Below, piece by piece: positions 1 through 64,000 of a stretch of 64,000 nt of DNA. Origin of the DNA: Oscillospiraceae bacterium (GTDB lineage Bacteria; Bacillota; Clostridia; Oscillospirales; Oscillospiraceae). Location of the stretch: assembly GCA_015068035.1 (NCBI GenBank), contig SVLI01000006.1:1-64000 (forward strand), written 5' to 3'. The notes beneath the pieces are model-generated. The model saw only the letters and a list, made by a program, of their open reading frames with translations, had not been told where the DNA came from and made no database searches. Position 1 is the first letter of the stretch. Each line of letters begins with the position of its first letter. A program made the translations under genes and the position numbers.

Positions 1-859
1 TGCTGATGACATCGTTAAAGATGCCGGAATCGATGCAGGCCTTGTAGGCATACAGCTCCAACACGCTGCCCACGTCCCGCAGCCATGTGCGGATGGTGGC
101 ATCCCGGAAGCGGAAGGCCACCGATTCGCCGGACACGATTTTCAGATTCCGGATAAAGCCGATGTCGGCAAGCGCCCGCAGCGCCTCCTCGTTGGCGCAA
201 TTCTTTGAGCCGCGCTCACCCTTGACTGTGTATTTCCCCTGAATCGACAGGGGCGGTTTTTGCCGGTATTCCGTCTGGGAAATCCGCTGGATGTAGGAAA
301 CAATGTTCGGCCACTTGCGGCGGAAACGGAGGAAACATTCGAAAAAGGGGTCAAAATCCTGCAGATATTTTGAGAGAATCGCGTTGTTCACGCGGCCGGG
401 CAGCAGCGTTCCGCCCGCCATGAGGAAGAATTCTTCCACGGTGTAGGAAAGCGTGCAGACCAGATTGTCTGCAAAATCAGCGCCGCTGATGTTGTAAAAC
501 CGGTTCTTTTTCCGGGAGTATGTAAAGGCCGGCGCTCCGGTTTGCGCGGTAAACATGCCGGTTGCAAACAGCGCTGCATCACTGCCGCCGGTGACATCCA
601 CCGCACAGTCCGGGCATTTCTTGCTGATGGCAAGCAGCTGCCGGAAAATCGCATCCGCCTTGAACGGGCTGATTTCTATAAAAACGAGCTCCGGCTTCCA
701 GCCCCGGCGCTGAAAAAAGGCCCGCAGCTTGTCTTGCCGGGAGCGATCCTGCGCAATTTCTTTCGGACACAGATAAATGATACGCTCGGGACGGAACATG
801 TCCGCTGCCAAAATGTTTTCAATGGCGCGCTCATCATACATTTCGATTAAAGTATTCAT
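1..859 (-). CDS. CARF-domain nuclease, Card1/DUF1887-like (3' end cut by window edge)
   Basis: The minus-strand frame is open from the ATG at 859 to the window edge, giving about 286 residues with no stop. An AAAGGCGG ribosome site and a TTGAAA-N17-TATGAT promoter lie just upstream. The N-terminal ~150 residues look like a CARF sensor: a PERIIYLCP strand early, then a VDVTGGSDAALFATG segment like the DVTGGTKLMA ligand loop of DUF1887/Card1 proteins, then YTVEEFFLMAGG. The last residues visible, GSVLELYAYKACIDSGIFND, resemble the start of the Card1 PD-(D/E)xK nuclease domain. In that family cyclic oligoadenylate binding activates nucleic-acid cleavage during type III CRISPR defence. The catalytic residues would lie outside the window, and no cas gene or array is visible here. 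Family by recall of motifs, not by search. Confidence 0.72.
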   Translation of the reverse strand, partial: MNTLIEMYDERAIENILAADMFRPERIIYLCPKEIAQDRSRQDKLRAFFQRRGWKPELVFIEISPFKADAIFRQLLAISKKCPDCAVDVTGGSDAALFATGMFTAQTGAPAFTYSRKKNRFYNISGADFADNLVCTLSYTVEEFFLMAGGTLLPGRVNNAILSKYLQDFDPFFECFLRFRRKWPNIVSYIQRISQTEYRQKPPLSIQGKYTVKGERGSKNCANEEALRALADIGFIRNLKIVSGESVAFRFRDATIRTWLRDVGSVLELYAYKACIDSGIFNDVIS

Positions 860-888
860 GCACCATCCGCCTTTCGCCGTTTTTTATA

Positions 889-917
889 ATCATACCGCGT
901 TTCGGCGCGGATTTCAA
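889..917 (-). promoter_or_regulatory. sigma-A promoter of the CARF gene
   Basis: On the minus strand TTGAAA (912-917) and TATGAT (889-894) are separated by 17 nt, about 30 nt upstream of the ATG at 859. Confidence 0.75.
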
Positions 918-963
918 CACCGAGCCGTGAGAACAAGTGCGCTGTTTTGCCGGGAGAATGCGC

Positions 964-992
964 TTGTAAACTCTGCGCGGCTTTAGTATAAT
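964..992 (+). promoter_or_regulatory. sigma-A promoter of the SDR gene
   Basis: TTGTAA (964-969), a 17-nt spacer and a perfect TATAAT (987-992). The expected transcription start (~999) lies downstream of the in-frame ATG at 997, which argues for the GTG at 1027 as the true start codon. Confidence 0.78.
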
Positions 993-1026
993 CGGGATGA
1001 AAAATGACAAGAAGGAATGGCTTTTT

Positions 1027-1818
1027 GTGAATGTATTGATTACGGGCGCGGCATCGGGAATCGGCCGCGCGGCGGCGGAGCGCTTCCTCGCCCGGGGGCA
1101 CCGTGTATTCGGCATCGACAGAAGTGCGGCGGAGGGGTTTCCTTGTTTTACGGCGGACATCACGGACGAGGCGGCGCTGGTTAAGGTTCGGGAGAAGCTT
1201 GAGGCCGGGGGCATCACGCTGGATGCCATCCTCAACATCGCGGGGATGCACATTATGGCATCGCTCGTGGAGTGCGATCATCAAAAAATGAAACGCGCGG
1301 TGGATGTGAACCTGACGGGAACGATTCTGGTCAACCGGGTGTTCCACCGCTGTCTGAAAGAGGACGGGCGCATCCTCATCGTCACCAGCGAAGTGGCAGG
1401 ACTGGATCCGCTGCCCTTTAACGGGCTTTACAGCGTCACCAAAACCGCGCTGGATGCCTATGCCCAGGCTTTGCGGCAGGAACTGAATCTTTTGGGGCAA
1501 AAGGTGATCACCGTGCGGCCCGGCGCGGTGGAGACGCCGCTGTGCAGCGGTTCGGTAACGGCAACGGCAGATCTGGCCGACTCCACAGAGCTTTATAAAA
1601 AGCAGGCGAAAAGCTTTTCCGGGCTGGCGGCGAAGTTTATGGGAAGGCCCATCAAGGCGGAAAAGCTGGGGGCGCTGCTGTGCAAAGCCGCGGCGGCGAA
1701 ACACCCGCGCTATACTTACAAAATCCACCGCAACCCGGGGCTGGTGCTGCTGAGCGCGCTGCCCAAAGCCTGGCAGTGCGGCATCATCAAGTTTTTGCTG
1801 AATCTGGGAATCTTCTGA
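1027..1818 (+). CDS. short-chain dehydrogenase/reductase (SDR family)
   Basis: A classical SDR of 263 residues, predicted to be a cytosolic NAD(P)-dependent oxidoreductase of unknown substrate. TGAASGIG at residues 6-13 is the Rossmann cofactor loop, followed by the NIAG structural motif near 70, catalytic Ser121 and the YSVTK motif (Tyr135, Lys139). An ATG at 997 gives a longer frame, but it sits at the predicted transcription start. The GTG at 1027 has AAGGA 10 nt upstream and makes the protein begin right at the first beta strand, as usual for SDRs. The gene is monocistronic, divergent from the CARF nuclease and followed by a strong terminator. Confidence 0.92.
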   Translation: MNVLITGAASGIGRAAAERFLARGHRVFGIDRSAAEGFPCFTADITDEAALVKVREKLEAGGITLDAILNIAGMHIMASLVECDHQKMKRAVDVNLTGTILVNRVFHRCLKEDGRILIVTSEVAGLDPLPFNGLYSVTKTALDAYAQALRQELNLLGQKVITVRPGAVETPLCSGSVTATADLADSTELYKKQAKSFSGLAAKFMGRPIKAEKLGALLCKAAAAKHPRYTYKIHRNPGLVLLSALPKAWQCGIIKFLLNLGIF

Positions 1819-1828
1819 AGCGAAAAGA

Positions 1829-1866
1829 GAACGCCGCTGCGACGAAAGTCGCAGCGGCGTTCTTTG
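1829..1866 (+). terminator. intrinsic terminator of the SDR gene
   Basis: A perfect 15-bp stem (1829-1843 with 1848-1862) with a GAAA loop is followed by a short T run. Confidence 0.85.
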
Positions 1867-1869
1867 CAA

Positions 1870-1910
1870 ACAAAAACCGCAGTACGCTTATCGCGTACTG
1901 CGGTTTTTGT
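1870..1910 (-). terminator. bidirectional terminator closing the 11-gene minus-strand operon
   Basis: A perfect 18-bp stem (1870-1887 with 1893-1910) has T-rich arms on both strands. It lies 23 nt past the stop of the last operon gene. Confidence 0.85.
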
Positions 1911-1933
1911 CATATGGCACGGGTTTGCCGATT

Positions 1934-2887
1934 TTAGCCAACGCCCAGATACTTGAACACGATGGTGGCCAGCTGCTCCTGCTGACGGAGCAGATACTGT
2001 GCGCGGGCGGCGTCCACCTCTACTGCTTTGTAGTGATGGACTTTCTGCGTGAAAGAGCCTTCCTCGGCGCTCATAAAGTTTTCACAAACCAGATTGCCGT
2101 TGGCGTCGTATTCGTACATATAGCTGTGGCTGTAGCCACCGTCCGACGTATAGTAAACCGTTTCCAGGATTACGCCGTCCTCTACGCGGCAGTCATAGAG
2201 ATGGTTGCCGTAGGGGTCTTCACACCAAAGCTGCCAGAGCTCATCGCCCCGATACACATAGTATGCAGTGGACTGCAGGATGCCATCGGAATAATCCGAC
2301 ATTTCGCTTAGTCTGCCCCTGTCGTCATACGTACATTGCACGCCGCTGTAATTGCTTCGTTCGTAAATCGCCTCTTGCAGTCTGCCGTCCTCGCCGTAGG
2401 TCACGAGGAAGGTTTTGCCGCTGCCGTCGGCCCATTCTTCCCAAAGCATATACGCCATTCCGTTCTTGTCCTTCTCCACAAAGTAAATGGAGAACCAGAT
2501 GTCATCGTCCATGGTGAAGCCGTCGCAGGCGTGGATATTGTAATTGCTGTCGTAAGAGAACTGCTTGTAGCCCGTGTCCAGAATCTCGGTCTTTTCCAGC
2601 AGATACACCGTGACTGTTTCCGGTTTCGGCTGAACCGGCGCAGTTGTAGGCAGCGGGGCAGGCGTTGCGGCGGGTTCCGGCGTGGGTTCCGGCGTCGGTT
2701 CGGAGGTTGGTTCGGGCAACGGCTTTGCGGTGGCGGCGGGCGTCTGCTTTATAGCGTCGGTGAATTTGTCAACGATTCCTTTGAGCGGATCGTCTGCGGG
2801 CTCCGGTGTTTCGGCGGGGCTTGCAGTCTGACAGCCGGCCATCAGCACCAGCATCAGCGCCAACAGCAAGGCGAATACCTTTTTCAT
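1934..2887 (-). CDS. lipoprotein with Pro/Thr/Glu linker and YD-like repeats
   Basis: A predicted lipoprotein of 317 residues. A lipobox (LMAGC) ends a ~18-residue signal peptide, and a long PT/EP-rich linker (about residues 55-90) lifts the folded part off the membrane. The C-terminal half has repeated aromatic strands such as YDDRGRLSE and YEYDANGNLV, which recall YD/RHS-type or MORN-like beta repeats in reduced form. I do not recognise a named family. It is the last gene of the 11-gene minus operon, 22 nt after the preceding gene, with GGAGG upstream of the ATG. A surface or sensing role in the membrane-stress cluster is inference. Confidence 0.82.
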   Translation of the reverse strand: MKKVFALLLALMLVLMAGCQTASPAETPEPADDPLKGIVDKFTDAIKQTPAATAKPLPEPTSEPTPEPTPEPAATPAPLPTTAPVQPKPETVTVYLLEKTEILDTGYKQFSYDSNYNIHACDGFTMDDDIWFSIYFVEKDKNGMAYMLWEEWADGSGKTFLVTYGEDGRLQEAIYERSNYSGVQCTYDDRGRLSEMSDYSDGILQSTAYYVYRGDELWQLWCEDPYGNHLYDCRVEDGVILETVYYTSDGGYSHSYMYEYDANGNLVCENFMSAEEGSFTQKVHHYKAVEVDAARAQYLLRQQEQLATIVFKYLGVG

Positions 2888-2909
2888 GGCAAAACCTCCT
2901 GACCGTGTT

Positions 2910-4130
2910 TTACTTCTTCTTTTTGGTCAACAGTATGACGATGACGACGATTGCCGCCAGCAGAACGCCTGCCAGAATGGCGATGACCACCTTGAGGTCG
3001 ATGCCGGGCTTTTCGGTGTCGGCACCGTCTTTTTCGGTTTCCTGCTTATCGGGGCTTTCGGAAGCATCGCTGTCCTTGTCGTCCCCGGTGTCCTCAACCT
3101 TGTTGTTCTTGTCGTTCTTGCCGGCCTTGTCGTTCTTGTCGTTCTTGTCCTTGCTGGGGGCCTTGGTGTCGTCCGGTTCCTCGGTGGGCTCCGGCGTCTT
3201 TGTGGGCTCCGGCTCTTCCTCGGCGGGATCGATGGTCAGCTGCAGCTCCTTGTAGTCATCGTTTGCTTCGCCGTAAGCGCCGACCCAGAAGGTATACACG
3301 CCCGCCTTGGTGGGCTTGCCGCTGATGACGCCGCCGGGGGTCATGGTCAGCCCGGTGGCTTCAAACTCATTGGCTCTGCCGGGGTTGAAGTAGATGCCAA
3401 AGGAAGCGGCTTTGTCGCTGCATTCCAGCTGGAAATAGTAGTCCCTGCCGACCACGGCGTGGGGGAGGTAAGCGGTCATGATTTTGGTTTCCTGCAGTTC
3501 GCCGCCGATGTTGATTTCATAGGTGTAGCTGGCCTCGCCGCCAACGCCCTTGGCAACCACGTTCATCACATAGGTGCCGGCTTTTGTGGGGACACCGGAA
3601 AGGGTACCGTCGGGCTCAAACATCAGGCCGTCGGGCGCGGAGCTGCGGAAGAGGGAGAACGTGGCGCCGGGGTCGCTGGCTTCAAACTGGAAGCTGTAGT
3701 ACATGCCCACGGCACCGTCGCTGACCTGTGTGGTATACAGAACCATCGGGGGCTCGTTGGATGTGATCGTGAAGTCCGGGCTGTAAAGCGTTTCCCACAA
3801 AACGGTGCAGGCCGCATCACCGTAGAAGCGGATCTCCACGCTGTAAGTGATGCCCTTGTCCTCGGCGGAGAAGTTGACTCTTGGCTGCGTGGAGTAGAAA
3901 GAAGCATCTCTAAACCAATAGATTTCGTAGTTGCCTTCGAGGATGGAGTTATAGATATCGGCGGTTACGCGGCCGTCCATCATCATGGCGTTAAAATCAA
4001 TCTCCAGAAAGCTGCCGGTTTCTGCGCTGCTGCCGGGCGTGAAGAGAATCTCCATATTCGTTGCCATGGCAGGAACGGCCAAACCGATGAGCAGCGTGAC
4101 CAGCAAAAGGGCGCTGATGAGCTTTTTCAT
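2910..4130 (-). CDS. membrane-anchored surface protein with putative-Ig (He_PIG-like) domains
   Basis: A 406-residue exported protein. A signal peptide covers the first ~24 residues (ending PAMA). Two segments carry the pattern GLxxxPxGxxSGxPTKAGxY (around residues 165-190 and 265-285), typical of cadherin-like putative-Ig domains. A low-complexity Lys/Asp/Asn stretch follows, then one C-terminal membrane helix (VVIAILAGVLLAAIVVIVIL) ending in KKKK. It is therefore probably displayed outside with its C-terminus in the cytosol. It sits between the TPM protein and the terminal lipoprotein of the operon. Function unknown; binding or scaffolding is inference. Confidence 0.85.
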   Translation of the reverse strand: MKKLISALLLVTLLIGLAVPAMATNMEILFTPGSSAETGSFLEIDFNAMMMDGRVTADIYNSILEGNYEIYWFRDASFYSTQPRVNFSAEDKGITYSVEIRFYGDAACTVLWETLYSPDFTITSNEPPMVLYTTQVSDGAVGMYYSFQFEASDPGATFSLFRSSAPDGLMFEPDGTLSGVPTKAGTYVMNVVAKGVGGEASYTYEINIGGELQETKIMTAYLPHAVVGRDYYFQLECSDKAASFGIYFNPGRANEFEATGLTMTPGGVISGKPTKAGVYTFWVGAYGEANDDYKELQLTIDPAEEEPEPTKTPEPTEEPDDTKAPSKDKNDKNDKAGKNDKNNKVEDTGDDKDSDASESPDKQETEKDGADTEKPGIDLKVVIAILAGVLLAAIVVIVILLTKKKK

Positions 4131-4177
4131 ATGGATTTGCCTCCCAATTTGTAGTTCTCTTTTTACGGTTGTTTGCC

Positions 4178-4954
4178 TCAGAAGCTGCGGCTGCTGCCGC
4201 CGTGGGTGTTGCCGGAGGACGAGGTGTGCGTGGAGGAACCGCCGCTGTCTTTGGGCTTTGCGCGCCGGTCAATGTGGCGATAGAGGAAGAAGTCGCGCGA
4301 TTCGGTCAGCTGCAGGCTGCCGGGCTTCACGTAATCGCTGGCTTCCGCCTTGGCGCGCACGGACTTGAGCTTGCCCTTCATGATGGCGGTGCCGATAAAC
4401 GCCACCACCACGCCCGCGGCAATGGCAAAGATGATGGAAGTTCCAACGCTAAACTCATCATCGGGCATGTTGTCCACGTCATAGGGCTCATCTTCCTCCG
4501 CTTCGCGGCAGAAATCGTCACAGAGCGCGATGTAAGTATCAATGGCCTCGGCGTATTCCCCGTCGCTGAGCATGGGCGCGAGCAGATCCTGCATATAGTC
4601 CTGCCCGGCGTCGGTGAACACGGTGATGCCGTAACCGCTGGTGGAGATGGTGGACTTGCGGTTGTCCATGTCGATCAGCCACAGGATGCCGTCTTTGCCG
4701 TAGCCGCCGTAGTCATAAAAATCGTCGGCATAAGCGGTGGAGGAAGCGCCCTGCAGATCGTCAGCCGTGACGACCACGATGTCCATATCCCATTTTTCAC
4801 TGAGATCTGCCAGCGCCTCGTCCAGCGCCTCCGCCTCGGAGGAACTCAGAAGGCCGGCCTCGTCGAACATATGGGGGATATACTCTGCCGCAACGGGAAT
4901 TGCCAGCGCGGCGATCAGAAGCAGAGCCAAAAGAAGTGTGATCCATTTTTTCAT
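4178..4954 (-). CDS. TPM-domain membrane protein (YdjH/YgcG-like)
   Basis: A 258-residue protein with signal peptide, an extracytoplasmic TPM domain (about residues 28-150, including FDEAGLLSSSEAEAL and the GYGKDGILWLIDM strand) and a membrane helix near 170-190. The cytosolic tail is Ser/Gly/His-rich and ends GGSSRSF. The TPM family includes thylakoid and bacterial envelope proteins. In Bacillus subtilis YdjH (TPM) works with YdjG and YdjI, and all three partner types are present in this operon. A 12-nt gap to the zinc-ribbon gene upstream and GGAGGTGG before the ATG suggest translational proximity. The assignment to the YdjGHI group rests on domain content and order. Confidence 0.88.
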   Translation of the reverse strand: MKKWITLLLALLLIAALAIPVAAEYIPHMFDEAGLLSSSEAEALDEALADLSEKWDMDIVVVTADDLQGASSTAYADDFYDYGGYGKDGILWLIDMDNRKSTISTSGYGITVFTDAGQDYMQDLLAPMLSDGEYAEAIDTYIALCDDFCREAEEDEPYDVDNMPDDEFSVGTSIIFAIAAGVVVAFIGTAIMKGKLKSVRAKAEASDYVKPGSLQLTESRDFFLYRHIDRRAKPKDSGGSSTHTSSSGNTHGGSSRSF

Positions 4955-4966
4955 GTCGCCACCTCC

Positions 4967-6055
4967 TTACAGCAGCCAGACCAGATAGGACAGAGCAAAG
5001 GCCGCAACACCGGCAATCGCGCCGAGAAGAAATCTCCAACGGGTCAGCGCGCTCTTGTCCAGCGGCAGATCGCCGGCAATTTTGCCGGTCTGTCCGTTCA
5101 CGGCGAAGGTATATTTCTGTCCGTTCCAGGTGGTGTTGAGCAGCCAAACGGGGTAAAGCGCATAGTTGGCGTTGCCGTTATGGAAAGAAACGCTGGACGC
5201 CTCGGGAATAACCGTGGTGTAGCCCTGAACGGTGGTGCGGAAAGCGTCCTCGGTGCTGCGCTTGATGCGCTCATTGGCCCGCTGGATGCTGGTGGCGGAA
5301 TCCACATCGTACTTGTCGGCCAGGAAGCCGGACAGATAAGCGGTGTGGAAGGGAACTGCCTTCGTGCAGTCGAAGGGTTCAATGGACTCCATCAGATCGT
5401 CTTCCATCTTGGTGGAGCCGTCCACAGGCACTTTTTCAAAGCCCACATAGCCGCCGCGGCGCACCATGTAATAGCAGGTTTCGGTGTAGATATAGCTGGA
5501 ATCGCTCCAGGAGCGCGTCGTGGTGGCTTTGTAGCGCACGGAAGCCTGCGTGTCGGTGTCATAGAGCCAGAAGGGCACATAGATGCCCTTGATCTCATCG
5601 ATGTGGTTCTCATCCTTAAAGACTTTGGGCAGAAGGCGCTTGCCCTTATAGTGGTTGCGAAGGGCGGCCTTGGCCGCCTCCTTATCCACCTGGAAGGGGA
5701 TGATCAGGTTGGGGCGCAGCGCGCCGGAAAGCTGGGCGGGAACCATGACAGGGTTGCCGCAGAAGGGGCATTCGGTGGCAGCGGTGGTGGCGTCAACAAC
5801 CACTTCGCCGCCGCAGGAATTGCAGCAGAGGCTGCGCAGACTTTCCTGCTCGCCCTGATACCAACCCGTGCCGCCGGTGGTGGCCCAATGCATATTGTCG
5901 CCGCCCATTTCCTGCTGCAGCTCAGCATCAAAGGACTGCAGCGTGGCAATATCGAATTCCGTGCCGCAGTAGGGGCAGAGCATGCTCTGCGTGGCGCTGT
6001 TAAACTCAATCGCGCCGCCGCAGCATGGGCACTTATACTCTTTTAATTCGGTCAT
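4967..6055 (-). CDS. TFIIB-type zinc-ribbon membrane protein (YdjG-like)
   Basis: A 362-residue protein starting MTELKEYKCPCCGG. An ATG at 6100 is also in frame, but 6055 has AAAGGAG at proper distance. Two N-terminal zinc ribbons (CPCC..CPYC within residues 1-35, and CCNSC..CPFC near 75-105) precede a central domain of unknown fold. The C-terminal membrane helix begins FLLGAIAGVAAFALSYLVW, so the zinc ribbons should face the cytosol. In B. subtilis, YdjG with YdjH anchors the SPFH protein YdjI at the membrane. Here the gene lies directly before the TPM gene and in the same operon as an SPFH gene, the same set of partners. Confidence 0.86.
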   Translation of the reverse strand: MTELKEYKCPCCGGAIEFNSATQSMLCPYCGTEFDIATLQSFDAELQQEMGGDNMHWATTGGTGWYQGEQESLRSLCCNSCGGEVVVDATTAATECPFCGNPVMVPAQLSGALRPNLIIPFQVDKEAAKAALRNHYKGKRLLPKVFKDENHIDEIKGIYVPFWLYDTDTQASVRYKATTTRSWSDSSYIYTETCYYMVRRGGYVGFEKVPVDGSTKMEDDLMESIEPFDCTKAVPFHTAYLSGFLADKYDVDSATSIQRANERIKRSTEDAFRTTVQGYTTVIPEASSVSFHNGNANYALYPVWLLNTTWNGQKYTFAVNGQTGKIAGDLPLDKSALTRWRFLLGAIAGVAAFALSYLVWLL

Positions 6056-6071
6056 AATGGACTCCTTTCTA

Positions 6072-7115
6072 TTAACCCACAGACAGAGAGAACCAGGCAA
6101 GGATGGTTTCGCTCATGGGCGCACAGGGAAGCTCTCTGCCCATGAGGCCGGTTCCTAAAATCAGATTCTCTCCCGAGAGGTCGATGAGCACCGTATATTC
6201 GTCGGATATCCTTGCGCCGTTGGGCCCGGTGAGATCCAGTTCCAGAAAACTGCTGTTTTCCTCGATGTGCCAAGTGCCGTGGTAAACGGCCTGGGAGGCG
6301 AACTGATCCTGATAAGCCCATTCCATGCAGACGGTGCCGTCCTCGCGCAAGTTCAGAAACAGCCATGCACGCTCACCGTTTATATAGGTATCCGCGGTCC
6401 AGTCGGTGTTTTTCAAGCCCTCTTTCGTGGGCGACAGCCATCCGGCCTGCACAAATTCCCGGTACGGGTCGGAATGGCCGTTTTCATAAAGGCTCAGATC
6501 ATTGGCACGGCAGACATCGCCGTCATAGGGAAGCGCCACGGTCAGACCGCCCTCAAAGCCGGGATACCAGATCACCTCGTCGCTACCTGCGGTAATGGTC
6601 ACTCTGGTGTCCGGCGAAAAAGCGCCGCCGTTGCAGGTGAGCAGGATCGGCTCGCCGCTCTCGCTTTGATACAGCTCCCGGTTGACGACATAGTCCATGC
6701 CGTCAAAACTCAGCAGTTCCACAAGCACAGAGGCCTCGCCGCTGCCGGGGACGATGCAATACACTTCGCCCACGGTTCCAACCGCGCGCGCATCGGGGAT
6801 CTGCGCCATAAAGGGATATTTCTCCGCCAGAGCGGGATTGCTTTCTGCGATCCACTCGTTCAGATAGCCCTGCGGCTCCATGTCCATAAAGCCGAGATAG
6901 GCCACGGCGAATAGCGCGGCGCTGTCCTCCAGCTCCGCGCGAAGCGCAGACAAAGCGTCAGCAGAAGGCTCGGGGAGCGCGGGCGTGGGATCGGATGCAG
7001 GTGCGGTGGGTTCATCGGGGACGCCCGTATCCGTAATGCTGCAGGCAGACAGCGCCGAAATCAAGCTCAGGCACAGAAGAAACACCAGTGCGCCCGTAAG
7101 ATGTCTACGTTTCAT
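6072..7115 (-). CDS. lipoprotein of unknown function
   Basis: A 347-residue lipoprotein. The lipobox LSAC lies at about residues 22-25, followed by a short Pro/Ala/Asp linker. The middle contains an alpha-helical segment and the C-terminal ~120 residues form a beta-rich domain (NTDWTADTYINGERAWLFL..., ending WFSLSVG) that could be a lipocalin-like barrel. No family recognised. AAAAGGT lies upstream of the ATG. It precedes the YdjG-like gene by 16 nt within the operon. Confidence 0.82.
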   Translation of the reverse strand: MKRRHLTGALVFLLCLSLISALSACSITDTGVPDEPTAPASDPTPALPEPSADALSALRAELEDSAALFAVAYLGFMDMEPQGYLNEWIAESNPALAEKYPFMAQIPDARAVGTVGEVYCIVPGSGEASVLVELLSFDGMDYVVNRELYQSESGEPILLTCNGGAFSPDTRVTITAGSDEVIWYPGFEGGLTVALPYDGDVCRANDLSLYENGHSDPYREFVQAGWLSPTKEGLKNTDWTADTYINGERAWLFLNLREDGTVCMEWAYQDQFASQAVYHGTWHIEENSSFLELDLTGPNGARISDEYTVLIDLSGENLILGTGLMGRELPCAPMSETILAWFSLSVG

Positions 7116-7135
7116 GCCGGCTTACCTTTTCAGGC

Positions 7136-8209
7136 TCAAAAGGGCTTGCCGCATTCGGGGCAGAACTTGGGAACCTGTCCCTGCGGGGGAACCCAGCCGC
7201 AAGCGGAGCAGGCCACGGGCGCTGCCGGCTTAGGCGTGCCGCAATTGGCGCAGAACTTGCCGCTGACCGTGCTGCCGCAGGAGGGGCACTGCCAGTCGGT
7301 GGCCGGCGCGGGAGCGGCAACCGGAGCGGGAGCGGGCGTAGTAGCGTAAGCAGGTGCGGCAGGCGCAGGCGCAGCGTAGCCGGTGGCAGGTGCGGCGGGA
7401 GCAGCGTAGCCGGGCGCAGCAGCATAGGCGGCAGCACCTGCGGCTGCAGGCGCAGCATAGCCGGGAGCGGGTGCAGCATAGCCGGGAGCGGCAGTATAGC
7501 CGGGAGCAGCATAAGCGGGGGCAACCTGACCGGGCATGGGCTGACGCGTGATGCCGCAGCGGAACAGGGTCTCCAGCTCGTCGCAATAGGCTTTCATCTG
7601 CCGGTACTCGGGGTACTGCATGGGATCAAAGCCGGAATGGGTCGTGAAGATGGAAGAACCAAAGCCGCTGGCCACGGTCTGCAGCTCCAGCGTGTTGCGA
7701 TTGAGGCGGAAAGAGATGTCATCGCAATAGGGATGGCTGGTGTGGAGCTCCGCGGTGAAATCGTAGGAATACTCATAGCGGCGGGGGCTGTAGCTGACCA
7801 TCTCGCCCTCGCTGTTGCGGTATTTGAGCTCCTCCTGTTGCTCATCAATGTCGATGTTGAAAGAAGTAACCTGATCAAAGCGGATGATGTCCGCATTTTC
7901 CTCCATATAATTGCTGGTTTGCGCCACCACAAAGCGGGAGGGCACGCCGTTTACCACTTCGGCCTTGAGCTCATACATCTCGCCGTAAGTAAGACTGGGG
8001 CGGAAGCCGGCCAGCTCGGCCTTGTTCTGCTCGCGGTAGGCCAGCTGCTGCCGGATCTGCTCCACCGTGGAATGGCGGCGCTCGTCGAACCAGGGAGAAA
8101 GCTTCTTGGCGCAGGCCTTGCAGCAGTTGCCGTCCTCCAGCTTTTTGTTGCCCAGCAGGCCGATCTCGGCGCCGCAGATGCTGCAGTTCTTTTTACCAAA
8201 CAGAGCCAT
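7136..8209 (-). CDS. DUF4428-type protein with PGYAAP linker and C-terminal zinc ribbons
   Basis: A 357-residue cytosolic protein. The N-terminus MALFGKKNCSICGAEIGLLG with CKAC following is the DUF4428 zinc-binding module. About 180 residues of a mixed alpha/beta domain follow, including a region like the PH-like DUF4429 fold. Then comes a low-complexity Ala/Pro/Gly/Tyr linker made of PGYAAP-type repeats (about residues 225-300). Two zinc ribbons end the protein: CPSC...CANC and CSAC...CPEC. A second DUF4428 protein is encoded at 15629-16393. The zinc-ribbon tail matches that of the neighbouring SPFH protein, which suggests a shared partner. Confidence 0.84.
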   Translation of the reverse strand: MALFGKKNCSICGAEIGLLGNKKLEDGNCCKACAKKLSPWFDERRHSTVEQIRQQLAYREQNKAELAGFRPSLTYGEMYELKAEVVNGVPSRFVVAQTSNYMEENADIIRFDQVTSFNIDIDEQQEELKYRNSEGEMVSYSPRRYEYSYDFTAELHTSHPYCDDISFRLNRNTLELQTVASGFGSSIFTTHSGFDPMQYPEYRQMKAYCDELETLFRCGITRQPMPGQVAPAYAAPGYTAAPGYAAPAPGYAAPAAAGAAAYAAAPGYAAPAAPATGYAAPAPAAPAYATTPAPAPVAAPAPATDWQCPSCGSTVSGKFCANCGTPKPAAPVACSACGWVPPQGQVPKFCPECGKPF

Positions 8210-8284
8210 TGTTTTGTGTCTCCTTTCAAGCTATTGCGGCCACGCCCTTCTTTTGCACTTGAAGGACGTGGCTGCCTGCAGTAA

Positions 8285-9523
8285 TTATTTCTTTTCCAGT
8301 TCCTTGTCGATCTCGGCAAGGATGGCGTCCTTATCGGGGGAGGATTCAACCAGCGGCTTGAGCGCGGTCAGATCGTCTGCCGTGCCGAATGCGCCGATGA
8401 CCTTGACGGCGCTGGTTTTGATGAGCTTCTGCGCTTCCGCATCCGCGACGAGGCCGGTCATCACGGCAACGAATTCGCGCTCGTCAAAGTAGGTGGCGGC
8501 AGCGCGCCACTCTTCATACTTGCTCGTGCGCGGAGAGGTGAAGGTGGTAAGCGTGTCCCAGGCAGGATATTTGGGATCGGTGCTTTCGGCCTTGAAATAT
8601 TCCATGGTGGCCTGGTAGGCAGCCTCGGAGGTGTTGCCGTTGTACCACATGCGGATGAGACCCTTGAGCGCCATGTTGTGTGCGCTGAACTTGTCCATAT
8701 TTGCAAGGAGCGCCTTGATGGGCTCGATAAAGCGCTCATCGCAGATGTAGCCGCATTCTTCCGCCATGTAGTAGGCAATGTTGCCCTCCTCGTCGGCCAG
8801 CAGCGTAAGCGCGGTCTGAACGAGGGTTTCCTTATCGACGCCTTCCAGCGTGCTGAGTTTGATGGCCAGGCGGAGCTTCGCCTCGGCGTTGTCGCTGTCG
8901 GCAAAGCTGATGGCATACTGGCAGAATTCTTCATCGGTGGCAAATGTGTCAGACAGGCCGCGGATCACGCAGGAGATAACGAAGGGATCGGTTTCCTTCT
9001 TATACTGTTCCTTGAGCATGGCATAGCCTTCGGTGTCCGCGGGAACGAAGAAGTCTGAAAGGGTGCAGTAGTAATAGGCTCTGGAGTAGTCATAGGGCTT
9101 GGCGACCATTTCCTTTGCCAGCTCGGGATCGCTGAACTTGGGGAGCGTGGCGCCGGCGTCCTTGATCAGAGCGATGGCGTCCGCGGTTGTGTTGTTGTAG
9201 TTGAAGGAGCCGTCCTCCACGGGCACAAAAGCGTAGGTGGCCAAAAGGTTCGCATATTCGGGGATCGTGATGTTCGCCGGATCGGCAACATACTTTTCCA
9301 CGAGCTGCTCTGCGGTCATGGCTTCGTATTCGGCTTTGTCCTTCTCGTAATCGTATACGACTTCGGGTTCGCCCTGCTCTTCGCCGTTGTCTTCCGGAAC
9401 CGGATTGCTGACTTCGGGCTCGGACTGATCGTCATCGGCGGGGGTTTTGCCGCAGGCTGCAAAGGCAGTCACCAGCATGAGCGCGGCAAGCACAAGGCTA
9501 AGGATTCTGACGGTAGTTTTCAT
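8285..9523 (-). CDS. all-helical lipoprotein, HEAT-like
   Basis: A 412-residue lipoprotein. Signal peptide with lipobox FAAC near residues 20-24, an acidic linker, then ~330 residues that look almost entirely helical with repeating ~40-residue units (for example VISCVIRGLSDTFATDEEF, AKLRLAIKLSTLEGVDKETL, SAHNMALKGLIRMWYNG). The pattern resembles HEAT or ARM-type solenoids used for protein contacts. No specific family assigned. It follows the SPFH gene by 51 nt. A G-C-rich hairpin (about 8245-8277) in the gap before the DUF4428 gene may modulate expression of downstream genes. Confidence 0.8.
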   Translation of the reverse strand: MKTTVRILSLVLAALMLVTAFAACGKTPADDDQSEPEVSNPVPEDNGEEQGEPEVVYDYEKDKAEYEAMTAEQLVEKYVADPANITIPEYANLLATYAFVPVEDGSFNYNNTTADAIALIKDAGATLPKFSDPELAKEMVAKPYDYSRAYYYCTLSDFFVPADTEGYAMLKEQYKKETDPFVISCVIRGLSDTFATDEEFCQYAISFADSDNAEAKLRLAIKLSTLEGVDKETLVQTALTLLADEEGNIAYYMAEECGYICDERFIEPIKALLANMDKFSAHNMALKGLIRMWYNGNTSEAAYQATMEYFKAESTDPKYPAWDTLTTFTSPRTSKYEEWRAAATYFDEREFVAVMTGLVADAEAQKLIKTSAVKVIGAFGTADDLTALKPLVESSPDKDAILAEIDKELEKK

Positions 9524-9574
9524 TTTCGGGCCTCCAAAAAAATGACAAATTATGAGGAATATAGGGATTCGGAA

Positions 9575-10990
9575 TTATTGAACGTCGGAAGCGTTGAAGG
9601 GATCTCCGCATTCGGGGCAGAACTTCGGTGCGTTGGTGGGGTCTTCCGGCTGCCAGCCGCACTTGTCGCACTTATAACGGGGGGCGCCTGCCGGCTTCTT
9701 GCTGCCGCATTCTGCGCAGAACTTACCGGTGTTCTTCGTGCCGCAGGAGCAGATCCAGCTGCCGTCATCCGCGGGCTTGGGGCTGCCGCACTCGGGGCAG
9801 AATTTGCCCGTGGCGGTCGCGCCGCAGGAGCACTTCCAGCCGCCTGCCGGCTGCGGCGCGGGCTTGGGGCTGCCGCACTCGGGGCAGAACTTGCCGGTGG
9901 CGGTTGCACCGCAGGAGCATTTCCAGCCGGCCTGCGCGGCCGCTGCCATCTGCTGCTGCGCCATCTGCTGCTGTTGCTGCTGCATCGAAGCAATCTGCTG
10001 CGCGGCGCTGAAGCCGCCGCCCATGCCGCCGGCCATGCCCATGCCCATAAAGCCGGTCATCGCGCCGGCAGTGTTGCCGGCTGCCATTTCTCTCGCGTTG
10101 GCGAGGGAGGCTGCGTCGCGGCCCAGCGCCATAGCAGCGTTGTTGCCGAGGTTTGCAGCTTCCTCGTACTTGCTGATCTTCTGCATATCCTCGGGGCTGA
10201 GCGTGATGGGATTGAGCGCGATTTTCTCAACGGTAATGCCGCGGGACTCAACCCACTCATATTGCAGCGCTTCGTTCATTGCGCGCTTGAGCTCGTTGAC
10301 CTTGCCGGGCAGCTGCGCGGGACGCAACTCCATCTCTGCCAGCGCGCCGAAAGCGGGCTGCAGAGCGGAGACAAATTCGGTCTTCATCTGCTCGTCGATC
10401 TGATCGCGGGTGTAATCCTGCTCCACATTGCCGCAAATCTTGGTGTAGAACACCAGCGGGTCGGAAATGGTGTAAGAATAAACGCCGTTGCAGCGCACAT
10501 TGACGGTGCAGCTAAAGCCCATCCGGCTGTTCATAACTTCAAAGATGATGGGGTTGGCGGTGCCGAACTTGTTGCCCATGATCTCTTTGGTGTTGAAGTA
10601 GTAAACTCGCTGATCCTTGGGAGCTTCGCCGCCGAAGGTGAAGCGCTTGCCCAAAACCCGGAAGCTTTCCTTGATGCTGTCGCCCAGCTTGCCGGCGAAG
10701 ATGGAAGGCTCGGTGGAAGTGTCATAAACGAACTCGCCGGGCTCGGCGCAGACCTCCACCACCTTGCCCTGCTCCACAATGATCATGCACTGGCCGTCTG
10801 CCACTGCCACAACGGAGCCGTTGGAGATCACATTGTCGCTGCCTCGCGTGTTGGAGCTGCGGCCGGAAACACGCTTCTGACCCTTGCGCACCAAAACGTC
10901 GGTGGGCAGTGCGTCACAGTAGAAAAATTCTTTCCACTGATCAGCCAAAACGCCGCCAAGAGCGCCAATGCCTGCTTTCAAAAGTCCCAT
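9575..10990 (-). CDS. SPFH/Band 7 protein with four C-terminal zinc ribbons (YdjI-like)
   Basis: A 471-residue cytosolic protein of the YdjI/'virion core' branch of SPFH proteins. The N-terminal ~300 residues are the SPFH part (motifs VLVRKGQKR, YYFNTKEIMG, SRGITVEKIALNPITLSPED). A Gly/Met/Gln-rich segment follows (about 310-355), then an array of four zinc ribbons of the type CSCGATATGKFCPECG (about 360-471). SPFH proteins build membrane-bound scaffolds, and B. subtilis YdjI is needed for PspA recruitment. TPM and zinc-ribbon partners are encoded downstream, but no PspA is visible in the window. The ribbon array is repeated at DNA level (9770-9930). Confidence 0.9.
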   Translation of the reverse strand: MGLLKAGIGALGGVLADQWKEFFYCDALPTDVLVRKGQKRVSGRSSNTRGSDNVISNGSVVAVADGQCMIIVEQGKVVEVCAEPGEFVYDTSTEPSIFAGKLGDSIKESFRVLGKRFTFGGEAPKDQRVYYFNTKEIMGNKFGTANPIIFEVMNSRMGFSCTVNVRCNGVYSYTISDPLVFYTKICGNVEQDYTRDQIDEQMKTEFVSALQPAFGALAEMELRPAQLPGKVNELKRAMNEALQYEWVESRGITVEKIALNPITLSPEDMQKISKYEEAANLGNNAAMALGRDAASLANAREMAAGNTAGAMTGFMGMGMAGGMGGGFSAAQQIASMQQQQQQMAQQQMAAAAQAGWKCSCGATATGKFCPECGSPKPAPQPAGGWKCSCGATATGKFCPECGSPKPADDGSWICSCGTKNTGKFCAECGSKKPAGAPRYKCDKCGWQPEDPTNAPKFCPECGDPFNASDVQ

Positions 10991-11057
10991 AACAATAATC
11001 CTTTCTTATTTTTGTGTAATGGTTTTTTTTCAATGTTTTGTATAGTGATATTTTAGT

Positions 11058-11576
11058 TTAATTCCGTCCTTTTGTAAAGTACGGCATCACAATCTGATAG
11101 ACCTTGATGGAAAAACTGTCTTCATCGGCACACTGCAGAATTCTGCCGTCGGAACAAACAACCTCGATGCTCACGTCAGGCATATCAAGTGCCTCCAAGC
11201 CGTCGGGGAAGAGCAGATCTCCCGCATCGGAATCCTCCGCAGGCTGCTGCACCGGAAGCATGGCGGGCATGAGCGCATGGATCGCGAGCGACGCGTCCTC
11301 CGGAAGGAGGATGCCTTCCTCTTCCTCATAAAGCGTGCCGTCATCGCCGCGGACTTCGCCGGTCACAGCGAGCCCCTCGTTGCGCATCTCCACCTCTATG
11401 TAGAAATTATGCTGCGCGTAGCTGTCAGATCTGGAAACGGTAAAGGATTCCCAGCTTGCGGGATTGATCATGCCGGGGCCATCGAGTATATACGGATCCT
11501 TTTTGCCCTTGCCGGGGCCAAACAGAGCAGTCAAAAATGCGCCACACAAAATCAGCATCACCAGCCTTCTGATCAT
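11058..11576 (-). CDS. small exported or membrane-anchored protein, unknown family
   Basis: A 172-residue protein with an N-terminal hydrophobic stretch (LVMLILCGAFLTALFG) that is a signal anchor or signal peptide. The remainder is acidic and probably a beta-sandwich. It overlaps the stop of the upstream 93-residue membrane protein by 4 nt (ATGA), so the two are translationally coupled. No family recognised. Confidence 0.72.
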   Translation of the reverse strand: MIRRLVMLILCGAFLTALFGPGKGKKDPYILDGPGMINPASWESFTVSRSDSYAQHNFYIEVEMRNEGLAVTGEVRGDDGTLYEEEEGILLPEDASLAIHALMPAMLPVQQPAEDSDAGDLLFPDGLEALDMPDVSIEVVCSDGRILQCADEDSFSIKVYQIVMPYFTKGRN

Positions 11577-11854
11577 CGCGAACTGTCATCCCCCTTTTTA
11601 ACGGAATATGGATTCTTGTTTTCTTTCGGAGGGTCCTGGAAGTTGCCGACCCTTGCTGCCCAGCCAACAAGCCACATCCCCCAAAGGACGCGCAAAAGCC
11701 AGAGCGCCAGCCCCGCTGCTGTCCACCAGACGGAGATGTCCAGCCAGTAATGCAGCGCAAGCAATATCCATGCCGGGATGCTCCACTCCCAGTTGAGAAT
11801 CAGGTTGAGCAGCAGGCAGAGCAGAAAACTGCCCGACCGTTTTGTGCGCCGCAT
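11573..11854 (-). CDS. small Trp-rich membrane protein
   Basis: A 93-residue protein with two predicted membrane helices separated by a short turn (LLCLLLNLILNWEW... and WWTAAGLALWLLRVLWGMWL) and a polar C-terminal tail. It starts one base after the preceding gene ends and overlaps the following gene by 4 nt. Function unknown; the arrangement suggests it works with its two neighbours. Confidence 0.72.
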   Translation of the reverse strand: MRRTKRSGSFLLCLLLNLILNWEWSIPAWILLALHYWLDISVWWTAAGLALWLLRVLWGMWLVGWAARVGNFQDPPKENKNPYSVKKGDDSSR

Positions 11855-12415
11855 TTATGCCCAGGGGTCGGCGGATTTGGGCGTGCGGATGCTCAGCAGC
11901 AGGAACTGATCCCACAGAAGCCATGTGCCGTCGCCCTTTTGCCGCAAAACGATCTCGCGGGGATTGTCCGCGCCGCCGCTGCGGATGTGCAGCTTTTTAT
12001 AGCCGGGATTGGCATCGGCGTAAGGGCCGGCCTCCACGGTCAGCGTAAAGGGCTGGGCGGGCGTATAGTCATTTCCGGGAACGGCGCCGGCAAAATAGGA
12101 GAAGGGCACATGATGCCCGTCGCGGAAGCGGTCGTTGAGGAAAGAAATATCCATCGGACTCAGCGGGCGCGGGCCGCGAAGCCAGTTGAGCATCTCGGTG
12201 CCGATGGCTCTGTCCGCGGCATAAGCGCACAGCGCGCATACGGTCAGCGCCGCCGTCTGAAACGGATCTTTCAGTGCCGCCTCCGGCAAGGCCTGCATTT
12301 GTGCCAGACTTTCCGGGAGTGAAGCAAAGGTGAAGGTTTGCTGCGGAAGACTTGCCTGCGCAGATGCAGGCGATGCCGCGGGCGCGGGGGCTTTGAGTTT
12401 ATCGAAGATGGACAT
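11855..12415 (-). CDS. conserved small cytosolic protein (DUF6935-like), first gene of the 11-gene operon
   Basis: A 186-residue soluble protein without signal peptide. After a Pro/Ala-rich start it contains FTFASLPESLAQMQALPEAA, the GTEMLNWLRGPRPLSPMD segment and an ending RTPKSADPWA. I associate this pattern with a small Firmicutes family, probably DUF6935, but this is from memory. AAGGAGG precedes the ATG. It is the first gene after the promoter at 12610-12638 and shares the operon with the SPFH/TPM/zinc-ribbon genes. Role unknown. Confidence 0.8.
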   Translation of the reverse strand: MSIFDKLKAPAPAASPASAQASLPQQTFTFASLPESLAQMQALPEAALKDPFQTAALTVCALCAYAADRAIGTEMLNWLRGPRPLSPMDISFLNDRFRDGHHVPFSYFAGAVPGNDYTPAQPFTLTVEAGPYADANPGYKKLHIRSGGADNPREIVLRQKGDGTWLLWDQFLLLSIRTPKSADPWA

Positions 12416-12609
12416 AAATGCGCCTCCTTAGCAGATCGTGTGCAGGTGTTGCACGGTGGTTTCTTCTTAAATTTTTGCCGGCAAAAGAGGATGCCGGGGG
12501 TAGTTGCATCTGCGCAACCCGCGCCTTCGGCGTCAGCTCCTTGCTGACATTATGGGTGAATGGTTCGGATTGCTGACCTCTGTACTGAGAGGGAGAGGCT
12601 TATGGTGAA

Positions 12610-12638
12610 ATTATATAGAATCAGCTCGATGATTTCAA
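12610..12638 (-). promoter_or_regulatory. sigma-A promoter of the 11-gene operon
   Basis: On the minus strand TTGAAA (12633-12638) and TATAAT (12610-12615) are 17 nt apart. Expected start is near 12603, leaving a leader of about 185 nt before the first gene. Confidence 0.8.
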
Positions 12639-12879
12639 TGTTGAGCTGCTTGTTTGCATCGTAATTTGCGTGGGAAAGCGGATGGCTGCCGGTTTGGGTT
12701 TTCGGCAATCGTCCAAACGAAGCGGCCGGATTGCCGTAGCGGCAAGGCTGGGAGGCTTCTGTGCAGCCGGAGCGGTGGAACGCTGAAATTGCACGGCGCA
12801 AGGCCGTGTTTTTCGAAAAAGATGTGAGCTGCGTCCATGATTTGACGCGAAATGAGAGCTGCCTCAAAAATGACCATGG

Positions 12880-12905
12880 GATGGCAGCGAAAAAACGCTG
12901 CCATC
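12880..12905. repeat. stem-loop with A6/T6 loop
   Basis: GATGGCAGCG and its exact complement flank AAAAAA. A similar hairpin (GGCAGCAGCGA stem, A5 loop) is at 13717-13743. Neither is followed by a T run, so they are not ordinary terminators; they may be a short intergenic palindrome family. Confidence 0.5.
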
Positions 12906-12981
12906 GCCATGCTTTTGTTATGAATTTGCTGAAATCTTATCTGTTGCCGTCCGATAGAGGGCGGCGTGTGGGGTTTAATCC

Positions 12982-13539
12982 TTACTTATTGGCAACGCTG
13001 CCCAGAACGGCAAGAACGTCCGCATCGGTCACGGCGATCTTGGCATCCTCGCTGTTGGCAAACACCGTTGCCTGGAAGCCGTGGCCGGCTGCATTGGTGG
13101 TCCAGATCAGCGTCATGGCATTGCCGGAGAAGTCCACGGTGGCGAAGCCTTCCCAGGACAGCTCACCGGCTTTGAAGGCGTCCACGGTGGTTACGTCGTC
13201 ATAGAAGTCCGGAGACGGATTGATCATGGAGTCGGGCTCGTAGTGAACGATCTGGATCACGGGCTTGGTCAGCGTGTCAAACTCGCTCTCGCCACCCTTG
13301 ACCACGTTCACCTGGTCGGGATCAACAGCGTTCTCTTCATCGCTCCACATATCGGCCACGGGGAAGGCCTTCCAGTCGGTGGGAACCAACACGGTGAAAT
13401 TGCCGGCATCGAAGGTTTCGCCGGTGATTTCAGCCGGGTCTTCGCTGTTCTTGTCGCCCTTGTCGGCCTTCTCACCGCCGCAGGCAGCAAAGCAAAGCAG
13501 CATGACCAGTGCGAGCATCAAAGCGATCAGTTTTTTCAT
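12982..13539 (-). CDS. small lipoprotein
   Basis: A 185-residue lipoprotein with signal peptide MKKLIALMLALVMLLCFAAC, a Lys/Asp-rich spacer and a ~140-residue globular domain (from about GNFTVLVPTDWKAFPVADMW). An upstream in-frame ATG (13710) exists, but AAAGGA sits correctly only for 13539, where the signal peptide begins. The domain resembles small ligand-binding or PsbP/Mog1-like folds in its 'FTVLVPTDW' opening; this is a guess. The gene stands alone between two hairpin-containing intergenic stretches. Confidence 0.82.
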   Translation of the reverse strand: MKKLIALMLALVMLLCFAACGGEKADKGDKNSEDPAEITGETFDAGNFTVLVPTDWKAFPVADMWSDEENAVDPDQVNVVKGGESEFDTLTKPVIQIVHYEPDSMINPSPDFYDDVTTVDAFKAGELSWEGFATVDFSGNAMTLIWTTNAAGHGFQATVFANSEDAKIAVTDADVLAVLGSVANK

Positions 13540-13716
13540 TTTGTAGTCCATCCTTTCATTTTTTGCTTGCGCAAGATTTTTATTTGGTTTCGGTGAGGGC
13601 GCGTTTTTGTTATCACAGGATGCCGCCCGGCGCATGAAGCATATTCCGGACGGAATCAAAAAGCCAAATAACCGTCCTCCCCGATAAACCGCAAAAGAGT
13701 GCGCGTGCATCTGCGA

Positions 13717-13743
13717 GGCAGCAGCGAAAAAATCGCTGCTGTC
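13717..13743. repeat. stem-loop with A5 loop, related to the one at 12880-12905
   Basis: Stem GGCAGCAGCGA / TCGCTGCTGTC with one G-T pair around AAAAA, 20 nt past the stop of the zinc-ribbon gene at 13764 on the minus strand. Confidence 0.5.
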
Positions 13744-13763
13744 TCCATGCCGCTGCCGGAAGA

Positions 13764-15602
13764 TCAGCCAAAGTCGGCCGGGGCTTCCGTGGCGCCGGAC
13801 TCAATGAGGGGCAGATACCAGTCGTAGTACAGGCCGGGCATCATGTCGTTATAGGGGGCGTCTTCATGACCCTCTTCCACATCGTCCCACAGCATGCCCC
13901 AGGGGCGCAGATAGATGCTGTAGTCAAAGTAGTCGCCGGTGTCGGGATCGTAATAGGTGCCGTTGATGCAGATCATTTCCTCGAACATGCTCACCTCGTC
14001 GCCGTCACTGTCTACATACCAATCGTAATAAGTCACGTCACAGTCCATGAAGTAGCCGCTGTAGGAAATGAGGGCGCCGTTTTCACCGAATCCCTCGGAG
14101 AACTCCAGATCCACATCCGCGAGGCAGTCGGTGTAGCTGTAGTCCTGATCCCAGATGGTGATGGAGCCGGTGTCGCCGTCGACTTCGATGGTCGCGCAGG
14201 CATCCCAGAAGATGTCGATCCACGACTCGTAGTCGCCGGAGGCGTCGGTGACGATCCACCAGCCGTACCAGTCGCCTTCCCACCAGTCGTAACCGGAAAC
14301 GGTCTCAATGGGGTCTTCACCGCCGCCGGTGGTCTCGATTTCGCCCTTGGTGAAGGACAGCTCCATCTCAACTTCTTCCGCATAGATGCTCAGGGTCAGC
14401 TCCGTGCCGTCCCAGACACCGCCGGCGGAGATGCCGCTCAGGTCGCATTCGATTTCTTCCCCATCCAGGGTGTATGTACCGGTGAGCTTGTCATCCATGA
14501 GCATCAGCACAACAGAGCCGTCTTCCTGAATGTCCAGCCAGGTCTCGCCTGCGGATTCAAGCATGTCACCGCTCAGCTCCATATCCAGCATGTAAATGCT
14601 GGTGCAGTTGTATTCGCCCACGGGGCTGAGCTCGGGTTCGGGCTCGGGCTCCGGCTCCGGCTCGTCATCCTTGTCGTCCTTGTTGTCCTTATCGTCTTTG
14701 TCGTCTTTATCGTCTTTGTCGTCTTTGTCGTCCTTGCCGTCCTCGTCCTTCTTTTCGAAGACCAGATCCATTTCCACGTCATCCTCGGAAATCGTCATGG
14801 TCAGCGTGCCCTCCACGAGCGTGCCTTCCGCGGTCACATCATCCTCCATTTCGAAGGTGATGTCTTCGCCGTCAATCTCCCAGGTGCCGGTGACGGTCTC
14901 GCCAAACAGATCCAGGACGCATTCGTCGTCTTCCTTGAGCTCCATCTGCATTCCGCCCATGGATTCGAGCATATCGCCGCTCATCTCCATGCCCATCATG
15001 TTCACGGAAACGCCTTCGTAAACGCCTTCAACATTCGCGCCGCCGAACAGCTTGGGAACAAAGATGATGGCCAGAACGGCGATCACGATCACAGCAACGC
15101 CAAGGCCGATGAACAGGGGCAGCTTGCTCTTCTTTTTGGCTGCGGGTTGCTGGGGGTTGACGCTGTAGTTCTGCACCGGGGGCACGGGAGGCACAACCGG
15201 GGGTGCCGGAGGCGGCGGGGGAGGGGCAACAGGCTCTGCCTGCACGGGCGGTGCCGGAGGGGGAGGCGGAGCCACGGGCTCTTCCTGCGCAGGCGCTGCG
15301 GGTGCATAAGTCTGCACCGGGGGAGCCGGAGGGGGAGGCGGAGCAACGGGCTCTTCCTGCACGGGCGCTGCGGGCGCATAAGTCTGCACCGGAGGAGCCG
15401 GGGGGGGAGGCGGAGCCACGGGCTCTTCCTGCACGGGCGCTGCGGGTGCATAAGTCTGCACCGGAGGAGCCGGAGGGGGAGGCGGAGCCACGGGTGCTTC
15501 CTGCACGGGAACAGCGGGCTCAGGATTCAGCTTGAAGCCGCACGAGGAACAGAACTTTCCCTGTCCGTTCACCGGCGTGCCGCAGTTGGGACAAAACTTC
15601 AT
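13764..15602 (-). CDS. zinc-ribbon membrane protein with Pro-rich repeats, two lipocalin-like repeats and a WYGWW domain
   Basis: A 612-residue protein. Order: N-terminal zinc ribbon (CPNCG...CSSCG, residues 4-21); tandem Pro-rich repeats of the type EEPVAPPPPPAPPVQTYAPA (about 30-140); one membrane helix (LPLFIGLGVAVIVIAVLAII, about 160-180). Outside, two homologous ~95-residue beta domains follow, sharing the signature ELSGDMLES or EMSGDMLES, split by a (DDK)n-rich acidic linker. The C-terminal ~170 residues form a Trp-rich domain (EGDWYGWWIVTDASGDY ... LRPWGMLWDDVE ... YYDWYLPLIESGA). This last domain recurs twice in the lipoprotein at 51411-52907. GGAGG precedes the ATG. The zinc ribbon inside and sensing domains outside suggest a transmembrane receptor; inference. 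Confidence 0.88.
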   Translation of the reverse strand: MKFCPNCGTPVNGQGKFCSSCGFKLNPEPAVPVQEAPVAPPPPPAPPVQTYAPAAPVQEEPVAPPPPPAPPVQTYAPAAPVQEEPVAPPPPPAPPVQTYAPAAPAQEEPVAPPPPPAPPVQAEPVAPPPPPPAPPVVPPVPPVQNYSVNPQQPAAKKKSKLPLFIGLGVAVIVIAVLAIIFVPKLFGGANVEGVYEGVSVNMMGMEMSGDMLESMGGMQMELKEDDECVLDLFGETVTGTWEIDGEDITFEMEDDVTAEGTLVEGTLTMTISEDDVEMDLVFEKKDEDGKDDKDDKDDKDDKDDKDNKDDKDDEPEPEPEPEPELSPVGEYNCTSIYMLDMELSGDMLESAGETWLDIQEDGSVVLMLMDDKLTGTYTLDGEEIECDLSGISAGGVWDGTELTLSIYAEEVEMELSFTKGEIETTGGGEDPIETVSGYDWWEGDWYGWWIVTDASGDYESWIDIFWDACATIEVDGDTGSITIWDQDYSYTDCLADVDLEFSEGFGENGALISYSGYFMDCDVTYYDWYVDSDGDEVSMFEEMICINGTYYDPDTGDYFDYSIYLRPWGMLWDDVEEGHEDAPYNDMMPGLYYDWYLPLIESGATEAPADFG

Positions 15603-15628
15603 AATATTTTTCCTCCAAGCGGTATATG

Positions 15629-16393
15629 TCAGTTGTTGTAGGGAGCCAAAGCGGCATCGGCCTTTTCAATCCACGGAGCGCGGTCACCCATGACATAGGC
15701 ATCAATGGTGTTGACGGCCTGCGCAGCTTGCTCGGCGTCCAAAGTGCCGTTGACTGCGCCCTTGATGGCACCGGCAGCGGCCTTGATGGCATCAAGCTGG
15801 CGCTTGGCGTTGTTGATGGAGTTGCCCAGCGTTCTTTGAATGCCAAACAGTGTGTCAAAGTACTTGGCGATGCTCTCGTATGACTTCTGTCCGGAGACGC
15901 GCAGCCGGAAAGTATAAAGGCCCACCGTGTCTTTGAAAGTCATCACGCAGAATTCGGTCTTCTCGACCTTGCCTTCGGAGTTGGTCTTGCTCTCTTCCTC
16001 GTACTCGCACTGGAGCAGATCCGCGATGCGGTATACGCAGGCGTGCTCGCTCTTGCCGAACACCAGGAACTTTCTGCGGGTTTCAACCAGCGCCACAAGA
16101 CCGGTGGAGGGAGAAGCGTACAGCAGCGTGTCGCCAATGCCCATCACCTTCAGCTTTTCTTCCTTGTTCGAGGATTTCTTCAGCGGCAACAGCAGCTCGT
16201 TCCAGATGCGCGTGCCCTTTTCAACCTGCGCCAGATGGGCAGTTACATCGGACAGCGTGGCGGGGATCTTATCAAAGATCTTCAAGGCCTTGGCGCCGCA
16301 AACCTTTCTGCAGATGAAATTGCCGTCCGCCAACTTGTGGCCGGACATCAAACCAACCTCTGCACCGCAAATTGCACAATTGTGTTTTGCCAT
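15629..16393 (-). CDS. DUF4428-type zinc-binding protein
   Basis: A 254-residue cytosolic protein beginning MAKHNCAICGAEVGLMSGHK, the DUF4428 zinc-binding module, followed by a PH-like/DUF4429-type beta domain (about 85-180) and a helical end. It is a paralogue of the protein at 7136-8209 but lacks the PGYAAP linker and terminal zinc ribbons. AGGAGG lies before the ATG. It is 26 nt upstream of the zinc-ribbon receptor gene, so they probably form an operon, and it may be co-transcribed with the pseudo-receiver gene 92 nt upstream. Confidence 0.85.
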   Translation of the reverse strand: MAKHNCAICGAEVGLMSGHKLADGNFICRKVCGAKALKIFDKIPATLSDVTAHLAQVEKGTRIWNELLLPLKKSSNKEEKLKVMGIGDTLLYASPSTGLVALVETRRKFLVFGKSEHACVYRIADLLQCEYEEESKTNSEGKVEKTEFCVMTFKDTVGLYTFRLRVSGQKSYESIAKYFDTLFGIQRTLGNSINNAKRQLDAIKAAAGAIKGAVNGTLDAEQAAQAVNTIDAYVMGDRAPWIEKADAALAPYNN

Positions 16394-16485
16394 ATGTTTT
16401 TCCTCCTGTTATTTATAATTTATAATATTCTGTGTTTATCACCCGTATCGCGGGGATGGATTACAATTTTCCGGCGGTTTTCCGC

Positions 16486-16869
16486 TTAAAGACTGTCAAC
16501 AATGTCTGCCAGATAGGAAGCTGAGATGGAGCCATAGATAAATTGATCGATGATGCCGTCCTTTTTTGTTTGTTTGATCCGCTTGGCGATTTCCTTTTCC
16601 GCATTTTCGTCCACAACGAGAACGATTTTGCACTCAGGATCCCGAAGCTTCACCGCATCACGGATTTTGAGCCGCTCTTCCAGTTTCCAGGGCGTATAGC
16701 CCGTCACTTCCATCAGCAGCGCATAGGGAGCGATCCATTTGCATTCGTCCAACACCTTGTCCGGATTTGCGACTGTATAAGGTTCCAACTCATTGCCTGA
16801 TCTGCGCAAGGTTTCGGCAATGGCATTACCGAACAGCGCGTTTTGCATATTGACAACGATTCTTTTCAC
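16486..16869 (-). CDS. stand-alone pseudo-receiver domain protein
   Basis: A 127-residue protein with the length and strand pattern of a CheY-type receiver (MKRIVVNMQNALFGNAIAE... at the start). The phospho-acceptor position is Glu54 (ALLMEVTGYTP) instead of Asp, and the acidic pair after strand 1 and the conserved Lys near the end are not evident. It should therefore not be phosphorylated in the usual way. The GTG at 16869 has GGAAGG upstream and fits the receiver fold; the frame extends to 16950 without an RBS. Its promoter carries the 20-bp box shared with two other genes near the two-component system. Confidence 0.75.
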   Translation of the reverse strand: MKRIVVNMQNALFGNAIAETLRRSGNELEPYTVANPDKVLDECKWIAPYALLMEVTGYTPWKLEERLKIRDAVKLRDPECKIVLVVDENAEKEIAKRIKQTKKDGIIDQFIYGSISASYLADIVDSL

Positions 16870-16921
16870 GGTGTCGCTTCCTTCCCGATGTTTGTTGTTT
16901 TGATAAAATTTACCTATATAA

Positions 16922-16966
16922 AGTATAGGATTTTCGTCGGCATAAAGCACTAGTACAAGTGATAGT
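16922..16966 (-). promoter_or_regulatory. promoter with 20-bp regulatory box (copy 1)
   Basis: Minus strand: box ACTATCACTTGTACTAGTGC (16947-16966), exactly 19 nt, then TATACT (16922-16927). The -35 position has no good hexamer, typical of activator-dependent promoters. Drives the pseudo-receiver gene. Confidence 0.75.
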
Positions 16967-16983
16967 ATTTTGCTTTCATGCGT

Positions 16984-17017
16984 AAAAAAGCGGTGACGGA
17001 TTGTGCCGTCACCGCTT
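16984..17017 (-). terminator. terminator of the surface-protein gene
   Basis: A 12-bp stem (16988-16999 with 17006-17017) followed on the minus strand by T6. It overlaps the stop codon of the gene ending at 17009. Near-identical to the hairpin at 20025-20054. Confidence 0.85.
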
Positions 17018-19831
17018 TTCGCTTAAAGGTGCAGTATCAATTTGCTTTACGAAAAATCTCTTTTTTCCGACCACGATTATTGTTACGACACCTGCGCCGC
17101 TGACAAAGAGCAGAGCGATCCACAGGAACATATTGCTGCTGTCACCGGTCTTGGGTACTTCGGGATTGGTGGGTGTAGTGGGAGTGGTAGGTTTGCTGGG
17201 GTCGGTAGGATCGGTAGGCGTCTCGATCTTTTCCCATTTGGCCTTCAGGGTGATGTTGCCGGTGACGGGCGTTGCGAAGTCGTAAGCGGTTTCGCCCAGA
17301 TGCCAGCCCTTGAAGGTGTAGCCTTCCTTGGCGGGATCAGCGGGCTTGGTGGCGGGCTTGCCGCTTTCCACGGTCTGGGCTGTCACAGCAGAGCCGCCGT
17401 CGGAATCGAAGGTCACGGCGTAGGTAGTGGGTACGGAAGCCTCTCCGCTGATCAACGCCATCGCCCTCGTTCCGTCGGGTACAACTATTGCACAGGACTT
17501 GGACAGATCGGAGGCATCCGGCGCAGGCAGTTGAACGCCGTTGTAGAAGATCTTTGCGTCAGCAGCAATGGTACAGCTGTTCTGAGGTTCCAGCATTACC
17601 TGAAGGGAATACTTTATGCCGGAACGGAAGGGGGTACTATCCACATGAGTGCTGTCATCGTAGAGATCTTTCAGATTGTTGGTCTCGGGAACATATCTGA
17701 CCCAGAAGGTATCCGATCCGATAGTCACACCGGGAGTAGAGGTGGTTGCGGAATTGATAGGAATCGCGCCAACAACGGGCATTGTGACACCACCAATATG
17801 GATCTCGTCAATAACAATAGCTGTTGGTATGACTTCCCAAGCGGCCTTCAGGGTGATGTCCTTGGTAACCGCGGAGGAGAAGTCGTAAGCTGCACCGTCC
17901 AGAGTCCAGCCCTTGAAGGTGTAGCCTTCCTTGGTGGGATCGGCGGGCTTGGTGGCGGGCTTGCCGCTTTCCACGGTCTGCGCAGTCACTGCGCTGCCGC
18001 CGTCGGAATCGAAGGTCACGGTGTAGGTGGTGGGTACGGAAGCCTCTCCGCTGATCAACGCCATCGCCCTCGTTCCGTCGGGTACAACTATTGCACAGGA
18101 CTTGGACAGATCGGAGGCATCCGGCGCAGGCAGTTGAACGCCGTTGTAGAAGATCTTTGCGTCAGCAGCAATGGTACAGCTGTTCTGAGGTTCCAGCATT
18201 ACCTGAAGGAAATACTTTATGCCGGAACGGAAGGGGGTACTATCCACATGAGTGCTGTCATCGTAGAGATCTTTCAGATCGTTGGTCTCGGGAACATATC
18301 TGACCCAGAAGGTATCCGATCCGATAGTCACACCGGGAGTAGAGGTGGTTGCGGAATTGATAGGAATCGCGCCAACAACGGGCATTGTGATACCGCCAAT
18401 ATGGATCTCGTCAATAACAGTTGCAGTCTGCTTCTCTTCCCATTTTGCTTTCAGCGTAATGTCCTTGGTGACCGCAGAGGAGAAGTCGTAAGCCGCGCCG
18501 TCCAGCGTCCAGCCCTTGAAGGTGTAGCCTTCCCTGGTGGGGTCGGCGGGTTTGGTGGCAGTCTTGCCGGATTCCACGGTCTGCGCGGTCACTGCGCTGC
18601 CGCCGTCAGAATCAAAGGTTACGGTGTAGGTGGTGGGAGCAGCATCCTTAACAGTGAATTTCGTAGAAGCTTCACCGTCGTGATAACGAATTTTCAGGGT
18701 ATGCTCCCCCGAACTGAGGGACTCCAGATAAGCCTTTTTCAGTTCAACAATGGTGGAACCGGATTCAACATTGTAATCACTTACATTGATAAGATAACCG
18801 TCTACTTCCACGCCAATGAAGTCCGCGATGTTACCATCAGCAGTAAACGACAGTTTGTCGGCAGTGCTTCCCTTTTGGTAGATACCATTGGCGCCGGAAA
18901 TGATATTATAAGTATTACCGGCTCCGGTGGGAGTGCCCAGGTAGACGCGAACCTGAAGCGCCACATTATAGGTGTCATACATATAGATCCGGTATCCGGA
19001 CTTCATATTGTCCTTATAAATATCGGTAGAACTGATTTTGGAAAGCTCTGTACCGGCATATTTGACAACGAAGTCCCCCTCGTAAGGCACAGCCGAGTAA
19101 TCCTCCAAATACATAATCGCATAGGCATAGTAGTTCGTGCCTGCAACCGCAACACCAGAGGGAACATCTGAATCATACCAATCCCAAACAGGCGTGCTGT
19201 TTATATACTTATAGCTGGAAGAAGACGGGAAATAAGAGTCCAGATCATCACTTGATATACTTTGGCCTGAGATCGGCGTAGGAATGGCCGTTATGTTGTA
19301 CTCCGTTCCCCAGCGGGCATGCAGGGTGATATTTTCTGTGATGGGTTTAGAGAAATCGTAAGGACTTCCCTTATATGTCCAGCCCATGAAAGCGTAACCT
19401 TCCTTGGTGGGATCGGCGGGTTTGGTGGCAGTCTTGCCGGATTCCACGGTCTGCGCGGTCACTGCGCTGCCGCCATCAGAATCGAAGGTCACAGTGCAGG
19501 TAACAATCTTTTCAAACTTTGCAATACGCTCCATATCGGAATCATCGCCCGGATAAAAGGGACAACTCTTCTGGTTGGTAAGGAAAGAGCCATGCTCGTT
19601 ATGCCAGCCTATAAATTTATAACCTTCATTTGCAACAGCATATGCACGGTAGCTAGAACCGTCAGCAGGAGCCTGTGTTACACCCGGCTCATCAATATAT
19701 ACTGTGCCGCCTTCTACAGGGTCTGCGCTTACAGTAAATGTGTATTCAACCGCAAAAGCCGTCATCGGCAGCAACCCAACCACCATGATCAGACACAGCA
19801 GCAGACTCAGCACTTTTTTCAGACTCGTCAT
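17009..19831 (-). CDS. sortase-type surface protein with InlB B-like repeats
   Basis: A 940-residue secreted protein. Signal peptide (LLLCLIMVVGLLPMTAFA, about residues 10-28). Four InlB B/Flg_new-like repeats with the core VTFDSDGGSAVTAQTV ... GYTFKGW ... LKAKWE at roughly 105-175, 400-470, 600-670 and 800-870. Two ~135-residue copies of another domain (VIDEIHIGGVTMPVVGAIP...) lie between them, so the unit repeats every 201 residues (603 bp in DNA). The C-terminus is Thr/Pro-rich, then VPKTGD, a membrane helix and a basic tail, a variant of the LPxTG sorting signal. It should be covalently wall-anchored and act as an adhesin; the partner is unknown. Confidence 0.92.
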   Translation of the reverse strand: MTSLKKVLSLLLCLIMVVGLLPMTAFAVEYTFTVSADPVEGGTVYIDEPGVTQAPADGSSYRAYAVANEGYKFIGWHNEHGSFLTNQKSCPFYPGDDSDMERIAKFEKIVTCTVTFDSDGGSAVTAQTVESGKTATKPADPTKEGYAFMGWTYKGSPYDFSKPITENITLHARWGTEYNITAIPTPISGQSISSDDLDSYFPSSSSYKYINSTPVWDWYDSDVPSGVAVAGTNYYAYAIMYLEDYSAVPYEGDFVVKYAGTELSKISSTDIYKDNMKSGYRIYMYDTYNVALQVRVYLGTPTGAGNTYNIISGANGIYQKGSTADKLSFTADGNIADFIGVEVDGYLINVSDYNVESGSTIVELKKAYLESLSSGEHTLKIRYHDGEASTKFTVKDAAPTTYTVTFDSDGGSAVTAQTVESGKTATKPADPTREGYTFKGWTLDGAAYDFSSAVTKDITLKAKWEEKQTATVIDEIHIGGITMPVVGAIPINSATTSTPGVTIGSDTFWVRYVPETNDLKDLYDDSTHVDSTPFRSGIKYFLQVMLEPQNSCTIAADAKIFYNGVQLPAPDASDLSKSCAIVVPDGTRAMALISGEASVPTTYTVTFDSDGGSAVTAQTVESGKPATKPADPTKEGYTFKGWTLDGAAYDFSSAVTKDITLKAAWEVIPTAIVIDEIHIGGVTMPVVGAIPINSATTSTPGVTIGSDTFWVRYVPETNNLKDLYDDSTHVDSTPFRSGIKYSLQVMLEPQNSCTIAADAKIFYNGVQLPAPDASDLSKSCAIVVPDGTRAMALISGEASVPTTYAVTFDSDGGSAVTAQTVESGKPATKPADPAKEGYTFKGWHLGETAYDFATPVTGNITLKAKWEKIETPTDPTDPSKPTTPTTPTNPEVPKTGDSSNMFLWIALLFVSGAGVVTIIVVGKKRFFVKQIDTAPLSEKR
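17431..18418. repeat. 603-bp tandem direct repeat within the surface-protein gene
   Basis: Segments around 17431-17815 and 18034-18418 are nearly identical with a constant 603-bp offset; only a handful of mismatches were seen. Such a repeat can recombine and change repeat number. Confidence 0.85.
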
Positions 19832-19959
19832 CTATGTTTCCTCCTCTAATTGCCTTTTGCCATACTGCGTTTTGTAAGCTCCCGTTGTATGGCAGCCGGG
19901 ATGCGTTCACTGTTTTATGGATTGACTGAAAAAGGGCACAAAGCCCCTCCCCATCATTA

Positions 19960-20004
19960 ATTGTAGTCATATCCCCGGAAAAGGGCACTAGTACAAGTGA
20001 TAGT
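19960..20004 (-). promoter_or_regulatory. promoter with 20-bp regulatory box (copy 2)
   Basis: Minus strand: box ACTATCACTTGTACTAGTGC (19985-20004), 19 nt, then TACAAT (19960-19965). Identical box to copy 1. Drives the surface-protein gene, leaving a ~120-nt leader. Confidence 0.75.
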
Positions 20005-20020
20005 ATTTTGCTTTAATGCG

Positions 20021-20054
20021 TAAAAAGCGGTGACGGATTGTGCCGTCACCGCTT
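20021..20054 (-). terminator. terminator of the large lipoprotein gene
   Basis: A 12-bp stem (20025-20036 with 20043-20054) followed on the minus strand by T5. Same sequence as the terminator at 16988-17017. Confidence 0.85.
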
Positions 20055-20065
20055 CTTTTGGGATG

Positions 20066-22078
20066 TCAGTTAACGATATAACTGTCACAGGCGGCGCAGT
20101 AGCCTCTGTTGTCTGTGACATGGTCTTCGAACAAATCATGGCCGCATTCGACGCAGTAGCGCACATGCGTGTGGTTGTTCCAATACTCAGCAGCACCGAA
20201 GGAATGATCTCCGGGATAAATCCACTGGCTGGTGTCGATCTCGCCGCACTTGGTGCACTTATGCACGAGTTGGAGGCCATGAGGGCAGTAGCCGGCCTGG
20301 TCGATTTTGACCCAATCGTGCGCGCTGGCATGCACTTCGTTATAGGTGGCGCTGCACTTTTCGCAGGTGTAGTAGATCGTCAGACCAAGATCGCAGAGGT
20401 CTTCTCTGGCGGTTTCTTTCCAGCTGTGGCTGCTTGTGAAATGCTCGGAGTCGCGCTGACCGCAGACGGAGCAGGAGTAGTTGACCGTCAAACCGTCATC
20501 GCAGAGATCCATGCGGTCAATTTCCACCCAGGTGTGGTTGCCTGTGGCGGCTGCCGTCTCGGTTTTCTCTGCACCGCAGGTTTGGCAAAGATAGAAGATG
20601 ACGCCATCCTCAGCGCAGGTTGCGGTGGAGGGTTTGTTGGGATTGAGAACGAAGTTGCATTCGTGCTTGGGCTCCTCCTGCTCCGGAGGCTCACCGTTCG
20701 TGTAATTAAAGCCGATCTTCGCCACGTATTCCGCGCCGTCCGCCTCCAGAGAGATCAGTTCGCCGCCTTCACAGTTCAGGCGGATCGCCCAATCGTCGGG
20801 GTCAAAGTCATCGGGCGGGATAAAACGGATGGCAATCTGATAATATTTTCCTTCCTCAAAGTAGCCGCTTTCATCCGCTGCCTCCTCGGAGTTGCCTTTC
20901 CGGATGCTCCAGCTATGCTCGGAATAGAGCTTCTCGCCATCCAGTTTGACGACGCTGTAGGCGTGCTCGATGGGCATGCCGACGTAATGGCTGCCGACGG
21001 TCAGGGTCAGGTTGCCCTTTTCCAGAAGGTTGACGCGAACGACGGTGAGGATTTCTTCGCCGGCCATTTGGCTGTGATCCAGTTCAGCACCAAATACCGC
21101 GATCTTGTCCGCAGCCAGATCCTCTTCCGTCAGATCTGCAGTGTAATAGACATTGATGAGGTAGTCCTTGCCTTTTTCCAGCGTTCCGGACGTGGGAACA
21201 TAGCCATCGGCAGGATCGTTCATAACAGACCATTCCGCGCGGCAGGCGGTCCGCTTGCCGCGAACCATAAGCGTCACCGGGATATCGCTGAGCGCCGTGC
21301 CGATCTGCTCGCTGCCGACCTCGATCTGCACATTCGGGGAAAAGAACTCATGAACGGTTGCCTTTATGTAGTAATAGCGGATCGTTGCGTAAACAACATC
21401 GCCCTGCTGCTCGATCGAGACCAGATCGCCTTTTCCGCAGTTGACGCGGACGGGGTAATCCTCCAGCTTGAAGCCCTCCTCGGGGTGGATCTCAAGCGCA
21501 AGCTCGTAGACTTTTCCGTATTCCACGACGGTGTTTGCATCCGCAGGAGCGGTCTCATCGCCGCTCGTGACCGTCCAGCTGTAGTCGAACAGCACGAAAT
21601 CGCCGTCTTTTCTGATTGCAATGTAGGGGTTGATCTTCTCACCGGGTGTCAAACCGGAGCAGATCAGCGTCAGGTTGCCCTTTTCCAGCAGATTGATGCG
21701 CACCACGGTGCGGATCTCCTCGCCGGCCATATTGCTGTAATCCAGCTCTGCACCCTCCACGGAGATGTCCAGATTCTCATCATCCAGCGCGGCGCCGGCA
21801 TTGTAGAAAACATGTGCAAGATAGTCATTGCCGTTTTCCATCACGCCGGAGGCTGTTATATAGGCATCTTGCGTTTCGTTGAGCACCTGCCATTCCACGC
21901 GGCAGTCCACCGGCTTGCCGTTGACCGTGACCGTTACGGGGATCGAGGCCAATTCCGTGCCGATCTGGTCGCCCGGTACGGAGATCACAACCTCGGTCTT
22001 GTTGGTACAGCCGGCAAGCATGCTTGCCAGCATAACGAGAACCAGCAAAAGGCTGATTGCTCTCAACGTCTTTTTCAT
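20066..22078 (-). CDS. large lipoprotein with duplicated domain and Cys-rich C-terminal repeats
   Basis: A 670-residue lipoprotein: lipobox SMLAGC at about residues 18-23. Two homologous ~210-residue segments follow, each opening with DQIGTEL or EQIGTAL and containing EWxVxN and AGEExxTVVRxNLLEKGNLTL. The C-terminal ~180 residues hold five or six Cys-rich repeats of the form C-x2-CG with H-x-W between, common in Clostridia surface proteins and possibly metal-binding. An upstream ATG at 22147 lies at the predicted transcription start, so 22078 is chosen, matching the signal peptide. It carries copy 3 of the regulatory box. Function unknown. Confidence 0.87.
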   Translation of the reverse strand: MKKTLRAISLLLVLVMLASMLAGCTNKTEVVISVPGDQIGTELASIPVTVTVNGKPVDCRVEWQVLNETQDAYITASGVMENGNDYLAHVFYNAGAALDDENLDISVEGAELDYSNMAGEEIRTVVRINLLEKGNLTLICSGLTPGEKINPYIAIRKDGDFVLFDYSWTVTSGDETAPADANTVVEYGKVYELALEIHPEEGFKLEDYPVRVNCGKGDLVSIEQQGDVVYATIRYYYIKATVHEFFSPNVQIEVGSEQIGTALSDIPVTLMVRGKRTACRAEWSVMNDPADGYVPTSGTLEKGKDYLINVYYTADLTEEDLAADKIAVFGAELDHSQMAGEEILTVVRVNLLEKGNLTLTVGSHYVGMPIEHAYSVVKLDGEKLYSEHSWSIRKGNSEEAADESGYFEEGKYYQIAIRFIPPDDFDPDDWAIRLNCEGGELISLEADGAEYVAKIGFNYTNGEPPEQEEPKHECNFVLNPNKPSTATCAEDGVIFYLCQTCGAEKTETAAATGNHTWVEIDRMDLCDDGLTVNYSCSVCGQRDSEHFTSSHSWKETAREDLCDLGLTIYYTCEKCSATYNEVHASAHDWVKIDQAGYCPHGLQLVHKCTKCGEIDTSQWIYPGDHSFGAAEYWNNHTHVRYCVECGHDLFEDHVTDNRGYCAACDSYIVN

Positions 22079-22155
22079 AAACGTGCCCCCACTTCTGTCG
22101 TTTTGTTGTTGTGCGCGTTTCGTGCGCCGCACAGGGCGGCCGATCATTTGATTTC

Positions 22156-22200
22156 ATTATATTTCCTGTCGGGAGGGAATGCACTATCACAAGTAATAGT
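22156..22200 (-). promoter_or_regulatory. promoter with 20-bp regulatory box (copy 3)
   Basis: Minus strand: box ACTATTACTTGTGATAGTGC (22181-22200), 19 nt, then TATAAT (22156-22161). Three bases differ from copies 1 and 2; spacing is identical. Confidence 0.75.
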
Positions 22201-22217
22201 TTGCAGGCGCTGCGTCG

Positions 22218-22258
22218 AAAAAAGGCAGTCCTCCGGATGTTCCCGGAGGACTGCCTTT
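22218..22258 (-). terminator. terminator of the sensor/kinase/regulator operon
   Basis: A 16-bp perfect stem (22221-22236 with 22243-22258) with a T run on the minus strand, just upstream of box copy 3. Confidence 0.87.
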
Positions 22259-22274
22259 CGCGGCTTCGGATTCT

Positions 22275-22925
22275 TTAGAAATTTTCCTCGTCGAGCGCCT
22301 TGTCGGGTGTGACGATGATGAGATTCTTCTGCGCCACGGCGATGAGCAGCTCCATACGTGTGCGGTAGCCGGTTTTTTCCAGCACTTTGCTTAAGTGCCA
22401 GCGAATGTTTGCCTTGGTGCAGCCGAGCATGTTGGCGGCGTCCTCGTCGCCGGTGCTCTGCATCAGCGCGCGAAGCACATCCAGCTCTGCGCGGGTCAGC
22501 TCATAACTGGTGGTCAAACCCAGCTTCACTTCCGGCGTTTTGTCCGGAAAGATGTGCGCACCGGCCATCGTCTGGTCCATCACGCTGATCAGCTCTCCGT
22601 GGCTGGCGTCCTTATACCAAAAGCTGTCCACCCCCACGGCCTTTGCCTTTTCAATAAAGGTATGCTCAGCCATGGATGTGACGATGATGACCTTGATGTT
22701 GGAAAACTTTTTTTTAATGATGGCGGAGGCATCGATTCCGCTTTCGTCCCGCAGGGTACACACATCCATGAGGATGAGGTCCACGTCTTCGCGCATGCAG
22801 AAAAGCTCTGCATCGGCGGCGTTGGGGATGGTGCCTGCCAGGATGTAGTTTTCGCTTGCTTTGATGATGGCTTCCATGTTTTCCTGGGCCATTTTCTGAT
22901 CTTCCACGATCAGCACACGGATCAT
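22275..22925 (-). CDS. response regulator, NarL/LuxR type
   Basis: A 216-residue two-component regulator. The receiver domain (1-125) has the acidic pair at EDQ (8-9), phospho-acceptor Asp54 in LILMDV and the conserved Lys near 106 (FWYKD). The C-terminal LuxR helix-turn-helix begins around 148 (LTRAELDVLRALM...DEDAANMLGCTKANIRWHLSKVLEKTG). The ATG overlaps the stop of the kinase gene by 4 nt (ATGA), so synthesis is coupled. The box shared by three promoters immediately downstream is the natural candidate target; that link is inference from position and spacing. Confidence 0.93.
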   Translation of the reverse strand: MIRVLIVEDQKMAQENMEAIIKASENYILAGTIPNAADAELFCMREDVDLILMDVCTLRDESGIDASAIIKKKFSNIKVIIVTSMAEHTFIEKAKAVGVDSFWYKDASHGELISVMDQTMAGAHIFPDKTPEVKLGLTTSYELTRAELDVLRALMQSTGDEDAANMLGCTKANIRWHLSKVLEKTGYRTRMELLIAVAQKNLIIVTPDKALDEENF

Positions 22926-24193
22926 AACACACCCTCCTTGTTTTTGGGGATTGTTACTGTCAATCGGAATCTGGGCGCGGATTGCACTGTCATGCTGCCG
23001 CCTTCACGCTCAATGCGTTGGCGCAAAGTGGAAAGGCCGCCGCCTTCTCTGATTTCACCCTCCGGGGGCTTGCCGTCGTTGGTGATGGTGACACTGGCTG
23101 CGTCCGCACTTTCGGAGAAGGCCACATACAGAGCCTTTGCCTCGGCATAGCGCACGGCGTTTGTTACACATTCCCGCACCGCACAGGTGAGCAGATAGGC
23201 AACATGCTCGTCGGCCGGGAGTTGTCCGGTTTGCACATACTCCAGATTTACAAATCTGCAGGTTTTGCGGATTTGCAAAAGCATATCCTCGTCCTCGGTT
23301 TCGTTGCTGTATTTGAGCATGGAAACCGCTCTCTGCCAGGAGGCAACAACACTTTCGGGAAGCGGGTCGGATGCATTACCCTGCAAATATTGCTGCGCGG
23401 CCAAAAGACAGTTGCCCATTTCATCGTGGACGCGCATTTTGGTGTTGAGAATTTCTTCCTCGCGGGTAACGGCGACCACGTTGGCGGAAAGCTGCTTGAG
23501 CTGGGCTTGCACCTGCCGAAGCTGCGCGTTTTCTTCCATCAGCTCTGCGCGGTTATGCTGCAGCTGCGTTACATCCAGCGTGATGAACTGCGTGTAGTCC
23601 TCTCCGCTCTCGTGCGTGATGCGGTGCTTTTCCAGCTGCCATATGCTGCCGTCGGAAAGCGTGAAAAACTTGCCCGCTTTTTCTGCGCCCTCCACGGGGA
23701 TGAAATCATCGCTTAGGCAATCCTGTAAATCGGATATAAACTGCAGGTCTTTGCCGCAGACGGAAAAGGAAAACCTGTGCATCGCGCGGTTACAAAGCAC
23801 GGGAAGCCCTGCTTCGTTAAAGAAACAAACGCCGGTGGGCAGATTGTCAAAGGCTTCCTTGATGGATGTGTTGTTGATGATCTTTCGGTTTTTGGTTTCG
23901 CGCAGGACAGACCACACAGCATGGCTGAGGGAAAGCAGCGTTACAAGAAGCGCAAGCAAATAGGGCAGATGCAATATGTGCTGCGCGCCCGTGATACGGC
24001 TGTCGATCTGCATCAACACATAGAGTGCAGCGTTAAGCACAAGCAGCCCTGCGCCCAGCCCGAACGGCCGGGCATTGTGTTTGTGCCGGAACGAGATTAC
24101 GCATGCGATTGTGAGGCTGATCACGGTGAGCAGACTGAGCACGAGCAGAAAAACCTGCCAGACTGTGCCGGTATTGCAAAACAGGCTCAGCAT
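22922..24193 (-). CDS. membrane histidine kinase, HisKA_3-like
   Basis: A 423-residue kinase. Three membrane helices lie in the first ~95 residues, then a PAS-like segment (about 112-212), a coiled coil (215-240) and a dimerisation helix with His256 in MRVHDEMGNCLL, the HisKA_3-type HDE motif. The ATPase domain shows the N box RECVTNAVRYA, a G1-like TNDGKPP and a G2-like GGGLSTLRQRIE. It overlaps the upstream membrane sensor gene by 7 nt and the response regulator by 4 nt. It should phosphorylate Asp54 of the regulator; the signal is unknown and may come from the upstream sensor. Confidence 0.92.
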   Translation of the reverse strand: MLSLFCNTGTVWQVFLLVLSLLTVISLTIACVISFRHKHNARPFGLGAGLLVLNAALYVLMQIDSRITGAQHILHLPYLLALLVTLLSLSHAVWSVLRETKNRKIINNTSIKEAFDNLPTGVCFFNEAGLPVLCNRAMHRFSFSVCGKDLQFISDLQDCLSDDFIPVEGAEKAGKFFTLSDGSIWQLEKHRITHESGEDYTQFITLDVTQLQHNRAELMEENAQLRQVQAQLKQLSANVVAVTREEEILNTKMRVHDEMGNCLLAAQQYLQGNASDPLPESVVASWQRAVSMLKYSNETEDEDMLLQIRKTCRFVNLEYVQTGQLPADEHVAYLLTCAVRECVTNAVRYAEAKALYVAFSESADAASVTITNDGKPPEGEIREGGGLSTLRQRIEREGGSMTVQSAPRFRLTVTIPKNKEGVL

Positions 24194-26508
24194 CGGCCGT
24201 CACCTCCTCCCGCCTTGAAGGAAAGCGTATAACAGTTGTCCTCTGTCACGCTGACAGATATGCGCTCGCTTGCCAGCGCGGTCAGGTCAAGGCTGCACAC
24301 GGTGTCCACGCAGGCATAGAAACTGTGATCCCGGATAAAGAAGCGGGCGAGCAAAAAGCGCAGACCGTCAAAGGCGTTTTCCACCACATGTTCGTAGAAA
24401 TCAAAGAGCTGCATGACGGTATCGGAGGGGATGCAGCCCTCAAACTGCACCGCGCCGGCACAGTTCACGCCTGCAATCTGCAGGTTTTTCATCATTTCCC
24501 GGATGCTGAGGTCCAGCTCTTCCGCCGTGATCATACCGTCCTGCTCACTGACGAGGACGAGATTGTTCCGGCGCTTAAGATATGCGCCGACCACGACGAT
24601 TCTGCGAAGCAGCGCTCTTTTTTCCTCCGCACTTTCGCTTCGCTTGAGCTTGGCCAACCAGTCGTTCAAAAGATTGATTTGCCGCGCTGTTTGCTTGTGG
24701 AGTTCGTCGTGCAGGCGGTTTTTTTCCGCAAGGGCGCGGATGCGTTTGTCCATCTGGTAATTTTGCGTGGACACTTCGTTGGCATCCGTAAGTTCTTCGC
24801 GCAGCAGCTTCAGGTCGTCCAGAATGTCCAGCAATTCCGAAAGATCCTCTTGATAAACGGTGTATCCGCCCCTGATGACAGAGCCGGATATACGAATGCC
24901 GCCCTCCAGCATAACCGGATCCTGGGTGGCCTTTTGCATCAGTTCCTTTGGCAAGGCAAGCGCGTCATCCGAGTGGTAATGGACGGAGAAATTCTTGTCC
25001 ACCACGGCGACGCCGAGGCCGGAGCGCTTGAGCAGTTCTTCATAACGGCTGTTGGACTGAATGAGCCCGGTTTTGATGCAGCTTTCCCAAATTGCAACAA
25101 CGGTGAAGCAGAGCGCGGCCGTCATTTCGATAAACCGGAACATTTTAACATTGAGTGCGTAAAGTATGCTGTAAAGCACGCCGGTGCCCAGCATGGCAAT
25201 GGGGAGCCATATCATTTTTTTCGCGCCGGGCACACGGCAATTTTTCAGGATTTGCGCAATCATCAGCGCGATGCAGGCAAAAATCCAGACAACTGCAATG
25301 TAGTAAAGGAAGTTGTGCTGATAAATGTCCCACCCAAGCGCATAGCCGCGGTGGAAGCGGAACGCCCATTGATGCAGGTCGTTGGTCAGAATTCCGACGA
25401 GCAGTGTCAAAGACGGGATATACAGAAGATGCCATTTTCTTGGCAGACGATAATCTTCCGGCTTGCCGATGTATTTCGCTGCCATCAGGCAGATCTGCGG
25501 GATGAAGATCATGCCAACATAGTAGGCATACCAGCACCATTGTCCGATCGGAAAAACATAGTAAAACACTGTGTGGCGAAGCGTTCGCATCAGCATCCAC
25601 ACCATCATCAGCGAAACAAGCGTAATCAGATAACGGCGGATGGTCTTGTTCACGATGCGGTCATACACCGACGCGGCCCAGAAAATCAAAATCCCGGTGT
25701 AGATCATAATCACGATCACCTGAGAGACGATATACATCGCTTCGCTTGTCTCTTTCGTGGCCACACGCACGAAATTTGCAAACAGCAGCAGGAAAATCGC
25801 CAAAAGCACATTGATCGTATAGGTTGGCGCTTTTTTGCCCTGCTGCATCAGGCCGTTGCGCTGCATGGAGCGGTAGATGGCAAGCATCAGGCATTCCGTG
25901 ATGATGTAAGACACGGAGAGCCATTCAAAGTCGCGGGGCAGGAACTGCTCCACCAGCCAGATGGTGATGTTGCAGAACACCGCGCTCAAAAGCAGAACCG
26001 TGTGGCTGCTGGAGCGGATTTTCCGCTTTGCAATCGCATAAAGCGTCACGACGATCATCGAGAGCATATAACCGATGAGATAGATGTAGTAAAGCTGGTG
26101 AAGCGGACCGTATTCGCGGATTAGGCTGGTGGTGCCGTTTTCGATTGCAATATCGACGGAACTGTAATAAATCGGCAGAATGCCGGGACTTGTTGTGACG
26201 GCAAGAACCCCAACGCCTACCACCGCCAAAAGGGTGGTTAAAAGTTTGCTGCGTTTGATCCCGCAAAAGCGAAGCACCATCATCAGAAGAAAGTACGGCA
26301 GGAATACACTCCCAAGATAGGCAATGCGGTTGGAGTTAAGTGCATCTCCGAGATTCTTGGAAATGGAGGTCATAAAATATCCGAGGTTACAGAGCGATAC
26401 CGAAACAAACACGCAAAGCAGCCAAACATCGCGCTTTTTGTCCGCAAGCACGCACATGCCCACCATGCACAGCGAGATCAGCGCAATGATTCCGTATGTG
26501 ATTGACAT
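24187..26508 (-). CDS. large polytopic membrane sensor with degenerate kinase-like C-terminus
   Basis: A 773-residue protein. The N-terminal ~220 residues contain about seven helices like the 7TM sensor region of histidine kinases, and a second block of about six helices follows (260-510). The cytosolic end has a PAS-like stretch (LLKRSGLGVAVVDKNFSV), a coiled coil and NRLHDELHKQTARQINLL, similar to a kinase dimerisation helix, then VVENAFDGL, an N-box-like remnant. No G boxes were found, so ATP use is doubtful. The ATG at 26508 has AAGGAGG; the frame opens at 26655 but overlaps the promoter at 26627-26655. It is probably a sensor partner of the adjacent kinase. Confidence 0.85.
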   Translation of the reverse strand: MSITYGIIALISLCMVGMCVLADKKRDVWLLCVFVSVSLCNLGYFMTSISKNLGDALNSNRIAYLGSVFLPYFLLMMVLRFCGIKRSKLLTTLLAVVGVGVLAVTTSPGILPIYYSSVDIAIENGTTSLIREYGPLHQLYYIYLIGYMLSMIVVTLYAIAKRKIRSSSHTVLLLSAVFCNITIWLVEQFLPRDFEWLSVSYIITECLMLAIYRSMQRNGLMQQGKKAPTYTINVLLAIFLLLFANFVRVATKETSEAMYIVSQVIVIMIYTGILIFWAASVYDRIVNKTIRRYLITLVSLMMVWMLMRTLRHTVFYYVFPIGQWCWYAYYVGMIFIPQICLMAAKYIGKPEDYRLPRKWHLLYIPSLTLLVGILTNDLHQWAFRFHRGYALGWDIYQHNFLYYIAVVWIFACIALMIAQILKNCRVPGAKKMIWLPIAMLGTGVLYSILYALNVKMFRFIEMTAALCFTVVAIWESCIKTGLIQSNSRYEELLKRSGLGVAVVDKNFSVHYHSDDALALPKELMQKATQDPVMLEGGIRISGSVIRGGYTVYQEDLSELLDILDDLKLLREELTDANEVSTQNYQMDKRIRALAEKNRLHDELHKQTARQINLLNDWLAKLKRSESAEEKRALLRRIVVVGAYLKRRNNLVLVSEQDGMITAEELDLSIREMMKNLQIAGVNCAGAVQFEGCIPSDTVMQLFDFYEHVVENAFDGLRFLLARFFIRDHSFYACVDTVCSLDLTALASERISVSVTEDNCYTLSFKAGGGDGRC

Positions 26509-26626
26509 GGTCGGCACCTCCTTTTCGGCTTCCGGCATACCGCGGGAATGCTGCGGTTGGACACAATGGGCGGCGGCTCTCGCGCCCTTGCCCGGCGGTT
26601 TCCCCGTCCACGGTATACCACTGTAA

Positions 26627-26655
26627 ATTATATTAAAGGTAGCGGGCGTTGTCAA
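26627..26655 (-). promoter_or_regulatory. consensus sigma-A promoter of the sensory operon
   Basis: On the minus strand TTGACA (26650-26655), 17 nt and TATAAT (26627-26632), both perfect. Confidence 0.85.
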
Positions 26656-26716
26656 TTTTTATGGTAGGATATAAATGCGCTGCGCCTTTTTCGTTGCGGC
26701 CAAGCCGGCAGACGGC

Positions 26717-26758
26717 AGAAAAAGCCGCAGGGAAGAGCCATTCCCTGCGGCGTTTTCT
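26717..26758 (-). terminator. terminator of the propeller lipoprotein gene
   Basis: An 11-bp stem (26724-26734 with 26741-26751) with T5 following on the minus strand. Confidence 0.82.
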
Positions 26759-26784
26759 TTTTGCGCTTGTTCTTTTTCGGGGGG

Positions 26785-27858
26785 TTACGGTAAGGTGCCG
26801 CAATAGATCTCGTAAGCGGAGAAAAGAGAATAGTTTTCACCGTCCACGAGAAAACCATCGCATGTATCTGTGTTGTCCATCGTGACGAAAGACATAAGTG
26901 CCCCCGTTTCCGGATCCCATGTGCAAAGCGCTGAGCTTGGATAGGAACGGCTATCCCAAGTGAGGCAGTAGATGTTCCCTTCGTGTTCCGCCATGCTTTT
27001 GATCAAATGCATCCCGGGCGCGTTGGTGTTGTCGAGCGGCAGCGTCTCAACCGTGCCGCCGGAAAGCGGCAGAGTGTAGACGCCGCCCTCGTTGTACATG
27101 AAGTATAGCTGCTCATCCAGAACGACGCCGTCCGCCGAGTGGACGGTTCCGTTCACGCTGAAACTGCCAAGCTCCCTGTATTCACCCGTCAGCAGATCGA
27201 GCTGCAGCACATAGGCCGGGACCGCGCCTTGTGACTGATTCACATATACAGGGCTGGCAATCAGGTTGCCCTTCTGCCACAGCAGCCACACGGTGTTTCC
27301 TTTGGCGCAGATCGGGGTCAGGGTTCTGTGCATGCCGATCTCGCTTGAAAGCGGCAGGACTTCGCCGGTATTCACGTTCAGGGAGAAAAATTCAAAAGAA
27401 TCATATGTGTAAAGCGCATTGCTTCCCATGATGCGGTTCCGCTGCCCGTATCCGCCCTTGATCAGCAGACGGTCTTCACCAGCGGCAAAGACGCGCACAA
27501 AGTCCTTTCTTGTGCCGTCCGGCAGCTTCCAAACGAGGTGCTTGTTGCCTCCCGTCTGATCGCTGCTGTATAACTTGTATCCAATGCTGTAAAAAAGCTG
27601 TCCGCTTTGCTCGTGCCATAGAGCGTCGCTGAAATTGCCGCTGGCTAAGGCGCCCAGCCGATACGCAAGGGTCTCGCCTGCAGATTCGGTCGAGATGTAC
27701 GCACGTGAGCCTGCGCTGTGTACGGCATACAGCTCGTCGTCTACGGTGAATAATCGGTCAATGGGCGCAAATTCCGGTAACTCCACCGGCTTGTTTTGCC
27801 CGCAGCCGACCAGCAACAGCAAAATCAGAGCTAAGGCCAGTAAACCTGCTTTCTTCAT
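26785..27858 (-). CDS. lipoprotein with probable beta-propeller (DUF5050-like)
   Basis: A 357-residue lipoprotein with lipobox LLVGC (about residues 15-19). The body is made of ~45-residue blade-like repeats such as LFTVDDELYAVHSAGSRAYIS, LWHEQSGQLFYSIGYKLYSS and YFMYNEGGVYTLPLSGG, typical of beta-propellers of the DUF5050 kind. No catalytic site recognised. AAAGGAGG lies upstream of the ATG at 27858, although the frame opens earlier. It is monocistronic with its own promoter and terminator. Confidence 0.85.
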   Translation of the reverse strand: MKKAGLLALALILLLLVGCGQNKPVELPEFAPIDRLFTVDDELYAVHSAGSRAYISTESAGETLAYRLGALASGNFSDALWHEQSGQLFYSIGYKLYSSDQTGGNKHLVWKLPDGTRKDFVRVFAAGEDRLLIKGGYGQRNRIMGSNALYTYDSFEFFSLNVNTGEVLPLSSEIGMHRTLTPICAKGNTVWLLWQKGNLIASPVYVNQSQGAVPAYVLQLDLLTGEYRELGSFSVNGTVHSADGVVLDEQLYFMYNEGGVYTLPLSGGTVETLPLDNTNAPGMHLIKSMAEHEGNIYCLTWDSRSYPSSALCTWDPETGALMSFVTMDNTDTCDGFLVDGENYSLFSAYEIYCGTLP

Positions 27859-27923
27859 TTTGGTGCCTCCTTTCCTGCACACAGCGGTTTGCGCCGCATA
27901 ACAAATGCAATCCCTTTTATATT

Positions 27924-27952
27924 ATTTTACAATATGCGGCGGCGACGGTCAA
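27924..27952 (-). promoter_or_regulatory. sigma-A promoter of the propeller lipoprotein
   Basis: On the minus strand TTGACC (27947-27952), 17 nt, TAAAAT (27924-27929). Confidence 0.75.
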
Positions 27953-28036
27953 GAAATAATGTGAAATATGTACATAATAACGCCTGCGTTTGCGATCCGA
28001 CGCTGTCTCTCACGGTGGTATGTACTGACTTAATAA

Positions 28037-28085
28037 TATGACATCATGTCATAATTGTCAAGTTGAAATATGACATAATGTCATT
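28037..28085 (+). promoter_or_regulatory. twin palindromic operators of the XRE regulator
   Basis: TATGACATCATGTCATA (28037-28053, perfect) and TATGACATAATGTCATT (28069-28085) are centred 32 bp apart, about three helical turns. They lie directly before the XRE gene and suggest cooperative autorepression. Confidence 0.75.
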
Positions 28086-28095
28086 GGGTGATATT

Positions 28096-28308
28096 GTGCA
28101 GAATAGGTTAAGGGAATTGCGCAAAAGCAGGGGATATACGCAGATCTCGCTGCAAATGCAAACCGGGATTGAGCAGGCCTTGCTGTCTAAATTTGAAAAC
28201 GGTGAAAGGGTGCCTCCAACAGAAACGCTCATGCGCTTAGCTGATTTTTACAATGTGAGCATTGATTATATTCTTTGTCGGACAAATAGACCCGAAATTA
28301 ATAAATAA
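28096..28308 (+). CDS. small XRE-family HTH regulator
   Basis: A ~70-residue single-domain helix-turn-helix protein: RLRELRKSRGYTQISLQMQT...LSKFENGERVPPTETLMRLADFYNVSIDYIL is a typical Cro/C1-type domain. The frame also opens from TTG 28063 or ATG 28078, but these lie within the second palindromic operator. GTG 28096 follows GGGTGA and gives the usual XRE N-terminus; the start is uncertain. It probably represses itself through the twin palindromes. A strong terminator follows at once. Confidence 0.85.
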   Translation: MQNRLRELRKSRGYTQISLQMQTGIEQALLSKFENGERVPPTETLMRLADFYNVSIDYILCRTNRPEINK

Positions 28309-28353
28309 AAAAGACCACAGATGATACAAGTGTATCATCTGTGGTCTTTTTTT
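28309..28353 (+). terminator. terminator of the XRE gene
   Basis: A perfect 19-bp stem (28310-28328 with 28331-28349) ending in T7. Confidence 0.88.
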
Positions 28354-28356
28354 CTG

Positions 28357-28440
28357 TGGTGCGGGCATGGGGACTCGAACCCCAACGCCGATGGCACGAG
28401 AACCTAAATCTCGCATGTCTACCAATTCCATCATGCCCGC
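28357..28440 (-). tRNA. tRNA-Leu (anticodon UAG)
   Basis: The minus strand folds as an 84-nt cloverleaf: acceptor GCGGGCA pairs with TGCCCGC, the CGAGA/TCTCG anticodon stem encloses TTTAGGT with anticodon TAG, a TTCGAGT T-loop follows, and CCA is encoded. Confidence 0.93.
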
Positions 28441-28472
28441 GGATTCAATTGTGCGGCGCTTGCCGCCTGCTT

Positions 28473-28502
28473 ATCATAGCACGGGGAAGGCCGAAATGTC
28501 AA
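28473..28502 (-). promoter_or_regulatory. promoter of tRNA-Leu
   Basis: On the minus strand TTGACA (28497-28502), 18 nt, TATGAT (28473-28478), about 33 nt before the tRNA. Confidence 0.75.
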
Positions 28503-28529
28503 CGAAACGGCGGCTTTGACCGCGAAGCG

Positions 28530-28570
28530 AAACTCCCTCCGCCCTTGAGAACAGAGGGAGTTGTTTTTAT
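28530..28570. terminator. possible terminator hairpin between the radical SAM operon and tRNA-Leu
   Basis: AACTCCCTC (28531-28539) pairs with GAGGGAGTT (28554-28562). The T-rich side faces the plus strand, so its use for the minus-strand operon is uncertain. Confidence 0.4.
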
Positions 28571-28593
28571 TGTTTGGCAGGGGAGCGGAAGGC

Positions 28594-29253
28594 CTATCTG
28601 AACTCCTGCATATCCGCATCATACACGGCCGTGCGCCGGAAGTATGCCGCGTCCGGCACAAGCTCCGGGGCAAGCTGCCGCAGCGCGGAGACCAAAAGCT
28701 CCGGATTGAGCGTCGGCTCCTGCGCGGAGACCACGGCGTCGAGCAGCACTTCGCTGCCCTGCGCCTCGGCGGAAAACTCCCGGATGGCGGGGCGGATGTC
28801 GCTTTCCCCCTCGCCGCGCTTGGTGCGGCGCAGAATGACGATGCTCTCGCGCGCGAAAAACTGCTCGAGCTTTTCGGCAAGCGCCTGTGTTGCACCGTTG
28901 TCATAGATGAAGCGTCCGCTCACCCGCAGCCATTTGAGGTCACGGCCCTTGCGAAGCGGCTCATATGCGCTGCGCACGGCAATGCCCTCCGGCAGCACCG
29001 CACTCAGCTGCGCGGGCATCGCGGCGAGATCACAGTCGGCATACACGCGGAAATCCATCAGCTCGCAAACGCTCTCCTGTCCCAGCGGGAGCGGCAGCAG
29101 CATGGAGATCTGCGCATGCGGATTGAAGCCCTCGGAATAGCGCAGCGGCAGCTCCGCGCGCAGAAAAGCGCGCTGCATCGTGCGCATCAGATCGAGGTGG
29201 GAGATATAGACCGCGCGGCCGGTTTTTTCAAACAGAAGACGCAGCTTATCCAT
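28594..29253 (-). CDS. DUF2344/TIGR03936 radical-SAM-associated protein
   Basis: A 219-residue protein of the DUF2344 family, normally encoded next to or fused with the TIGR03960 radical SAM protein. The family signature is at the N-terminus: LRLLFEKTGRAVYISHLDLM, followed by RYSEGFNPHAQISM. The neighbour is exactly that radical SAM gene, overlapping by 8 nt, so the two subunits are likely made together. The biochemical role is not established; a link to RNA or ribosome modification is often suggested by genome context. Confidence 0.92.
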   Translation of the reverse strand: MDKLRLLFEKTGRAVYISHLDLMRTMQRAFLRAELPLRYSEGFNPHAQISMLLPLPLGQESVCELMDFRVYADCDLAAMPAQLSAVLPEGIAVRSAYEPLRKGRDLKWLRVSGRFIYDNGATQALAEKLEQFFARESIVILRRTKRGEGESDIRPAIREFSAEAQGSEVLLDAVVSAQEPTLNPELLVSALRQLAPELVPDAAYFRRTAVYDADMQEFR

Positions 29254-31081
29254 CGCATTTGCCCCCTTTCAGCAGACAGACGGCTCCGCAGGCGGAGCAT
29301 TTCTCGCGGCAGTCGGGCGTGATCGTCGCGGCGCGGGATTTTTCACGCTCCTGCCAAAGGAAGTCCGCGCGCACACCCATGTCCACGCGGGACCAGGGCA
29401 GAACCTCGTCCTGCGTGCGCTCGCGCGTGGCGTAAAACGCCGGGTCAAGTCCGCAGGACTCGAAAGCCTGCATCCAGCGCTCAAAGGAGAAAAATTCGCT
29501 CCAGGAATCCATCTTTGCGCCACTGCGCCATGCAGCTTCGATCGCGTTGCCGACGCGGCGGTCGCCGCGCGAGAGCGCAGCTTCCAGATAGCTCGTCTCG
29601 GGGTCGTGCCAGTTGTAGGTGATGGCCTTGGCCGTCATCGTCTCACGCAGAAGGCGGACGCGGCGTTTGTACTCCTCCATGCTGACCTGCGCCTCCCACT
29701 GGAAGGGCGTGTGCGGCTTCGGCACGAAGCAGGAGGTGGAAACGGTGATGCGCACGCCGCGGCTCTTGTTCGAGGCGTGCTGCTTCCAGCAATGCAGCAC
29801 CTTGGTGGCAAGTTCCGCGATGGCGACGATGTCCTCATCCGTTTCGGTCGGCAGACCGAGCATGAAATAGAGCTTCACGCCGTTCCAGCCGCCGGCAAAG
29901 GCGACGCGGCAGCTCTCCAAAAGATCCGCCTCGCAGACGTTTTTGTTGATCGCATCGCGCAGACGCTGAGATCCGGCCTCCGGTGCGAAGGTCAGTCCGC
30001 TGCGGCGCACCTTCTGAATGCGCTGCATGATGTCCATAGAGAAGTTGTCCGCGCGCAGACTGGGCAGCGCAAGGCTGATGCCGCGCGCCTCGCCGTAATC
30101 GAGCAGCCCGTCGCAAAGATCGGGCAGGCCGCGATAGTCGCTGGAGGAAAGGCTCGAGAGTGAAATCTGCTGATAGCCCGTGTTTTTCACGCTGTCCACG
30201 CCTTGCTGCACAAGCTTTTCCGTGCTCCGGGAGCGGACGGGACGGTAGACGTAGCCCGCCTGACAGAAGCGGCAGCCGCGGATGCAGCCGCGGAACAGCT
30301 CCAGCGTGACGCGGTCGTGCACAATCTCCGTCGAGGGCACGATGGGCTCAACAGGGAAGTAGCTGCTGTCAAAATCTGAAATGATCCGCTTCGTGACGGT
30401 TTCCGGCGCACCGGGCAGGGCGCGCATCTCGGTCAGCAGCCCGTTTTCGTCGTAGACCGGCTCGTAAAGCGAGGGCACGTAAACGCCGCCGAGCTTGGCC
30501 GCTTCCAGCAGGAACTGCTGCTTGCTCCAGTCCTCGTCCAGCGCGGTCTGATAGAGCTTGAGCAGTTCGGCGTCGATCTCCTCGCCCTCACCGAGAACCA
30601 TAAGATCCATAAAATCGGCCAGCGGCTCGGGATTGCAGCAGCTTGTCCCGCCCGCGAAGACGAGCGGACGAAGACCCGGTCTGTCCGCGCTGCGCAGCGG
30701 GATGCCGGAGAGATCGAGCATGTTGAGCACATTGGTGTAGGCCATCTCGTAACCGAGAGAGAAGGCGACAACGTCAAAATCCGAAACGGGGTCGCCGCTC
30801 TCGAGCGCCCAGAGCGGGATGCCCTCCCGGCGCATCTCGTCCTCCATGTCGCCCCAGGGCGCGAAAACGCGCTCGCACCACACGCCGGGCAGCTCGTTGA
30901 GGCAGCCGTACAGGATGCGCATGCCGAGGTTGGACATGCCGATCTCATAGGTGTCCGGGAAGCAGAAGGCCATGCGCAGACGCACCTCGGCCTTGTCCTT
31001 GATGATCTGATTGTATTCCCCGCCGACGTAGCGCGCAGGCTTCTGCACGCGCGGCAGGATTCTCTGTAAACGTTCGTCCAT
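29246..31081 (-). CDS. B12-binding-type radical SAM protein, TIGR03960 family
   Basis: A 611-residue enzyme. The N-terminal ~200 residues resemble a cobalamin-binding-like Rossmann domain (MRMAFCFPDTYEIGMSNLGM-like strands). The radical SAM core has the cluster motif in RGCIRGCRFCQAGYVYRP (Cys-x3-Cys-x2-Cys, near residues 265-275) and GVKLYFMLGLPTETDED further on. The C-terminus is Cys-rich (REKCSACGAVC). It is paired with the DUF2344 protein. Its promoter overlaps the end of the M50 protease gene, so it is transcribed separately from that pair. The substrate is unknown. Confidence 0.93.
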   Translation of the reverse strand: MDERLQRILPRVQKPARYVGGEYNQIIKDKAEVRLRMAFCFPDTYEIGMSNLGMRILYGCLNELPGVWCERVFAPWGDMEDEMRREGIPLWALESGDPVSDFDVVAFSLGYEMAYTNVLNMLDLSGIPLRSADRPGLRPLVFAGGTSCCNPEPLADFMDLMVLGEGEEIDAELLKLYQTALDEDWSKQQFLLEAAKLGGVYVPSLYEPVYDENGLLTEMRALPGAPETVTKRIISDFDSSYFPVEPIVPSTEIVHDRVTLELFRGCIRGCRFCQAGYVYRPVRSRSTEKLVQQGVDSVKNTGYQQISLSSLSSSDYRGLPDLCDGLLDYGEARGISLALPSLRADNFSMDIMQRIQKVRRSGLTFAPEAGSQRLRDAINKNVCEADLLESCRVAFAGGWNGVKLYFMLGLPTETDEDIVAIAELATKVLHCWKQHASNKSRGVRITVSTSCFVPKPHTPFQWEAQVSMEEYKRRVRLLRETMTAKAITYNWHDPETSYLEAALSRGDRRVGNAIEAAWRSGAKMDSWSEFFSFERWMQAFESCGLDPAFYATRERTQDEVLPWSRVDMGVRADFLWQEREKSRAATITPDCREKCSACGAVCLLKGGKCDG

Positions 31082-31152
31082 TTTCTTCCGTCCGTATCAA
31101 TGCCGGCTCCCACGATGGCAGAGCGGCAGAATTCTGCTTTGGTAACTGATTT

Positions 31153-31181
31153 ATTATATACCTTTCCTTGCCGCTTGACAA
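31153..31181 (-). promoter_or_regulatory. sigma-A promoter of the radical SAM operon
   Basis: On the minus strand TTGTCA (31176-31181), 17 nt, TATAAT (31153-31158). The -10 overlaps the stop codon of the M50 protease gene. Confidence 0.78.
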
Positions 31182-31708
31182 GTGCCGAGCAGCACCCAAA
31201 AGCCCGCCAGCAGCGCGCAAGGGCCGTAGGTACTGCGCAGAAAAACAAATCCGCAGCCGAGTAGCAGCGCCGCGGAGAGGAAACCGGCAAGCCGGGCAGA
31301 CCTCTGCAGAAGCAGCGAAAGCGCCCGCCCGCCGTCGAGCATCGGCGCGGGCAGCAGATTGAACAGACTCAGCAGCAGACTCAGCCCGGCGGAGCAGCGC
31401 AGATAATCGCTGTCGGCGTAATATCCCCCGCAGGCGGCGGCAAGCGCATAGAAAAGCCCCGCGCCCGGACCGGCGAGCGCGCAGACCAGCTCCTCAAAGG
31501 GCAGAAGCGTGCCGCGGTAATCCATGCGCAGGCCGCAGATCTCAAAGCGCAGCCGCGCAAGCTTTCCGCCGCAGAGACGGATACACAGCGCGTGGCCAAG
31601 CTCGTGCACGAGCAGCGCGGGCAGCAGGGCAGAGAGCAGCCCCTGCGTGTCGAGCAGCCAAAGCAGAGAGGCCACGCAAAGAAAACCGGTGGAGAACTCA
31701 AGGTACAT
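31154..31708 (-). CDS. spoIVFB: SpoIVFB-like M50 intramembrane metalloprotease
   Basis: A ~184-residue polytopic membrane protein of the site-2 protease family. The zinc motif HELGH lies in the second helix (about residues 35-39) and the second motif NLLPAPMLDGGRAL near 115-128 supplies the Asp ligand. In Bacillus SpoIVFB cleaves pro-sigma-K in the mother cell and is controlled by SpoIVFA. Here it follows an M23-domain membrane protein with a gap of only a few nt, the spoIVFA-spoIVFB order. A TTG at 31714 is an alternative start. Length is shorter than the ~290 residues of B. subtilis SpoIVFB because the CBS domain is absent. Confidence 0.85.
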   Translation of the reverse strand: MYLEFSTGFLCVASLLWLLDTQGLLSALLPALLVHELGHALCIRLCGGKLARLRFEICGLRMDYRGTLLPFEELVCALAGPGAGLFYALAAACGGYYADSDYLRCSAGLSLLLSLFNLLPAPMLDGGRALSLLLQRSARLAGFLSAALLLGCGFVFLRSTYGPCALLAGFWVLLGTCQAARKGI

Positions 31709-31716
31709 GGGCAAAT

Positions 31717-32760
31717 TCAGGCGGAGAAGTTTACATAATATTCCGGATTGAGATAAATGCCGTCTTTTTGCAGTTCAAAATGCAGATGCGGGCCGGTGAC
31801 GCGGCCGGTGGCGCCGACCTTCGCGATGCATTGCCCGGCGGATACGCTCTGCCCGACCGATACGAGTATTTCGGAGCAGTGGGCATACAGGCTGGTGCAG
31901 CCGTTCGCGTGCGCAACGATCAGATAGTTGCCGTAGCCGTTGGCGTCCCAGCCGACGAAGGAGACGGTGCCGTCGGCGAAGCAGCCGATTGCCGTGCCCG
32001 TCCAGGCACCGAAATCCGTGCCGTAGTGGAACTTGACCCCGCCGCTGATCGGATGAATGCGGTAGCCGAAGCCGGAGGAGCTCGTGCCGTAAAGGGGCGA
32101 CACGAAGGAAATGCCAAGATCGGGCAAGCCGTAGCTTACGTTTGTGGGCAGCGCGTAGGAGGAAAATGCCGCCTGCGAGCTTAAAAAGGTCTCCACGACG
32201 CTGTTCGTCTGCGCCCCGACATCGGGCGACGGCGTGGGTTCGGGCACGGGAGTAGGAGTGGGAGTAGGAGCAGGCGTCGGAATAGGAGTGGGTGACGGCG
32301 TTGGCGCGGGCGTTGCTGCGGGCGCGGGCGTTGCCGCAGGCGTCGGCGCGGGACTTGGACTCGGCGTCGGTTCGGGCGTGGAAACGGGTCTTTGCGCGCA
32401 CCAATCGGCAAGGGTCTCTGCTGCGGATGCCTCTCCAAATTCGGCTGCAATCGCCGTGCGTTTTTCTAAAAGTGTCTCGGGCAGACGGAAGACTTGCCCG
32501 GCCCCGGCTTCAACGCCGGGCGTGGGCGAAGGGGAAGGGGAGACTTCCGCGCCGCTTGCAAAGCCGAACGCGGCCACCAGCTCCGCATTCGGCGCGATCT
32601 TTTTGCCGAGTGCCTCCGCGGCGTCGCGCAGGTCGCTTTCCTGTTCCATGACGGCGTCAAGCTTTTCGCCAAGCGGTTTTGCCAGGCCGGGCATCGTGAA
32701 TTTGACACAGGTTGCCGCAAGGAAGATCGCCGCGGCAAACAGCGCCTTTTTCCTGAACAT
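31717..32760 (-). CDS. M23-family membrane protein, SpoIVFA-like
   Basis: A 347-residue protein with one N-terminal membrane helix ([16 protein letters not shown]). A helical region and a long Pro/Thr/Ala linker (about 130-190) follow, then a C-terminal LytM/M23 domain: [35 protein letters not shown]. The canonical zinc ligands (H..D, HxH) appear present, so it may be an active endopeptidase, unlike SpoIVFA. Position directly before the M50 protease supports a regulatory partner role in forespore signalling. A minus-strand GCATGAT...CATAGAAAT pair around 32785-32814 weakly resembles a sigma-E promoter. ATG at 32760 chosen for GGGGGTG spacing. Confidence 0.85.
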
Positions 32761-32859
32761 AGAAAACACCCCCTATTTGCCTATTTCTATGAGGCGGGGG
32801 GTGAAATCATGCTTCCGGCGTCGGAAAAGAAAAATTCCGGGAAAGCGCGCAAGTTATGC

Positions 32860-32888
32860 TTGACTTTTCTCCATATACTCTTTATAAT
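32860..32888 (+). promoter_or_regulatory. promoter of the tRNA-Pro/tRNA-Gly pair
   Basis: TTGACT (32860-32865), 17 nt, TATAAT (32883-32888), 16 nt before tRNA-Pro. Confidence 0.82.
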
Positions 32889-32904
32889 AACAAAGCGTTG
32901 ACAG

Positions 32905-32981
32905 CGGGGTGTGGCGAAGTTTGGTATCGCGCATGGTTCGGGACCATGAGGCCGCGGGTTCAAGTCCCGCCACTCCGACCA
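32905..32981 (+). tRNA. tRNA-Pro (anticodon CGG)
   Basis: A 77-nt cloverleaf: CGGGGTG acceptor, CATGG/CCATG anticodon stem around TTCGGGA with anticodon CGG, GGTTCAAGTCC T-arm and encoded CCA. Confidence 0.93.
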
Positions 32982-32988
32982 GCTTTTT

Positions 32989-33013
32989 GAAGAACCCGAA
33001 TTCGGGTTCTTCG
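32989..33013. repeat. palindrome between the two tRNAs
   Basis: GAAGAACCCG-AATT-CGGGTTCTTC is a perfect inverted repeat, probably an RNA-processing hairpin rather than a terminator, as tRNA-Gly lies 10 nt further. Confidence 0.55.
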
Positions 33014-33019
33014 TCATAT

Positions 33020-33093
33020 GCGGGTATAATTCATCGGTAGAATGTGAGCTTCCCAAGCTCAATAGGTGGGTTCGACTCCCATTACCCGCTCCA
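33020..33093 (+). tRNA. tRNA-Gly (anticodon CCC)
   Basis: A 74-nt cloverleaf: GCGGGTA acceptor with TACCCGC, GAGC/GCTC anticodon stem around TTCCCAA with anticodon CCC, GGTTCGACTCC T-arm and encoded CCA. Confidence 0.93.
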
Positions 33094-33095
33094 GG

Positions 33096-33132
33096 AAAAC
33101 AGCCTTTGCCTGTCGGACAAAGGCTGTTTTTT
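33096..33132 (+). terminator. terminator of the tRNA pair
   Basis: AAAACAGCCTTTG pairs with CAAAGGCTGTTTT, followed by T's. Confidence 0.85.
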
Positions 33133-33248
33133 CGCTTGATGCGACAGCATCAAATTTCACAATCTGAAGGATTATTTCACATTGCGCAGCAATATTCCGT
33201 TTCATATGCTATAATGTTTCAAATCAATCCTGCATTTCGGAGGTGTCT

Positions 33249-33716
33249 ATGATCGAATTATACGCGCCGGACATCCGGGACCTGTGGTTCAAGGAACAGC
33301 TTCTTGGCCACGCGCAGACCATGTCCTATAACCACGCTTACGGTGGAACGATCCCCTTTCCGGAAGAGAAGTGGGCCGCGTGGTACGACCGCTGGCTTAT
33401 CCACCACGAGGGCAAGCGCTTTTACCGCTACGTGAAGGCGGGGGATGCCTTCGTCGGCGAGGCGGCCTGGCATTATGACGATGCGCGGCAGCTTTATTTG
33501 GCGGACGTAATCATCTATGCACCCTATCGCAAAAAAGGTTACGGCAGGACGGCGCTCCTTTTGCTGTGTGAAACCGCAAAGGCTCATGGCATAAATGAAC
33601 TTTATGATGAGATTGCCATTGACAATCCGTCTGTCGAACTGTTCCTCAAATGCGGCTTTGCCGAGGTGCTGCGTACAAACGAATATGTTTTGGTGAAAAA
33701 AGAGCTGGGGAATTGA
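33249..33716 (+). CDS. GNAT-family acetyltransferase
   Basis: A 155-residue protein with the GNAT acetyl-CoA motif: LADVIIYAPYRKKGYGRTALLLLCETAKA around residues 92-120, followed by NPSVELFLKCGF, the usual motif B. The N-terminus (MIELYAPDIRDLWFKEQLL) resembles small GNATs that act on small molecules or protein N-termini; the substrate is unknown. CGGAGG lies 5 nt before the ATG at 33249, which is preferred over GTG 33243. Its terminator overlaps the last codons (about 33701-33737). Confidence 0.9.
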   Translation: MIELYAPDIRDLWFKEQLLGHAQTMSYNHAYGGTIPFPEEKWAAWYDRWLIHHEGKRFYRYVKAGDAFVGEAAWHYDDARQLYLADVIIYAPYRKKGYGRTALLLLCETAKAHGINELYDEIAIDNPSVELFLKCGFAEVLRTNEYVLVKKELGN

Positions 33717-33737
33717 CAAATCCCCCGGCTCTTTTTT
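33701..33737 (+). terminator. terminator of the GNAT gene
   Basis: GAGCTGGGGA pairs with TCCCCCGGCTC (one bulge), followed by T7; it overlaps the stop codon. Confidence 0.75.
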
Positions 33738-33749
33738 TGTTCTCTGCTC

Positions 33750-35465
33750 TTATCCTTGCGGGGGCTTAATAGGTATGCCAAGTCGAAAGTAAACCCCCAT
33801 GCGGCGGCCTTCGGACATCTGCCCGTAGACAGTTTCACCGTCCATCTCCCTGTAGAAATGTCCCGTCTCGGCGTTGATGCCGTAGGTCACCTCTCCAGCC
33901 GTGAACAGAACGTCATAGTCGATGCTCTCGTCCTCGGCGATTTCCGCCAATGCAAGCGAGTTATCCAGATCCCCTCTCGCCTCGCCGGTAGCAATCTTGG
34001 TCAAAACTTGCGTGTTGCCTGAACCCTCAATTTCGACGCGGCCGCAATGAAGCGGATCCTCATTATTCATACTTATCTGCGTATACAATTCTTCCAGTGC
34101 ATTATAGTCAAATCCATCTGCCGGGCCTGCTTTGATATTCTCCGTAACAAAGTGAAACATATCCACCGAGCCTATTTTGACCTTCTCCTGCGCTGCGCCT
34201 GAGATTTTAAGATATTGGACGTTCTCCGTACGATTCATAAGGATCCTCACCTCTACGGTTTCGTCGGCGGTATGGAGCAGATACGATAAGACCTGACCCG
34301 TGGCTATTTGTTCCTCCGGATCCTCGAAAGTTTTGAAGCGACTGAGATCGGCTGCGTACAAAAGGTCAAGAAAGGCCTCTTTTTCAAGCTCGTTTGTCCC
34401 CATGTAAAACAACGAAGACATACCGCAAATAACATCAACGGCCAGCACATCCTCCCGCGCGGGAAGCGTCAGGTTTGGATTCCACTCCTTCGGCTCCGTG
34501 AGGATATGTTCATTCGGCACCGGCGTTGCCGTGACCTCGTTGTTCACCGGCGGCGGCGGTACTGTGCCGTCCGTCACAACAGAAATGGCTTTGATGCTTG
34601 ACGAGATGGGCAGATCATCCGCGTCCACGCGAATCAGCGCGTCGGTTACAACCAGCGCGGCACTCTCCATGAACGCGGCAGCCTCGTCCTCGCTGTCGAT
34701 GGGTAAGGCGAAGGTATATTCGCCATAATCGAAGTCGCTGGTGTCGGTTTTGAAATTATTCACGGAAGAGAGATTGGCGTATTCGCTCTCTCCGTTGACG
34801 ATCTTCAGGTAGCGGGGCACATCCCCGGACAGCGCGTTGATGACGACCGTCGCCGCGCCGGATTCTCCGATGTCAACGGATTCCACGGTGAACCAGTCTT
34901 TGCCCGCGATTTTGGCGTCCGGATCGTCGTCGCTGAATTTCGCAACCTTGCCCTCGGTAAGCGGCACGGAAACCGGCGTGATCTCCGTCGGCACGTAAAC
35001 AATCGGCGGGATGACATACAGGGTTTTGACGTCGTCCAGGCCTTTCGCGTCGTATTCATAGACATAGATTCCGTCTGCGGGTTTGCAGCCTGTCATCTGC
35101 AAAACGTTGGTGAAATCGCGGTCCGTTGCAACGATGATGTGCCGGCCGACCTCAAAGTACTCCCCGGCGGTGGTTTTGAATTCCACGGTGATTTCCAGCG
35201 TGTCCCCGCTCAGCTCCGCGTTTGGATAGGACACATCAATGTCATGCCCGCTGCGGGACAGGCGGATGGCCGGAATGATAAGAAATGCCGAAAGCGCCAG
35301 CAGAAGAATCAGGACGGCAGCAAGTAGCATCCATTTCTTCGGCCTTGCCACTCTCCGCCTGGGCGCGCCTGTGCCGGGCTGCGCCTTGTTCATTGCCATG
35401 CCGGCGTCGACGACTTTCTGCTCATCCGCTTCACCAATAAGCTGGAAAAGTTCTTCTTTTTTCAC
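33750..35465 (-). CDS. ECF-linked membrane protein, fused two-domain form (probable anti-sigma factor)
   Basis: A 571-residue protein. A short cytosolic N-terminus (KKEELFQLIGEADEQKVVDAG) precedes one membrane helix at about 45-65 (MLLAAVLILLLALSAFLIIP). Extracytoplasmic domain A (about 70-320) is homologous to the protein at 37148-38005, and domain B (about 340-571, with LPAREDVLAV, EDPLHCGRVE, GINAETGHFYREMDGE) is homologous to the lipoprotein at 36206-37039. The GTG start overlaps the stop of the sigma gene (GTGA), a sign of coupled synthesis and the usual place for an anti-sigma factor. The cytosolic part is short for a ZAS domain and lacks an obvious zinc motif, so the role is inferred. 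Confidence 0.85.
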   Translation of the reverse strand: MKKEELFQLIGEADEQKVVDAGMAMNKAQPGTGAPRRRVARPKKWMLLAAVLILLLALSAFLIIPAIRLSRSGHDIDVSYPNAELSGDTLEITVEFKTTAGEYFEVGRHIIVATDRDFTNVLQMTGCKPADGIYVYEYDAKGLDDVKTLYVIPPIVYVPTEITPVSVPLTEGKVAKFSDDDPDAKIAGKDWFTVESVDIGESGAATVVINALSGDVPRYLKIVNGESEYANLSSVNNFKTDTSDFDYGEYTFALPIDSEDEAAAFMESAALVVTDALIRVDADDLPISSSIKAISVVTDGTVPPPPVNNEVTATPVPNEHILTEPKEWNPNLTLPAREDVLAVDVICGMSSLFYMGTNELEKEAFLDLLYAADLSRFKTFEDPEEQIATGQVLSYLLHTADETVEVRILMNRTENVQYLKISGAAQEKVKIGSVDMFHFVTENIKAGPADGFDYNALEELYTQISMNNEDPLHCGRVEIEGSGNTQVLTKIATGEARGDLDNSLALAEIAEDESIDYDVLFTAGEVTYGINAETGHFYREMDGETVYGQMSEGRRMGVYFRLGIPIKPPQG

Positions 35466-36022
35466 AGGTCATACCCCCTTGCTGTCAGATAATCCTTCAT
35501 TTTGTTCCGAATGCGGTGGAGTGTGACAGAGACGTGACTCTCCGTCATGTCAAATTGTTTGGCGATTTTTGCAAGCGGGAAAGCGTACCAATAACGGCAC
35601 AGGAAAAGGTGGCATTTCTCCTTCGGGAGCGTATCCAGAAAACGGTTGATTTCCCGAATCAGCTCTTTCTTCTCAACTTCCTGCACTGTGCTGTCCGCGC
35701 CGGATACGCACTCGCCCAGTTCGTCAAGGACGAGTTCGATTTCTCCGCTGCCGCGCTTTTGGGCGTGCTTGTGTCGAAATCTGTCAAAGGATAGATTCCG
35801 CGTGATCTTCCCCAAAAAGGCAGACAGAATGTCAGGGCGGCGGGGCGGGATGGCGTTCCATGTCTTTAAGTAGGTGTCATTCACGCATTCTTCCGCGTCC
35901 TCGTGGTTGTCCAAAATGTTCTGTGCGATCGACTTGCAGAAATTGCCGTATTTGGAGGCAGTCTCCGCGATTGCATTGGAGTCTCTCTGCCAGTACAGAT
36001 TTACAATTTCTCTATCATCCAT
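35462..36022 (-). CDS. ECF-type RNA polymerase sigma factor
   Basis: A 186-residue sigma-70 family ECF factor: region 2 at about 20-85 (NHEDAEECVNDTYLKTWNAI, FLGKITRNLSFDRFR) and region 4 at about 130-180 (LPKEKCHLFLCRYWYAFPLAKIA, DMTESHVSVTLHRIRNKMKDYL). The ATG at 36022 has AAGGAGG. Its promoter at 36040-36085 is almost identical to one at 38058-38103, which suggests autoregulation and a second target operon. It is translationally coupled to the membrane protein downstream, the likely anti-sigma factor. Confidence 0.94.
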   Translation of the reverse strand: MDDREIVNLYWQRDSNAIAETASKYGNFCKSIAQNILDNHEDAEECVNDTYLKTWNAIPPRRPDILSAFLGKITRNLSFDRFRHKHAQKRGSGEIELVLDELGECVSGADSTVQEVEKKELIREINRFLDTLPKEKCHLFLCRYWYAFPLAKIAKQFDMTESHVSVTLHRIRNKMKDYLTARGYDL

Positions 36023-36039
36023 GAAATTGACCTCCTTCA

Positions 36040-36085
36040 CTTATACACACGGAAACCGCTGGGAAATCTTACAGGTTTTCAGACA
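36040..36085 (-). promoter_or_regulatory. ECF-type promoter of the sigma operon
   Basis: Minus strand: TGTAAG, 16 nt, CGT within a 46-bp element that matches 42 of 46 bases of the element at 38058-38103. Confidence 0.72.
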
Positions 36086-36120
36086 AATTTTTTGTTTCTC
36101 ATATTATAGCACACGCTGCG

Positions 36121-36161
36121 AAAAAACACCCTTTTGTCCAGCGGACAAAAGGGTGTTTTTT
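36121..36161 (-). terminator. terminator of the split-protein operon
   Basis: A long stem (36121-36139 with 36143-36160) rich in A/T at the ends; works on both strands. Confidence 0.85.
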
Positions 36162-36205
36162 ACAAACGTTGACAGATTCGTTGGCTTCTTTATTGCTCTC
36201 AGATC

Positions 36206-37039
36206 TTATTTTTGCAGAGGTATGTTAAGGTTCACCATAGCCTGCTTGAGTGGGTATTCTTCAAGCTGCGCATAGGCTTTTTCGCCGTCCATCTGCCTGT
36301 AGAAATGTCCCGTCTCGGTGTTGAGTCCGTAGGTCAATTCGCCAACCGTGAACAGAACGTCATAGCTGATGCTCTCGTCCGCAGCGATTTCCGCTTTCGC
36401 AAGCACGCTGTCCAGTTGCCCTCTCGAGTTAGCGGTCTGCGCCTTGTTCAATTTTTGCGTGTCGCCCGAATCCACAAATTCAACGCATCCGCAATGAAGC
36501 GGATCTTCCGTGTTTATTCTGATCTGCGTATTCAATTCATCCAGCGCTTTAGGATCAAACACATCCTCCGGGCCTTTCATGACATTTTTCTGCCCCGCGC
36601 TTGAGATTAAAAGCCATTGGACATCAATATCCGTGCGGATCTCTACCTCTATGGTTTCGTCGGCGGTCTGGAGCAGATACGATGAGGCCAGGCCCCCGGC
36701 CCCGGTCAACTCTTCTGGGACCTCAAAGCTGCTGAGATCGGCTTTGTACAAAAGGTCAAGAACGGCCTCTTTTTCAGATTCGTTTGTACCCATGTAATTA
36801 TAGCTGACAGTACCCAAACCCGCGACACCAACGCCAACAGCCAGCACATCCTCCCGCGCGGGAAGAAGCGCGATCTCTCCGTCTGTGTTCGGCTCGGGCG
36901 TTTCCGTGACCTCGTCTGTGTTCGGTTCTGCCGTTTCTGCGCTTTCATTGACATCCGTGCTCGGCGGCGTTTCTGCGCCGCAGGCGCTCAGCACAAAGCA
37001 CAGGATCACGCATAAAAGAATAAGCCATTTGTTTCGCAT
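36206..37039 (-). CDS. lipoprotein homologous to domain B of the ECF-linked membrane protein
   Basis: A 277-residue lipoprotein with lipobox VLSAC (about residues 14-18), an acidic Thr/Glu/Pro linker and a domain sharing LPAREDVLAV, YMGTNExEKEAxLDLLY, EDPLHCGxVE, YDVLFTxGExTYGxNxETGHFYR with the C-terminal half of the 571-residue protein. AAAAGGAG precedes the ATG at 37039. It is the second gene of the operon from the ECF-type promoter at 38058-38103. Complete domain and own signal peptide show it is not a pseudogene fragment. Confidence 0.87.
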   Translation of the reverse strand: MRNKWLILLCVILCFVLSACGAETPPSTDVNESAETAEPNTDEVTETPEPNTDGEIALLPAREDVLAVGVGVAGLGTVSYNYMGTNESEKEAVLDLLYKADLSSFEVPEELTGAGGLASSYLLQTADETIEVEIRTDIDVQWLLISSAGQKNVMKGPEDVFDPKALDELNTQIRINTEDPLHCGCVEFVDSGDTQKLNKAQTANSRGQLDSVLAKAEIAADESISYDVLFTVGELTYGLNTETGHFYRQMDGEKAYAQLEEYPLKQAMVNLNIPLQK

Positions 37040-37147
37040 AGGGTTTTCACTCCTTTTCAAAAATGGTCTGACATCCGAGTTGATCCCCGGCGTTATTCCC
37101 CCTGCTTATGCCGGTTTGCAAATCACAAAGGACAGCTTGCGGGTGCG

Positions 37148-38005
37148 TCACTCCTTCACAACGGAAAGAGATTTGACGCTTGACGTGACGGCTATATCCT
37201 GTGCGCGCATCTGAACCAGCGCGCCGGAAATATTCAGACTGGACTCCGCCACCAGCGCGGCGGCCGCGTCCGCGTCGTCAGCGGGCACACTAAAGGATAT
37301 TTCAACGGAATCCAAATTATCATCCCCGTCGAAATGCGGCACCGTGCTGCCGCTGTACGTCGTTTCTCCGCTGACAAGCTTCGGCGCGCGGGGCAGAATA
37401 GATTTCGAATATGGATTCATGGCAAGCGTGGTCTTCACCGTGTAGGTGCCGGGCTCAGCCTCTGTGATGTCAATGGATTCCACGGTGAACCAGTCTCCGT
37501 TGGATGAGGAACTCCGTTCTTTGATGTGGTATCTCGCGGACGCACCCACGACGGCCGGCACGGAAACCGACGTGCTCTCCGATTCCGCGAAAAGGATTGG
37601 CGGTTTGACATACAGCTTCTGCCCATCGGGCAGGTCTTTCGCATCGAATTTATACAGAGCGTTTCCCGCGAGTGTGTCTTTGCGGTCTATCATTGGCAAA
37701 ACCTCGGTGAAATCGGGGTCCGTTGCAATGAGAATGTCCCGGCCGATCTCATAGTAATTCGCGGGGGTGCTTTTGTATTCAGCGGAGAGCGTCAGGGTGC
37801 CCCAGCTGATCGTCATATCTGTGCAGACCATCTTGAAGTCCTTTGCGCTGCGCTCAAAGGCCAGACTCAGAAAAAACGTAAGAACCACCGCAAGGACAAT
37901 TATGAGCGCAACAAGTCTCGTCCACTTCTTCTTCGGCGGCTTTTCGCCGCTGCCGCCTGTTGCGTAAAGCAGAAAAGCCGGCATGAAATTTGAAAAGGGA
38001 TGCAT
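37148..38005 (-). CDS. membrane protein homologous to domain A of the ECF-linked protein
   Basis: A ~285-residue protein with a short cytosolic N-terminus, one membrane helix (LVALIIVLAVVLTFFLSLAF, about 32-52) and an extracytoplasmic domain. That domain shares YYEIGRDILIATDPDFTEVL, LYVxPPI and GDWFTVESxDI with domain A of the 571-residue protein. AAGGAGG lies 8 nt before the ATG at 38005; the frame also opens 18 nt earlier, but that codon overlaps the ribosome site. It lies under an ECF-type promoter and an upstream attenuator-like leader. It probably acts with the downstream lipoprotein. Confidence 0.85.
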   Translation of the reverse strand: MHPFSNFMPAFLLYATGGSGEKPPKKKWTRLVALIIVLAVVLTFFLSLAFERSAKDFKMVCTDMTISWGTLTLSAEYKSTPANYYEIGRDILIATDPDFTEVLPMIDRKDTLAGNALYKFDAKDLPDGQKLYVKPPILFAESESTSVSVPAVVGASARYHIKERSSSSNGDWFTVESIDITEAEPGTYTVKTTLAMNPYSKSILPRAPKLVSGETTYSGSTVPHFDGDDNLDSVEISFSVPADDADAAAALVAESSLNISGALVQMRAQDIAVTSSVKSLSVVKE

Positions 38006-38057
38006 AGAATGAACCTCCTTCAAAGGCTTCGGTTTCTTTTGGCCGACGGTCTCTCCA

Positions 38058-38103
38058 CTTATATAAACGGAAACCGCCCGGAAATCTTACAGGTTTTCAG
38101 ACA
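38058..38103 (-). promoter_or_regulatory. ECF-type promoter of the split-protein operon
   Basis: Same 46-bp element as 36040-36085 (42/46 identical): TGTAAG-N16-CGT on the minus strand, about 52 nt before the ATG at 38005. Confidence 0.72.
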
Positions 38104-38119
38104 ATTTTTTGCTGCTTAT

Positions 38120-38305
38120 AAAAAACGCATGAACACCCTTCTGAAAGCGGATGTTCATGCGCCCACACTTGTTGTTTTGCTTCGTCCTCTCCAAATATGG
38201 AGGGATAAACACCGTTGGCTTATGCTGTGGCGCATGAACAGTTTGCTGTGCATATCAAGTTCCTCCATTTCCTGAAGTTTGGCGGGGCAAATGGTACAAT
38301 TACCC
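38120..38305 (-). ncRNA. attenuator-like leader RNA with competing hairpins
   Basis: Minus-strand order: segment A TGTTCATGCGCC (38229-38240), segment B GGCGCATGAACA (38152-38163), segment C TGTTCATGCG (38126-38135), then T6 (38120-38125). B pairs perfectly with A over 12 bp or with C over 10 bp. B-C plus the T run is a terminator, and A-B is its alternative. A lies inside a possible 32-codon reading frame. The transcript would run from the promoter at 38312-38341. Confidence 0.6.
38155..38253 (-). CDS. possible 32-residue leader peptide
   Basis: ATG at 38253 with GGAGG 8 nt upstream; the frame reads MHSKLFMRHSISQRCLSLHI... and ends TSVGA at a TGA inside segment B of the leader RNA. It is cationic with no family. 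Translation through segment A would free B to form the terminator, which is the logic of leader-peptide attenuation. Coding status rests on the promoter, ribosome site and structure only. Confidence 0.4.
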   Translation of the reverse strand: MHSKLFMRHSISQRCLSLHIWRGRSKTTSVGA

Positions 38306-38311
38306 CATCAC

Positions 38312-38341
38312 ACTATATCATGGATAGCCCGGCTCTGTCAA
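38312..38341 (-). promoter_or_regulatory. sigma-A promoter of the leader RNA
   Basis: On the minus strand TTGACA (38336-38341), 18 nt, TATAGT (38312-38317). Confidence 0.68.
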
Positions 38342-38459
38342 GGAGATTTGTGCATCTTGCCGGAAATACCCCTACCAAAAAAGCGGAACTGTTGTTATAA
38401 TTGCCTATTGCGTTTTGCTGCTGTGATTTTCTGTTGCTTTTCTTATGCCGCGGCAAAAT

Positions 38460-38512
38460 AAAAAAGACCCGCGGCGGCGCAGGCGGAAAAACCGTCTGCG
38501 CTTTCGCGGGTC
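38460..38512 (-). terminator. terminator of flavoprotein operon 1
   Basis: GACCCGCG pairs with CGCGGGTC around an inner hairpin, followed by T6 on the minus strand. Confidence 0.85.
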
Positions 38513-38559
38513 CGTGTGCGGCTCAGAAAGCCGCGCTTAAAGAGCTATGTTCGCTTTGC

Positions 38560-40245
38560 TTACTTGGCGGGCTGGATCGGATACTTCTCGATCGGCACAT
38601 CCTCGGTGGACATGGTCATCTGGCCGTCCTCGTTCTTGATGACGATCCACTTGAGCCAATTCTCGTTGTCCATCTCCGGATAGTCCTCACGCAGGAACCA
38701 ACCACGGGACTCCTTGCGCTCCTTGGAGGCAAAGTAGTGCATCTCGGCGGAGAGAACCATGTTCTCGGCCTCGTGGCAGCACAGCACGCCGTGCATATCC
38801 TTGGCCTTCAGCTTCGGCAGCAGGGCCTTGGCTTCCTCGACGAGGGCAACGGCTTCCTTCATGCGGCCTTCCTCCATGTACACGGAGTAGTCGGACGGAG
38901 CCATGGCCTTCTGGATGAGGTAGATGACGTCCTTCTCGGAAACGCCCTCTTCGCGGTACAGCGGGGCATAGATGGTCTCGAAGCACTTGTCGAGCTGGCA
39001 GGGGCAGATCGCGGGCACGTCTTCCAGAGTGCGCTCAGCGATATCGTCCGCGCCGAGGATACCGGCGAACACGGCGTTGAGGATGCCGCTGCCGCGGTTT
39101 CTGGCCGGAGGCGCAGGAACAGCGCCGCAGACGCCGGAGCCGCAGTAGCTCGCGTCACCGATCGCGTACAGACCCTCGATGGTGGTCTGCATGCCGTGGT
39201 CGACCTTGATGCAGGACTGCTCACCGATCAGCATCGGGCAAACTTCCATATCGACGTCGATCTCGCCGTCCTTGTTGTTGAGCTCACGGAACTTGTCGCC
39301 GTAGCGCGGGGGCATCGGGGGACGGCCCTCGCCGGGCTTGCCGCCGCCCATGGGATGGCCCATCTGGCCGTAATCCAGGTGGATCGGGCCGGTGCCGTTG
39401 AGCATGTTGAGGTACCACTCGCGGACAGCCTTGCTGGGGATGTCGGTCTCACGCTTGTCGGTGAAGTTCTTGGTGACGTACTCGTTGTTGGCGTTGTACA
39501 TGAAGTTCTCGCCGAAAACGACCTCGTGGAAGCTCTTCACGCGCACGAGCTGGAAGAAGTTGCCGAACTCGGCATTGCGCATCTCAGCGCCGGCACGGTA
39601 GGCAGCGCCGATACCGTCGCCGCGGCCGCTGCTCCACATGGAGCCGAAGCGGTAGTTCTGGCTGCCGGTGGCGAGAACGACCTTCTTGGCGGAGATGCTG
39701 TAGAAGGTGCCGTCATCCAGGATGCTGTAAGCAGCAGCGCCGATGACCTTGCCGTTATCGGTGAACAGCTCGGCAACAGCGGTCTTGTCCATGATGCGAA
39801 CGCCCAGCTTCTCAGCCGTTCTGCGCATGCGCAGGCACAGGTCGAGCTCGCAGGAGATCATCGCGGTGAAGGGGCCGGTGGGCATAACAGCGTAGCTGCC
39901 GTCCGGCTTCTTGGGGATCTTGATGCCCCACTCGGTCATCTTGTCGAGCATGCCGTGGTTCATCTCGACATACTTGATCATCAGATCCTGGTCGCCCAGA
40001 TAGCAACCGATCTCATTGACGTGGAACTGCAGGAAGTCCATGGGCGTGATCTTGTCAAGCTGGAAGTACTGCAGAACGCCGCCGCCCTTGTTGGCCTTGC
40101 CGCCAAAGCCGGTGACCTGCTTCTCAACGATGAGAACGTCCAGGTCGGGACGCTTTTCTTTCAGTTCAACGGCGCAAACCAGGCCGCCGATACCGCCGCC
40201 TGCGATCAGAACGTCGCAGCTGAGTTCTTTACGGGTAATTTCCAT
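38560..40245 (-). CDS. FAD-dependent oxidoreductase, AprA/fumarate-reductase-like (copy 1)
   Basis: A 561-residue cytosolic flavoprotein of the fumarate reductase/AprA superfamily with no signal peptide. The FAD loop VLIAGGGIGGLVCAVEL is at residues ~12-28, GFGGKANKGGG near 45-56, and GLYAIGDASYCGSGVCGAVP near 345-365 forms the second FAD contact. C-terminal helical domain ends PIQPAK. AGGAGG precedes the ATG at 40245. A dicluster ferredoxin gene lies 16 nt upstream, so electrons probably flow between FAD and the ferredoxin as in AprAB. No adenylylsulfate pathway genes are present, so sulfate reduction is unlikely; reduction or oxidation of an organic substrate is inferred. Confidence 0.9.
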   Translation of the reverse strand: MEITRKELSCDVLIAGGGIGGLVCAVELKEKRPDLDVLIVEKQVTGFGGKANKGGGVLQYFQLDKITPMDFLQFHVNEIGCYLGDQDLMIKYVEMNHGMLDKMTEWGIKIPKKPDGSYAVMPTGPFTAMISCELDLCLRMRRTAEKLGVRIMDKTAVAELFTDNGKVIGAAAYSILDDGTFYSISAKKVVLATGSQNYRFGSMWSSGRGDGIGAAYRAGAEMRNAEFGNFFQLVRVKSFHEVVFGENFMYNANNEYVTKNFTDKRETDIPSKAVREWYLNMLNGTGPIHLDYGQMGHPMGGGKPGEGRPPMPPRYGDKFRELNNKDGEIDVDMEVCPMLIGEQSCIKVDHGMQTTIEGLYAIGDASYCGSGVCGAVPAPPARNRGSGILNAVFAGILGADDIAERTLEDVPAICPCQLDKCFETIYAPLYREEGVSEKDVIYLIQKAMAPSDYSVYMEEGRMKEAVALVEEAKALLPKLKAKDMHGVLCCHEAENMVLSAEMHYFASKERKESRGWFLREDYPEMDNENWLKWIVIKNEDGQMTMSTEDVPIEKYPIQPAK

Positions 40246-40261
40246 GTCTTTCATCCTCCTG

Positions 40262-40507
40262 TTACGCGTAGCGCTCAAAGTGCTGCAGCAGGTGCTCGCT
40301 GGAATGATCCGGGATGACCTTGATCGCTTCCTTGGCACAGACGCTCTGGCAGTAGAAGCAGTGCTCGCAGTCCTCAACATACTTGAAGACCGGCTTCTTC
40401 GCCTCGGCATCCCAGCGGATGACGTCTACGAAGCAAGCCTTGTAGCACAGCTGGCAACCGACGCACTTCTCGGGATCGAACTCGATTTTGTGATTAGTGA
40501 AAATCAT
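40262..40507 (-). CDS. dicluster [4Fe-4S] ferredoxin subunit (copy 1)
   Basis: An 81-residue ferredoxin with two cluster motifs, Cys15-x2-Cys-x2-Cys-x3-Cys25 and Cys47-x2-Cys-x2-Cys-x3-Cys57. It is the electron-transfer partner of the flavoprotein directly downstream. It differs from copy 2 (42410-42655) by a single residue (Lys7/Arg7), so the pair was duplicated recently or is kept identical by conversion. It is the first gene of an operon with a LysR-type box at fixed distance. Confidence 0.93.
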   Translation of the reverse strand: MIFTNHKIEFDPEKCVGCQLCYKACFVDVIRWDAEAKKPVFKYVEDCEHCFYCQSVCAKEAIKVIPDHSSEHLLQHFERYA

Positions 40508-40539
40508 ATATAATCACACCTCCATATAAATCTTTCGCA

Positions 40540-40597
40540 ATTTTATCATATTCGACGTGAATTAGCTAATATACTTATGGTAAAAATAATATAACCC
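40540..40597 (-). promoter_or_regulatory. promoter and LysR-type box of flavoprotein operon 1
   Basis: -10 TAAAAT at 40540-40545 on the minus strand; box beginning ACTTATGGTAAA (plus-strand reading) at 40573, 27 nt away. The same box and spacing occur at 42692-42749. Confidence 0.7.
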
Positions 40598-40625
40598 GAC
40601 GGTTAAGAAAACGACACAAAAGGCG

Positions 40626-40668
40626 GAAAAATGCAAGCGCAGACGGGTTTAACCGCCTGCGCTTTTGT
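40626..40668 (-). terminator. terminator of flavoprotein operon 2
   Basis: AAGCGCAGACGGG pairs with CCGCCTGCGCTT (small mismatch), T-rich on the minus strand. Confidence 0.78.
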
Positions 40669-40710
40669 TCATTTTGTGCCAAAAAGCCGAACGGCAATGG
40701 AATGCGTTCC

Positions 40711-42390
40711 TTACTTCGCGGGCTGGAAGGGCCACTTCTCGATCGGCACATCCTCGGTGGAGAGGGTCATCTTGCCGTCCTCTTCTTTGAGGATGATCCA
40801 TTTGAGCCAGTTTTCGTTGTCCATCTCCGGATAGTCCTCGCGCAGGAACCAACCGCGGGATTCCTTACGCTCCTGAGACGCGCAGTAATGCATCTCGGCG
40901 GAGAGCACCATGTACTCGGCCTCGCGGCAGCACAGCACGCCGTGCATGTCAACGGCCTTCATCTTCGGCACCAGAGCTCTGGCCTCCTCGACGAGGGCAA
41001 CGGCCTCCTTCATGCGGCCGGCTTCCATGTAAACAGAGTAGTCGGACGGCGCCATGGCCTTCTGGACGAGGTAGATGACGTCTTTCTCGGAAACGCCCTC
41101 TTCGCGGAAGAGGGGAGCATAGAGCGCCTCGAAGCACTTGTCAAGCTCACAGGGGCAGATCGCGGGCACGTCTTCAACCGTGCGCTCGGCGATGTCGTCC
41201 GCGCCGAGGATGCCGGCAAACACGGCGTTGAGGATGCCGCTGCCGCGGTTTCTGGCCGGAGGCGCGGGCACGGCGCCGCAGACGCCGGAGCCGCAGTAAC
41301 TGGTGTCGCCGATGGCGTACAGGCCCTCAACCGTGGTCTGCATGCCGTGGTCGACTTTGACGCAGGACTGCTCACCGATGAGCATCGGGACAACCTCGAT
41401 GTCGGTATCGATCAGGCCGTCGATGTCGTTGAGCTCGCGGAACTTGTCGGCATAGCGCGGGGGCGCCGGAGGACGCTTGCCGCCGAGCAGGATCTTGCCG
41501 CGCGGATCGTCGCCGTATTCCAGATGGATCGGGCCGGTGCCGTTTTTCATGTTGAGATACCACTCGCGGATGGCCTTGCTGGAGATATCGGTCTCGCGCT
41601 TGTTGGTGAAGTTTTTGGTGACGTGCTCGTTCAGAGCGTTATACATGTTGTTCTCGCCGTAAACGACCTCGTGATGGCTTCTGATGCGCACGAGCTGGGA
41701 GAAGTTGCCGAACTCGGCGTTGCGCATCTCCGCGCCGACATGGTAAGCTGCGGCAATACCGTCGCCGCGGCCGCTGCTCCACATGGGGCCAACGCGGTAG
41801 TTCTGGCCGCCGGTGGCGAGCACGACCTTCTTGGCGGAAATGCTGTAGAAGGTGCCGTCGTCCAGAATGCTGAAGGCCGCAGCGCCAATGATCTTGCCGT
41901 CCTTGGCAAAGAGCTCTGCCAAAGCGGTCTTGTCCATGATGCGCACGCCCAGCTTCTCAGCCGTTCTGCGCATGCGCAGACACAGGTCGAGCTCGCAGGA
42001 GATCATCGCGGTGAAGGGACCGGTGGGACGCACGGCATAAGTTCCGTCGGCCTGCTTGGGAATTTTCACGCCCCAGGCGGAGAGACGGTCGAGCATCTCG
42101 TGGTTCATCTCGACATACTTGAGCATCAGATCCTGATCACCCAGATAGCCGCCGATCTCGTTGACGTGGAACTCCAAAAATTCCATGGGTGTGATCTTGT
42201 CAAACTGGAAGTACTGCAGAACGCCGCCGCCCTTGTTGGCCTTGCCGCCGTAGCCGGTGACCTGCTTTTCAATGAGCAGAATGTCCAGGTCGGGGCGCTT
42301 TTCCTTCAGCTCAACGGCGCAAACCAGGCCGCCGATGCTGCCGCCTGCGATCAGAACGTCGCACTTGAGTTCTTTGCGGGTGATTTCCAT
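40711..42390 (-). CDS. FAD-dependent oxidoreductase, AprA/fumarate-reductase-like (copy 2)
   Basis: A 559-residue paralogue of the flavoprotein at 38560-40245, similar along its whole length. The FAD loop reads VLIAGGSIGGLVCAVEL: the middle Gly of the G-x-G-x-x-G motif is Ser here. The region near residue 290 differs most (EYGDDPRGKILLGGKRPPAP against a Gly/Met-rich stretch in copy 1), and this part probably lines the substrate side. Start ATG 42390 has AGGAGG. The ferredoxin gene lies 19 nt upstream. The two flavoproteins may handle related substrates or serve as redundant copies. Confidence 0.9.
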   Translation of the reverse strand: MEITRKELKCDVLIAGGSIGGLVCAVELKEKRPDLDILLIEKQVTGYGGKANKGGGVLQYFQFDKITPMEFLEFHVNEIGGYLGDQDLMLKYVEMNHEMLDRLSAWGVKIPKQADGTYAVRPTGPFTAMISCELDLCLRMRRTAEKLGVRIMDKTALAELFAKDGKIIGAAAFSILDDGTFYSISAKKVVLATGGQNYRVGPMWSSGRGDGIAAAYHVGAEMRNAEFGNFSQLVRIRSHHEVVYGENNMYNALNEHVTKNFTNKRETDISSKAIREWYLNMKNGTGPIHLEYGDDPRGKILLGGKRPPAPPRYADKFRELNDIDGLIDTDIEVVPMLIGEQSCVKVDHGMQTTVEGLYAIGDTSYCGSGVCGAVPAPPARNRGSGILNAVFAGILGADDIAERTVEDVPAICPCELDKCFEALYAPLFREEGVSEKDVIYLVQKAMAPSDYSVYMEAGRMKEAVALVEEARALVPKMKAVDMHGVLCCREAEYMVLSAEMHYCASQERKESRGWFLREDYPEMDNENWLKWIILKEEDGKMTLSTEDVPIEKWPFQPAK

Positions 42391-42409
42391 ATCTCGTCCT
42401 CCTGTTCTG

Positions 42410-42655
42410 TTACGCGTAACGCTCGAAGTGCTGCAGCAGATGCTCGCTGGAATGATCCGGGATGACCTTGATCGCTTCCTTGGCGCAGACGCTCTGGCAG
42501 TAGAAGCAGTGCTCGCAGTCCTCAACATACTTGAAGACGGGCTTCTTCGCCTCGGCGTCCCAGCGGATGACGTCTACGAAGCAGGCCTTGTAGCACAGCT
42601 GGCAGCCGACACACTTCTCGGGATCGAATTCGATTCTGTGATTCGTGAAAATCAT
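42410..42655 (-). CDS. dicluster [4Fe-4S] ferredoxin subunit (copy 2)
   Basis: An 81-residue ferredoxin identical to copy 1 except Arg7. Two [4Fe-4S] motifs (Cys15-25 and Cys47-57). First gene of flavoprotein operon 2; the operon start lies ~230 nt from the divergent lysR gene. Confidence 0.93.
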   Translation of the reverse strand: MIFTNHRIEFDPEKCVGCQLCYKACFVDVIRWDAEAKKPVFKYVEDCEHCFYCQSVCAKEAIKVIPDHSSEHLLQHFERYA

Positions 42656-42691
42656 ATAAAGTCCAATACCTCCATCCTGAAATATATTTAC

Positions 42692-42749
42692 ATTTTAACA
42701 TATAGGGCTTGAAATATCTAATTCACTTATGGTAAATTTGTTATAACCA
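42692..42749 (-). promoter_or_regulatory. promoter and LysR-type box of flavoprotein operon 2
   Basis: -10 TAAAAT at 42692-42697 on the minus strand; box starting ACTTATGGTAAA at 42725, again 27 nt apart. Confidence 0.7.
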
Positions 42750-42860
42750 TTTCAGCGCACATATGGTGGAAACATTATAACCATTCCAGCGCACGTATGG
42801 CGGAGGGATTATAACCATTCCAGAACACGCATGGCAAAACTATTATAACGATTTTGTATA
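42725..42860. repeat. four 34-bp iterons, probable LysR-type regulator sites
   Basis: Four imperfect tandem units start at 42725, 42759, 42793 and 42827, each with ATGG, 8 nt, TTATAACSATT. The core ATGGT-N12-ACCAT is an imperfect palindrome. Unit 1 is the box of flavoprotein operon 2; units 2-4 extend to the lysR promoter. Confidence 0.8.
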
Positions 42861-42884
42861 TTACTGAGAAAGTAGGAATGACAA

Positions 42885-43760
42885 ATGACACAGTCTCAGA
42901 TCAATTATTTTCTGGCCGTGGCCGGGGACGGGAGCATCACGCGCGCGGCAAGCCGCCTGTTTGTCTCGCAGCCGGCGATCAGCAAAAGCATCTCAGCAAT
43001 GGAGAAAGAGCTGGGCTTCGCGCTGTTTTCCAGATGGGAAAAGAGCATCACGCTGACCTATGCGGGCAAGCTGCTGTATGAATTTTTCTCCCGCTCGAAG
43101 GATGAGTATCGGCATCTGCTCAAGGAGATCGACCAGTACAGGGACCGCACGTCGCGGCATATTCGCATCGGCTGCCCCTCCACCTGGAATCCGGAGGCTT
43201 TTTGTCCGGCGATCATGGATCACTTCCGCGCCACGCAGCCGGATCTGACCATCGGCATCGAGTGCTTCCCTCTGCCGGAGATGCTCAATATGCTCAAAAA
43301 CCGGGAGCTGGACATGATTCTCTCGCTTGACCTGCGGGAGACGTTTTTGATGGGGATGTGCACGAAGCACGTCGCCACGACGGGCTGCGGCGTGCTGTAT
43401 TCCAAAAAGTGCTTTCCGGACGTCAAGAGCATCGGCGACCTGCGGTATACACAGTTCCTCGGCTGGGACACAAGCGCGAAGGATCAGTTTGAGGCGCTGG
43501 CCAGCAGGATCTGCGGGGACGAGTTCACGCCGGCGTTCAAAAACTGCGCCAACTACCATACGGCGGTTTTCGAGCTCACGCGTGGCAACGGCGTGATGAT
43601 CTTTGCGGATTGGGACAGCGCCGTGCATTCGGAGCTGTTCGAGTATCTTCCGCTGGACACGAATGTGTATATCAACGCAGTCTTTTCCGTGGAGAATCAG
43701 GCCGCGGCGGCCTTTGCCGATGAACTTGCGCAGATCTTTGGCTGCGATGGCCAAAAATAA
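42885..43760 (+). CDS. LysR-family transcriptional regulator
   Basis: A 291-residue LysR-type regulator. The winged helix is at residues 1-60 (QINYFLAVAGDGSITRAASRLFVSQPAISKSISAMEKELG); the periplasmic-binding-protein-like effector domain covers 90-291. It is divergent from flavoprotein operon 2 and sits behind the 34-bp iterons, the classical arrangement for a LysR protein controlling the neighbouring operon and itself. The effector is unknown; the regulated genes suggest an aromatic or carboxylate compound. The PucR-type gene follows by 36 nt. Confidence 0.93.
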   Translation: MTQSQINYFLAVAGDGSITRAASRLFVSQPAISKSISAMEKELGFALFSRWEKSITLTYAGKLLYEFFSRSKDEYRHLLKEIDQYRDRTSRHIRIGCPSTWNPEAFCPAIMDHFRATQPDLTIGIECFPLPEMLNMLKNRELDMILSLDLRETFLMGMCTKHVATTGCGVLYSKKCFPDVKSIGDLRYTQFLGWDTSAKDQFEALASRICGDEFTPAFKNCANYHTAVFELTRGNGVMIFADWDSAVHSELFEYLPLDTNVYINAVFSVENQAAAAFADELAQIFGCDGQK

Positions 43761-43796
43761 GCCTGCTCGCGCAGAAAGATTCGGGGGACGAAAACG

Positions 43797-45398
43797 ATGA
43801 ACGTCTGGATTTCATACCTGATCGACTGCATGGCGGCTTTTGCGCCGGAGTGTCGCTTTGACCTCACGGAGCGTCCGGCGCGCAAAGTGTCGCATGCGGC
43901 GATCTTCCGCCCGGGCACAGAGCGCCTGCGCGCGCACACGCTTTATTTGTGTCTGGAGCAGCTGCCGGATGTGGGCATGGCGCTGCCGGAGGGGGCGTGT
44001 TTTGTCACGCGCGGGGAGAAAGATGGCGCTGCGCTGCCCAACTGCATCGTGCTGCATAAAGACGCGCGGCAGGAGGAGCTGCTCGAGCTGCTTCTCGATG
44101 CGATGGATCGCTATCGCGCGTGGATTGAAGCGCTGACCGAGCTTTCGCTGGATAAGCGCAATCCGCAGGAATATCTCAACGCCAGTGAGCACATGCTGCT
44201 CAATCCGATGCTGGTGCAGGATTCCTCCTATACGCTGATTGCCATCTCCCGCGATGCTTCGACGGAGGACTATCCCTTCTTCGACTTTGACGGGACCATG
44301 CGGCCGATGCCGGAATTCCTGCTCAATGCGCGCCGGGAGCTGATGCCCGTGCGTCGCTATGTCTATGACGACGAAGGGCGCGCCATCGTCGCGGAGCAGG
44401 ACGGGAGACCGCAGATTTTCTATAACATCATCAGCGACGGGGTGCTGTGCGCCAATGTGACCTGCGCCGTCACCCGCACGGCGCTGTCGCAGGGGATATT
44501 GGATCTGATGCACGATCTGTGCCGCTTTATGCGGCATTCGCTGAACCTGAGCAAGCTGCGCACGGCACCGGGCAGCATCGCCGCCTTTGCCTTTGACCAG
44601 CTCCTGCAGTTCCGGGATCCGGAACCGCTGACCGCGCTGCTTTCCCCGAAGCCGGACTGGGCTTTCGTGACGGGAACACTGGAGATGTCCGTGCCGGATA
44701 ACCGCGCCGCCGCCTATATGCTGCAACTGCAGGAGATGCTGCCGCATTCGGCGGTCTGCATGCGTGACGGGCTGCTGCGCTTCGTGATGTGCGTCAGCGA
44801 AAGGGAAACAGATGCGGTGTACTCCCAGTACCAATATCAGCGGCTGGAAACGCTTGCTGAGGCGATGAATGGCCGCTTCGGCCTGAGCTATGCCATGCCC
44901 GATCTTCTGGGCGTGGGCTTCGGACTCAAGCAGAGCCTGCGGGCGCTGGAGCTTGGACGGCTTTCCCCGGCGGATGAGCCCGCGGCGGGCAAACGCCGAC
45001 TCTGGTTTTATGCCGCCGCCGCTGCGGACGATATTCTCGACAGCTTTTTCAGTGACGAGCGCATGCCCTATTATCTTGCGCCGGAGATCGCGGCGCTCCA
45101 CCGCGCCGACCAGCAGTCCGGGCGCAACGATTGCCGCATTCTCTATTATTATTTGTTGATGGGTAAATCTCTGGCCGGCGCCTGCCGCGCGCTGCATATG
45201 CACAGGAGCACGATCGTCTATCGGCTGGGGAGAATGAAGGAGCTCTATCATCTGCAGATGGACGATCCGGAGCGGGAGCAGCATTATCTTCTTTGCTGCC
45301 GCGCCTGTCTGCTGCATGATTCCCCGGTTGAAGGTCTGCGCCGTGCTGTTCCGGAGTCCGTTTCCGCAGCAATTGAAACCGGCAAGACACAGAATTGA
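43797..45398 (+). CDS. PucR/CdaR-type transcriptional regulator
   Basis: A 533-residue regulator. The C-terminal HTH_30 domain (about 460-520: GKSLAGACRALHMHRSTIVYRLGRMKELYHLQ) is that of PucR/CdaR proteins. The N-terminal and central parts resemble the PucR-type sensor with a GGDEF-like middle region. Such regulators sense purine, sugar-acid or aromatic compounds. It is co-directional with lysR (36 nt apart) and lies just before the NMO/PhlG operon, a probable target. Confidence 0.88.
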   Translation: MNVWISYLIDCMAAFAPECRFDLTERPARKVSHAAIFRPGTERLRAHTLYLCLEQLPDVGMALPEGACFVTRGEKDGAALPNCIVLHKDARQEELLELLLDAMDRYRAWIEALTELSLDKRNPQEYLNASEHMLLNPMLVQDSSYTLIAISRDASTEDYPFFDFDGTMRPMPEFLLNARRELMPVRRYVYDDEGRAIVAEQDGRPQIFYNIISDGVLCANVTCAVTRTALSQGILDLMHDLCRFMRHSLNLSKLRTAPGSIAAFAFDQLLQFRDPEPLTALLSPKPDWAFVTGTLEMSVPDNRAAAYMLQLQEMLPHSAVCMRDGLLRFVMCVSERETDAVYSQYQYQRLETLAEAMNGRFGLSYAMPDLLGVGFGLKQSLRALELGRLSPADEPAAGKRRLWFYAAAAADDILDSFFSDERMPYYLAPEIAALHRADQQSGRNDCRILYYYLLMGKSLAGACRALHMHRSTIVYRLGRMKELYHLQMDDPEREQHYLLCCRACLLHDSPVEGLRRAVPESVSAAIETGKTQN

Positions 45399-45455
45399 TA
45401 CTTGCAGTACGAAAATATACAGATGCGGGGCATGCAATTTCAAGCTGCCAGTTCG

Positions 45456-45484
45456 TTGAAGTTTTTGCAGGAAACAGTTAAAAT
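45456..45484 (+). promoter_or_regulatory. sigma-A promoter of the NMO-PhlG operon
   Basis: TTGAAG (45456-45461), 17 nt, TAAAAT (45479-45484); it leaves a leader of about 105 nt. Confidence 0.7.
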
Positions 45485-45595
45485 GTAAGGCAAGAGGTAT
45501 AGTGGCGTTTTCGGACAGTCACTGCTGCCCAATTTATAAGCGCGGAGGGAGCGATCAAAGCTCTCCCGCAACGAATGAAAGGAGCACATCAAAAC

Positions 45596-46570
45596 ATGAA
45601 AAACCGTGTATGCGAAGCGCTTGGCATCGAGTATCCCGTAATTCAGGGCGCCATGGCCTGGACCGCAATGGCCCCCCTGGTCGGTGCCGTCTCCGAGGCC
45701 GGCGGCCTTGGCGTTCTGGGCTGCGGCTTTATGCCCGGCTTCATCATCGAGGCGCAGATCGCTGAGATCCGCAAGATGACCGACAAGCCCTTCGGCGCGA
45801 ACATCTTCCTGGATCCCGGTGAGCAGATTGAGATCAACTGCTCCACCCTGGAGAAGGTTCCGGTTCCGGTCGTGTACCTGGACACCCTGAGACTGCTGGA
45901 GTACGACTTCGCAGCCCGTTACTATGAGCGCATGAAGAAGACCGGCGCGAAGGTCGTTGCCAAGGTCAACTGCCTGCAGGACGGTCTGGTTGCGGCCAAG
46001 GCCGGTGCGGACGTCATCATCGCCAAGGGCGTTGAGGGCGGCGGCCACAAGGCCAGAATCAGCGGCCGTGTTCTGCTGGCCGAGCTGGTTGAGAACATCA
46101 AGGATGTGCCGATCGTTGCTTCCGGCGGTATCTACACTGCCCGTCAGTTTGCAAGCTGCGTCGTCGGCGGCGCCGAGGGCATCGAGATGGGCTCTGCCTT
46201 CCTGACTGCTGTTGAGGCCCCCATGCACGAGAACGCCAAGCAGGCCGTCCTCAAGGCGCAGGATATCGACATCGTCTCCTGCGGCGAGTGCACCGGCGAG
46301 CCCAGCTGGCAGATCCGCAACAAGCTGGCCGATGAGCTGCTCAAGATCGAGGCCGAGAATCCGCGCGATGTCGCTGCCAAGCTGCTGATGGAAGCCTCCC
46401 GTGGCTCCCTGGCCGCCGCTTCCCGCGACGGCGATCTGGATGTCGGCGCTGTCATGACCGGTCAGGTCTGCGGCCTGATCACCGAGATCAAGACGGTCCG
46501 CAACCTGGTCGTGGATCTCTGCCACGAGACCGAGGAGCTCCTGCGCAAGAGCTACACCCTGGGCCTGTAA
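45596..46570 (+). CDS. FMN-dependent nitronate monooxygenase/FabK-like enzyme
   Basis: A 324-residue TIM-barrel flavoenzyme of the NMO/2-nitropropane dioxygenase/FabK family. Visible family motifs: GIEYPVIQGAMAW at the N-terminus, VEGGGHKARISG (phosphate/FMN loop, about 155-166), VPIVASGGIYTARQ and EGIEMGSAF. Because the operon lacks fatty-acid genes and the organism seems anaerobic, reduction of an enoyl-type double bond in a catabolic intermediate is more likely than nitronate oxidation; inference. ATG 45596 preferred (AAAGGAG); it shares the operon with the PhlG-like gene 40 nt downstream. Confidence 0.9.
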   Translation: MKNRVCEALGIEYPVIQGAMAWTAMAPLVGAVSEAGGLGVLGCGFMPGFIIEAQIAEIRKMTDKPFGANIFLDPGEQIEINCSTLEKVPVPVVYLDTLRLLEYDFAARYYERMKKTGAKVVAKVNCLQDGLVAAKAGADVIIAKGVEGGGHKARISGRVLLAELVENIKDVPIVASGGIYTARQFASCVVGGAEGIEMGSAFLTAVEAPMHENAKQAVLKAQDIDIVSCGECTGEPSWQIRNKLADELLKIEAENPRDVAAKLLMEASRGSLAAASRDGDLDVGAVMTGQVCGLITEIKTVRNLVVDLCHETEELLRKSYTLGL

Positions 46571-46610
46571 GATAAGCGTTGATCTAAATCTTATTTAAGG
46601 AGGGACACTT

Positions 46611-47441
46611 GTGGATCAGATGAATTTTAAGCCTACTCCGCCCCCCGAGCTGACGGAAAAGCAGAAGCAGAGCCCGCTGATGAAGTATTACAACATGGAC
46701 ATTGAGCCCGTCCCGGCCGATCTGGTCGAGCAGGTTATGAAGATGACCTACAGCGACAATCTGCCCGGCACGCCTGTTGAGGAACTCAACAAGATGTTCG
46801 ACGAGGGCTACACGGACAGCGAGTTCGGCTTCTACACTCTGCCGGACGGCGGCACCATGTTCGCCAACCTCACGCCCTTCCCCGGCGTTACGCCCGAGAT
46901 GTTCGACTGGTGGTTTGCCTGGCATGGTCTGGACTCCCTTCGTTACACGATCTGGAACAAGGACGAGCATTACTATTGCCAGACGCAGAACGTCGAGCAG
47001 GCGCTGGACACTTCTCTGAGCCTGCGTGAGCGTTTCTGGGACACCCAGCACGAGATCAAGGAATCCATCGTGCCCGGCGGCCCGGCCATCCCTGTGAGAC
47101 TGCACTTTGTCAATCCCACCGAGCTCGGCTTTGACGGCGAGAAGCTCAAGGATTACAACGGCACCATCATCTGCACACCGGGACCACCTTCTCTGATGAT
47201 TCACTTCTTCCGCGGCACGCCCGAGGGCGGTGAGCTCAGAACGAGATTCTATTCCGGCTACCGTGCGGCTAACGGTGTTGTGGAGCGTCTGCCCGCGGAT
47301 CCGAACCGTCCGTCCATGGGCGGCGATATGGGAAGCAGAATGATGCTCCTGCACAACATCAAGGAGTATCGTCACCTGGCGAAGATTCTCCCGAGCCTCT
47401 ATGCCGAGTACAAGGACAACTTCACTGTCGATCTCGACTGA
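46611..47441 (+). CDS. PhlG/phloretin-hydrolase-like C-C hydrolase
   Basis: A 276-residue protein resembling the DAPG hydrolase family (PhlG, phloretin hydrolase Phy), zinc-dependent enzymes that cleave an acyl group from phloroglucinol-type rings by a retro-Claisen reaction. Family-like parts: GVTPEMFDWWFAWHGLDSLRY with His105, and a C-terminal LLHNIKEYRHL giving His248-x3-Glu252, matching the H-x3-E zinc pair of PhlG. Length fits (about 275-300). A GTG start follows AAGGAGG. The call is from motif memory. Gut species such as Eubacterium ramulus use Phy in flavonoid breakdown, which makes this gene the best clue to the substrate class of the island. Confidence 0.83.
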   Translation: MDQMNFKPTPPPELTEKQKQSPLMKYYNMDIEPVPADLVEQVMKMTYSDNLPGTPVEELNKMFDEGYTDSEFGFYTLPDGGTMFANLTPFPGVTPEMFDWWFAWHGLDSLRYTIWNKDEHYYCQTQNVEQALDTSLSLRERFWDTQHEIKESIVPGGPAIPVRLHFVNPTELGFDGEKLKDYNGTIICTPGPPSLMIHFFRGTPEGGELRTRFYSGYRAANGVVERLPADPNRPSMGGDMGSRMMLLHNIKEYRHLAKILPSLYAEYKDNFTVDLD

Positions 47442-47479
47442 GTGCATTGCCTAAAACAGCATAGATAAAAGCAAAACCG

Positions 47480-47516
47480 ATGCCCGCAGGCCATATGGCC
47501 TGCGGGCATTTTTTTG
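47480..47516 (+). terminator. terminator of the NMO-PhlG operon
   Basis: A perfect 13-bp stem (47480-47492 with 47497-47509) followed by T7. Confidence 0.88.
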
Positions 47517-47636
47517 TTCGCGGGCATTGGCTTCCGTTAAAAAACCGTTTTTTTCATGACGGCGGGAACGAAATTTGCAGGGCTTTTTCCGCAGCTTGCT
47601 GCGGTGTTTCTGCGTCCGTATTTTTGTCGCCTTTTC

Positions 47637-47665
47637 TTGACAGGGAGAGGAGAGTCGGATATACT
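47637..47665 (+). promoter_or_regulatory. sigma-A promoter of the glycyl radical operon
   Basis: TTGACA (47637-47642), 17 nt, TATACT (47660-47665). Confidence 0.8.
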
Positions 47666-47711
47666 GATTCTATATATTAAGTCTGCTAAAAAAATGGGAG
47701 GGTCCCGAATT

Positions 47712-48668
47712 ATGGCGGAAGAAATCTACGGCAATATTTATGACATTCAGAAGTTTTCTGTGCACGACGGGCCGGGTATCCGGACGGACGTGTTCACAAA
47801 GGGCTGCCCGCTGCGCTGCCTCTGGTGCCACAGCCCCGAGTCGCAGGAATTCGGGCCTGATCTGGCCTGGATGGAGCTGCGCTGCATCGGCGCCGGCTAC
47901 GGTGGGATGTGTGTGAAGGCTTGCGATCAGGGCGCAATCAGTTTGCGTGAGCCGGTGCCGACGATTGACGGCACTTCGACCATCATTCTGCCCGAGGTGG
48001 ACCGCTCCAAATGCACGAACTGCCTCAAATGCGCCGAGGCATGCCCGTCGAAGGCGCTGTATAACACCCTGCGCCGCATCTCGGTGGAGGAGTGCATGGA
48101 AGCCATCCGCATGGACAAAAAGTATTATGAAAAGTCCGGCGGCGGTGTGACGATTTCCGGCGGCGAGCCGATGAGTCAGTTCGAGTTTACGCTTGCGCTG
48201 GCCAAGCAGTGCAAGGCCGAGGGCATCCATGTCGCGCTGGATACAACGGGCTTTGCCCCCTGGGAGCATTATAAGGAAATTCTGCCTTATGTGGACCTGT
48301 TCCTTTACGACCTCAAGCACATGGACTCCGCGCGGAGCAAGGTGCTTGTCGGTGTGCCGAATGAGCTGATTCTGGACAACGCGCGCAAGCTCGCTGCCGC
48401 GGGCGCACGCTTCCAGTTCCGTTTCCCGATCATCCCCAAGCTCAATGACAGCGAGGAGAACATCAAAGCAACCGCTGCCTTCTGCAAGGAGCTGGTGGAC
48501 GCCATTGACGTTGTGCAGCTTCTGCCGTATCACAAGATGGGACAGACGAAGTATGACCGCCTGGGTCTGAAATACCGCCTCCCCAATGTGGAGGCGCCTC
48601 CTGCCGAGTTCATGCAGGAACAGCTGGAGTATTTCAAGAGCCTTGGCCTGCCCGCGCAGATCAGCTGA
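47712..48668 (+). CDS. glycyl-radical enzyme activating protein (radical SAM)
   Basis: A 318-residue activase: it uses S-adenosylmethionine to place the radical on the glycine of its partner enzyme. The cluster motif KGCPLRCLWCHSPES gives Cys32, Cys36 and Cys39. An inserted ferredoxin-like segment (about 60-115) includes CTNCLKCAEACP and a second Cys set (CIGAGYGGMCVKAC), as in the dehydratase/decarboxylase class of activases. GGGVTISGGEPMSQ is the SAM-binding strand. ATG 47712 is chosen for GGGAGGG; the upstream frame start overlaps the promoter. The glycyl radical enzyme gene starts 83 nt later. Confidence 0.93.
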   Translation: MAEEIYGNIYDIQKFSVHDGPGIRTDVFTKGCPLRCLWCHSPESQEFGPDLAWMELRCIGAGYGGMCVKACDQGAISLREPVPTIDGTSTIILPEVDRSKCTNCLKCAEACPSKALYNTLRRISVEECMEAIRMDKKYYEKSGGGVTISGGEPMSQFEFTLALAKQCKAEGIHVALDTTGFAPWEHYKEILPYVDLFLYDLKHMDSARSKVLVGVPNELILDNARKLAAAGARFQFRFPIIPKLNDSEENIKATAAFCKELVDAIDVVQLLPYHKMGQTKYDRLGLKYRLPNVEAPPAEFMQEQLEYFKSLGLPAQIS

Positions 48669-48751
48669 GTGATTTCCCGGCCGCGAGGGACAATGAACGG
48701 AATCAAAAAAAGAAAAATATAATAATATGTGGATAAGAAAGGGTGTAGAAA

Positions 48752-51196
48752 ATGTATCAGTTCAGACCGATTTCTCCGCGAATTCAGGAGATGCGCAGCC
48801 GCATCCGCAACCGCCGTGTCCAGCTTGACTCGGAGCGCGCCAGAATCATCACGGAAGAGTTTAAGAAGCATGTCACGCTCGTGCCCACCATCCGCCGTCC
48901 CACGATCACCAAGGCGGTCGCCGAGCAGATGACCATGCGCGTGGAGGATTTTGACGTTCTGGCCGGCAATCTGGGCCGCTTTTTCTCCAGCTCCTGTCCG
49001 AACCCCGCGATGCGCGGTGACAACCTGTGGATCATCCAGGCGATCGAAAAGGGCGAGTGGTATATGGGCGAGGACGGCCTGTGGCACAACCCCGACACGG
49101 ACGACTACCGGATTATGGCAGCGCCCGAAGATGTGGAGTATATGCAGAGCATCGCCGAGTTCTGGAAGGATAAGAGCTTCAACACCTGCGGTGACGGTTG
49201 GGCTCCCGAGGGTTTGGATGAGCTGTGCCGCATGGGCGCAACCAAACACAACGTGTTCCTCAAGCATCTTGTCGGCTGCCGTCCGGGACATCTGATCCCC
49301 GGCCATGAGAAGATCATCAACGTCGGCTACGGTGCCATCCGCAAGCAGGCGCAGGATTGGCTTGATGAGCACCGCGGCAACATCATGGGTGACGACGTCA
49401 AGAAGTACCTGTTCTATTCCTCCGCGGTCATCGCCTGCGATGCGTGCAGCACCTATGTCCGCCGCACGGGCGACGCCTGCTTTGACAAGGCCAAGACGGA
49501 GAAGGATCCCAAGCGCAAGGCCGAGCTGGAAAAGATGGGCGAGAGCCTGCACTGGATTTCCGAAAATCCCGCGCGCAACTTCTTCGAGGCGGTCGAAGCC
49601 GCGCTGCTTTACCAGTTCTGCATCCTGATCGATGGCGGCGGCGCCATCTCCATGGGACGCTTTGACCAGTATACTTATAAATATTTCAAGCAGGACATCG
49701 AGAGCGGCGCGCTCACGATGGACGAGGCGCAGGAGATCGTGGACGCGTTCTTCCTCAAGCTCAACAACACCTGGGCCGGCGCTTCGCAGTACATGGTGCA
49801 CATGATCGGCGCAAACACCTATGAGCACACCACCATCGGCGGCGTTGACAAGCAGGGCAACGACGCGACCAATGAGCTGAGCTTCATGGTGCTGGAGTCC
49901 ATCGCGCGTCTGAAGCTGCATGACCCCACCATCTCGCTGCGTATCAACAAGAACACGCCCAAGGAGATCTGGGAGCTCGCCATCGAGACCACCAAGATCG
50001 TCGGCGGTCTGCCGCTGTTCCAGAACGACGAGGTGATCGTGCCCGCGCTGATGCAGGAGGTTGGCTTCTCGCTGGAGGACGCGCGCGACTATGCGATCAT
50101 GGGCTGTCAGGAAATTGTCGGACCGGGCACGGACTATTCCGCTGCAAACGGCTGCACACCGCCATATTCCAGCCTGAACTACGGCTCCGTGTTCATGATG
50201 GCCATTAACGACGGCAAGAACCCCTTTAACGGCGAACAGTGCTCGCTGCATACCGGCTTCCTGTACGATATGCAGAGCATCGAGGAAGTCCGCGAGGCGA
50301 TGCGGAAAATGGTGTATTACTTCATCAAGCTGCAGGTCAGCGTGGATAACTACACCGAGTATCTGCACATGTATCACGGCACGGAGAACATCCTGTCCCT
50401 GAGCATGGCGGGCTGCATGGAGCAGGGCATGGATGCCACCTGGGGCGGCTGCCGCTACAACTCCTATGGCGGCACGGCCACGGGTCTTGCCACGATTGCC
50501 GACTGCATGACGACCATCAAGTACATGTGCTTCGACAAGAAGCTCTGCACCACGCGCGAACTGTATGACGCCGTCATGGCCAACTGGCAGGGCTACGAGC
50601 CGCTGCGCCAGCGCATCCTGGCCGAGGTTCCGCACTACGGCAACGGCAACCCCTATGCCGATATGGAGATGCAGTGGATTCTGGACGTGTATTACAACGC
50701 CTGCCAGGAGTGCTACTCCATGCGTTCCAAGGTTTACAAGTGCGGTCTGTACGGTGCTTCCGACCATGTCACGCAGGGCTACACGACCTGGGCAACGCCG
50801 GACGGCCGTTTCACGGGCGATCCCATCGCGGATGCCAGCTCCCCGGCACAGGGACGCGACCTCAATGGCCCCACCGGCGTGTTCACCTCCAGCGTCTCCT
50901 GGGATCACAAGCGCTTTATTGACGGTCTTGCCGTCAATCTGAAGATCCATCCCAATGCCATCGCGGGCGCGGAGGGCATCGAAAAGCTGCGCGACATGAC
51001 GATGACCTACTTCGAGGAAGGCGGCATGGAGTGCCAGTATAACGTTGTTTCTGCGGATGTGCTGCGCGCGGCGCAGAAGGAGCCGGAGGAGTATAAGGAT
51101 CTGATCGTGCGTATCGCGGGCTATTCCGCTTACTTCGTCGAGCTGAGCACCGACTGCCAGAACGACCTGATCCGCCGTCACGACCACTCGCTCTAA
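48752..51196 (+). CDS. glycyl radical enzyme of unknown substrate
   Basis: An 814-residue member of the pyruvate formate-lyase-like glycyl radical family. The radical Gly790 is in RIAGYSAYF near the C-terminus and the thiyl Cys452 in YAIMGCQEIVGPGTDYS. The size and single-Cys active site fit the dehydratase/decarboxylase/C-S lyase group, not PFL (which has two adjacent Cys). The residue after the Cys is Gln-Glu (GCQE), whereas many characterised members have GCVE. The usual Glu general base is therefore kept but the pocket is not one I recognise. Co-transcribed with its activase, in an island with a PhlG-like hydrolase and flavoproteins; possible action on an aromatic or hydroxy-acid intermediate is inferred. 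Confidence 0.93.
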   Translation: MYQFRPISPRIQEMRSRIRNRRVQLDSERARIITEEFKKHVTLVPTIRRPTITKAVAEQMTMRVEDFDVLAGNLGRFFSSSCPNPAMRGDNLWIIQAIEKGEWYMGEDGLWHNPDTDDYRIMAAPEDVEYMQSIAEFWKDKSFNTCGDGWAPEGLDELCRMGATKHNVFLKHLVGCRPGHLIPGHEKIINVGYGAIRKQAQDWLDEHRGNIMGDDVKKYLFYSSAVIACDACSTYVRRTGDACFDKAKTEKDPKRKAELEKMGESLHWISENPARNFFEAVEAALLYQFCILIDGGGAISMGRFDQYTYKYFKQDIESGALTMDEAQEIVDAFFLKLNNTWAGASQYMVHMIGANTYEHTTIGGVDKQGNDATNELSFMVLESIARLKLHDPTISLRINKNTPKEIWELAIETTKIVGGLPLFQNDEVIVPALMQEVGFSLEDARDYAIMGCQEIVGPGTDYSAANGCTPPYSSLNYGSVFMMAINDGKNPFNGEQCSLHTGFLYDMQSIEEVREAMRKMVYYFIKLQVSVDNYTEYLHMYHGTENILSLSMAGCMEQGMDATWGGCRYNSYGGTATGLATIADCMTTIKYMCFDKKLCTTRELYDAVMANWQGYEPLRQRILAEVPHYGNGNPYADMEMQWILDVYYNACQECYSMRSKVYKCGLYGASDHVTQGYTTWATPDGRFTGDPIADASSPAQGRDLNGPTGVFTSSVSWDHKRFIDGLAVNLKIHPNAIAGAEGIEKLRDMTMTYFEEGGMECQYNVVSADVLRAAQKEPEEYKDLIVRIAGYSAYFVELSTDCQNDLIRRHDHSL

Positions 51197-51229
51197 GAGA
51201 AATAAGAAAAAACGTAATACGGAAATCAT

Positions 51230-51274
51230 AAAAAGAGGATTCGGTATGCTTTTGCATACCGAATCCTCTTTTTC
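51230..51274 (+). terminator. terminator of the glycyl radical operon
   Basis: A perfect 19-bp stem (51231-51249 with 51254-51272) followed by T's; it can work on both strands. Confidence 0.88.
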
Positions 51275-51307
51275 GCCGCAACGGCTTGCTTTTGTGTTCG
51301 CAGCATA

Positions 51308-51366
51308 AAAACGCTCCCTCCGCGAGACCGGAAAACCGGTTTTGCACATGGAGGGAGCAGTTTTTG
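51308..51366 (-). terminator. probable terminator of the WYGWW lipoprotein gene
   Basis: GCTCCCTCC pairs with GGAGGGAGC around an inner ACCGGAAAACCGGT hairpin; T5 follows on the minus strand. Confidence 0.65.
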
Positions 51367-51410
51367 TCTGTATGTACCGGCGCAGCTGGGAGATGCGGCG
51401 CCGTCGGCGA

Positions 51411-52907
51411 TCAGTTGCCGATCGTGTCGGGGCAGTGTGCAGCACCGGCCTCCAGAAGCGGCAGATACCAGTTGTAGTAAGACTTGGGGAGCGTGTAGGC
51501 GACGTTATCCCAACGCATGCCCCATGGACGCAGCACGAAGTAATAGTCAAAACTGCCGCTTTCGTCCTCGTAATGGCCGCCGAAAATCAGCGTTGCATCG
51601 TCCACGGCGTTGCCGCGCGTGATCTGAATTTCAGAATATCCAAGCTCCTTGAACATGAACCGGCCGGAGACGGAATATGCGCTGTCATAATTTTCGGTGA
51701 AATTCAGGTTGATGATCCCAACACCGTCGATATCCATGCCCCAGTCCTCATCCCAGATGGACAGGATGCAGCTTCCGTCCTCGGCCAGTTCAAAGGAGGC
51801 GCCGCAGTCGGCAAAATCGTTCCAGTATCCGCTGGCGTAATCACCTGTGCCCTCCGAAAGCTGCCACCAGCCATACCAGTCGCGCGTCCACCAGGCAAGA
51901 CCGGTGGGCTGCGGCGTGGTGGGCTGCGGCGTGGTGTTCTCCGTTTCGCCCGTGACGGGGATGAGCAGGCCGATCTCGTCCGGGCAGAATTTTGCGCCGG
52001 CCTCCAGAAGCGGCAGATACCAGTTGTGATAGTAGCTGGGCAGGTTGGCAGCCTCCACATCATCCCAGCGCTCGCCCCAGGGGCGGAGCATGAACCGGAA
52101 ATCAAAGCTGCCGGCTGTATCCACATAATGGCCGCTGAAAACCAACGTGGAACCGCCGCTTTCCGCGTCGCGCGTGATCACAATGTCCGCATAACCCAGC
52201 TCGCGGAAGACGAACCAGCCGCCGGTGGAGTATGCGCTGCTGCCGTCCTCGGAGAAGCCGACCTCGATGGCGGCGACGCCGTCATAGCGGTCATACCAGT
52301 CCTTGTCCCATATGTACAGGGTGCAGATTCCGTCCTCGCCGACTTCAAAGGAAGCGCCGCAGTCGGCCGAATCGGACCATTGGGTGTAATCACCGGTCAT
52401 GTTTGCGAGCTGCCACCAGCCGTACCAGTCGCGTGTCCACCACGAAAGGTCGGCGTTTTCTGCAGGCGGGATTCCGGCGGTAGGCTTTGGCTCTGCCGCG
52501 GGTTTGTCCGCGCTGTCGGGCGAATTGCCGTCCGTGAAGCTGTCCGGAACGTTTACGCCGTCGAGCGCATAGACGCGATAGCTGTCTTCCCAATCGGCGA
52601 ATACCATGAAGCCGTCATACATCTTGCCCGTGTAGGTGCCGAGGAGGATGCCCTCGTGGATGGTGACGGTGTTGCCGCGCACGCTCCATTGGAGGTCCCA
52701 GGTCTCCCGGTCGGAAATATCCAGCCCCTTGCCGTTTTCATAGAGCTCCAGACGCACATCGTCATCGCCGAAGAAGCTGTAGTCATCGCCCGACTCATAG
52801 ACCAACGTGTAGGTGCCGGCATAGTCCGGATTGCTCTCCCAGATGCCGCAGGCCGAGGCCAGCAGAAGCAGAGCAAGCGCCAGGATGATCGCGATCGTTC
52901 TTTTCAT
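51411..52907 (-). CDS. lipoprotein with two WYGWW domains
   Basis: A 498-residue lipoprotein. Lipobox LASAC (about 16-20), then a ~100-residue lipocalin-like domain (YAGTYTLVYESGDD...), a Pro/Ala linker and two tandem copies of a ~165-residue Trp-rich domain. Each copy runs from WWTRDWYGWWQL through ADCGASFE, LRPWGxRWDxV to YxNWYLPLLEAGA. A third copy is at the C-terminus of the zinc-ribbon receptor at 13764-15602. No known family recognised; carbohydrate or peptide binding is possible given the aromatic content. ATG 52907 has AAGGGAG. Confidence 0.87.
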   Translation of the reverse strand: MKRTIAIILALALLLLASACGIWESNPDYAGTYTLVYESGDDYSFFGDDDVRLELYENGKGLDISDRETWDLQWSVRGNTVTIHEGILLGTYTGKMYDGFMVFADWEDSYRVYALDGVNVPDSFTDGNSPDSADKPAAEPKPTAGIPPAENADLSWWTRDWYGWWQLANMTGDYTQWSDSADCGASFEVGEDGICTLYIWDKDWYDRYDGVAAIEVGFSEDGSSAYSTGGWFVFRELGYADIVITRDAESGGSTLVFSGHYVDTAGSFDFRFMLRPWGERWDDVEAANLPSYYHNWYLPLLEAGAKFCPDEIGLLIPVTGETENTTPQPTTPQPTGLAWWTRDWYGWWQLSEGTGDYASGYWNDFADCGASFELAEDGSCILSIWDEDWGMDIDGVGIINLNFTENYDSAYSVSGRFMFKELGYSEIQITRGNAVDDATLIFGGHYEDESGSFDYYFVLRPWGMRWDNVAYTLPKSYYNWYLPLLEAGAAHCPDTIGN

Positions 52908-53084
52908 CGTTTTCTCCCTTTTCTGTATGCTGTCTGTTTCCATTATAACATACATGTTTGTATCGTTTCTGTTTCCATCCGATTCGTGGATAGGAAAAGC
53001 AGCGGATTTCGGCATGAAAATCCGGATGAAGTTTCCGGCGGGCGCGCAGAGGAAGGCAGCGCAGCCGCGCAAGCGGAGTTTTGC

Positions 53085-54032
53085 CTATGCTTCACTCAGA
53101 AGCAGCTGCGCCGCGCCGTAAATGCCGGCGTCGTTGCCCAGCTCCGCCAGCGCAAAGGCCGTGCTCTCCGCCGGGGGGAAGGCACAGGCGAGAAAGTGCT
53201 TTTCCACGCCGCGCAGGAGAATCTCCCCAGCGGCGGCAACGCCACCGCCGATTACGATGATCTCGGGGTCACAGACGCAGGATACTGCCGCGAGCGCCTT
53301 GCCGAGAGCATAGCACATTTCGTCCACAAGACGCAGCGCCGCAGCGTCTCCGGCTTTGGCGCAGGCAAAAATATCCTCGCAACGGAGCGTTTCGTAATCG
53401 CGCAGCGCGCTTGCTTCGCTGCTGCTGCGCAAAAATTCCTTTGCCTGACGCACAAGGCCGCTGGCCGAGGCGTACTGCTCAAGGCAGCCGTATTTCCCGC
53501 AGCCGCAACGAAGCGTTTCCCCGTCTCTAACCTTGAGATGGCCGATCTCGCCGCCGCAGCCGTGCGTGCCCGAAAGCAGCTTTCCGCTGAGAATGACGCC
53601 GCCGCCGACGCCCGTGCCGAGCGTGACGAAAACGACGTTTTGCTTCCCGTGTCCGCCGCCGGCGGCCATTTCCCCAAGAGCGGCCGCGTTGGCGTCGTTT
53701 AGAATCTTCACCGGGAAGCCGCACAGCGCTTCGAGCGCCTCCGCTGCGTCAAAGCCGCCCCACTGGGCAAGGTTGACGCAGGGCTCCACATAGCTCCCGC
53801 GCAGCACAGCGCCGGGCACGCCGACGCCGACGCCCAAAACCGCCGAGGCGGGGATGTTTTTCTCCTCAAGCTTTCCGAGCAGCGCGAGAGAAATGTCGGA
53901 CAGCAGATGCTCCCCGTGGTTTTCCGTCCGCGTGGGGAGGCTCCATTTTTCCAGAAGCGTTCCGTCCGTGCGAAACAGGCCGAATTTGATTGTGGTACCG
54001 CCGAGGTCCACGCCGAAAACATAGGATTTCAT
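53085..54032 (-). CDS. ROK-family sugar kinase
   Basis: A 315-residue ROK protein. N-terminal phosphate loop FGVDLGGTTIKFGLF (residues 5-19), catalytic Asp in NDANAAALGE (around 110), GTGVGGGVI, and the ROK zinc motif GCGKYGCLEQYAS near 180 with the EIGH Glu and His just before. It is probably a glucokinase or similar cytosolic hexose kinase. No N-terminal DNA-binding domain is present, so it is an enzyme rather than a repressor. It follows the GH120-like glycosidase gene, suggesting use of sugars released inside the cell. ATG 54032 with AGGAGG. Confidence 0.92.
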   Translation of the reverse strand: MKSYVFGVDLGGTTIKFGLFRTDGTLLEKWSLPTRTENHGEHLLSDISLALLGKLEEKNIPASAVLGVGVGVPGAVLRGSYVEPCVNLAQWGGFDAAEALEALCGFPVKILNDANAAALGEMAAGGGHGKQNVVFVTLGTGVGGGVILSGKLLSGTHGCGGEIGHLKVRDGETLRCGCGKYGCLEQYASASGLVRQAKEFLRSSSEASALRDYETLRCEDIFACAKAGDAAALRLVDEMCYALGKALAAVSCVCDPEIIVIGGGVAAAGEILLRGVEKHFLACAFPPAESTAFALAELGNDAGIYGAAQLLLSEA

Positions 54033-54121
54033 AGCACGGTGCCTCCTTCCCGTAAAGCGGCGCGGCCTGCAGCCCTGTTCCCGCGGAGGAAACATGGCGG
54101 CAAGCCCCTGCCTGTATGATT

Positions 54122-56146
54122 TCAAAATGCAAAGACCAGCGCGCCGTCCTCGTCCCAGTTTTCAACCGGGCCGGGGAGCGGGGAGGCGCCTCTCGCCTTG
54201 CCCGGGCAGTCCGTCTCAAAGAAGATGGGCGTGCCGTCCGGCATCTCATAGCGCTGCTCCGGCTCGAAGGCCTCGCCCAGCGTTGCCGTGCTCACGGGCA
54301 CGGCGTGGCCGCGCACAAGCTGTTTGCCCAGCCCGGTTTCCAGATACCAGCCGTCTTCCCGCTGCGTGAGATTGAGCGTGACCTCTCCGTCCACGAGCTG
54401 CGCGTGAGTCTCTTTGCACCAGGGCTTCGCGCCGCCGAAATAGACGTTACCCTCCGCGTGCACGGGCAGAGGCATGTAGTAGCGGTCCGAGCGCGGCGAA
54501 CCCATGCCGCAGTAGCCCTCAAACTCCGCCTCCCATTCTTCCTGCGTGGGGCAGAAATCGAAAACGTGGAGTCCGGCAACGACGTTGCACTCATCCCAGG
54601 GATCGTCCCGGCGCTGCTCCATCACCTCGTACAGATAGTCCGGAACGCGCTGCTGGACGAAAATGTTGTTCACAAAGTGCATATCGCCATTAAGAACAGT
54701 CATAAAGCCGGCCACGTCCGTGCTGTGGGGCACGTGATAGGGCGTAAAGCGATGGGAGGGCAGGCTCTTGGAGCCGTTTTCCACGCCCCGGCCCACGGAG
54801 GTGATGGAGCCCGCAATCAGGTTGTGGACAAAAGCGCAGCCCTGCGTTGCCAGACGCAGCGAGCGCGTGGACAGCAGCAGGTTGTTGTCAATCAGCGTCG
54901 GGCCGTGGGAGATCTCCACGAAAAGATCCTCCCCGTAGCCGTCCAGCGCGGCGGGATTCATCAGATGCGGGAAGGGGAGCGCGTTGTCGTGGAAAAGGTT
55001 TCCAGTCACGCGCGTGCCCTGCGCCTGCCAGTCCAGCCAAAGGCCGCGGGTGCAGTGGTGGATGTGATTGCGGCGGTAAATCACGTCGATGGCAGCGTGC
55101 ATCTTGATGCCGCCGATCTCCGCGCCCGCCAGATTCTGCTTGTTGTTGATGTGGTGAATGTGGTTGTCCTCAATGACGGAAAAAGCCCCGCCGAGATGCC
55201 CCACGATGCCGGTCTGTCCGCAGTCGTGGATGTTGCAGCGGCGCACAATGTGGGAGCCGACGCGCTCCTTGCGCCAGCCCTCCCGCCAGGCCTGCAGGAT
55301 GCAGTCCCGCTCTGTCTGCGTGCCGTCCTTGTATTTGCGCAGAAGCCATTTGTTGTCGTTTTCCGGCTGCAGATATTTGCCCAGTGAGATGCCGCTGCAT
55401 TTGCTCTCGAAAATCTCGCAGTCCTCAATAATCCAGCCCTTCGACCAGTGCGGCCCGACCATGCCCTCCTGATAGGCCGTGGGCGGTGCCCACTGGGTTG
55501 CCGCCTGGCAGACGGTGAAGCCGGAGAGCGTGATGTAGCTCACACCCTCGGCAGAGGGATAAAAGCCGTGCTTGCGCACGCTGATTTCCACGTTTTCCTG
55601 CCGGGGATCTCTGTCCCGGAAGTTGGCCCAGATGCAGGTCTCGTCCCCATCGGGGGACTGCTCGGCATACCAGACGTAAAGCGAAAAATCCGGATCCCAG
55701 GAGGCGTCGGAGCGCTTCGGCGCGTACACCTCATCCTTTGTGCGCACTTCGTACATGGATTTTCCGTTCAGATAAACATCACCCAGATGGGCGGTGTAAG
55801 CGGCCATGAACCAGTCTCCGCGCACCTTCGTTGTGAAGGGGTTCCGGTCGGGGAAAAGGCTGTTGGGCACGCGGGCAAACCAGACGCCGTTGCCGGCATC
55901 CTCCCAGTCGCGCAGCGGTTCCGCGCCGCTGATGACGGCGGCGAGCGGCTCGGCAGAGCGGTAAACGATCCGGCTGCCGGCTGTGCCGCTGTGTTTCGGA
56001 TCGACCCATTCCCGGTAGATGCCCGGCGCGACGAGCACCTCGTCTCCCGGCAGCGCCAGCTCCGCTGCCTGCTGAATCTTCCGAAAAGGTTTTAAGCTGC
56101 TGCCGTCTCCACCCGGGACAGCGGAAGCGTTCACATGGTAAAGCAT
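54122..56146 (-). CDS. GH120-like beta-xylosidase (right-handed beta-helix)
   Basis: A 674-residue cytosolic enzyme without signal peptide. It resembles Thermoanaerobacterium saccharolyticum GH120 beta-xylosidase along its length: PGIYREWVDPKHSG, LGDVYLNGKSMYEV, ATQWAPPTAYQEGMVGPHWS, CGQTGIVGHLGG, HAAIDV. The catalytic pair would be Asp372 in GLWLDWQAQGTR and Glu411 in LFVEISHGP, in the same motifs as the reported nucleophile and acid/base of that enzyme. A ~16-residue insertion lies between them. It should hydrolyse xylo-oligosaccharides taken up by the cell. The ROK kinase gene follows. Family by recall of the homologue; a search would settle it. Confidence 0.87.
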   Translation of the reverse strand: MLYHVNASAVPGGDGSSLKPFRKIQQAAELALPGDEVLVAPGIYREWVDPKHSGTAGSRIVYRSAEPLAAVISGAEPLRDWEDAGNGVWFARVPNSLFPDRNPFTTKVRGDWFMAAYTAHLGDVYLNGKSMYEVRTKDEVYAPKRSDASWDPDFSLYVWYAEQSPDGDETCIWANFRDRDPRQENVEISVRKHGFYPSAEGVSYITLSGFTVCQAATQWAPPTAYQEGMVGPHWSKGWIIEDCEIFESKCSGISLGKYLQPENDNKWLLRKYKDGTQTERDCILQAWREGWRKERVGSHIVRRCNIHDCGQTGIVGHLGGAFSVIEDNHIHHINNKQNLAGAEIGGIKMHAAIDVIYRRNHIHHCTRGLWLDWQAQGTRVTGNLFHDNALPFPHLMNPAALDGYGEDLFVEISHGPTLIDNNLLLSTRSLRLATQGCAFVHNLIAGSITSVGRGVENGSKSLPSHRFTPYHVPHSTDVAGFMTVLNGDMHFVNNIFVQQRVPDYLYEVMEQRRDDPWDECNVVAGLHVFDFCPTQEEWEAEFEGYCGMGSPRSDRYYMPLPVHAEGNVYFGGAKPWCKETHAQLVDGEVTLNLTQREDGWYLETGLGKQLVRGHAVPVSTATLGEAFEPEQRYEMPDGTPIFFETDCPGKARGASPLPGPVENWDEDGALVFAF

Positions 56147-56496
56147 GAGGATACCTCCTGTTGTTTTGCCCGTTTTGCAGGTCGCCCGGTTTTTCCGCGG
56201 GCGTCAATATCTTTGTAATAATAGTAACAGATCTATGCGGGCAAATCAATCTCCGCCTGGCAAAAACTGCACCGAAGTTTGGAAAAACGGAAAACCGCGA
56301 ATGCCTGCAAGGTCTTGTGCGTCGGGGATTTTCGTGCGCGGCAGAGGCGCGGCGCGGGAAAGCGCGGAATTATTGCCGCAAAACCGATGGATTCATCGCG
56401 CGGCTGTTGGTGCAGACGGCTTGCGGCGGCAAAAGAAACGTGGTAGACTGTTTTTAAGAGCATAGTTTGTAAACATGATTTGCGGAGGTGCGTGCC

Positions 56497-57564
56497 GTGC
56501 AAAATGAAAGCCTGAAAACCTCACGAAATTACGGCGTGGACGCCCTGCGGGTCGTGTCCATGCTGATGATCGTAGTGGCGCATATATTCACGCAGGGCGG
56601 CGTGCTGGCCTCGGCGGAAACGGCGGGGGCAAACCGGTATATTGCGTGGGTCATGCGCATTTTCGTGATCGTGGATGTGAACTGCTTTGCCCTTGTCACG
56701 GGCTACGTTTCTGTAGATTCGCGCTTTCGCGCATCGCGGCCCATCGCCTTGTGGCTGCAGATGTTTGCCTATTCCGTGGGCATTTCCGCGCTGTTTCGCA
56801 TTTTCGGAATCAGCGCCTTTGAGCCGCTGAAAACCGCGTTTCCGGTTCTCTCGGGGCGCTGGTGGTATATGACCGCCTATTTCGGAATCGTGTTTTTCCT
56901 GCCCTTCATGGGCGTCCTCTATGACCATATAAGCCGCAGACAGGCATCGCTTCTGGTGCTGGCGCTTATGTGCCTGTTTTCTCTGCTGCCCTCGGTTTAC
57001 GGAGAGGACGTTTTCCGCCTGCAGAGCGGTTATCACATGGCGTGGCTGGGGATTCTGGCGATGGTGGGCGGCTACATCAAGCGCTATGCGCCGCTTAAAA
57101 ATCTCCGTCGGGGCTGGCTGCTGCTCATCTATGCCCTGAGCATGCTCTGCATCTGCGCGTGGAAATTTTTTGCAGCGGGGAAGACGGACCGCTTCGTGAG
57201 CTTTACGTCTGTGTTCACTTTTGTGGGCGCTGTGTCGCTGCTGCTGTTTTTCTCCCGCGTAAGCGTAGCGCCCGCCGTGAAAAAGCTGCTGAAGCTTCTT
57301 GGCCCCGTGACCCTCGGCGTGTATCTGATCCATGTGCATCCCAGCGTGTGGAACTTTGTGCTTGGCGGACTTTTTGCGCCCCTTGGCAGCGCCAATCCGC
57401 TTGTGATGGTTTTGGGCGTGATCGGCGCAGCACTTGGAATTTTTGTGGTCTGCGCCGCCGTGGACTGGCTGCGGGGACAGGTTTTCCGTCTGCTGCGCAT
57501 CAACAAGCTGGCGGACGTCCTTGGGGACAGGCTTACCGCGCTGGCGGAAAAAGTTTTCAAATAA
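56497..57564 (+). CDS. membrane acyltransferase, acyltransferase-3 family
   Basis: A 355-residue integral membrane protein with about ten helices. The N-terminus NYGVDALRVVSMLMIVVAHIF is the typical start of acyltransferase-3 (OafA/WecH-like) enzymes, with the conserved Arg and His. Family members O-acetylate or acylate surface glycans. GTG at 56497 follows GGAGG by 8 nt; GTG 56488 overlaps the ribosome site. Monocistronic, with a terminator at 57572-57613. Confidence 0.9.
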   Translation: MQNESLKTSRNYGVDALRVVSMLMIVVAHIFTQGGVLASAETAGANRYIAWVMRIFVIVDVNCFALVTGYVSVDSRFRASRPIALWLQMFAYSVGISALFRIFGISAFEPLKTAFPVLSGRWWYMTAYFGIVFFLPFMGVLYDHISRRQASLLVLALMCLFSLLPSVYGEDVFRLQSGYHMAWLGILAMVGGYIKRYAPLKNLRRGWLLLIYALSMLCICAWKFFAAGKTDRFVSFTSVFTFVGAVSLLLFFSRVSVAPAVKKLLKLLGPVTLGVYLIHVHPSVWNFVLGGLFAPLGSANPLVMVLGVIGAALGIFVVCAAVDWLRGQVFRLLRINKLADVLGDRLTALAEKVFK

Positions 57565-57571
57565 GGCGATA

Positions 57572-57613
57572 AGAAACAAGTGGTCACCCCGCGGGGATTG
57601 GCCGCTTGTTTTT
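57572..57613 (+). terminator. terminator of the acyltransferase gene
   Basis: AAACAAGTGG...CCCCGCGGGG...CCGCTTGTTTTT forms a two-part stem followed by T's. Confidence 0.78.
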
Positions 57614-57658
57614 GCGTTTTACGGCGGATTTCTGCGCTGCGGCGCACGCTGTTTTCTG

Positions 57659-57687
57659 TTGACCTGCCGTGGCGCGGCGGGTATAAT
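57659..57687 (+). promoter_or_regulatory. sigma-A promoter of the LUD-MoaF operon
   Basis: TTGACC (57659-57664), 17 nt, TATAAT (57682-57687). Confidence 0.8.
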
Positions 57688-57753
57688 GGCGGTAACAAGG
57701 AAAAAATTGTAAGGCGAAAGATTTGGCCGGAACAGCCTGAAGGAGGAAACGTT

Positions 57754-58344
57754 ATGGACGTGGAGAAAACCATTGCGAATTTGCAGCATCGGCGCTTTCA
57801 GGTGCGCCGTTTTGCCACCGGAGCGGAGGCCGCGGCATATCTCGCCGAAGCCGTCCGCGGCAAGACGGTGGGCATTGGCGGCTGCAAGACCGTGGATCAG
57901 ATCGGCCTTTGGGATATGCTGGAGGACGGTAAGGCTTTTTGGCACTGGAAGCAGGGCGCGGGGGAGGAAATCTATGCCGCGGCAGCCTCGGCCGATGTGT
58001 ATATCACGGGCGCAAACGCCATCAGTGAGGACGGCGAGATTCTGAACATTGACGGACGGGGAAACCGTCTGGCCTCGCAGCTTTATGGGCATGAAAAGGT
58101 CTATGTGGTCAGCAGCGTGAAAAAGATCTGTCCGGATTTTGACAGCGCGCTGTACCGCGCGCGCAACACCGCCGCAACGGAGAATTGCAGGCGCTTTCCG
58201 GCGCAAACGCCGTGTAAACAGGACGGCAAATGCCACGACTGCCGCAGCCCGCAGCGCATCTGTAACGCCTTGGTGGTGCTGTGGGCGCCCATGATGGGCA
58301 TGGAGACGGAGATCGTTCTGATCGACGAGCCCCTTGGAATGTGA
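57754..58344 (+). CDS. LUD-domain (LutC/YkgG-like) protein
   Basis: A 196-residue protein of the LUD (DUF162) family: FQVRRFATGAEAAAYLAEAV, GKTVGIGGCKTVDQIGLW, ADVYITGANAISEDGEILNIDG and VYVVSSVKKI are characteristic. A C-terminal Cys cluster (CKQDGKCHDCRSPQRIC) could bind a metal. LutC works with LutA and LutB in lactate oxidation, but neither gene is nearby, so the role here is open. ATG 57754 has AAGGAGG. It is followed by the tandem MoaF gene after 41 nt. Confidence 0.9.
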   Translation: MDVEKTIANLQHRRFQVRRFATGAEAAAYLAEAVRGKTVGIGGCKTVDQIGLWDMLEDGKAFWHWKQGAGEEIYAAAASADVYITGANAISEDGEILNIDGRGNRLASQLYGHEKVYVVSSVKKICPDFDSALYRARNTAATENCRRFPAQTPCKQDGKCHDCRSPQRICNALVVLWAPMMGMETEIVLIDEPLGM

Positions 58345-58385
58345 AAAAAGCAATTTTATAAATAAAAAACGGAGGTAGCGCAAAG

Positions 58386-60149
58386 ATGTTCTTTACAAGA
58401 TTTGACCCCATGACCGATCAGGAAGTGTTTGAAAAGCTGGATGCGCAGCGCAAGCCTGCTGATGCCTGCTGCAAATGTCTTGCCGGCAAGTCTTTCAGCG
58501 CAAAGCTGGAGGGCGAATTTGCTCCCGCGCAGCTGGATTATGAATTCCTGGACGCGGAAAACCTCAGCTTCACCGAAAACGGTGTGCGCTATGAAGCGCC
58601 CTATGCCGCGGCCACGCTGGGGCAGGTGACGCTGTTTAGCCATCTTGTGCCCGGCACGACCCGCGGCTGGCACGGCATTCTGGACTGGGAGACGAAGGCC
58701 ATCACCATGTTCGAGACCTGGTTTGGCGTTACCGTTCCCGTGGGCGGCGACCTTATGGGGAAGCGCGAGCCCGATCATTACCGTGATGTGCCGCGCGAGA
58801 TTCAGCGCCACTATCACTTCGGCTGGGCCGACTTCGGAAATGAGAAGCCGGAGAAACTGCACACCACCACCAACCGTCTCGAGGGCCGCGGCCTGCATTG
58901 GAACTTCTCCACGGGTTATGAGCTTTTGACCTTCTTCCCCAGCGTCATCTGCTCCACGCTGGTGGAACTGGGCCCCAAAATGGGCGGCATCACCGTGACC
59001 AATCCCTCGGACTTCCTGAAGATCAACGACCGCTATTTCATCTACACCCGCAGTGAGGTGGAGTTCTCCGGCAAGTTCTGGATCGAGGTCGTGGATTTTG
59101 CCAAGCTCAATGCCATCGGCATGGCGTTCGGCTTTGAAAAGGATAACAGCTTCACCTACGCTTTCCACACCGCAACGCTGGAGATCACCGGCGACATCGC
59201 GCATATGGAAAACATCTTCTCCGAGGGCGACAAGGAGCCGCCGATGGCCAGACTGGTCGGCCGTCATGGCGGGCGCTATGCCTACCGTCCGCTGGACTAC
59301 GATGTGCCCATGCCGCATGATGAGGCGCTGGCGTGTGCCCGCAAGGCGCAGAGCATCTATGAAAGCGACAGCGGCATCATGGCCAGCCGCAACAACCTGC
59401 CCTTCTCCGAATTCCTCGCGGGCAAGCAGTTCAAAATCAAGCTCGACTGTGAGACCTATGCCGCCGCGCCCTGGAACGGCGATCAGAGCATCGTCTATGA
59501 ATACGACGTGCTCACGGCTGAAAAGCTCCGCTGGCGCGTAAGCGGCGGGGAATGGCAGGAGGAGGAATACCGCTGCTTCGAGCCCGCGCCGGACATCTAT
59601 TTCTTCGCGCATATGTGCACGGGTGACCCCGACTTTGCAAACCTGACGCATGCCTGCGATTTCTCCAACGGCCTGACCACGACCATCCGCGCGCAGATCG
59701 GCAACTGGCACAGCGAGTGGGAAGCCGGCTCCAAGGTCAACTTCGGCACGCTGGAGTACGGCGACATCGTGCCGCCCTTTGCCCGGCGTCACCACTTCAC
59801 CACCGACCTGGTGGGCAAGGCCTACGCCTGGTGCTACGGCTCGCACATGAGCTCCATCCATGTTTACTCCTCGCCCGAGAGCTACAGCTGGACGATCTTC
59901 CAGGACAACAACTCCGGCGGCGCCACATGGTCGAGCCCCTGCTACTATATCAAGCTGCGTGAGGACGCCTATCTCCTCCAGTGGGTTGAGGAGAACTGCA
60001 ACGGCATCCAGACCGTCGTGGTGCTCAACCCGCGGCTGCTCCACGATGCCGGCTTCTCCTACGGCGTGAATCACGGCGGCCTGATCCACCATGTGACCGG
60101 CGCCGTGGCCCGCGATCTGGGAACCTTTGACATCAAGGGCTATTTTTGA
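58386..60149 (+). CDS. tandem MoaF-like (calycin fold) protein
   Basis: A 587-residue soluble protein without signal peptide. It appears to hold two MoaF-type units, each with a beta-rich N part and C part: first FLDAENLSFTENGVRYEAPYAAATLGQVTLFSHLVPG..., second YEYDVLTAEKLRWRVSG...YFFAHMCTGDP. The last ~110 residues (VGKAYAWCYGSHMSSIHVYSS ... YLLQWVEENCNGIQTVVVLN) resemble the MoaF C-terminal domain closely. MoaF proteins are lipocalin-like and poorly understood; a role in molybdenum cofactor was once proposed. No moa genes lie nearby. The operon partner is a LUD protein, suggesting small-molecule metabolism or ligand binding. Confidence 0.83.
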   Translation: MFFTRFDPMTDQEVFEKLDAQRKPADACCKCLAGKSFSAKLEGEFAPAQLDYEFLDAENLSFTENGVRYEAPYAAATLGQVTLFSHLVPGTTRGWHGILDWETKAITMFETWFGVTVPVGGDLMGKREPDHYRDVPREIQRHYHFGWADFGNEKPEKLHTTTNRLEGRGLHWNFSTGYELLTFFPSVICSTLVELGPKMGGITVTNPSDFLKINDRYFIYTRSEVEFSGKFWIEVVDFAKLNAIGMAFGFEKDNSFTYAFHTATLEITGDIAHMENIFSEGDKEPPMARLVGRHGGRYAYRPLDYDVPMPHDEALACARKAQSIYESDSGIMASRNNLPFSEFLAGKQFKIKLDCETYAAAPWNGDQSIVYEYDVLTAEKLRWRVSGGEWQEEEYRCFEPAPDIYFFAHMCTGDPDFANLTHACDFSNGLTTTIRAQIGNWHSEWEAGSKVNFGTLEYGDIVPPFARRHHFTTDLVGKAYAWCYGSHMSSIHVYSSPESYSWTIFQDNNSGGATWSSPCYYIKLREDAYLLQWVEENCNGIQTVVVLNPRLLHDAGFSYGVNHGGLIHHVTGAVARDLGTFDIKGYF

Positions 60150-60210
60150 AAAACACGCTTTGCGGCGATTTCGGATTTGACGAATAAGTCTTAATCCCGC
60201 AACAGGACGA

Positions 60211-60250
60211 AAACAAAGAACGGGCGCACGTTTTCGTGCGCCCGTTCTGC
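60211..60250. terminator. terminator hairpin after the MoaF gene
   Basis: A perfect 14-bp stem (60217-60230 with 60235-60248) with a T4 loop. T's follow mainly on the minus strand, so efficiency on the plus strand is uncertain. Confidence 0.6.
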
Positions 60251-60447
60251 TGCTTCTTCCGGAGCTGCGCCACGCGCCCTCTCGGAGCAAGGGGAGGGCA
60301 CAAGGGAGCGGCGCACTTAGCAAGTGTGAAAGCCTCGGCTTTCGCCCGAAAAACGCGCCATAGGCTTTTTCGCTTTGAAATCGCCGGAGATGTAAGATTT
60401 TTTGCTGCCGAAAAAAGATTTTTTTGGACTTTTTTCGCACCCATATT

Positions 60448-60476
60448 CACAAAACGGCGGGAGTATGATATACTAC
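60448..60476 (+). promoter_or_regulatory. promoter of the envelope cluster
   Basis: TTCACA (60448-60453), 17 nt, TATACT (60471-60476). Confidence 0.65.
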
Positions 60477-60598
60477 ATTGGATTTGTGTTTCAGCTCAGG
60501 CGCTGTGCGGAGAAAAAGCGCTTGCTGAAGCTTTTTGGAATGTTATATGTGCGCGATTTTGCGCGGCTATTATGTAAGAAAAAGAGAGGAACACGGAA

Positions 60599-61675
60599 AT
60601 GAAAGGTCGTCATCAGGCTCCCGCCACCGGGCGCATCAAAACCGGTGTGGGACGCTTCCTTGCTGTGCTGTGCAGCGTGGTGCTGTTTTTGGTGATCGGG
60701 CTCTACTGCGTGATGCTTGTGCTGACGCACGGACCCTCGGAGAATGCCACGCGCATCTTCGTGCTCTCGGCCAACGAGACCAGCGCGATGAAGTTTTTGC
60801 CTTCTCTTTGCATGTCAAAGACAGAGATCGAGGAGATTTTGTCCGGCGTCGGACAGACGGAGATTGAAGCCCCTCCGGTGGATCCCGCGCTGACAGAGCT
60901 GGGCTATGCCCCCGGTGTGGAGCCGCCGAAAGTTCAGCCGGAGACGGAGAAACCGCCCGAGACGCAGCCGGAGCTTGAGGTGCTGGACATCAAGGGCGCA
61001 ACCTATAAGGGCAAGCTCATGATCGTGAAGGATCCCTCCCGCGTGATTGTGGGAACGCTGGATCATTACGGCACGGGCTACGGTTTGTATCTGACGGAGT
61101 TTATCGAGAAATATAACGCGGTCGGCGGCACGAATGCCGGCGGCTTTGAGGACATCAACGGCAACGGCACCGGCGCAATTCCGGACGGTCTGGTCATTAA
61201 GGACGGAAAGCTGGCCTGGGGTCAGCCGGGCCTGTTCTATAATGACGTGATCGGCTTTGATGCCGAGCATAAGCTCCACGTCGGCAATATGACCGGACAG
61301 GCGGCGCTGGATTTGGGCATCGTTTCCGCGGTGAGCTTTGCGCCGGGACCGGTGCTGATCAAGGACGGCGTGGTGCAGACCAATTTGGGAGGCGGTATGA
61401 ATCCCCGCACCTGCATCGGCCAGCGTCCGGACGGAACTGTCCTTTTGGCGGTGATCGAGGGGCGGCATCCCAGTTCCTTTGGCGCGACGTATGACGATCT
61501 TGCCAAGCTGATGAGTGATTACGGCGCGGTGAACGCCGCGAACCTGGACGGCGGATCTTCCTCCACCATGTTCTATGAGGGCGAGCAGATTACCAGAGGC
61601 TCTAACATTGTCGGTTCGCGTCAGATGGCCACGGCCATTCTGATTCTGCCGGAAAAGGAAGGGGGCGCATCCTGA
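60599..61675 (+). CDS. phosphodiester glycosidase (NAGPA/DUF2233) membrane protein
   Basis: A 358-residue protein with one N-terminal membrane helix (LAVLCSVVLFLVIGLYCVML, about 21-40), a Pro/Glu linker (95-125) and an outside NAGPA domain. Visible landmarks are VGGTNAGGFED, SFAPGPVLIKDG, NPRTCIGQRPDGTVLLAVIEGR and AANLDGGSSSTMF. The family cleaves sugar phosphodiesters and in Firmicutes often acts in cell-wall glycopolymer or exopolysaccharide turnover. It overlaps the next gene by 1 nt (TGATG), so the two are probably made together. Confidence 0.92.
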   Translation: MKGRHQAPATGRIKTGVGRFLAVLCSVVLFLVIGLYCVMLVLTHGPSENATRIFVLSANETSAMKFLPSLCMSKTEIEEILSGVGQTEIEAPPVDPALTELGYAPGVEPPKVQPETEKPPETQPELEVLDIKGATYKGKLMIVKDPSRVIVGTLDHYGTGYGLYLTEFIEKYNAVGGTNAGGFEDINGNGTGAIPDGLVIKDGKLAWGQPGLFYNDVIGFDAEHKLHVGNMTGQAALDLGIVSAVSFAPGPVLIKDGVVQTNLGGGMNPRTCIGQRPDGTVLLAVIEGRHPSSFGATYDDLAKLMSDYGAVNAANLDGGSSSTMFYEGEQITRGSNIVGSRQMATAILILPEKEGGAS

Positions 61676-62814
61676 TGGCGGAGCGCGCTGCAAGCATGGA
61701 TATGAAGAAAAATCGTTGGCGCAGGGGCTTTTGCATTTACTTGGGCGTGCTTGCCCTTGTGTTGGTGGCAACGCTGGTTGTGCTCTGGGTCGCGCTGTCG
61801 CGCGGACAGGCGCGTGTGGATGCGGATAATGCGCTTTCCGCGGAACAGGCACGGCAGGAGGAGCTTGCCGCTGAGCAGGCGCTGCAGGATCGCCGCGATC
61901 TGGAGGATAGCTTCCTGCGCTTTGCGCGGGAGGCGGATGCAGAGCAATGGGCGCAGTACTATCCCGAGACCTCCCGTTATGAGAGCTGGGATACGGTGAA
62001 GGGTTCGCTGGCTGCGCTGCTCTCCGGCGAGCCGACCTGCTATAAGGCGGAGGATTGGTCGCTGGAAAATCCGCATTATCTGATTTATCGGGAAGAAGCG
62101 CCCTTTGCCGAAGTGACCATGGTCAAACAGGACAACAGCTGGCAGGTCGGTCAGGCTGAGCTGCTGCTGCAGGGTGACAAGAGCGGAAGCATCCGCGTTC
62201 CGGAGAGCTGCATCGTCTATTGTGGTGATGTGGAACTTGGAGCGGAGAACATCACGGAGCAGGATTTTGCGCTTCGCGAGATGGATTTCCCCGAAGAACT
62301 GACGACCGGCATCGTGCGCGGAAAAACCTGTGTCGTGAACGGTCTGTTTGCCGAAGCGGCGTTTCGTGTGGAGGCGCCGGAGGGCTTGCGTGCTGTGAGC
62401 ATTGAGGAGGACACATGGGCGCTTGCGCTGCAGGAGACAGAGGCGGAGACTTATCAGAAGAAGGCCGAGGCGTTGGTGAAGAGCCTTGTGTACTATTACA
62501 TGTGGGGCAATCAGAACACATATAACAACATGATTGCTGCCGCGAGCAAAACCGTAAAGGGAAGCCCGGCATACGAAGTGATCAGCAGCACCTATGACGG
62601 CGTCACCTGGACGAACTGCTTTTCCGGCAACTACAGCTGCGAAGCCAAAGCCGGTGATGTGCTGGTGTGGGCGGATAACTGCTACAGTGTGGATGTGGCC
62701 TGCAAGGCTACCGGATTTAACGGACAGAACGAGAAAACCATGGATGGTGCATACCGCATCATCTTCACGGACAGCGGCAATGGCTTTGGCATCACGGGAC
62801 TCGAGACGCTCTGA
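61675..62814 (+). CDS. single-pass membrane protein of unknown function
   Basis: A 379-residue protein with a basic N-terminus, one membrane helix (YLGVLALVLVATLVVLWVAL, about 22-41), a Glu/Ala/Gln-rich coiled segment and a ~300-residue outside region with an N-terminal helical and a C-terminal beta part. No family recognised. It is translationally coupled to the NAGPA gene and followed 26 nt later by the GT2-GtrA gene, so it probably belongs to an envelope glycan pathway. Confidence 0.8.
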   Translation: MAERAASMDMKKNRWRRGFCIYLGVLALVLVATLVVLWVALSRGQARVDADNALSAEQARQEELAAEQALQDRRDLEDSFLRFAREADAEQWAQYYPETSRYESWDTVKGSLAALLSGEPTCYKAEDWSLENPHYLIYREEAPFAEVTMVKQDNSWQVGQAELLLQGDKSGSIRVPESCIVYCGDVELGAENITEQDFALREMDFPEELTTGIVRGKTCVVNGLFAEAAFRVEAPEGLRAVSIEEDTWALALQETEAETYQKKAEALVKSLVYYYMWGNQNTYNNMIAAASKTVKGSPAYEVISSTYDGVTWTNCFSGNYSCEAKAGDVLVWADNCYSVDVACKATGFNGQNEKTMDGAYRIIFTDSGNGFGITGLETL

Positions 62815-62840
62815 GCCGATTTGCAGAAAGAAAGAAAACA

Positions 62841-63911
62841 ATGAATCTGGAACATGTGACAATTGTTCTGCCCTCCCTGAACCCGGATGAAAAGCTGATG
62901 CTGGTGATCCGCGGACTGCTGGAGGAGGGTTTTTCGGACATCGTGCTGATTAACGACGGCAGCAGCCCCGAGCATATGCAGCCGTTTCGGGAGGCGGCAG
63001 AGATTCCGGAAGTGACGCTGTTGACCCACCCGGAAAACAAGGGAAAGGGCCGCGCGATGAAAACCGCTTTCGCCTGGTGTTTGGAGAACCGGCCGGAGCT
63101 GAAAGGCGTTGTCACCGTGGACGGGGACAATCAGCACCGTCCGGCGGACGTGCGCCGCTGCGCGCTGGCCATGCTCGAGCAGCCGGAAAAGCTGTGGCTC
63201 GGCGTTCGGGATTTTGACGGCGAGAATGTGCCGCCCAAGAGCCGGACAGGTAACCGGACCACAAGGGCCGCGCTGCGTATTTTCTGCGGCGTGAAAGTCA
63301 GCGACACGCAGACCGGCCTGCGGGCCATATCGGCTGCGCTGCTTCCGCAGATCAGCCAAATTCCGGGTGAGCGCTATGAATACGAAACGGAGATGCTCCT
63401 TGCCGCGCATCGCGCGCATATCGGCTTTGGCGAAGTGACCATCGAAACCGTTTATATTGACGGGAATCAGACAAGCCATTACCGTCCGCTGCACGACAGC
63501 CTGCGCATTTTGCGGATCGTGCTGAAGTACGTCTCCAGCGCGGCGATCTCATTCCTTGTGGACGTGGGACTGTTTACGCTGCTGAACCTGCTGCTTAACG
63601 GCAGCGTGGAGCCCGGCGCGCGGCGGTTGATCGCCACGGTGGCGGCGCGTGTGGTGTCCTCGCTGGTGAACTATACGTTAAACCGCAATGTGGTTTTCCA
63701 GGATCGCGGCTCTGTCCGCGGTTCGCTGCTGCGGTATTACATCCTTGCGGTGGTGCAGGCCGCGGCCTCTTATGGGCTGCTGAGTCTGCTCAGCGTTCTG
63801 TTTGGCGCAACGCCTGCTGCCGAGACGCCGCTGAAGCTGCTGGTGGATTTGATCCTGTTCCTGCTGAGCTATCAGATCCAGCTTCGCTGGGTTTTCCGCG
63901 GGGAAAAATAA
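62841..63911 (+). CDS. GT2 glycosyltransferase fused to a GtrA-like membrane domain
   Basis: A 356-residue protein. The N-terminal ~230 residues are a GT2 (DPM1-like) transferase: TIVLPSLNPDEKL, LINDGSSPEHM, metal motif VDGDNQH (near 93-99), and DTQTGLRAIS. The C-terminal ~125 residues carry four membrane helices of the GtrA type (FLVDVGLFTLLNLLL, LVNYTLNRNVVFQ, ending YQIQLRWVF). Such fusions load a sugar on undecaprenyl phosphate and may flip it for use outside. A terminator follows at the window end. Co-directional with the two envelope genes upstream. Confidence 0.93.
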   Translation: MNLEHVTIVLPSLNPDEKLMLVIRGLLEEGFSDIVLINDGSSPEHMQPFREAAEIPEVTLLTHPENKGKGRAMKTAFAWCLENRPELKGVVTVDGDNQHRPADVRRCALAMLEQPEKLWLGVRDFDGENVPPKSRTGNRTTRAALRIFCGVKVSDTQTGLRAISAALLPQISQIPGERYEYETEMLLAAHRAHIGFGEVTIETVYIDGNQTSHYRPLHDSLRILRIVLKYVSSAAISFLVDVGLFTLLNLLLNGSVEPGARRLIATVAARVVSSLVNYTLNRNVVFQDRGSVRGSLLRYYILAVVQAAASYGLLSLLSVLFGATPAAETPLKLLVDLILFLLSYQIQLRWVFRGEK

Positions 63912-63961
63912 TCCGCGCCGGGGAATACACAACCCTGCCCGGACAGGAAATTCATAAAATC

Positions 63962-64000
63962 AAAAACCCGACCTGTGATTTTGTTCACAGGTCGGGTTTT
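63962..64000 (+). terminator. terminator of the envelope cluster
   Basis: AAAACCCGACCTGTGA pairs with TCACAGGTCGGGTTTT at the window end. Confidence 0.85.

What the first reader, a model, noticed from the sequence alone, without database searches (positions are those of the whole stretch)
38120..38341. Attenuator-like leader with a 32-codon frame upstream of an ECF-driven operon
Within 222 nt there are a TTGACA-N18-TATAGT promoter, a GGAGG-preceded small frame, and three segments A, B, C where B pairs perfectly with A (12 bp) or with C (10 bp plus T6). A is inside the small frame, so its translation would favour termination. A second hairpin (CTCCATATTTGGAG) lies between A and B. It could instead be a small RNA or a small protein gene. 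No known riboswitch recognised.
Basis: partly seen in the sequence, partly recalled or inferred. Interest (0 to 1): 0.72.

Follow-up and report, generated by a model that had tools for sequence, protein, structure and literature searches.

The report
Leader-peptide switch before exported-protein genes
A short conserved peptide is encoded just before a built-in "stop transcribing" hairpin upstream of genes for exported proteins in a few gut bacteria, in an arrangement suggesting that a ribosome pausing at the peptide's stop codon switches the next gene on; it appears to be a new, unnamed member of the leader-peptide (attenuator) class of genetic switches.

Summary
On the minus strand lie a sigma-70-type promoter, a GGAGG-preceded 32-codon frame, and segments A, B and C, where B pairs with A or with C plus T6. 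Relatives in three families of one clostridial order carry the same leader, intact or decayed. In the intact ones the peptide is conserved at its C-terminal end (WRGR-x-K, Trp 11 residues before the last residue) through synonymous change. The stop codon lies inside the 5' arm of the terminator (B). B:C shows compensatory changes at 6 of 12 pairs; A:B is clear in only some lineages. In six relatives the next gene, always with an N-terminal signal or membrane segment, starts 39-57 nt after the terminator, leaving little room for another promoter. Best explanation: a ribosome-mediated transcription attenuator, in which a ribosome held at the leader stop codon masks B, blocks the terminator and lets transcription through. 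Arrest and its signal are inferred, not shown. In the window a repeated ECF-type promoter sits between terminator and operon, so that operon is probably under dual control. No Rfam, Pfam, NCBIfam or literature match was found. New variant of a known kind.

The parts
38312..38341 (-). sigma-70-type promoter, TTGACA-N18-TATAGT with extended -10 (TG)
   Evidence: a promoter of this type is found 38-60 nt before the leader start in all 13 loci examined, 12 of them with TG before the -10
38262..38266 (-). Shine-Dalgarno GGAGG, 8 nt before the leader ATG
   Evidence: sequence; similar purine-rich site in most relatives
38155..38253 (-). leader frame, 32 codons: MHSKLFMRHSISQRCLSLHIWRGRSKTTSVGA, stop TGA at 38157-38155
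38229..38240 (-). segment A (TGTTCATGCGCC), pairs with B; clear only in some lineages
38189..38202 (-). small hairpin CTCCATATTTGGAG over the Trp-Arg codons; weak or absent in relatives
38182..38193 (-). codons for the conserved W-R-G-R motif; Trp is 11 residues before the last residue in every full-length intact relative
38152..38163 (-). segment B, 5' arm of the terminator; contains the leader stop codon
38120..38135 (-). segment C (TGTTCATGCG) and the T6 tract, 3' arm of the intrinsic terminator
38056..38092 (-). ECF-type promoter TGTAAG-N16-CGTTTATA between leader terminator and gene 1
   Evidence: near-identical 37-bp copy before the ECF gene; also in same-genus G001; similar sites before two paralogous ECF genes, read by eye from the printed sequence
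37148..38005 (-). first gene of the operon, 285 aa, N-terminal membrane anchor and predicted beta-rich exported domain
36206..37060 (-). second gene, lipoprotein-like N-terminus; not seen at this place in same-genus G001
36038..36074 (-). second copy of the ECF-type promoter, before the ECF sigma gene
35462..36040 (-). ECF sigma factor (likely start at the ATG at 36022)
33750..35465 (-). 571-aa membrane-anchored protein; its N-terminal half is homologous to gene 1 and its C-terminal half resembles gene 2

Best explanation
It is a ribosome-mediated transcription attenuator. RNA polymerase starts at the sigma-70-type promoter and transcribes a short leader frame that is translated (translation inferred from selection on the peptide). 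If the ribosome finishes and leaves, B pairs with C and transcription ends at the T tract. If the ribosome stays on the last codons, with the stop codon at or near its A site, it covers B; the terminator cannot form and the exported-protein genes are transcribed. The conserved C-terminal motif (W-R-G-R-x-K, Trp at a fixed distance from the stop) is most simply read as a nascent-peptide arrest signal acting inside the ribosome tunnel at the stop codon. Shown by computation: the parts, their co-occurrence, purifying selection on the motif, B:C covariation, and the geometry. Inferred: arrest, its trigger and the direction of control. In the window lineage A can hold B until C is made, a possible second antiterminator when the leader is not translated, and an ECF-type promoter downstream gives the operon a second, leader-independent start.
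For: Relatives with peptide and terminator in three families of the order. Motif under purifying selection: for the 9 codons WRGRIKIVS mean pS 0.56 against pN 0.13 (0.10 without the window); the N-terminal part is far less constrained. Trp-to-last-residue distance is 11 in all nine full-length intact leaders compared; the stop codon falls inside B in all of these. B:C: 96% of cells paired, 6 pairs changed on both sides, 0 of 500 shuffles as high. Ribosome-mask folding: terminator probability falls to 0-0.16 with the A site within 3 codons of the stop, and is 0.8-1.0 without a ribosome, in nine leaders. Terminator end to next start codon is 39-57 nt in six relatives, little room for another promoter. 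Every downstream gene family has an N-terminal signal or membrane segment.
Against: No transcript, toeprint or expression data. Only about a dozen loci, some closely related. The window's own peptide has lost I28, I30 and V31 of the motif (S, T, T). G010 keeps A, B and C but has ATC in place of the start codon and no WRGR; L101 keeps the peptide but lacks C; L103 is decayed. The conserved Gly-Ala-stop may reflect B's pairing rather than the peptide. In the window an ECF-type promoter downstream of the terminator could drive the genes without any read-through.
Confidence: 0.6

Rival explanations
1. One reading: A:B is the antiterminator and B:C the terminator; the leader only measures whether it is translated, and a ribosome on A favours termination.
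For: A:B is strong in window/G001, G010, L062 and L031; two pairs change on both sides; L088 changes A, B and C together although the residues FMRH become IMCY; in a transcript ending after B, B pairs upstream with probability 0.54-0.98 in nine leaders.
Against: A:B is not significant in L104, L101 and L071 and marginal in L089; the covariation of A:B is reached by 28 of 500 shuffles; it does not explain selection on WRGR or the fixed Trp-stop distance; at equilibrium B:C wins.
Confidence: 0.2
2. A free-standing small-protein gene with an ordinary terminator; the peptide acts after release and the terminator merely ends its transcript.
For: Purifying selection on the peptide; own promoter and terminator; the window operon has its own ECF-type promoter.
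Against: The stop codon is always within or at the edge of the terminator arm; in six relatives the next gene starts 39-57 nt after the terminator, so read-through appears needed; A mirrors C in several lineages.
Confidence: 0.12
3. A classical amino-acid attenuator in which lack of Trp- or Arg-tRNA stalls the ribosome at the W/R codons.
For: Conserved W, R, R, K codons.
Against: A ribosome stalled at the Trp codon (12 codons before the stop) leaves B free and the terminator forms; downstream genes are exported proteins, not recognisable Trp or Arg enzymes; no run of control codons.
Confidence: 0.04
4. A non-coding small RNA; the frame is incidental.
For: Compact promoter-to-terminator unit; G010 has lost the start codon but kept A, B and C.
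Against: Synonymous pattern in the WRGRIKIVS block and a conserved frame and start context.
Confidence: 0.04

Closest known systems
MsrDL / msrD macrolide-inducible attenuator (PMC10314930)
   Same: Leader peptide before an intrinsic terminator; there, the stalled ribosome cannot form peptide bonds or accommodate release factors and obstructs the Rho-independent terminator.
   Different: Different peptide; downstream genes here are exported proteins, not an ABC-F resistance factor; inducer unknown; here the stop codon lies inside the terminator arm and stays there through compensatory changes.
TnaC / tnaCAB (PMC8429421)
   Same: Short leader with an essential Trp 12 residues before the last residue (here 11); [quoted passage not shown] outcome is continued transcription.
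   Different: TnaC blocks Rho access, here an intrinsic terminator; no Asp or terminal Pro at the TnaC positions; no tryptophanase or Trp transport genes downstream.
Sec/YidC monitoring arrest peptides: SecM, MifM, CliM, RAPP types (PMC10987492, PMC13183943)
   Same: Conserved C-terminal motif, some stall at the stop codon, patchy distribution, link to exported proteins.
   Different: No N-terminal signal or membrane segment in the leader; no RAPP motif; downstream genes are not secA, secDF or yidC; the target is a terminator rather than a masked ribosome-binding site.
trp-type attenuators (general knowledge)
   Same: Alternative pairing A:B or B:C within a translated leader.
   Different: Three segments, no control-codon run, stop codon inside the terminator arm.

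Membership tests
Ribosome-mediated transcription attenuators (general class) | Translated leader frame before an intrinsic terminator and a downstream gene | tested here: met
   translation inferred from selection only
Ribosome-mediated transcription attenuators (general class) | Ribosome position changes termination | not testable with these tools
   geometry agrees; no experiment
TnaC | Trp, Asp and terminal Pro at set positions; tnaA/tnaB downstream | tested here: not met
   Trp spacing similar (11 against 12), no Asp or terminal Pro, other genes
Drug-inducible resistance leaders (MsrDL, Erm type) | Resistance gene downstream | tested here: not met
Sec/YidC monitors | N-terminal signal/TM segment in the leader and a sec or yidC gene downstream | tested here: not met
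   peptides are short and basic; other genes downstream
Rfam RNA families (4227) | Match above the gathering score | tested here: not met
Pfam Leader_CPA1 (fungal arginine attenuator peptide) | Match above the curated cut-off | tested here: not met
   E 0.22, 11.4 bits against 18.5; probably chance

The most novel reading that the evidence does not exclude
A new class of ribosome-arrest leader peptide (W-R-G-R-x-K, 11 residues from Trp to the end) that senses an unknown signal in the exit tunnel and, by holding the ribosome on the terminator arm, controls several unrelated operons of exported proteins in gut bacteria of one clostridial order, carried between them as a regulatory module.
Probability: 0.4. 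Interest if true: 0.75.

Novelty: new variant of a known kind. Interest (0 to 1): 0.6.

Why it matters
Known arrest peptides are few, and several have exposed a signal read inside the ribosome. This one has a motif not found in the libraries searched, a strict geometry that makes direct predictions (pause at the stop codon, loss on changing Trp or Arg), and it sits before uncharacterised exported proteins, including a papain-like protease, of gut bacteria whose control is little known.

Tried and rejected
Known RNA family: none. Phage or plasmid origin: no match by DNA or peptide nor in viral contigs. Exact-word search with TTCATGCGYCAYAGC gave mainly chance coding hits. The B/C pattern in 84,980 genomes gave 55 stretches; most proteobacterial ones look like one protein-coding gene (reading RIRMN..VFMRSMATR), others look like unrelated terminators or chance. 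Weak peptide hits L091-L097 (E 2e-4 or weaker) look like coding sequence or chance; L091-L093 were inspected, the rest set aside on score. The small middle hairpin as a required part: not conserved. Fold of gene 1: model pLDDT 74, no PDB match at E <= 0.001. Literature: no paper found with this motif. In one search the background fraction (0.36) rests mostly on 45 window frames, because alignment rows of the same name overwrote two loci in the script; its p-value of about 1e-4 is only a guide.

Full report
Observation. The leader lies on the minus strand of the window. Promoter, GGAGG, 32-codon frame, segments A, B and C and the T tract are all present at the stated place. The word TGTTCATGCG occurs three times in 64 kb, all three here. 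A:B and B:C pair more strongly than shuffled sequence: A:B 0.2% of dinucleotide shuffles and 3% of synonymous recodings, B:C 0 of 500. The small hairpin in between is real but not a shared feature. The flavoprotein gene upstream has its own terminator-like site (38484-38467), so the leader looks like a separate transcription unit.

Relatives. The own genome holds one copy. The other genome of the genus, G001, matches at 92% over the leader, with a changed terminator loop and promoter spacer. The stretch between terminator and gene 1 is about as well kept there, so identity in that pair alone says little about the leader. A pattern scan of 84,980 species and peptide-profile searches of the order, three families and the class added Intestinimonas butyriciproducens (L062/L085), Pseudobutyricicoccus lothianensis (L031/L086), L027, L071, L088, L089, L090, L101, L103 and L104; G010 had come from the first DNA search. 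Those with genome handles all lie in the same order, in families f1, f13 and f26; a sample of 391 genomes of the class gave only G000 and G085, both of this order. Frequency is about 1-3% of the genomes searched. Phage, plasmid and viral collections gave nothing.

What is conserved. (1) A sigma-70-type promoter 38-60 nt before the leader start in all 13 loci, with TG before the -10 in 12. [quoted passage not shown] In the nine codons WRGRIKIVS the mean proportion of synonymous differences is 0.56 and of non-synonymous ones 0.13; the N-terminal part is much looser. Trp is 11 residues before the last residue in all nine full-length leaders compared and 8 in the shortened L071. (3) The stop codon sits inside the 5' arm of the terminator (GC-GCA-TGA, GC-ACA-TGA or GC-GCA-TAA), in L071 at its edge. 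(4) The terminator covaries: 6 of 12 pairs change on both sides, including one inside the stop codon (TGA/TCA against TAA/TTA), and no shuffle or slid register comes near. (5) The downstream gene has an N-terminal signal or membrane segment in every family seen: the window membrane protein, a C70/C39-like cysteine protease, a protein with a serine-protease-like GAGSSGGP segment (my reading; no family match), and unknown proteins. The background rate is roughly a third (a rough figure).

What is not conserved. Segment A. A:B is strong in window/G001, G010, L062 and L031, fair in L027, L088 and L090, marginal in L089 and not detectable in L104, L101 and L071. In L088 A, B and C have changed together (CGC to TGC in A, matching changes in B and C) while the amino acids changed, which favours a role for the pairing there; over six sequences the covariation of A:B is only suggestive (28 of 500 shuffles).

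Mechanism. Folding with a ribosome footprint (14 nt behind and 16 nt ahead of the P site, an assumption) shows that only a ribosome close to the stop codon prevents B:C: the terminator probability is 0-0.16 from three codons before the stop onwards, intermediate at four and five, and 0.85-1.0 for earlier positions, as it is without a ribosome. This, with selection on the peptide end and the fixed Trp-stop distance, makes nascent-peptide arrest at the stop codon the simplest account, with read-through as the result, as shown experimentally for MsrDL (PMC10314930) and, with Rho in place of an intrinsic terminator, for TnaC (PMC8429421). C. [quoted passage not shown] Arrest and its trigger are inferred here, not shown. 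In six relatives the downstream start codon is 39-57 nt after the terminator, so those genes most likely depend on read-through.

The window operon. It differs in having 119 nt after the terminator, holding TGTAAG-N16-CGTTTATATAAGTG at 38091-38056. A 37-bp copy stands before the ECF sigma gene (36074-36038); chance expectation of such a pair is 0.00. G001 has both copies. Similar sequence is visible before two paralogous ECF genes (L076, L078, read by eye; my regular expression was not built for this spacing). The operon is therefore probably ECF-driven from inside, with leader read-through as a second input. Gene 1 and gene 2 resemble the two halves of the 571-aa protein at the operon end (the gene 2 part is by eye).

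Exceptions. G010 has ATC for the leader start and no WRGR, but keeps A, B and C and a homologous downstream gene. L101 keeps the peptide and lacks C. L103 has in-frame stops and a damaged terminator. These look like decaying copies and suggest the leader is dispensable in some lineages.

Limits. About a dozen loci and no expression data. Some homologs (L026, L027, L031, L035, L062, L071) were found through the B/C sequence itself, which biases those rows towards the window's B and C. L088, L089, L090, L101, L103 and L104 were found by peptide alone, and L088, L089, L090 and L104 carry most of the B:C changes.

Noticed in passing
window 38056-38092 and 36038-36074: Near-identical 37-bp ECF-type promoter before gene 1 and before the ECF sigma gene; suggests autoregulation and gives a readable target motif for this ECF group.
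   Followed up: partly
window 33750-35465, 36206-37060, 37148-38005: The 571-aa protein looks like a fusion of a gene 1-like and a gene 2-like domain; gene 2 is not seen at the same place in same-genus G001.
   Followed up: partly
L079 and L081 (G001 C26, G000 C2): An ECF sigma homologue with one in-frame TGA in both species of the genus.
   Followed up: no
L004/L026 (G010): Leader with ATC in place of the ATG start that still keeps A, B and C; a short remnant-like frame lies between terminator and gene.
   Followed up: partly
L101 1173-1433 and L031 5671-5949: Similar small membrane proteins in the operons of two leader loci; L101 seems to have lost the terminator and the first genes.
   Followed up: no
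L021-L024, L029, L030 and other proteobacterial loci: CGCATGAACA...TGTTCATGCG arises in one conserved protein-coding gene (RIRMN..VFMRSMATR, MeaB-like by memory), a chance palindrome.
   Followed up: no
window 38560-43760: Two consecutive FAD/fumarate-reductase-type flavoprotein genes upstream of the leader, with a divergent LysR-type regulator beyond them.
   Followed up: no
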